IMG/VR virus record: IMGVR_UViG_3300044617_000787
Coordinates: 1 to 21,715 of that record
Source: a virus
Direction: 5' to 3' (one strand)
DNA length: 21,715 nt
The notes under the pieces: generated by a model
Database searches by the model: none
The model's input: only the letters and a program-made list of their open reading frames with translations
Told to the model about the DNA's origin: nothing
Position numbers and translations under genes: made by a program
Shown: positions 1-21,715 of the stretch, piece by piece
How the letters are laid out: each line of letters starts with the position of its first letter
Numbering within the stretch: the first letter of the stretch is position 1

Positions 1-178
1 TATTGCGGATTACGAAAAGATATATCTCGAGGGAGCGAACGAGGCGAGGAAGTTCATCGTCAAGATGGGTCGCGCCATGGCGAACGAGTTTCCGAAGGAT
101 TGCGGAGTATTTGAAATGGGTCAGGCAGACGGTATTCGCTGGTTATGCGATAGAATTGAGGGTATGACAGAAGAATAA
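1..178 (+). CDS. 3' end of an unknown phage protein (partial)
   Basis: An open frame enters from the left edge (codons in phase with base 2) and ends at TAA 176-178, giving the last 58 residues of a protein. The fragment is charged and looks helical, with a YLEGANEARKF stretch near its start and an acidic end (GMTEE). I do not recognise a family. The Tyr/Phe-x-x-Gly-Ala pattern also occurs in two small proteins further right (1891-2076 and 2336-2581). It is followed directly by a tRNA gene on the same strand. The true start lies outside the window. That it is coding is inferred from continuous frame, composition and the clean boundary with the tRNA. Confidence 0.6.
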   Translation, partial: IADYEKIYLEGANEARKFIVKMGRAMANEFPKDCGVFEMGQADGIRWLCDRIEGMTEE

Positions 179-185
179 TAGGTGT

Positions 186-261
186 TGAGGTGTAGTTCAG
201 TTGGCAGAACAGACGGCTGTTAACCGTCATGTCGGAGGTTCGAGTCCTCCCACCTCAGCCA
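186..261 (+). tRNA. tRNA-Asn (anticodon GTT)
   Basis: This 76-nt cloverleaf has a perfect 7-bp acceptor stem (TGAGGTG with CACCTCA), a D stem GTTC/GAAC with an AGTTGGCA loop, an anticodon stem GACGG/CCGTC with loop CTGTTAA (anticodon GTT at loop positions 3-5), and a T arm GGAGG-TTCGAGT-CCTCC. The 3' end is discriminator G plus a genomically encoded CCA. It reads AAC/AAT (Asn) codons. It lies 7 bp after the stop of the preceding gene and was probably co-transcribed with it. A single phage tRNA is usually explained as compensating for codon-use differences with the host, but it could also be an attachment-site relic. No integrase is visible here. Confidence 0.96.
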
Positions 262-454
262 ATAAAAAACGGGAATAGGAATCTTGTGGATACCCTACCC
301 CCGCGGATGCACTTTACTTAGGGACTATGGATCTGGGGAGAAACATAGAAATGCAAAACAAAGGTAACACTCAAAAAGCGTTCTCGACAAGAGCATTCAC
401 GCTCTATCTGAAGGCAATTATTACTATATCAATGATTTATAACACTTACCTGAG

Positions 455-476
455 TTATCCACAGGTTATCCACAGG
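455..476 (+). repeat. Two tandem DnaA-box repeats
   Basis: The 11-mer TTATCCACAGG occurs twice head to tail (455-465 and 466-476). Each copy contains the exact 9-bp bacterial DnaA-box consensus TTATCCACA, at 455-463 and 466-474. The 11-bp period puts both boxes on the same face of the helix. An AT-rich segment lies just to the left, as expected for a DNA unwinding element. An exact 9-mer match is expected only about 0.17 times in 21.7 kb on both strands, so a tandem pair is unlikely by chance. Confidence 0.7.
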
Positions 477-611
477 CTGTGGGAAAGTGTTTACGGAGCA
501 TTGCCGAACGGCAACGTTGGGTTAGCTCAATTAACTCTAAGGTAAAGGTTAAGGGAAGAATTTTCTTGTTAAAGGGGAACAAGAGCATTGAATGAGAAGA
601 GTGAGAGAAGA

Positions 612-646
612 GGGGTGATGGGGGATTCTTAAGGGGGAAGAGGGGG
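612..646 (+). other. Putative G-quadruplex motif
   Basis: Four uninterrupted G-runs of 4, 5, 5 and 5 bases occur at 612-615, 620-624, 633-637 and 642-646, with loops of 4, 8 and 4 nt. Short loops and runs longer than three meet the usual criteria for a stable intramolecular G-quadruplex, on the + strand DNA or its RNA. It lies 34 bp upstream of the helicase-loader-like gene, within a purine-rich tract. Structure formation is predicted by pattern only. Confidence 0.5.
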
Positions 647-680
647 TCTTGTCAAGAGGGTAAACAGCAACTTTTTTTTA

Positions 681-1214
681 ATGGATGTAAAAAAGACTAT
701 GGATGTAGAACATATCAAACAACTAATCATGATCCTGAAGGCTGAGTACGGCAACAAGGTAATAGCGACAGAAGAACGCGCACGGGTATGGTCCGTGGTG
801 CTTAATCATGCTACCTACGCCGAAGGGGAGCTCGCCGTAGCCGAATTATTATCCGAGGCTAGGCAATTTCCTCCGTCAGTCGGGGAGATTAATCAACAGA
901 TTCTAAATAACCGCCAGGGTGAGAAGGTTTCCTGGTCGGACCTGTGGGACCAGGTAATGAGAGCGGGTCAAAATAGCATCTACAACGCAGATGAGGAGTC
1001 GGCAGGACTTCCAGAGGCCGCCAGACGCGCTATAGGCGGCGCTATTGGCCTAAAAGAGCTTGGCCTAGCCTCGCCATCGGACATCGCGGTAATACGCGCA
1101 CAATTTCGTCAGAGACTCGAGAGCGGCTCCGCTGCCTCAAATGATAAAGAGACTAAGAGAGCAATCTTGAAGGCTTTGCCGAATATAAACGTAAAAGTAA
1201 AAGAAATAGGATAG
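681..1214 (+). CDS. Putative phage helicase loader (G39P-like)
   Basis: The protein has 177 residues. The N-terminal ~75 residues look like a small helical domain ending in FPPSVGEI, the pattern seen in phage helicase loader/inhibitor proteins of the SPP1 G39P type (helix, conserved Trp, then 'PPsvaeI'). The C-terminal half contains W-x-x-L-W-D-x-V, a Pro/Ala-rich helix, and an AVIRAQF motif, as in the flexible helicase-binding tail of that group. Such proteins load the replicative helicase at the origin. The position directly after DnaA boxes supports a role in replication initiation. The start is uncertain: ATG 681 and ATG 699 are both possible because ATGGATGTA is duplicated (681-689 and 699-707), and neither has a good Shine-Dalgarno sequence. 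The family call is from pattern recognition; another DNA-replication accessory protein is possible. Confidence 0.55.
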   Translation: MDVKKTMDVEHIKQLIMILKAEYGNKVIATEERARVWSVVLNHATYAEGELAVAELLSEARQFPPSVGEINQQILNNRQGEKVSWSDLWDQVMRAGQNSIYNADEESAGLPEAARRAIGGAIGLKELGLASPSDIAVIRAQFRQRLESGSAASNDKETKRAILKALPNINVKVKEIG

Positions 1215-1216
1215 TT

Positions 1217-1492
1217 ATGGCGTTTCAGAAGAAAACAAAAGAGCAGTGGGAATCAGAAGCTAAGGAAAAAGCACTCCAGAAGGCAGTAGATAACATCGAG
1301 TCGATTAAGCAGATCGTAAAGGCTGCCAATATCGGCGGTGAAACCAAAAGCGACGCGCTCGTAATGGTTCTCCTGTCGGAAGTAATGAACCTCAACAACC
1401 ACCTACACTGGATTCAGCACGCGCTCAAGAAGGCTAACGGCGGTGGATACCAGGCTGCAGCACCAGCAGACGATAAGATGCCTAACTGGTAG
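1217..1492 (+). CDS. Small hypothetical phage protein
   Basis: The protein has 91 residues and begins 2 bp after the helicase-loader-like gene, with an AGGA ribosome binding site 5 nt before ATG. The first ~30 residues are Lys/Glu-rich and helical, the middle (about 45-70) is an amphipathic helix with MVLLSEVMNLNNHLHWIQ, and the tail is a Gly/Ala/Pro linker ending in an acidic DDKMPNW. A flexible linker with a short acidic-aromatic C-terminus is typical of phage single-stranded DNA binding proteins, but there is no visible OB fold and the length is short, so I do not assign that function. A strong terminator-like hairpin follows, so this is probably the last gene of the short replication operon. 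Confidence 0.7.
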   Translation: MAFQKKTKEQWESEAKEKALQKAVDNIESIKQIVKAANIGGETKSDALVMVLLSEVMNLNNHLHWIQHALKKANGGGYQAAAPADDKMPNW

Positions 1493-1499
1493 CAGGATA

Positions 1500-1530
1500 A
1501 ACCCCCGCCTGTACGAGGGGGGTTATTTAT
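1500..1530 (+). terminator. C/G-rich intrinsic terminator
   Basis: AACCCCC (1500-1506) pairs with GGGGGTT (1518-1524) around an 11-nt loop and is followed by ATTTATT. The 3' side is only moderately T-rich, so termination may be partial. It separates the two-gene replication unit from the next operon, whose first gene starts at 1541. Confidence 0.6.
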
Positions 1531-1540
1531 TGGGGAGAAC

Positions 1541-1894
1541 ATGACTCGTAAAAGGAATGACTCTCACAGCACCGAATTCGGATTGTGGCTTAGGGAGCGC
1601 AGAGAGCTCGACCAGAGACTCGGCTTCCTAACCACAAACCTCGACTACATCTGGGGGAACTACAACACTCAAAAGTGGATGCTGATAGAGGAGAAGCGGT
1701 ATGGGTCTCCTTTACGGCAAGCACAACTCGACATGATTGAACTGGTGGACAACTGCTGCAAGTCAGACCCGCGCTACCAAGGATTTCATCTATTGCAATT
1801 TGAACACACAACTCCCGAGGATGGTGCTATATTGTGGGACGAGAAAGAAATTACTAAGCAACAGCTTATAAGGTTATTGGAGTTTAAAGAGTGA
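1541..1894 (+). CDS. Conserved phage protein, possible PD-(D/E)XK nuclease fold
   Basis: The 117-residue protein starts at ATG after a strong GGGGAG ribosome binding site. It resembles a group of small phage proteins that share the pattern 'EF..WLR....D..LGF.TTNLDYIW.NY....WMLIEEKRYG'. Acidic and polar residues fall in nuclease-like order: Glu12 in the first helix, Asp35, then Glu50-Glu51-Lys52 on a predicted strand, then Gln62 in the following helix. The C-terminal half ends in EITKQQLIRLLEF. The D...ExK...Q order is that of PD-(D/E)XK enzymes. This is inference from spacing, and the protein is otherwise unassigned. It overlaps the next gene by 4 bp (GTGA), so translation is probably coupled. 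Confidence 0.75.
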   Translation: MTRKRNDSHSTEFGLWLRERRELDQRLGFLTTNLDYIWGNYNTQKWMLIEEKRYGSPLRQAQLDMIELVDNCCKSDPRYQGFHLLQFEHTTPEDGAILWDEKEITKQQLIRLLEFKE

Positions 1895-2076
1895 AGAACG
1901 TACGGGAATGCGCAGAAGAGTATTGGGATAACGTGGCTGGGGACTCAGAAGTTGGAGTATCGTGCAAGCAAATGGTTATAGAAGCGTTTATAAGTGGAGC
2001 GTTTTCTATATCAGCAACGATAGCAAAGACGTTTTCAGACTGGCACAAAGAATCGTTTAAAAAGGAAACAGACTAA
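1891..2076 (+). CDS. Small hypothetical phage protein
   Basis: The 61-residue protein starts with GTG in a GTGA overlap with the preceding stop. A GGAG ribosome binding site lies 8 nt upstream. It is helical with a central 'IEAFISGAFSIS' segment and a basic, aromatic C-terminus (DWHKESFKKETD). The central Phe-x-x-Gly-Ala pattern is common in short phage early proteins but has no assigned function. It sits in a tightly packed string of small genes leading to the VRR-NUC nuclease. Confidence 0.65.
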   Translation: MKNVRECAEEYWDNVAGDSEVGVSCKQMVIEAFISGAFSISATIAKTFSDWHKESFKKETD

Positions 2077-2339
2077 TGGCAAAAGAATTATATGTATTAG
2101 ACAACGAGGCAAAGGAGCGGTTCTTTACCTTCAAAAACACTGCCGTATCACTGCTTGCGGGGAATGCGGTATTGTATGCAGGGAATCCTGAGCAGTGGGT
2201 TCTTGATACACAATTACTCTCTGAACTTTTGCATAATGAAGCTTTAAGATTTGCAGAAGGAGAGAAGGATGCCACTGAACAAGAAGGGTCTCAAGATTCG
2301 CAAAGCGATGAAGAAGTAACAACTGGGGAAAGCGTATGA
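2076..2339 (+). CDS. Small hypothetical phage protein
   Basis: The 87-residue protein starts at ATG 2076, sharing one base with the preceding TAA stop, with an AAGGAA ribosome binding site about 9 nt upstream. Residues 1-60 look like a small mixed alpha/beta domain (FFTFKNTAVSLLAGNAVLYAG). From residue 61 it becomes a disordered acidic tail rich in Glu, Asp, Ser and Gln (for example SQDSQSDEE). Acidic tails of this kind occur in DNA mimics and single-stranded DNA binding accessory proteins, but no family is recognised. It overlaps the next gene by 4 bp (ATGA). Confidence 0.65.
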   Translation: MAKELYVLDNEAKERFFTFKNTAVSLLAGNAVLYAGNPEQWVLDTQLLSELLHNEALRFAEGEKDATEQEGSQDSQSDEEVTTGESV

Positions 2340-2581
2340 AAATTGACGATGCAGTAGCAAGAGATTTGGAACAAATAGATAAGCTCGCAAAGAAAATGCT
2401 TGCCGCTTATGAGAGTAAGCCGTTCTACGACCTGCTCATTCATGTTTTTTGCATGGCATATATTAGTGGTTCTGCCGATGCTCGAGCTTCGTACCTTAAA
2501 GATATTTGCGATGAAATAAGCGACATTGCCGCTGCAGCAGGGATAGTTGATGACGAGATTGACGACAAAGACCTCAACTAA
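2336..2581 (+). CDS. Small hypothetical phage protein
   Basis: The 81-residue protein starts at ATG 2336 in an ATGA overlap and has a GGGGAAA ribosome binding site. It is predicted to be almost entirely helical. It holds 'AYISGSADARASYLKDI', similar to the pattern in the protein at 1891-2076 and in the partial gene at the left edge. The C-terminus is strongly acidic (VDDEIDDKD). It overlaps the VRR-NUC gene by 32 bp in another frame. No function can be assigned. Confidence 0.65.
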   Translation: MKIDDAVARDLEQIDKLAKKMLAAYESKPFYDLLIHVFCMAYISGSADARASYLKDICDEISDIAAAAGIVDDEIDDKDLN

Positions 2582-2957
2582 AAAAGGTAGGAGCGGTCCC
2601 GAAGAACAGCAGCAGATTGCGTTCTTTGAGTACTGCAACTACATGACCCTTGCCACAAAGAACATGGCATATAGTCTGGCATTCCATATCGGCAACGAAC
2701 GTAAAGCTTCTATCCAGCGACGGATCATGATGAAGCGAGCGGGAGTGAAGAAGGGAGTGCCAGACATCTGCGTACCAGTCCCCAACGAAAAGTATCACGC
2801 GCTCTATATCGAGATGAAAATTAAGCCAAATAGGTTATCACCCGAACAGGCTGACTACCTTCGGCATCTTAACCAGTGCGGTAATTACGCCGTAGTCGCG
2901 TGGTCTGCTGACGAAGCAATAGAAACCCTAGAAAAGTATCTTCATAACAAGCTATGA
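2550..2957 (+). CDS. VRR-NUC domain nuclease
   Basis: This 135-residue protein is a stand-alone VRR-NUC enzyme of the PD-(D/E)XK superfamily. Catalytic elements are visible in order: Glu18-Glu19 and Gln22 in the first helix, 'GVKKGVPDICV' with Asp72, then 'LYIEMK' with Glu88 and Lys90, followed by the helix with Gln100 (SPEQADYLRHL) and the final 'YAVVAWSADEAIETLEKYL'. Phage single-domain VRR-NUC proteins are thought to act on branched or structured DNA during replication or recombination. I chose ATG 2550 because AGGGA lies 6 nt upstream; an in-frame TTG at 2547 is the alternative. The gene overlaps its neighbours at both ends (32 bp with the previous gene, ATGA with the next), so expression is coupled. 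Confidence 0.93.
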   Translation: MTRLTTKTSTKKGRSGPEEQQQIAFFEYCNYMTLATKNMAYSLAFHIGNERKASIQRRIMMKRAGVKKGVPDICVPVPNEKYHALYIEMKIKPNRLSPEQADYLRHLNQCGNYAVVAWSADEAIETLEKYLHNKL

Positions 2958-3445
2958 AGTATAAACCACCACCAGAGGTATTAGTGGATCCAGACTGTAA
3001 CGAAACGCAATTTCCTGAAAAAAACCTATGGCTTGCTGTAGTAGACCGCGCAATTAAGGATTACTGCGGGTTCTTTGAAAAGCTTTTCATGGTGGGATTT
3101 AAACACGGTAAATTTCTTAACGTGGTCGGTCGCGTAGAAAGCAACCTTTCGATCATTCAAACTATGTACGAGCTCAACCGATTGCGTTGGTTTCTTTTTG
3201 AGGAGAATCCAGAGCCGTTCAATATGCAGTACATTATGGAATCTCTATACGACAACCATCAGGGAATGCTTTCCTGTATGCGTAAGGAGATAACAAAGAA
3301 ATTTAACGATCACGTTGATGCAGTGGAGCGTCTTGGAAAGTTCCCAAGACTAGTCCACTACATTAGAAATGAGACAAACGCTCTTACCGAAGGAAGCCTT
3401 CGACGCGAGCAGAGACTCAAGTTAAAGAAGTACCAGATAAACTAG
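2954..3445 (+). CDS. Hypothetical phage protein, last gene of the + operon
   Basis: The 163-residue protein starts in an ATGA overlap with the VRR-NUC gene and has no strong ribosome binding site, so it is probably translated by coupling. It is mostly helical. It contains 'LWLAVVDRAIKDYCGFF' and 'LRWFLFEENPEPFNMQYI', a layout reminiscent of a loosely defined group of small phage proteins with Trp-x-x-Ala-x-x-x-Ala-x-x-Asp and Trp-Phe...PF-x-x-x-x-I motifs. The last 20 residues are very basic (RREQRLKLKK), suggesting nucleic-acid contact. A regulatory or DNA-binding role is possible but unproven. Its stop codon overlaps the stop of the converging holin-like gene. Confidence 0.75.
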   Translation: MKYKPPPEVLVDPDCNETQFPEKNLWLAVVDRAIKDYCGFFEKLFMVGFKHGKFLNVVGRVESNLSIIQTMYELNRLRWFLFEENPEPFNMQYIMESLYDNHQGMLSCMRKEITKKFNDHVDAVERLGKFPRLVHYIRNETNALTEGSLRREQRLKLKKYQIN

Positions 3446-3627
3446 CGCTTCTTCTTCTTGTCGACGAGCGACCAAGCCTGGGATGCGCCATACAATACAG
3501 CGCCAGCAACAACAGGTTCAGCAGCGCTGACAAGGCTATGAGCTTCAGATTCGCTAACGCCAATGGTCAAAAGACCTCCAGCAGCAAGAGTGAGAAGGTG
3601 ACGAACGATGGACAAAAGTATTGGCAT
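3442..3627 (-). CDS. Putative holin (Pam3-gp28-like)
   Basis: The 61-residue membrane protein has two hydrophobic segments (about 3-23 and 36-55) joined by a short acidic turn (SESEAH) and a strongly basic C-terminus (DKKKKR). The pattern 'IVRHLLTLAAGGLL...A.GAVLYGASQAWSLVDKK' matches the Pam3-gp28 type of small two-helix phage holin. Holins make lesions in the inner membrane and time lysis. It is the last gene of the late operon and follows genes for a secreted protein, a membrane-anchored coiled-coil protein and DUF5675, as expected for a lysis cassette. An AGAGAGG ribosome binding site precedes the ATG. Its stop overlaps that of the opposing operon. Confidence 0.82.
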   Translation of the reverse strand: MPILLSIVRHLLTLAAGGLLTIGVSESEAHSLVSAAEPVVAGAVLYGASQAWSLVDKKKKR

Positions 3628-3645
3628 AAACGCCTCTCTTAAATG

Positions 3646-4404
3646 TTAGGCTGGGAATCGACAAACACGCTTGCGCGGGTCAACAAACCTACCTCCAACA
3701 GCGGTATTACAGTTCATCCACGGCTCCCAATAGAATCTTAGGTCACATGAGCTATACTTTTCAACCCAAGAATTAACATCAATAGACCTACCGTCTACAC
3801 CGTCCATATCAACTATACACGGCTTGCGTACTTTAGGGTGCGCTCCGTGGGACTCGCAGACGTATCCCTTGAGGCAGGATTGTCTGTAAGGATTATCCAC
3901 AAGGACACAATTAGGCAAACGAGCAGATACAGCAGTGAATAGAACTCTTCTTGCACTCGCATTTAGGTCACACTCCAAACACGGGGAAATGTAACACTGC
4001 AAATTCCCCTTAGACGATTCGATACGCTTTGCGGTTCGCTCTAGGATTGCGTTAAACCCTCCTAGAATGCGCGCATCTCCACGATTTATCTTTCGGGATG
4101 CAGACGCTTTGGTCTCGCCGTAAAGAAGCTCGTAGCGGCCACACCGACGGTTACGCATACAAACAGAATTGACGAGATGAACGCGAATGACTTTAGGTTT
4201 AGAGCTTTGAAGAAGCTTATCGGCACAAGCACATTCCGTGCCAAATGTGTTCTCAAGCCAGCCAGTAGTTATAGTGCTTTTAAAAAGAGCTTCGGTGCGC
4301 TCGCAGTTCCACTTCTTATGGCACATACCAAGAAGACTATTTGGCGCTGCGACAACGCTCGAGGGGAAGAGCGTTAATAGAATTATAGCGCATAATCGTA
4401 GCAT
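3646..4404 (-). CDS. Secreted Cys-rich protein in the lysis cassette
   Basis: The 252-residue protein has a clear Sec signal peptide: hydrophobic residues 4-18, with likely cleavage after Ala19 or Ala20 (SVVAAPN). The mature part carries 16 cysteines, an even number consistent with up to eight disulfides, and conserved-looking segments 'RVHLVNSVCMRNRRCGRYELL', 'SPCLECDLN', 'CIVDMDGVDGRSID' and 'FYWEPWMNC'. I do not recognise a named family. Placed between a membrane coiled-coil protein and the holin, it could be an exported cell-wall enzyme or another periplasmic lysis factor. His/Asn/Arg and several Asp/Glu-containing motifs would suit an active site, but no catalytic residue can be named. 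A GGATAAG ribosome binding site precedes ATG. Confidence 0.85.
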   Translation of the reverse strand: MLRLCAIILLTLFPSSVVAAPNSLLGMCHKKWNCERTEALFKSTITTGWLENTFGTECACADKLLQSSKPKVIRVHLVNSVCMRNRRCGRYELLYGETKASASRKINRGDARILGGFNAILERTAKRIESSKGNLQCYISPCLECDLNASARRVLFTAVSARLPNCVLVDNPYRQSCLKGYVCESHGAHPKVRKPCIVDMDGVDGRSIDVNSWVEKYSSCDLRFYWEPWMNCNTAVGGRFVDPRKRVCRFPA

Positions 4405-4406
4405 GG

Positions 4407-4646
4407 CTACTTATCCAAAACCTTGTCTAGCTTCTTGTCTATCTTATCTAAACTCGATTCAAATGTGCGCAAATGGATCTCTACTGCCTGTACCTGCATC
4501 TGAAGATTGTATTTAGTTCTCTCCAGCTCTGAAAGCGTTTCTTTCATCGCGCGGTAATCAAAACCCACAATGCCAACTACTATGCCAATGATTGCCTTGA
4601 TAAGAATATCTAACCAATACCTAATTTCAAGAAGGTCTTTCGTCAT
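4407..4646 (-). CDS. Small membrane-anchored coiled-coil protein (lysis-associated)
   Basis: The 79-residue protein has one N-terminal transmembrane helix (about residues 11-29, LDILIKAIIGIVVGIVGF). A long amphipathic coiled coil follows to the end, with heptad-like Leu/Val/Ile and many Lys/Glu. I chose ATG at 4646; an in-frame TTG at 4658 would add four residues. The gene overlaps the end of the DUF5675 gene by about 20 bp and ends 2 bp before the secreted Cys-rich gene. In this context it may be an accessory holin or an inner-membrane spanin-like protein. It is shorter than usual i-spanins and no lipobox-bearing o-spanin partner is visible, so the role is undecided. Confidence 0.75.
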   Translation of the reverse strand: MTKDLLEIRYWLDILIKAIIGIVVGIVGFDYRAMKETLSELERTKYNLQMQVQAVEIHLRTFESSLDKIDKKLDKVLDK

Positions 4647-5043
4647 AACAATTCCCAAGTATTGTTAGCTCGCACTCCTTGATGCCAAGCATAGCAGTCA
4701 TAAAGTTATCAACCGCAGCTTTACTAGATAGTATTGCCGTTGCGGTTCCTATAGTTCCGTACATCAACCCAAGTAATATACAACCGTGCGTATCCTTATG
4801 CGTGTTGCCAGCATGAATAAGGATCTCATCGCGGTTTGGTACATTTAAAACCTTAAAGCACTTTCCAAATTTTGGTGACGTATGCGCAACGCAGCGATAA
4901 ACGCCAGTCGGAATACAACTCACCATCCTCTCGTTGTTGCGCCACTTATCTTCAAGTGTAACAAACATTGGACGACCTTCTAGGCAAAGAACCCCAAGGG
5001 TTGCGTCGTTATGCTCAGAAACTCGTACTAACTTAAGCTTCAT
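4627..5043 (-). CDS. DUF5675 family protein
   Basis: The 138-residue protein shows the DUF5675 pattern: 'LVRVSEHNDATLGVL' (residues 5-19), 'FVTLEDKWRNNERMVSCIPTG' (about 27-47), and 'ILIHAGNTHKDTHGCILLG' (about 74-92). The last segment, His77-Ala-Gly-Asn followed by His86-Gly87-Cys88, resembles the catalytic His...SHGC signature of L,D-transpeptidases. This raises a peptidoglycan-related role, but the family is formally of unknown function. It opens the lysis cassette, 2 bp after the tail-fibre gene stop. There is no strong ribosome binding site, so translation may depend on coupling. No signal peptide is visible, so access to the wall would need the holin. Confidence 0.87.
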   Translation of the reverse strand: MKLKLVRVSEHNDATLGVLCLEGRPMFVTLEDKWRNNERMVSCIPTGVYRCVAHTSPKFGKCFKVLNVPNRDEILIHAGNTHKDTHGCILLGLMYGTIGTATAILSSKAAVDNFMTAMLGIKECELTILGNCYDERPS

Positions 5044-5045
5044 GG

Positions 5046-5960
5046 CTATGTCTTAATGATGTAATTAACAACGAGGAACGGTGGATTGTTAGCGCCAGTA
5101 GCTCCAGGAGTTGTTGAATCGGTAGTCAATGCAGTTCCATCTGTATTTGCTGCGCTTGGACCTGATGTTGTTGGCGTTGCACTATCTGTACTACCAGCAA
5201 GAGAAATACCATGTGTTTGTGCTGTAGTATTTCCAGTTACTGTTCCAGCTATTGGTTTTGTTACTGTAGCATTCCAAGATGTAAGTCCAGTAAGTCGCCG
5301 CCAGAATATGTCTGTATTCTCTACTTGCATCTGCGCATAACCAGCGCTGCTAAGTGTATGGCTATGTGCGGCTGTATGCGTATGGCTTGCCATGCCGTGA
5401 ACGTGAGATGCAACTGTATGAGTATGCGCCGCGCTTGTATGCGTATGGTCTATCGCTCCACCAGTTCCTCCAAGAGTAGAACCAGTTCCTGCAGCAGCCT
5501 TACCTAATGGGAACCTCTGTTGAAGATTAGGGATATTGAAAGTAGTGGAACCATCTCCAACTCCATAAGTTGTTCCAATAATGCCAAATAATGTTGCGTA
5601 AGTAGTACGATTGATAGCAGTACCATCACACAACAACCAGCCGGTTGGAGCGCTTCCAGCACCGTATGCTGTTATTGCACCGCTAGGTACAATTGCTTGC
5701 AACTGACCAAAGGTAGCAGCATCGGCAGAAACAGTTCCGTTGGCTAAGTTAGTTATCTTATTGCTACCAAGATTTAAATTTCCAGTAGCGGGATTGCTAC
5801 CATCTTTATTAAGACAAGCGTTAATGCCATCTTGAAAATCCTGGTCCTGCGTATCATGTCGCGTGGCCTCAATCTTAACGCCTATTGACGCGTCACCGAC
5901 CCAATAAGGAGGTACGTTAGCTGCATTCCACCTAGTATATACTCCAGCACTCCACGGCAT
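5046..5960 (-). CDS. Tail fibre / tail collar domain protein
   Basis: The 304-residue protein has an N-terminal part probably used for attachment (1-90, with 'GNLNLGSNKITNLANGT...DAAT', the usual trimeric-fibre motif). It continues into a phage tail collar domain at about 91-150 ('IPSGAI'-like VPSGAITAYGAG, PTGWLLCDGT, FNIPNLQQRFPLG). Residues 172-201 carry five His-x-His pairs, nearly every seven residues, like the metal-binding His repeats in T4 short and long tail-fibre tips. The C-terminal ~100 residues are Thr/Ser/Gly-rich and end in 'NNPPFLVVNYIIKT', the usual end of such fibres. A very strong AAGGAG ribosome binding site precedes ATG. It is likely a receptor-binding trimer on the short tail. 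Confidence 0.92.
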   Translation of the reverse strand: MPWSAGVYTRWNAANVPPYWVGDASIGVKIEATRHDTQDQDFQDGINACLNKDGSNPATGNLNLGSNKITNLANGTVSADAATFGQLQAIVPSGAITAYGAGSAPTGWLLCDGTAINRTTYATLFGIIGTTYGVGDGSTTFNIPNLQQRFPLGKAAAGTGSTLGGTGGAIDHTHTSAAHTHTVASHVHGMASHTHTAAHSHTLSSAGYAQMQVENTDIFWRRLTGLTSWNATVTKPIAGTVTGNTTAQTHGISLAGSTDSATPTTSGPSAANTDGTALTTDSTTPGATGANNPPFLVVNYIIKT

Positions 5961-5971
5961 GACTTATCTCC

Positions 5972-8900
5972 TTATCCTAAATAGTTCTTCATTACTTTTG
6001 GCACATACGCAAGCGTCTCTTCAGGAACGCCACCAGGGTTTCTCTTGCTCTTTATGCCAACCTTTTTAATGATGGTGCTCCAATTGGTAGAACCAGCCTG
6101 TTTAATCATCCGACTCAGCTTACCTTCACCCATATTGTACGCAGCAAAAGCTAAAGGTGCTTTACCAAAGCGCTTGTACAAGTAATCTAAATACTTCTCA
6201 CCACCATCAAGATTCTGTCGCGGATCGTATGGGTCAATACCCAAAGCTTTTGCAGTCTCTGGCATAATCTGCATTGCGCCAAGAGCTCCAGCCTCGCTTA
6301 CCTTCCCATGGTCCGTGCCACTCTCTACTTGCGCGACGGCTTGCACCATCTTGCTGTAAAACTTGATCTCTTTCTTTATGTCAAAGTTAGCGGCTTTTTG
6401 TTTTAAGTATGCTTGCTTCTGCGCAATTGTTTTAAGCACAGGCATTTTACTTGGCTTACGCGTTGCGGCCTCTGCATCGCTGATAGGATTAAGAGCGCTG
6501 GCTATTTTTTCAAGCGCACCAGGTTCTTTTGTTGGGGAAGGAGCTTCTTCAGCAAGCAAATCGTCAATGCTTTGAATCTTCTTAGTAGGTGCAGGTGTCG
6601 GAGTAGGTGCAGCAGCAGGAGCGATTCCGCTTACGTTTCGTCCAAACTGGTCGCTTGTCTTTTGCTGTTGAGTACCACTTAATGCTCCAAGAAGTGGCTG
6701 CACAACACCCGCACGAGCCGCTGCAGTAGTTCCTTTAGCGCCGAGAGCTTTTGCCATCCCCTCTTTACCGCGAGCAGCCATACCGCCATACTTTTGCTTG
6801 CCAGCAGCAAGAGCTTCACCGCGCTTGCCAGCAAACTCCATAAGGCGACGAGCTTTCTCTGGGTCGTTTAATGCGCTTACAAGAGTTTTGTTAATTTGGC
6901 CAATAGAGGCTTCTACGTTTGCAACGCTTCTGCCAAGAGTGGTTCGCGCTAATCCTGCACCAACCATGCTCATGAATGGAGAGCTCAAGCCAGAAATTAG
7001 TCGATTCATTCCAGCCGCAGCTTGACGACCCTTGTCTCTCGTTACCTGTCTAAGCGATTGCAACGCAGCCTTACCGCTCTCTGGTAAATTAGCGGCAGCA
7101 GAAGTAATGGCAGTACGTTGCAAGTCCCCAATTCCAATACCCTCAAGGCTAAGCGACTCTCCAACATTCTTAAGTCGCTTCTGCTGCTCCATGTATTTCT
7201 TAGCAGCCATCAACCCTTCGCGAGCTTGTCGCACAGCACCAACCTGGTCTGTGCTCTTAAACAGGTCTATATTAGAATCAAGCCACTTAATCTTTTCGTC
7301 TATACTTCCAAGCTTAGTAAAGCCATCAAGCTTTTGGGTAATGAGAGCACGAGTTGCTTCTGGAGCATCTCCAAAAACTTTCATTCCCTGAACCCATTGG
7401 TCAGTGTTCTGACTCAGCTCAGCAGCAATGTTTTCAGGAGACATATCAAACTCGCGGCCAACCTGAGCAACGCGACCCTTTTGATACTTATTGGCAAAGT
7501 CTGCACGAGCTTGATTAGCCTTGGCAAAGTGCTGTCCAAAGCGTGGGTCGCTTTCTATTAGCGCATCAACAACCTTCGATGCATCCTCTGCAGCAGCAGC
7601 AAGCCGCGAATCGACGCTGGTCTTTTTGGCATAGAGATCCCGAGCTTCTTCCTTAAGGCGACTGCTTGCACCTACAAGGTCTCTTATGTCGTAGGATTTC
7701 TTCTTCTCAAGAACATTAACAACCTTGTCGATGACATTTTTATCAGAAGCATAACCTTCTGGAAGATACTTAGACGCTGCCGTGCGCAGTTGATCTGGAA
7801 GCTGCGTAGCAGTGAGCTTTGTCTTATCGCTCGTTTCGTAGAGTTTAGTGTAGAGGTCTTCATAATCTTTCTTGGCAACTTCCTTGCTGGCCGTAAATTC
7901 TGCCTCAAGCTTCTGTCCAAGAGCTCTTTTATCTGGGTCTGGCGACTCCATAAGAGATGCGATCTGAGACTCAGCGTTAGCTCCTTGAATTTGTGCTCGC
8001 TTAAGCGCTGGAAGCTGACCAGCAGGAGATTCCGCTGCAAACGCTTCGATTACCGCAAGCTTTTCTGCCTGGTCTTTATATCCAAGGTCATCAAGCAGCT
8101 CGGAAGTGCTCTTGTTAGCATCATAAGCCGTAAGCGGATTCTTTTTACGCTCAATAACCTGGTCAAGCATTTCTTTGGAAACGCCAGCCTGATCAAATAC
8201 ATCTGCAACAAGACCTTTTTGTTCAGCGCGGCGTTTTGGACTGGCAATAGGAAGCGCTTCTGATTTAATCTCTGCAGCAGTCTTGCCTACTTTACCAGCG
8301 ACGACTTTGATTGCGCTTGGAAGACCAGCTACAAGTCGCGAAGGAACCTCTTCGATCATTCCGCCAGTAGCACCCTTGGTGAATTGCTCGAGCTCCTGAT
8401 AGCCTGTCAATTCAGGATTAGGAAGCTCGTATGGTTTATAGCCAAGCGCTTCGCGAAGAGAATTAACTCCCTTGACTAGAGAGTTCTCAAATTTGCTGTA
8501 GGCCATATCGCCAGCGGAATAACCAGCACCTACTCCAGCTATACCACCACCAATACCGCCAACTAAGCCACCTACTGGACCACCAACAGCAGTTCCTCCA
8601 GCAGCTCCTAAAGCTCCTAATCCTATGCCACCACCTGCAGCAGTAAGACCAGTAACCGCCATACGCGGTACAGCACGAGCTGTCGATAAAGCTGCTTCTA
8701 GTGGATTCTGTGAAACGTATGTTCCAACGCGAGAAGCATACGTCATTGGGTTAGTAAGAATATCTGCAAGGCCTGAATATCCTTGAGCAGCTTGCTGAAT
8801 ACCACCGCCTATTCCCCGACCGATGGCAGACATATAACCAGTCGGGGTAGAAACCGCTGCTGGTGTTGCCATAGCAACGGGAGTCATCATCGGCGTAGGA

Positions 8901-8995
8901 GTTGGCGTTGGCATCGCCATAGGCGTAGCGACAGGAGCCGGAGTCATGTCCGGCAATGCCAGTAAGTCGTCTATGGATGATACCCTATCTGCCAT
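5972..8995 (-). CDS. Large internal virion protein with C-terminal lytic transglycosylase domain
   Basis: The 1007-residue protein starts with a short acidic motif (SSIDDLLA, 6-13), then a Pro/Thr/Met-rich linker (18-52). A Gly/Ala-rich hydrophobic stretch at about 112-160 could insert in membranes. A long charged helical region fills roughly 200-780. A second linker with SIDDLLA (809-815) leads to a lytic transglycosylase (SLT) domain from about 880 to the end. The catalytic Glu is about 891 (AVAQVESG), followed by 'GALGAMQIMPETA', 'NLDGGEKYLDYL' and 'LAFAAYNMGEG'. Such proteins are packaged in the capsid and ejected to open a path through peptidoglycan. In T7 gp16 the domain is N-terminal; here it is C-terminal. 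It starts 1 bp after the stop of the preceding gene, with AGGAC upstream. Confidence 0.93.
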   Translation of the reverse strand: MADRVSSIDDLLALPDMTPAPVATPMAMPTPTPTPMMTPVAMATPAAVSTPTGYMSAIGRGIGGGIQQAAQGYSGLADILTNPMTYASRVGTYVSQNPLEAALSTARAVPRMAVTGLTAAGGGIGLGALGAAGGTAVGGPVGGLVGGIGGGIAGVGAGYSAGDMAYSKFENSLVKGVNSLREALGYKPYELPNPELTGYQELEQFTKGATGGMIEEVPSRLVAGLPSAIKVVAGKVGKTAAEIKSEALPIASPKRRAEQKGLVADVFDQAGVSKEMLDQVIERKKNPLTAYDANKSTSELLDDLGYKDQAEKLAVIEAFAAESPAGQLPALKRAQIQGANAESQIASLMESPDPDKRALGQKLEAEFTASKEVAKKDYEDLYTKLYETSDKTKLTATQLPDQLRTAASKYLPEGYASDKNVIDKVVNVLEKKKSYDIRDLVGASSRLKEEARDLYAKKTSVDSRLAAAAEDASKVVDALIESDPRFGQHFAKANQARADFANKYQKGRVAQVGREFDMSPENIAAELSQNTDQWVQGMKVFGDAPEATRALITQKLDGFTKLGSIDEKIKWLDSNIDLFKSTDQVGAVRQAREGLMAAKKYMEQQKRLKNVGESLSLEGIGIGDLQRTAITSAAANLPESGKAALQSLRQVTRDKGRQAAAGMNRLISGLSSPFMSMVGAGLARTTLGRSVANVEASIGQINKTLVSALNDPEKARRLMEFAGKRGEALAAGKQKYGGMAARGKEGMAKALGAKGTTAAARAGVVQPLLGALSGTQQQKTSDQFGRNVSGIAPAAAPTPTPAPTKKIQSIDDLLAEEAPSPTKEPGALEKIASALNPISDAEAATRKPSKMPVLKTIAQKQAYLKQKAANFDIKKEIKFYSKMVQAVAQVESGTDHGKVSEAGALGAMQIMPETAKALGIDPYDPRQNLDGGEKYLDYLYKRFGKAPLAFAAYNMGEGKLSRMIKQAGSTNWSTIIKKVGIKSKRNPGGVPEETLAYVPKVMKNYLG

Positions 8996-8996
8996 T

Positions 8997-10454
8997 TTAC
9001 TGTCCTGTTAATCGTTGCCGCGCTGACTTAAGTATCGCTGCCTGTTGCTTAGCAGATGCCTGGTCAATTTCGCCACTATTGAACTTGGTAATGAGCGCTT
9101 GTTCTGCAGCAATCACTTCATCCAGAGTCATATCGGCTGTTACGTTGTCTGTAGCAGCCTTTATTTCCATAGCGCCGCTTGGCATTGAAGCGCTAGCAGG
9201 AGACGGAATAGTAGGCTTTGGCTTAGCTGTCATGCTAGCTGGAAGCAAAGGAATGCTCTTCGACTGATAGCCTTGAGAAAGTCGATTGTAGAGATCGGCT
9301 GTCGTCTGGCCATAAGTGTTGAGACGAGTCATTGTTCCAAGGGTAAGCGTATCTCCAAAGTTAAGAAGGTTATCAACCTTAGACTCCATACCAGCAGTCC
9401 AGTCACCATGAATGATCTTATACAAACGCTCATACTCAGATTGATTAACTACCAGTCCAGATTGAAGCCTATTAAAGTCAGATTGAAGCAAAGATATTTT
9501 TTCCATTAAGGAATTATCGTCTGCAGCAGAGAACTTCTCTCCAAGAAGTTGAGAGCTAAGAGTCTTGTCCTTAATTTCTTTAGCAATGTCATACCCTCGA
9601 CGAGCAAGGTCTTGAGCAACTGAAATCTCTTTGACATGGTTATCAGGAATTGTGACATTTGATTTGACAAGACTGTCTTTAAACGCAATCTGCTGTAAGT
9701 CGTTTTCCTGTTTATAGGTTTCCTCATTCTTTTTAATTTCAGCTAAAGTATTGGCGAGCAACTGCTGACGCTTTAATGTCGCATCAGTTCCTGTCTTAAG
9801 CTCTTCATTTTCAATAGCATTTTCAGCTTGCTTATACGCAAGCTTTTGCTCATTGTTTAACCAACCAAGCTTGCCTTTAATCTCACCTTTCAAAAGAGCA
9901 AGATCTTGACGTCCTTTAGCTCGCAAATTTTCAAGCTCTTGAGCGCCTTGATTTCTTTCTTGAATACCAGCAAGAAGCCTATCAGTTTGCATTCCCATGT
10001 ACTCTTCGCCAGGTGCTGAAGTAAGCGCCTCAAGCTCCTTAAGCTTCTTGGTGTACTCGAGCTCTCCAGCAAGCTTTGTAGCTTGTTCCTGACCAGCAAG
10101 AGCGTTAACAAGATTAAGCGCTTTGCTCTTAACTTCAGGACCGTAGAAGCCTTCGTCTGCAGCATCTGCGATAGCCTTGCGTTGCTCTATGTTAGGAGCT
10201 GCAAAAATATCCATGCCAACCTGCGTAGCACGGGATGTGAGGTCTGCCGCTGTCTTTTGCGCTTGATATCCCATAAGCGCAGTAAGGAGTGTTCCACCAA
10301 GTGCAATGCCAAGGTTAGTTCCAACATTCCCAACAGGATTGATAAGCTTTGGAAGAGATGCCGCAAGTGTAGTTGCTCCAAGTCCGTATGGGTTATCTAA
10401 CCCAGAGAACTGAAGACCACTTAATCCTGAAGTTAAAGTATCGGAAGGTGCCAT
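8997..10454 (-). CDS. Internal virion (ejection) protein, coiled-coil rich
   Basis: The 485-residue protein has a hydrophobic Gly/Ala/Leu stretch at about 43-63 (NLGIALGGTLLTALMGYQ), then a long, strongly charged helical region (about 65-330) typical of coiled coils. It ends with a Pro/Ser/Ala-rich linker and a short helical tail. There is no catalytic motif. Its place between the transglycosylase ejection protein and other core-like proteins, and the membrane-plus-coil composition, suggest a component of the internal core that is ejected with the DNA. An AAGGAT ribosome binding site lies about 7 nt before ATG. The function is inferred from position and composition. Confidence 0.82.
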   Translation of the reverse strand: MAPSDTLTSGLSGLQFSGLDNPYGLGATTLAASLPKLINPVGNVGTNLGIALGGTLLTALMGYQAQKTAADLTSRATQVGMDIFAAPNIEQRKAIADAADEGFYGPEVKSKALNLVNALAGQEQATKLAGELEYTKKLKELEALTSAPGEEYMGMQTDRLLAGIQERNQGAQELENLRAKGRQDLALLKGEIKGKLGWLNNEQKLAYKQAENAIENEELKTGTDATLKRQQLLANTLAEIKKNEETYKQENDLQQIAFKDSLVKSNVTIPDNHVKEISVAQDLARRGYDIAKEIKDKTLSSQLLGEKFSAADDNSLMEKISLLQSDFNRLQSGLVVNQSEYERLYKIIHGDWTAGMESKVDNLLNFGDTLTLGTMTRLNTYGQTTADLYNRLSQGYQSKSIPLLPASMTAKPKPTIPSPASASMPSGAMEIKAATDNVTADMTLDEVIAAEQALITKFNSGEIDQASAKQQAAILKSARQRLTGQ

Positions 10455-10459
10455 TAGTT

Positions 10460-11467
10460 TTATCCTTGTCTATTTGGTCCCTTAAGCCTGTCTACAACTG
10501 CACCTCCACCACCTGAAGCACCGCCAATTATTGCGGCATTTTGAGGACTTGTTACGTTAGGCTGGTTGTATCCAGATCCGATGTTTTCAGCTCTCCATCG
10601 GTCAAACATTGTCGGACCTTGCTGTCCTCCACCGCCACCGCGTCTAGCTTGCAATTGCGCTATTCTGTAAGCGTTTTTACGATCTGCTTCTGCAATAGCC
10701 GATCTATTAGCAAGCTCTTCGCGAGTCAGAGCTCCCTGCTGACCAGTCCTGTACATATCACTCCACACAGGAGCAAACTGTCCAAACTGAGTGCCAGGAG
10801 CGAGGAAGGTTTGATAACCCTGTTCGTATCCTTGTTTCTGCACTCCCTGCGCTGCCTCCTCCGCTGCAAGCATCGCACCTTGCCTAGCACGATCTTGTCT
10901 ATCAGTTACTTCCTGCTTGTAGAGAGCGGCGTACCCAGGATTGTTTGGATCCATTCCTTGCTCTGCTGCGCGTTGATAGAATGCGGCCTCCTGCTGCTTA
11001 AACGCGTCGGCATTCTGAACTTCAAACTGCTTCATAACGTTTTGACGTGCTGAGTCCATTTGCTGCTGGAAAGAGCCAGGGTCAAACGCTTGCGCATTAC
11101 CCATAGTCTGCCGCATTACCTCTCCCATATCGCGATTTAACCACGCGTTACGGTCTTCCTCAGAAGCTTGGTCCCACGGACTGCCTGGCTGTCCAGTATA
11201 TGGATCAGTAGGCGGAGCAGGAGGAGCAGTAGGAGTTTGTGGCGCTGTCTGCTTAGGTGCAAAAGGATTGTTCTTTGCAGGTACAAACGGCTTGTTTTGA
11301 TTAGGAAGTACCTTACCGTAATTGTCTACGCGGTAACCATCCTTGTTAACCCACTGGCCATTAAATTTCCAATTGCCGCGCTTAGAGGTCTCAGGCATCT
11401 TGGTCGACTTCTTAGGGTCAGCTCCCATTGCGCCAGGTTTAGAAGATTGTGTTTTTGGTTTAGCCAT
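10460..11467 (-). CDS. Pro/Gln/Gly-rich virion protein
   Basis: The 335-residue protein begins with a basic, low-complexity stretch (MAKPKTQSSKPG) and a short motif at residues 39-57 (W-x-N-x-x-G-x-x-V-x-x-x-G-x-x-L-P-x-Q). This motif is shared, without gaps, with the protein at 13033-13701. A Pro/Thr-rich linker (about 72-98) leads to a helical, Gln/Ala-rich middle (about 100-260), then poly-Gly linkers (RRGGGGGQQ; GGASGGGG) and a basic end. No enzyme motif is visible. The context of ejection-type genes suggests a packaged internal protein. It ends 6 bp upstream of the next gene and starts 2 bp after the tail-protein gene. Confidence 0.8.
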   Translation of the reverse strand: MAKPKTQSSKPGAMGADPKKSTKMPETSKRGNWKFNGQWVNKDGYRVDNYGKVLPNQNKPFVPAKNNPFAPKQTAPQTPTAPPAPPTDPYTGQPGSPWDQASEEDRNAWLNRDMGEVMRQTMGNAQAFDPGSFQQQMDSARQNVMKQFEVQNADAFKQQEAAFYQRAAEQGMDPNNPGYAALYKQEVTDRQDRARQGAMLAAEEAAQGVQKQGYEQGYQTFLAPGTQFGQFAPVWSDMYRTGQQGALTREELANRSAIAEADRKNAYRIAQLQARRGGGGGQQGPTMFDRWRAENIGSGYNQPNVTSPQNAAIIGGASGGGGAVVDRLKGPNRQG

Positions 11468-11469
11468 AT

Positions 11470-13023
11470 CTATACTTGTCCACCAATTTCATATCTTACA
11501 TCGAAACTAAATATGTTTAGAGATACGTTATTAAGCGCTCCGCTAAACCTAATAGACGCGCAATAGCCTTGACCTCTTGTTGCGTATCTATCAAACACAT
11601 ATTCTGTCGAAGACGCCCAGGGTGACCCCCACGGATCTCCCCAATCTGTAGAATCTCCTGCAGTGGAAGTTACTGCGGGGATTATAGCATTTTTTTTGAA
11701 GTCTAAATCTAGTCCAAGATTGAAGGAGTACCCAGGCTGCGTTTGCACAATTGGTCGAATGTCTCGAAAGACCTTATAATTGCCGCGAGAGCCATAAAAG
11801 GAGAACGGGGTGCGGATATTAAAGGAAATGGCACTACCTGCAACTCCAGTCTCTGCTTGATCGGAATAGCCTGTCTCGCCTTTCCATATCGTTCCATTGT
11901 TAGAACCATAGTATGGGAGGTCATTAAATAAGCAGCTTGATAAGCTATCGGTAGTGCTCTTTAACTGAAATACAGTCCATCCTTTTGAATCCATACTGTA
12001 AACAAGGAACCAGGACGTACTAGCGCTAATTGGGGTGCTGATATATACACGTCGACCTATCGACCAAGTAAACCCACCCCATAGGTAGCTAAACGGCACC
12101 AGCTTTGCAGCAGATGCTATAAGCGGGTTTATCTTGTCGCTTATCGCTTTCAAAGCGGTTTCAGGATCGGCTTGAAAAAGAGCTGAAATTGGCACTATGC
12201 CTTGCTGTGTAATAACCCAAATATCAGCACCAACGCGCACAAAAGCGCGATACCCAAGAGGTTTGCCAATCTTGTATCGAGCTACTAGCGTCCATGGGTC
12301 GGTACCGCTAAGATTTCCAGGATCGGTACCCTGCCAAAATGCGAGCTCTCCTTCAGAAGTGCACGCAAAGAAGAGGTTTTGAGATGTGGCTGCAGTCTGA
12401 TTAGTATAGCTTCCTGCATGAATGAGAAACCCACCATGCTTAAATGTGTATGAAGTGTCGTAAGAAGTAAGCGCAGAAGCTCCAACTCCAGTAGCCTTCA
12501 ACCCTCCATACCAAAAATTCATGGAGTTTCGTTCAACGAAATAAAGCCTTTCGCGATAACTTGAGACGCTACAAAGGTTTTGTAGGGAAACGCCAGTAAA
12601 TGCCAAGTTGGAAGCTTGTGCTGCAGCACCGTCCCAATATTGCGCTTGGTCTGTAGCGGTGCCAGCATTGTTGCATAGGTATATTTTATTGTTAAAAATA
12701 ACCGATGTGAACTCTCCACTGGTATGCGCAGATGCTTTTGTAATGTTTGTGCTTACACCGGCAGTAGTAGTCGAGTGAAGCGTAGTATCAGTAGCGGTTA
12801 TAAGCAGTTTTGTACCATCCGATTTAGGCAGTTCTGCCATAAATTTTATGGTACTAGACGTTGGTTTCGCGAGTTTAAAGTACCCTTGTCGGACTGAAGA
12901 CACGCCGTTACCAGGGAATACGTTTATCAATTCCAGTGCATAGGACGGATCCATGTTATCGACTGGACTTGTAAGGTCCAAGCCTAACGTCGGACCTGGC
13001 ATTGATATTCCCTGGAACGGCAT
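11470..13023 (-). CDS. Tail protein, beta-propeller-like (nozzle/stabilisation type)
   Basis: The 517-residue protein has the N-terminal signature of a podophage structural family: 'PFQGISMPGPTLGLDLTSPVDNMDPSYALELINVFPGNGVSSVRQGY'-like, with Asn-Val-Phe and Arg-x-Gly-Tyr. Repeated short beta segments follow, such as 'YRERLYFVERNSMNFWYGG', 'ADIWVITQQGIVPIS', 'GRRVYISTP' and 'LVYSMDSKGWTVF'. The alternation of 'seen on screen' Trp/Tyr-x-x-Gly strands suggests beta-propeller blades, as in P22 gp10 or T7 gp12, which close the tail channel and stabilise packaged DNA. It lies downstream of the head-tail adaptor gene, as expected. Assignment to a specific family is tentative, but the structural role is likely. 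AGGAATAG precedes ATG. Confidence 0.8.
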   Translation of the reverse strand: MPFQGISMPGPTLGLDLTSPVDNMDPSYALELINVFPGNGVSSVRQGYFKLAKPTSSTIKFMAELPKSDGTKLLITATDTTLHSTTTAGVSTNITKASAHTSGEFTSVIFNNKIYLCNNAGTATDQAQYWDGAAAQASNLAFTGVSLQNLCSVSSYRERLYFVERNSMNFWYGGLKATGVGASALTSYDTSYTFKHGGFLIHAGSYTNQTAATSQNLFFACTSEGELAFWQGTDPGNLSGTDPWTLVARYKIGKPLGYRAFVRVGADIWVITQQGIVPISALFQADPETALKAISDKINPLIASAAKLVPFSYLWGGFTWSIGRRVYISTPISASTSWFLVYSMDSKGWTVFQLKSTTDSLSSCLFNDLPYYGSNNGTIWKGETGYSDQAETGVAGSAISFNIRTPFSFYGSRGNYKVFRDIRPIVQTQPGYSFNLGLDLDFKKNAIIPAVTSTAGDSTDWGDPWGSPWASSTEYVFDRYATRGQGYCASIRFSGALNNVSLNIFSFDVRYEIGGQV

Positions 13024-13032
13024 CTTCTATTC

Positions 13033-13701
13033 CTAGTACTGTTTAATGTACGGGTTTATTGGCTGCTGTGGCTGTTGAGGTTGCTGTTCATTTTGTGGCT
13101 GCTGTCCACCCTGCTGCAGAATTCCAGACACCGTATTCGGCTGCTGTCTTTGCTGCTCAAAATAACGGAACATTGCTCCAAAATCTGGCGCTTGACCTTG
13201 CGGATACCTGTACATCAGATCATTCATTGGAGGCATCTGCTGATTTGGATTGTAGTTAGGATTTACATCATTTGGAGATCCTGGACCGTTTCCAGGACCG
13301 TTCCACACTTGGTTACCTATACGATCTGTCCCAATGTTTCTCATGTCGTTTGGAGATAATTGCATGGGGTTTTGAGGTCGATTGTTTGGCGTTACGGCAG
13401 AGTAGTATTCTTGAGGAGGATAATTGAACGGAACGTTCCCAGCGTCCTGTCCTGCATTTGGAGCAGGTGGCCTGGTTGCTGGCTGCTGTTGGCCGCCTGG
13501 ATATTGCGATGGATTGGCAGGTTGAAATCGTCCTGGCACCTGCTGAGGAGGTCTCTGTGGCTGCTGTGGTCGCTGTCCAGGGAGAGCTCCACCGCGAGAG
13601 TTAACAAGACCACCCTGAGCGTTTCGATACACGCCAGGAGATACTCTATTTAGCTTTGGATCCTTTGCGAGAGCGCCAGCAAGTTTTGATGGTTTAGCCA
13701 T
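13033..13701 (-). CDS. Pro/Gln/Asn-rich low-complexity virion protein
   Basis: The 222-residue protein is dominated by Gln, Pro, Asn and Gly (runs such as QQPQQPQQP), so it is probably disordered. The N-terminus carries 'GVYRNAQGGLVNSRGGALPGQ' (about 23-43). It lines up without gaps with residues 37-57 of the 335-residue protein at 10460-11467, and both proteins start MAKP. This suggests a shared targeting or assembly motif. The C-terminus ends INPYIKQY. No catalytic motif is present. It lies within the tail/ejection gene block and has an AAGGA ribosome binding site, so a minor virion component is the best guess. Confidence 0.75.
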   Translation of the reverse strand: MAKPSKLAGALAKDPKLNRVSPGVYRNAQGGLVNSRGGALPGQRPQQPQRPPQQVPGRFQPANPSQYPGGQQQPATRPPAPNAGQDAGNVPFNYPPQEYYSAVTPNNRPQNPMQLSPNDMRNIGTDRIGNQVWNGPGNGPGSPNDVNPNYNPNQQMPPMNDLMYRYPQGQAPDFGAMFRYFEQQRQQPNTVSGILQQGGQQPQNEQQPQQPQQPINPYIKQY

Positions 13702-13709
13702 AGTGTTCC

Positions 13710-15221
13710 TTATTTTTTAACATTCCTTCTAAGCACATCACCAACTGATAGTTTCTTTTTTTCTTGCGGGACAGCTTCTGGCGCTGGCGCTGTAGACCCT
13801 GGACGAGGAGCTGGATTTACCTGTGGTCCCATTGAAGGCTTGCCACTATAGCTTGTTAGCTGTCGAGCTCCACCAAGGTAGTAATCGTACTGACTTTGGC
13901 TGATTCGATTGTCCTTCATCGCCTCGTCAAGCTTAGTCTTGATCATGTCGTAGCTAATACCTTGCTGCTTAGCAAAGTGCTGCATATTCTTCTGCGCAAC
14001 ACCCGCATCGTCGCCAGCATTACTTACAGCACCCTTCGCGTACCATGCAGCAATGTCTGATGCCTTCTGTCCTACAAAGCCGTATGAAGCCGCGAGCGCG
14101 TCGGCAAGAGGAACAGCGCCACCCCATGCCTTTGGCTTCTCGGCTGAAATCTTGTCGATCTCTTTCCACTTAAGGGTCGAGCCATCTTTACCAAAGTCAT
14201 ACTTGGTGCCGTCGGCAAGAGTACCTTGATATTTGTCATCGAGAACTCCACCCTGTTGAAGCACGCCGCGAATGTTATCGCGCATGAATTGTGCTTTGCC
14301 TTTTTTGCTGCCAGTCCAGGAACCTACCGCTCCAGCAAGTCCACCAACTGCCGCACCAATTGCAAGTCCAATAGGACCACCAACCGCACCTCCAATCATA
14401 GCTCCAGAAGAAGCGCCACCAAGAGCAGCGTTTCGTGTCCGTTGTGAGCCAGCAGCAGTGTCACCAATCATCTTGGCAGTTTGATAGCCTTGATAAGCTC
14501 CAGCAGCAGCACCAAGGTAAGGAGCCGCCGCGCCGAGTGTTTGCTGTCCTCCAAAATTAACTCCCGCCTGACCAAGAGCGTTTGCTCCTAAGCTCACTGC
14601 GGATGCGCCAGATAATCCTGCGCCAACCTTATCGCCAGATTGATACGATTTATAGGCGTTATACGCAGAGAGAACTGCCAATGCTCCAGTTCCCGCAGCG
14701 TCCCAGTTAACCGAGTTCATAAAGCCTTCATCAGCAAGACTATCTGTCGGGACTACTTGTACGCTACCGTCAACGTTACTGCGAATAGGCGTCATACCCT
14801 CTGGTACAGACTGTCCAGCGGGTAATTTTCCAGGATCTATTGGAGTGAAGTTCTTAGAGAACGAACCTGCGCCGGTGCCAACAGACCCAGGGGTTGGAGC
14901 ACTTGGCATTGGAGCGTTGGCTGTAGGTGCAGTAGGCGTAGGAGTTGGCTTAGGAGTTGGTTTTAAGAATCCAGGCATCTTCATGCCATCCATAACCCAA
15001 CCCGTAAGAGCCGTTCCTCCAACCACGCCTCCTACTTGCGCTAGTTCTGCTTGCTGCTGTTTCTTGGCAGCTTCTTTTGCTTGCTCTTCTTTGGTTTTGG
15101 GAGGACCAAACTCCTTAACCATTTCGTCATAAGCAACGTTATGTGGAAACCCATTACTGACAAGCCAGTAATAATAGCCTTGAGGATCTCTCTGTGCATC
15201 AGGTGGAGCGCCTTGAATCAT
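13710..15221 (-). CDS. Internal virion (ejection) protein with glycine-zipper segments
   Basis: The 503-residue protein has an N-terminal helical domain (about 10-60), a Gly/Val membrane-like patch (63-74), and a Pro/Thr linker (87-112). Two Gly/Ala-rich blocks follow, the second (about 265-300) a textbook glycine zipper (GGAVGGPIGLAIGAAVGGLAGAVG) followed by a basic KKGKA. The C-terminal 150 residues are a mixed helical domain (WYAKGAV, QGISYDMIKTKLDEAM, YDYYLGGARQL) and a Pro-rich tail. This composition is that of ejection proteins thought to insert in the host envelope. The ATG overlaps the stop of the adaptor gene by 4 bp. Confidence 0.83.
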   Translation of the reverse strand: MIQGAPPDAQRDPQGYYYWLVSNGFPHNVAYDEMVKEFGPPKTKEEQAKEAAKKQQQAELAQVGGVVGGTALTGWVMDGMKMPGFLKPTPKPTPTPTAPTANAPMPSAPTPGSVGTGAGSFSKNFTPIDPGKLPAGQSVPEGMTPIRSNVDGSVQVVPTDSLADEGFMNSVNWDAAGTGALAVLSAYNAYKSYQSGDKVGAGLSGASAVSLGANALGQAGVNFGGQQTLGAAAPYLGAAAGAYQGYQTAKMIGDTAAGSQRTRNAALGGASSGAMIGGAVGGPIGLAIGAAVGGLAGAVGSWTGSKKGKAQFMRDNIRGVLQQGGVLDDKYQGTLADGTKYDFGKDGSTLKWKEIDKISAEKPKAWGGAVPLADALAASYGFVGQKASDIAAWYAKGAVSNAGDDAGVAQKNMQHFAKQQGISYDMIKTKLDEAMKDNRISQSQYDYYLGGARQLTSYSGKPSMGPQVNPAPRPGSTAPAPEAVPQEKKKLSVGDVLRRNVKK

Positions 15222-16081
15222 ATAAATGTCCCGAATACAGCCACACCAGCGCGAGCGTACATATCACCGCGACTGGTATTTCCAGCATAAATTACCTTAC
15301 CTACGTTAGAGCGACTAAACTCCTCATGAAGCTGAATATCAAATTTTGGCCTGATAGTTTCGAGTCCATGAATCTCTGCAAAACGCTCAATTACTCCCTG
15401 CTCAACAAGCTTTTCGTTAAATAAGCTCATGTCAGTGTCAGCAAGGAAATCGTTGTAAGGACCACTATAATAGGTCCAAGTAACGCCACCGTCTGAAACA
15501 GCGCCGCTAGTATGAGTTGGAGCAGTAGCTCCGGTAGTACCCCCAGCCGTAGTTTGGTAATAATTCCCATTATAAAAACAATAAGAAGCAGCAGGGAAAG
15601 AAGCAGAAGCGGTCCAATCTTTGGGTCTAACGCTCCTATCTGCGATGTATTGGAATACAAGAACGTTTCCGGCATTGGTCGCTCCAGGTGTTGGATAGAT
15701 CAGCAACTCGTTATTGCTGACTCCACGGATCTGAAATCGCTGATAAATTGTAGTAGTAAGACCGAAGCCAATCGCCTCGGCGTACTCCTGCTGGGTCATA
15801 GGACCAAGCACTTTCCACCGAGTCGACTGATTCCAAAAAGTCTCGTACTGATAGTAACTAAAGGCTGCTGGAAGCTGATAAGTAGCTTGGCCAGAAGCCA
15901 GTGTGATAGTGCTTGAGGCGTAGCACTTAGACCAAGGATACGCCTCAAAAATATCACGATTAATGCGTTGGGTAATAGCCAACAACTGTTTCGTGGTAAC
16001 TTCTGTCGAGCCAATTACAGCCGATTCTACGGTGTAACCACACTCAGCAGCTACGTTTGAAACAATCGTTGCTAAACTCAT
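15218..16081 (-). CDS. Head-tail adaptor (tail tubular protein A / gp11-like)
   Basis: The 287-residue protein matches the podophage adaptor layout. It has an N-terminal helical part ('LLAITQRINRDIFEAYPWSK'), a beta part ('GQATYQLPAAFSYYQYETFWNQSTRWKVLGPMTQQEY', 'FQIRGVSNNELLIYPTP', 'LVFQYIADRSV') and a C-terminal 'FLADTDMSLFNEKLVEQGVIERFAEIHGL' helix. Such proteins form the ring between portal and tail nozzle. A module of about 55 residues (155-208; 'YYQTTAGGTTGATAPTHTSGAVSDGGVTWTYY') appears inserted between the last strand and the final helix. It resembles the small 'Y..tt.GTTG..P.ht.G...DG.v.W.y' modules common in phage tail proteins. AAGGAAGG precedes ATG, inside the end of the upstream gene (ATGA overlap). 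Confidence 0.87.
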   Translation of the reverse strand: MSLATIVSNVAAECGYTVESAVIGSTEVTTKQLLAITQRINRDIFEAYPWSKCYASSTITLASGQATYQLPAAFSYYQYETFWNQSTRWKVLGPMTQQEYAEAIGFGLTTTIYQRFQIRGVSNNELLIYPTPGATNAGNVLVFQYIADRSVRPKDWTASASFPAASYCFYNGNYYQTTAGGTTGATAPTHTSGAVSDGGVTWTYYSGPYNDFLADTDMSLFNEKLVEQGVIERFAEIHGLETIRPKFDIQLHEEFSRSNVGKVIYAGNTSRGDMYARAGVAVFGTFI

Positions 16082-16773
16082 ACCTTCCTTGGTCGTCCCC
16101 TACGCCGTTCAATTAACTCTTTTGCTAGGTCAGAGAGTGGCTCAGAACTAGTAGGTTCTACTAGCTCTGGAGATTCTTGGATCACCTCCTTTCGCATTGG
16201 TCGTAAGTCAGTTCCCTCGCTTGCTTCAACGCGCTGAATGAGAAGTTCAAGTTGCTCCTCGAGCTTCTTGCGACTTTCTCTTTCTTTCTCCAATTGCGCT
16301 TGAAGAGCCACGAGCTGAGTCTGAGTCCCGCCAGCGGAATCAATCCACTCTTTAGCGAGCTTGCAGAATTTGCCAAGAGGACCAAGCTTTCGCTTTGTCT
16401 CGTCGTCGGCATCTGCCAGTTGCTCAACTGTCTTAAACCCAAGGTATGCGAGCTCTTTCATTGCTGAACCGTTCATAAGGGTCCAGGTTGAAAGAGGGGT
16501 TCCGCTTTCTACTGGCTCGTTGCCAGCCATAAAAGCAGCGTACTTTTCTGGGTATTCAACAATATCCTGCTGTTCAATTTTTCGGACGGTGACGTCATGT
16601 CCTGGGAATTGAATAGAGATCGACGGGGTTTCGTCGTAAATCTCTCTTCCCGCCTCAAGTGTCTTCTGACGATTGAGGTTATAGGCATTAAAGAAATTTA
16701 CATTGGCTCCGTGGTAGCGCTTTTTTGCTTGGGAAGTGCCATTCATGATGGACTGCCAATCAACTTGTGCCAT
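16078..16773 (-). CDS. Conserved phage protein with a C-terminal AT-hook-like motif
   Basis: The 231-residue protein has an N-terminal part with 'ISIQFPGHDVTVRKIEQQDIVEYPEKYAAFMAG' and 'GTPLSTWTLMNGSAMKELAYLGFKTVEQLADADDETKRKLGPLGKF', a pattern seen in a conserved but uncharacterised podophage head-region protein. 'KELAYLGFKTVEQLA' looks like a helix-hairpin-helix-like segment. A coiled coil follows (about 155-190), then an acidic linker, and it ends in ERRRGRPRKV with the Gly-Arg-Pro core of an AT-hook flanked by Arg/Lys. This suggests contact with the DNA minor groove. The start has GGAGAA about 5 nt upstream. It lies between the decoration genes and the adaptor. Family function is unknown. 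Confidence 0.8.
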   Translation of the reverse strand: MAQVDWQSIMNGTSQAKKRYHGANVNFFNAYNLNRQKTLEAGREIYDETPSISIQFPGHDVTVRKIEQQDIVEYPEKYAAFMAGNEPVESGTPLSTWTLMNGSAMKELAYLGFKTVEQLADADDETKRKLGPLGKFCKLAKEWIDSAGGTQTQLVALQAQLEKERESRKKLEEQLELLIQRVEASEGTDLRPMRKEVIQESPELVEPTSSEPLSDLAKELIERRRGRPRKV

Positions 16774-16855
16774 AGGTTCTCCATTAAATAGGCAATATTA
16801 CCTGTATATTTAATAGCATGATTGATAAATTTTGACTAAACATACTATTTAAGAA
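16774..16855 (-). promoter_or_regulatory. AT-rich intergenic gap with inverted repeats
   Basis: This 82-bp gap is the largest in the late operon and is very AT-rich. It holds a perfect 8-bp inverted repeat (TTAAATAG at 16784-16791 and CTATTTAA at 16845-16852). A near-palindrome AGGCAATATTACCT at 16790-16803 has one mismatched pair and lies 17 bp upstream of the next start. I could not find a convincing -35/-10 pair on the minus strand, although TATTAA/TATACA-like elements exist. It is a candidate promoter or operator for the tail/ejection genes. Confidence 0.35.
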
Positions 16856-17203
16856 CTATGGCGGCTCTACTGCTATATTATTAGAATCGGCAGATGCACT
16901 TCCTGCGTCATTTGTTGCTGTAACAACACATATAAAATCGATAGCAAGTACATCAGATGGTGTAAGAACATACGCAGAACTCGTTGCTCCTGATATTGGA
17001 GAGCCGTTCTTTTCCCATTGGTAGGCATAAGTAATACTGCCAGCATCACTAGACCATGTGCCAGTAGTGCAACTTACAGTACTATCAGCAGTAAAAGTAC
17101 CACTTGCTTCTGGAGCTACTGTATTGATAGGAGGACTGCCTCCTACTGGCTTCGGTGAAACCAGCGATTGAACAGATACTCCTACACCTACTCCTATAAA
17201 CAT
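16856..17203 (-). CDS. Small Ig-like domain virion protein
   Basis: The 115-residue protein is essentially one Ig-like domain after a short hydrophobic start (MFIGVGVGVSV) and a Pro-rich hinge. The fold signature is clear: Cys45 and Cys92 as the core pair, Trp50, Trp63 in 'YAYQWEKNGSPISGATSSAYVLTPSD', and 'FICVVTATNDAGSASADS'. Ig-like domains decorate many tailed-phage capsids and tails and are thought to bind weakly to cell-surface or mucus glycans. Here it is a separate gene rather than an extension of the capsid protein. No clear ribosome binding site is seen, and it starts 3 bp after the stop of the previous gene, so coupling is likely. Confidence 0.85.
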   Translation of the reverse strand: MFIGVGVGVSVQSLVSPKPVGGSPPINTVAPEASGTFTADSTVSCTTGTWSSDAGSITYAYQWEKNGSPISGATSSAYVLTPSDVLAIDFICVVTATNDAGSASADSNNIAVEPP

Positions 17204-17206
17204 AAC

Positions 17207-17461
17207 TTAATAGAACGCTACAATGTTTGTTGCAGTAGTTGCTGCCATTACTTGCTTGGCAAAGATAGGAAGCAGCGTTCCCGCAGGAACAGTCAAAGAA
17301 ACTGCCGAAGTGTCATTGCACGCTATTACGCTTACGCTTCCAGCGCCACCAACCCACAACGCTCTAACGCCAGTAAGTACTGTTGTATTGGATGGGGTTA
17401 CTGCTGTTAATTTAAGAGCTGGAAAGAGTGCTCCAGGATTAGAAGGGGTAAAATCTGGCAT
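17207..17461 (-). CDS. Spike base-like protein (RCAP_rcc01079-like)
   Basis: The 84-residue protein is a small beta-rich protein with 'ALKLTAVTPSNTTVLTGVRALWVGGAGSVSVIACND' and 'LTVPAGTLLPIFAKQVMAATTATNIVAFY'. This layout (Pro-x-Asp/Asn near the start, Arg-Ala-Leu-x-Val-Gly, G-V/T-PAG-x-x-LPI, ATTATNIVAF) resembles the spike base protein group named after Rhodobacter RCAP_rcc01079, which forms a small capsid spike base. The match is by pattern only. AAGGTG serves as ribosome binding site and follows directly after an intrinsic terminator, so its expression may be lower than that of upstream capsid genes. It is likely a head decoration. Confidence 0.72.
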   Translation of the reverse strand: MPDFTPSNPGALFPALKLTAVTPSNTTVLTGVRALWVGGAGSVSVIACNDTSAVSLTVPAGTLLPIFAKQVMAATTATNIVAFY

Positions 17462-17471
17462 AAATCACCTT

Positions 17472-17497
17472 AAAAATGTGGGGGGATTGCTCCCCCC
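17472..17497 (-). terminator. Intrinsic terminator between two small head genes
   Basis: On the minus strand, GGGGGG (17497-17492) and CCCCCC (17485-17480) pair around the 6-nt loop AGCAAT. ACA and TTTTT at 17476-17472 follow. It lies between the gene at 17504-17809 and the spike-base-like gene, 11 bp before the latter's start, so it probably lowers readthrough into the downstream tail genes. Confidence 0.8.
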
Positions 17498-17503
17498 GTT
17501 AGC

Positions 17504-17809
17504 TTACGAAGCCTTGGTGAACTTCAAGTAAAAGTATGAAGTTCCGTTTGATACCACTACAAAGCAGTTAGTATCAGCGTCTGCATCTTTGACAACGCCA
17601 ACAAATCCACTTCCTACAGAAGCAGGAGTTCCGAACGAAGTCGTAAGCTCTGCAGCAGTAGGGGTAGTGTCGTTTACGTTATTGATAGCTTGCTTAGTGC
17701 GAACTCCAGCGGCGGTAGCATTAACTACTGACGTATTCACGCCATCCGTTACTGCTGCTGCGAGCTCTCCAGGCATTCCAAGACCCATAAGGGTTACTGA
17801 ACTGGCCAT
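17504..17809 (-). CDS. Small virion-associated hypothetical protein
   Basis: The 101-residue protein begins 'MASSVTLMGLGMPGELAAAVTDGVN', a start seen in small head-region proteins of podophages. It continues with a helical 'TKQAINNVNDTTPTAAELTTSFG' and a beta C-terminus 'GFVGVVKDADADTNCFVVVSNGTSYFYLKFTKA'. The C-terminal part looks like a compact beta-hairpin typical of capsid or spike accessory proteins. A very strong AGGAGG ribosome binding site lies 5 nt before ATG. It is flanked on both sides by intrinsic terminators, an arrangement suggesting independent tuning. No molecular function is known to me. Confidence 0.75.
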   Translation of the reverse strand: MASSVTLMGLGMPGELAAAVTDGVNTSVVNATAAGVRTKQAINNVNDTTPTAAELTTSFGTPASVGSGFVGVVKDADADTNCFVVVSNGTSYFYLKFTKAS

Positions 17810-17819
17810 AAATCCTCCT

Positions 17820-17846
17820 AAAAAGGGGGGTTGTTACACCCCCCTT
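17820..17846 (-). terminator. Intrinsic terminator downstream of the decoration-like gene
   Basis: On the minus strand, AAGGGGGG (17846-17839) pairs with CCCCCCTT (17830-17823) around an 8-nt loop, followed by more T to 17820. This is a classic terminator. It lies directly upstream of the AGGAGG ribosome binding site of the gene at 17504-17809, so a readthrough transcript would start this gene next to the hairpin. Confidence 0.85.
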
Positions 17847-17851
17847 AATTC

Positions 17852-18340
17852 TTAGTTCACCTTGGTGTGAGCTAAAGAGCCAAGCTCTACAGCAGCAGCC
17901 GGTGTAGTAGATGCCAATCCAACAACGTAAGCAATCTTAGTTGTTGAAGTATCATCAGCTACGCCAGCAGTTGAAGTTGTATTAAGGTTAGCCTTAGCAA
18001 CATAGCCTGCGGCCACTTTGCCTCGGATTCCTGAACCAACTCCACCGCCGTTAAGTCCACCAACCCATACCCAACCGTACTCATTGTCAGCGAAAGCTAC
18101 TTGAGCTACGCCAACAAGAAGTCCCTGCGAGCCAGCGTTCGTAGTGGTGAGCATGGCAGCTTGGCCGTCTTGCTCAATCTTTACCCACGCGTACTGGTCG
18201 ATAGCACCGTCAGCCTGAACAAACACAAACTCACCTTCTGTAGAGCTTCCAACGGCACGAAGTTTAGCTGGAAGAGCAAGGGTGTTTGTGGTTGTAAAGG
18301 TGGTCTTGTAATTTACTCCAAATGATCCACTCTGTGACAT
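17852..18340 (-). CDS. Probable capsid decoration protein
   Basis: The 162-residue protein has a beta-rich composition: 'LPAKLRAVGSSTEGEFVFVQADGAIDQYAWVKIEQDGQAAMLTT', 'LLVGVAQVAFADNEYGWVWVGG', 'GIRGKVAAGYVAKANLNTTSTAGVADDTST', and 'AYVVGLAST'. This resembles the small head decoration proteins encoded directly after the major capsid gene in many tailed phages. It lacks long helices or enzyme motifs. An AGGAGA ribosome binding site about 8 nt upstream indicates strong translation, and an intrinsic terminator follows the gene. The likely role is stabilising the capsid surface; the exact family is uncertain. Confidence 0.78.
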   Translation of the reverse strand: MSQSGSFGVNYKTTFTTTNTLALPAKLRAVGSSTEGEFVFVQADGAIDQYAWVKIEQDGQAAMLTTTNAGSQGLLVGVAQVAFADNEYGWVWVGGLNGGGVGSGIRGKVAAGYVAKANLNTTSTAGVADDTSTTKIAYVVGLASTTPAAAVELGSLAHTKVN

Positions 18341-18359
18341 ATTCTGTTTCTCCTATTCT

Positions 18360-19316
18360 TTAAGCGTAAATAACAGCCTGAAGTGCAGGAGCAGCGCAGC
18401 AGAGATTTCCTTCCACGATGATCACAGTGAAAGCAGCATCCTGGTCAACAGGACGAGCCATCTCTGGAGCAAGTGGTTTGAAATCAGCGCCACGAACCAT
18501 GTCGAATGTCCAATACTTAGTATTGAGAAGTCGGCATGAGTTAGACTCAAGCACTGAAGAACCGAATCCACCGTCGAATACGAAATCGCATCCGTCGTAG
18601 CTAAGCACACGGAATCCAGCCACAGCCTTCTTCGCAGGAAGCTGAATACGCTGAATAGCAGTGAGCGAGCTGTGGAGGAACTTCCAAGCTGTACGATCCA
18701 TCAGACCAAGGTCTGGCTGCTCGTTACCACGAGTGATCTGGCTGATAGCGTCAGTGATCTGCTCTTGCACGTTTGATGCAGAGAGAGTGACGTTAATAGC
18801 GAGATTTCGTGCCCACGAGTTGCTGCCGCGGTCGATGCTTCCATAGGTACCAGCCGAAGGAGAGGTCGAAACCGCCTTCTTAATACCGTCGAACTCAAGA
18901 CCAGAAGAACCAGTTCCATCTCCACGAAGGGAGGTAGACACGGTGTTCTTAAGACGGCTAATAGCCGCTTCCATCTTTTGCTCAACGATGTCGATGAGCT
19001 GAGCTTGGCCAGTGTTTGCACGGCGATTACGTCCGTCGATTGCTACAGGTTCATAAACCTGCTTGATCGCAAAACGGAATGCAGTGAAATCGTCAATAGC
19101 ATCCAGGTTAAACGCGCTGTAACCGGAGTAGAAACCTCCAACTGCAGCATCGTTGTAAAGAACTGGCTTACGAATCTCGTATCCACCGGAAAAGCGTCGG
19201 ATCTTTCCTTGCTCATCGAGGGATGCAAGAAGGGGGTTGTGATGCAAGATTTGATCGGCGATAGCATCGCTTTGATCAAACAGGGTTGCTACCACTGCTT
19301 CTTCTAAATTAGGCAT
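18360..19316 (-). CDS. Major capsid protein
   Basis: The 318-residue protein has the composition and order of a HK97-fold capsid protein without a long N-terminal delta domain. The N-terminus 'LEEAVVATLFDQSDAIADQILHHNPLLASLDEQGKI...GGYEIRKPVLY' is characteristic of a podophage/siphophage capsid group. Central helices ('LIDIVEQKMEAAISRLKNTVSTSLRGDGTGS'), 'ITRGNEQPDLGLMDRTAWKF' and the C-terminal 'TFDMVRGADFKPLAPEMARPVDQDAAFTVIIVEGNLCCAAP' follow that group. It forms the head shell around the scaffold encoded just upstream. AAGGAU as ribosome binding site lies 8 nt before ATG, and that site forms one arm of a hairpin (see 19323-19350). Confidence 0.93.
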   Translation of the reverse strand: MPNLEEAVVATLFDQSDAIADQILHHNPLLASLDEQGKIRRFSGGYEIRKPVLYNDAAVGGFYSGYSAFNLDAIDDFTAFRFAIKQVYEPVAIDGRNRRANTGQAQLIDIVEQKMEAAISRLKNTVSTSLRGDGTGSSGLEFDGIKKAVSTSPSAGTYGSIDRGSNSWARNLAINVTLSASNVQEQITDAISQITRGNEQPDLGLMDRTAWKFLHSSLTAIQRIQLPAKKAVAGFRVLSYDGCDFVFDGGFGSSVLESNSCRLLNTKYWTFDMVRGADFKPLAPEMARPVDQDAAFTVIIVEGNLCCAAPALQAVIYA

Positions 19317-19322
19317 TGTGAA

Positions 19323-19350
19323 TTATCCTTTATGTTTAGTCTAAGGATAA
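19323..19350 (-). promoter_or_regulatory. Hairpin covering the capsid gene ribosome binding site
   Basis: A perfect 8-bp inverted repeat, TTATCCTT (19323-19330) and AAGGATAA (19343-19350), flanks a 12-nt loop. In the minus-strand mRNA the 3' arm is AAGGAUAA, which is the Shine-Dalgarno of the capsid gene. The arm ends 6 nt before ATG (19316). Folding would hide the site. No T-run follows, so it is not a terminator. It may be a translational switch, an mRNA stability element or a processing site. Confidence 0.6.
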
Positions 19351-19366
19351 CCCACTGGCGCAATCT

Positions 19367-20413
19367 CTATTCGTTGAGTCGACGTAGTAGGTTATCCCGC
19401 AAGTTTTTAGCTTGTATCGTGGGAGTCCCGCTACCAGGGGAGCCAGATATAGAGCGCGATGCAGTTTTAGCTTTCGCTACCGCTGCCTGTTGTTCTTTTA
19501 TCCCCGTCTTAGCACTCATTGTCCGAGCAATGGTGGAGTAAGTCGGATTGCCATTTATAACGTAATTATAGGCCGTTTCCAGGATCTCTTCGGGAGAGCT
19601 GTATCTGCCAGTTGACGTCAAAGCAACGACTACAGGGGTCATATCTGCCTCTAACTGCGAGGCGGTCTCAGGATCCCTGAAGACAGGCTTGTTGCTCTTA
19701 AAGGATTCTACCGCACGTTGATTGTAATACTCAACGGCTTTTTGTTGCTGCTCGTTCTGAACGGCTTGGAACTTCTCCTCAGCAATGCGCTCAGCATCCT
19801 GGCGGGTCAGATATTCGGCTGGAGCTTGCTGCTCTGGCTGATGCTGGCCGTAGTTAACCAGGTCGTTAATATTTACCCCATAGGAGCTCAGCCATTCAAC
19901 AGCCGTATTTACGGGGTCTTCCCGCATAGCTCGGTCCCAGGTAATAGACCTTCGCGCTACGTCGGTAAGGGATTTGCCATCGCGAGCGTAGAACTCCTCG
20001 TGCTCCTTAATAACGCTATTTAAGCTTTCGGTTTGGTTCTTGAGTATCTCAAACTCCTGCATTTTACGCTGATAGTCCGAACGGGTTTCGTAAGCTCTAC
20101 GGTTAAGGTACTGCTGCAGAATATGAGCGTTATGGGGGGTAGGGTTTAGGTACGCCTCTTTTTCATAGCGGTTCATGTCAGCAGGAGGAAGAAGCGGCGT
20201 TACTGGCTCGGCTGGCTGAGCAGTGGTTACGTTTTCTTCCTGAGTAGGTTCGGTGGTCTCAGCAGGAGAGGCGGTCTCTTCTTCTACGCCACCAAGGTTG
20301 TTAAGTTGTTGTTCAAGAGCGCTTCGAATGCTTCGATGTTCTGGTTCTACACGATCTGGTACAAGTTGCGTACTTTGAGATACTTCCGCTACTTCAATCT
20401 CATTATCTTCCAT
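19367..20413 (-). CDS. Scaffolding protein
   Basis: The 348-residue protein is acidic, with a Glu/Pro/Thr-rich, disordered N-terminal 80 residues and a helical, coiled-coil middle ('YETRSDYQRKMQEFEILKNQTESLNSVIKEHEEFY', 'QDAERIAEEKFQAVQNEQQQKAVEYY'). The C-terminal part has Ala/Lys-rich 'AKAKTASRSISGSPGSG' and a basic helix 'LRDNLLRRLNE'. This last pattern is typical of phage scaffolds, whose basic C-terminus binds the capsid protein. It lies directly upstream of the major capsid gene, the standard position. AAAGGATG precedes ATG, and the gene overlaps the end of the small gene before it. Unlike a protease-scaffold fusion, no catalytic Ser/His motif is seen. Confidence 0.88.
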   Translation of the reverse strand: MEDNEIEVAEVSQSTQLVPDRVEPEHRSIRSALEQQLNNLGGVEEETASPAETTEPTQEENVTTAQPAEPVTPLLPPADMNRYEKEAYLNPTPHNAHILQQYLNRRAYETRSDYQRKMQEFEILKNQTESLNSVIKEHEEFYARDGKSLTDVARRSITWDRAMREDPVNTAVEWLSSYGVNINDLVNYGQHQPEQQAPAEYLTRQDAERIAEEKFQAVQNEQQQKAVEYYNQRAVESFKSNKPVFRDPETASQLEADMTPVVVALTSTGRYSSPEEILETAYNYVINGNPTYSTIARTMSAKTGIKEQQAAVAKAKTASRSISGSPGSGTPTIQAKNLRDNLLRRLNE

Positions 20414-20720
20414 TGTTCATCCTTTCAATTATTTGACGTTTTAAGTGGTTAGCGGCTTCTCTACTAGACCGAGATGTTTCCCTGTCTGGGGTATATCCAC
20501 GGTCGTAGGAATCACCAACCTCTACTGCTCCTGCAGCGCGATACGCTGCTCGTAACTTACTTTTGCTTGTATAAATCTCTTTTGGATTAAGAGGATTCCG
20601 TGTTGGCTCCATTTCGTCCTGGATAAAAAGATCTCGAGCTTGGCGCTCTCTGTAAACCTCTTCAACTGGAACAACCTTCTTTTGCTTATGACAGTACTGG
20701 AACAATTTATATTTGCTCAT
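20403..20720 (-). CDS. Small conserved phage protein
   Basis: The 105-residue protein begins 'MSKYKLFQYCHKQKKVVPVEEVYRER', a pattern found in small podophage proteins encoded between portal and scaffold. It is mostly charged helix, with 'KSKLRAAYRAAGAVEVGDSYDRGY' and a basic end 'NHLKRQIIERMN'. The Cys-His near the start could bind metal, but no second pair is present. It overlaps both neighbours (11 bp with the scaffold gene, 4 bp with the upstream gene), so translation is probably coupled. The function is unknown; an assembly factor is a guess from position only. Confidence 0.75.
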   Translation of the reverse strand: MSKYKLFQYCHKQKKVVPVEEVYRERQARDLFIQDEMEPTRNPLNPKEIYTSKSKLRAAYRAAGAVEVGDSYDRGYTPDRETSRSSREAANHLKRQIIERMNNGR

Positions 20721-21424
20721 AAATCCAATTTAGTCAGCCACATCAATGCTTTTAGACGTTTAATCCGATTGTCTCTTTTTTGCTTAAACTCAAGGTATGC
20801 TTTTTCAGCTATTTCAGCTTCATAAGCTGCCTTGCGTTCTTCTTCCATAGCCGCTTGTTGCGCTATATTATATCTTTCTAAAACTTTTAGTTGAAGACTC
20901 TTGGCTTCTTCTAATTGTTTACGTCGTTCCTCTAGCCTAGCATTAATCGCTACCTTATGCTGTTCTAATGTCGCTTTGAGCTCAAGAGCTTTAACTTCAA
21001 TTTCCTGCCTTAAGGTTTCTAGTTGCGCTCTCTTTAGCTCCTTTTGACGTTCAATTTCAGCTAAAACAGCAGCCGTGACCTCTACTGATTCCGTTGGAAT
21101 CTCTATGGCGTCCAGCTCTTCCTCGGTCGTAACGCCATTAATCTTATCAAAAACTAACTTTTTCCAATCAACTAGCTTTTTAACTTCTTCTTCACGCTTC
21201 TTGGTCTTTTGCCTAGCCTTTAATAGCTGTGCGGCAATGTTTTCTTCTTCCTGATTTGTAAGGACGTTTTTGCGTTTGAGTCCTCTATCAAGGATATCTG
21301 AAGTATCGAGGTTAGCTGAAACAAGGTTAATAGTAGGAAGGAATACTTGTGCAGTTGATTCAACACGATTAAGTACTACGACTTGTGGATTAAGATTAAG
21401 TAACGGTTGTCTAATCCGAAGCAT
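20717..21424 (-). CDS. Long coiled-coil protein of unknown function
   Basis: The 235-residue protein has an N-terminal beta-like part of about 45 residues ('RQPLLNLNPQVVVLNRVESTAQVFLPTINLVSANL'). An almost continuous charged helix fills about 50-230, rich in Glu, Lys, Arg and Leu, with one break near 95-110. The helical half should form a long coiled coil. AAGGAG lies a few nucleotides before ATG. It sits between a LamG-ended protein and the scaffold-side small gene. It could be a fibrous virion protein or an assembly factor; no family is recognised. Confidence 0.78.
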   Translation of the reverse strand: MLRIRQPLLNLNPQVVVLNRVESTAQVFLPTINLVSANLDTSDILDRGLKRKNVLTNQEEENIAAQLLKARQKTKKREEEVKKLVDWKKLVFDKINGVTTEEELDAIEIPTESVEVTAAVLAEIERQKELKRAQLETLRQEIEVKALELKATLEQHKVAINARLEERRKQLEEAKSLQLKVLERYNIAQQAAMEEERKAAYEAEIAEKAYLEFKQKRDNRIKRLKALMWLTKLDL

Positions 21425-21433
21425 TTAGACTCC

Positions 21434-21715
21434 TTAGATTAGAGGTGGCCGATTGATATATGGATGATTGGAGGCTAAGAGAGTTTGGATACCCCACTTC
21501 CACGCAAGATACCCTTCCACAAGCTGACTTTCAGCAAACGAAATATTTGTGGTGAGTATAATTTCACCCATCCACGAGTTAAATGTTGAAGTATTCGATG
21601 TGCCGACGTCCGAACCAATTCTAATGCCAGTAGTGCTCAATACTCCAGTTTGTCCTCCAAGACTAACAATTGTACCTCCATTCGCAGATATTGAAGAAGT
21701 GTCTGCCGCCACTCC
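21434..21715 (-). CDS. C-terminal end of a LamG/ConA-like protein (partial)
   Basis: The frame runs off the right edge on the minus strand, so only the last ~93 residues are visible and the start is outside. The visible part ends in 'GEIILTTNISFAESQLVEGYLAWKWGIQTLLASNHPYINRPPL'. This is the recurring end of LamG-like concanavalin-type domains in phage and bacterial surface proteins (E-x-x-x...YLAWKWG...HPY...PP). Such domains bind carbohydrates or host surfaces. A GTG at 21710-21712 is in frame but the frame continues upstream, so it is not taken as the start. It is 9 bp from the next gene. Confidence 0.82.
   Translation of the reverse strand, partial: GVAADTSSISANGGTIVSLGGQTGVLSTTGIRIGSDVGTSNTSTFNSWMGEIILTTNISFAESQLVEGYLAWKWGIQTLLASNHPYINRPPLI

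Follow-up and report, generated by a model that had tools for sequence, protein, structure and literature searches.

In phage lambda, origin recognition by O and helicase loading by P go together. Phage SPP1 encodes an origin-binding protein (G38P) and a helicase (G40P) of its own, and DnaA-dependent origins such as P1 oriR and pSC101 carry tandem consensus DnaA boxes by AT-rich DNA, together with a replicon-encoded Rep protein and iterons. SPP1 G38P and oriL are also treated in PMC3485210. For basal unwinding systems (BUS), the rule asks for three or more NAN trios lying no further than 16 bp 3' of a box (PMC8287927).

The stretch of DNA analysed here, called the window throughout, comprises 21,715 bases and is the whole of IMG/VR record IMGVR_UViG_3300044617_000787, from an uncultured phage; going by relatives whose lengths are 33-34 kb or above, we estimate that it covers about half of the genome. 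Rightward early genes extend from a tRNA-Asn gene to position 3445, and leftward lysis, tail and capsid genes lie beyond. The tRNA-Asn (GTT; 186-261, plus strand, found by ARAGORN and Rfam) occupies the same place in most relatives whose record includes that stretch, and is the left landmark of the module described below; the right one is a VRR-NUC nuclease gene (2547-2957, plus strand, Pfam 1e-9). A tRNA-Trp gene (2971-3044 in L134) is inserted directly 3' of tRNA-Asn in that one close relative and in no other. The capsid protein has its relatives in Mx8, BUCT555 and a Bradyrhizobium phage (about 30% identity), and the half of the genome covered here showed no T7-like replication gene. The phage is therefore not evidently T7-like, and the comparison with T7-type phages made in an earlier, sequence-only reading of the window is not supported by present evidence. 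A host search in genome_contigs with the capsid and terminase found nothing.

Two exact DnaA boxes, TTATCCACA, occupy 455-463 and 466-474 on the plus strand, their starts 11 bp apart, one helical turn as already described in that reading. The window contains three exact boxes against 0.15 expected from first-order Markov simulations of its sequence, and the 11-bp pair appeared in 0 of 300 such simulations. Among viral_contigs the tandem pair was found in at least 120 stretches, compared with 2 for the reversed-pattern control. A weak inverted box-like site (TGTGGGAAA, two mismatches) follows at 478-486 on the minus strand; no DnaA-trios were seen by eye 3' of the boxes, in 475-505, under the rule given above. 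On the 5' side of the boxes, an AT-rich stretch of 24% GC (413-446) is a candidate unwinding region, and its AT content is kept in relatives while its sequence is not conserved. The AT-rich segment of the sequence-only reading is present, with the correction that it may be partly coding: a small open reading frame, in whose N-terminal half (351-446) 26% of the columns vary, runs through both it and the boxes.

The third exact box of the window (3893-3901) lies inside the leftward gene 3646-4404. The same 9-mer occurs in many distant relatives, 880-940 bp beyond where the match to the neighbouring gene starts and mostly as ATT GTG GAT AAT codons. In 20 of the 27 relatives with IVDN or VVDN it reads ATTGTGGATAAT or GTTGTGGATAAT, and the others differ; because it sits in codons of a conserved gene, we rejected this box as part of an origin.

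Downstream of the box pair, the plus-strand gene 681-1214 encodes a protein of 177 amino acids. Its start is probably ATG 699, which gives 171 amino acids, since L134/L282 has no upstream in-frame ATG. An AlphaFold2 model of the protein reached pLDDT 76.8 from a 14-sequence alignment, three sequences having given only 47.7. VIA-align placed SPP1 G39P first (1no1_A; predicted N domain, Z 10.3, rmsd 1.4 Å over 65 of 67 residues) and, second, lambda P in its complex with E. coli DnaB (9oa1_Y; Z 9.2, rmsd 6.9, 142 aligned), the row after 9oa1 falling to Z 5.3. Foldseek against viral models (BFVD) returned replisome organizers at E 2e-6, and 13 of the 14 family members have a match to PHROG 2289, helicase loader. 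The Pfam G39P family (PF11417, Inhibitor_G39P) also matches 13 of 14 at E<0.1, with 3.8e-5 as the best value; the window protein scores 17 bits, below the curated cut-off of 22, and we therefore class it as having the fold and not as a PF11417 member. Nothing credible came from a PDB sequence search with the loader. Taken with the structural model, these matches support a helicase loader of the G39P / lambda P-type fold, in agreement with the G39P-like gene that had been placed directly after the T8 tract. A search for DnaB_C domains in 14 records, from relatives and from phages used for comparison, found none, so that the helicase the protein would load is probably that of the host.

The two close relatives of the window, L002 and L134 (the latter the same as L282), were compared with it in a three-way alignment. 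Between 447 and 698, 10 of 252 columns are variable, against 183 of 979 in the rest of 262-1492 (Fisher p 2e-10), which makes the stretch from the boxes to the loader gene the most conserved DNA of the surroundings. Both boxes are invariant in the two relatives, and so are the G runs and T tract described below, the single exception being a G run that is altered in L002. The conserved noncoding part reaches from 546 up to the likely loader start, at 698, and is purine-rich over 546-660; the complementary strand of 475-700 folds better than shuffled sequences (z -2.85).

The small open reading frame that overlaps the boxes (351-545, plus strand, 64 codons) encodes one hydrophobic stretch followed by LSYPQVIHRLW, and a Shine-Dalgarno-like GGGGAG precedes it at about 335. 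Since it is open in both close relatives as well as in the window, part of this supposedly intergenic region may be coding. This raises the reading that the boxes are nothing other than codons of the small frame, and the compensating indels of L002, which keep it open, are in its favour. Against it, the 11-bp repeat crosses frames and its third positions are invariant too. In the more distant L306 and L316 (49% identity in the loader), one exact box and one with a single mismatch (TTTTCCACA in place of the second) persist in the same setting without a startable frame, and we regard a coding coincidence as very improbable. The motif kept in these two loci is ACTTAyC-n2-AGTTATCCACAGnTTwTCCACAGGCT, the other noncoding sequence having mostly diverged; its persistence, with the corresponding frame of L306 devoid of a start codon, speaks for conservation of the boxes at the level of DNA. 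Both kinds of constraint, coding and non-coding, may act on the box region.

The same conservation bears on DnaA titration, by which the boxes would sequester host DnaA and delay host replication. Each phage copy would offer two sites of predicted high affinity; titration, however, needs no kept position, and what is found is only a pair, adjoining the loader gene, with conserved spacing and flanks. We consider this explanation very improbable.

Between the boxes and the loader gene lies a G-run element of the form GGGG-N4-GGGGG-N8-GGGGG-N4-GGGGG (612-646, plus strand), whose four runs fall in GGGGTGATGGGGG (612-624) and GGGGGAAGAGGGGG (633-646) and whose run pattern makes it quadruplex-prone. 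It is followed by TTGTCAA (649-655, plus strand; complement TTGACA) and by a T8 tract (672-679, plus strand) directly 5' of ATG 681, the tract being identical in the two close relatives and absent from the more distant slots inspected. The four-run G-tract and T8 tract pointed out from the sequence are present. Across 15 aligned copies of the element, relatives included, GTCAA is invariant and its distance to the last G run hardly varies. In L304, L306, L308, L331 and L332, and not in the clade of the window, GCGAAGCGA(G/A)C occurs just 5' of the G runs.

The G-run element ending in GTCAA lies 5' of the loader gene in all 14 loci whose record reaches that DNA. It also occurs without a loader in L309, L311, L325 and L344, the last with a tandem box pair as well, and in a weaker form in L302. 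The boxes are less constant: five loci (L285, L300, L304, L308 and L331) combine loader and G-run element with no convincing box, the judgement for L300 and L308 covering exact boxes only. The DnaA boxes are therefore lineage-variable, and what constantly accompanies the loader is the G-run element and not the boxes, which makes host DnaA at most a lineage-specific partner. The sequence-only reading had looked to box loss in close relatives that keep the gene as evidence against an origin using DnaA, and here the outcome is divided: unchanged in L002 and L134 and partly kept in L306 and L316, the boxes are absent from those five loader loci.

These observations are what favours an origin without DnaA, in which the G-run element and GTCAA would form the working core, the loader would start replication there, and the boxes would tune expression or timing. 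The element recurs with and without the loader and with and without boxes; in L311 and L325 it cannot simply be an mRNA leader, since no plus-strand gene of at least 70 aa starts within about 1.4 kb after it. On the other side, the boxes are strictly conserved where present, the quadruplex is putative, and in viral contigs that are unrelated, G-run DNA mostly lies away from DnaA boxes, with two or more of them within 150 bp in 3 of 106 cases. We know of no phage that uses such a G-run element. An origin working in this manner is possible, and we hold it to be somewhat unlikely.

As a general mark of phage origins the G-run motif was rejected, 96% of the contigs with it having no DnaA box nearby. 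Starting from the tandem boxes, G-run pairs lie near 38% of them against 7% of random positions, a difference that shrinks to 25% in gaps with boxes, compared with 10% in the remaining gaps of at least 200 bp, when intergenic DNA serves as the control, so that the enrichment across viral contigs is modest. The genes adjoining tandem boxes are more commonly VRR-NUC, primase and helicase genes than those at control positions on the same contigs. Gene neighbours and nearby G-run pairs together back a role of tandem boxes at replication modules, without proving it. The loader profile matched none of the other tandem-box contigs, and within the set searched the pairing of boxes with a loader is thus special to the family of the window. 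In four phages outside that family (L004, L005, L033 and L052) the tandem boxes lie near VRR-NUC genes. Five viral contigs without detectable similarity elsewhere (L123, L125, L128, L129 and L133) share one and the same 32-mer, GAGTTATCCACAGGTTATCCACAGGCTGTGGG, and have a GGGGGGG-run pair some 40 bp upstream of it.

Using the family-specific neighbouring gene (2954-3445, plus strand), we collected 76 related loci, many of them near-duplicates. The surroundings, from tRNA-Asn on the left to VRR-NUC on the right, are common to most of the loci whose record includes that stretch; what lies in the slot between them differs. Sixteen loci, the window included, carry the loader family, and 27 of the 76 have instead, on the reverse strand, a winged-helix gene with kinship to O-like and DnaD-like initiators; none has both. 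The stricter pattern for the G-run element gave the counts 0, 17, 27 and 8 against the initiator, with no exception to the exclusion (Fisher p 5e-8, only a guide as near-duplicates are included). In the four initiator loci inspected (L137, L138, L142 and L143), 22-bp-spaced repeats lie in or by the O-like gene. Those of L138 (3591-3672), L143 (1309-1418) and L142 (3788-3849) are palindromic, of the TGCTCA-N4-TGAGCA type, and resemble the lambda iterons in O. The slot of the window holds no member of the initiator family, and 260-720 no iteron array. As loader and O-like initiator alternate there and never occur together, the slot very probably serves the initiation of replication, as a module whose contents alternate. 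No replication-initiation family figures among the top 25 PHROGs of the loader and G-run-element loci, whose records are fragments, and it is possible that an initiator is encoded elsewhere in the genome.

The exclusion also weighs on the reading of DnaA as a regulator of transcription. DnaA is an established transcription factor. Placed 225 bp 5' of the start of the loader gene, the boxes could control a promoter of the loader or of the small reading frame, with the origin elsewhere. By eye, the complement of the G-run element offers TTGACA and, 18-20 bp further on, TAATAC-like bases, a possible leftward promoter; a scan for a sigma-70-like site found none, and the exchange of the slot with an O-like initiator and iterons points to replication initiation. 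The pair of boxes may have a part in transcription or in DnaA titration, yet regulation as the whole explanation appears to us unlikely.

With the box pair, the loader fold, the local conservation and the exclusion with the initiator module established by computation, the reading that we prefer, and consider rather likely as a whole, is that 413-1214 forms the module that initiates replication in a phage family whose capsid protein is of the Mx8 type and in whose searched records no DnaB-type helicase came to light. Host DnaA would bind the tandem boxes (455-474) and, together with the AT-rich and G-run DNA beside them, open the duplex; the G39P / lambda P-type loader from the adjacent gene would bring host DnaB onto the opened strand, and the host replisome would then copy the phage. 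Other branches of the family carry the O-like initiator in the same slot (with iterons where inspected) and lack this loader family. The parts of this scheme differ in strength. That the slot is an origin has a good probability, and transfer of host DnaB to the opened strand by the loader is, from its predicted fold, quite likely too. Binding and opening by DnaA stands at about even chances, and a contribution of the G-run element to opening or priming falls somewhat short of that. The origin using host DnaA put forward in the sequence-only reading holds as far as a very probable initiation module and a helicase-loader fold are concerned, and the use of host DnaA at the putative origin is plausible; what counts against it is that the boxes, missing from the five loader loci, are not needed family-wide. 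Cumulative GC skew, offered there as a check, was uninformative: in the window it is positive on either side of the site, and both there and in two longer relatives it is dominated by gene orientation, so that it speaks neither for nor against an origin.

How does this locus compare with the described systems? It shares with basal unwinding systems the close tandem pair of TTATCCACA boxes (PMC8287927, PMC6669920), and differs from them in that no DnaA-trios follow the boxes and the AT-rich DNA lies on the opposite side; with the AT-rich stretch 5' of TTATCCACA and no trio pattern 3' of the boxes, it does not have the basal unwinding layout. Tandem consensus boxes adjoining AT-rich DNA are also the likeness to P1 oriR and pSC101, unlike which no Rep protein with iterons was found in the window. 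With SPP1 it has in common a predicted G39P-type loader domain, superposed as given above, whereas counterparts of G38P and G40P were not found here.

The likeness to lambda lies in a modelled loader of the P fold, which would hand host DnaB to a phage origin, and in sister loci with O-like winged-helix proteins and iterons. Lambda has O and P both, while here a slot holds either of the two, never the pair, and in the loader branch a G-run element, sometimes with DnaA boxes, takes the place of O and iterons; as no O-like gene with iterons was found in the window, we count it neither among the lambda-type origins nor as a member of the SPP1 system. What is newly shown is that 76 relatives share their surroundings and have, in one slot, alternative starter modules: O-type recognition and helicase loading look like alternatives at one address. 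The literature searched held no report of such an arrangement, though one may still exist. If true, phages could swap origin recognition for the host initiator or for a DNA structure and keep only the loader, and relatives with and without boxes form a natural series for direct testing of the need for DnaA. That this amounts to an initiator-less phage origin, consisting of a quadruplex-prone G-run element, an invariant GTCAA tail and a lambda P-type loader, drawing on host DnaA in some lineages and interchanging with an O-plus-iteron module at the same address, we suggest only tentatively. By analogy, the module would work most like a lambda ori minus O, or like SPP1 minus its origin-binding protein.
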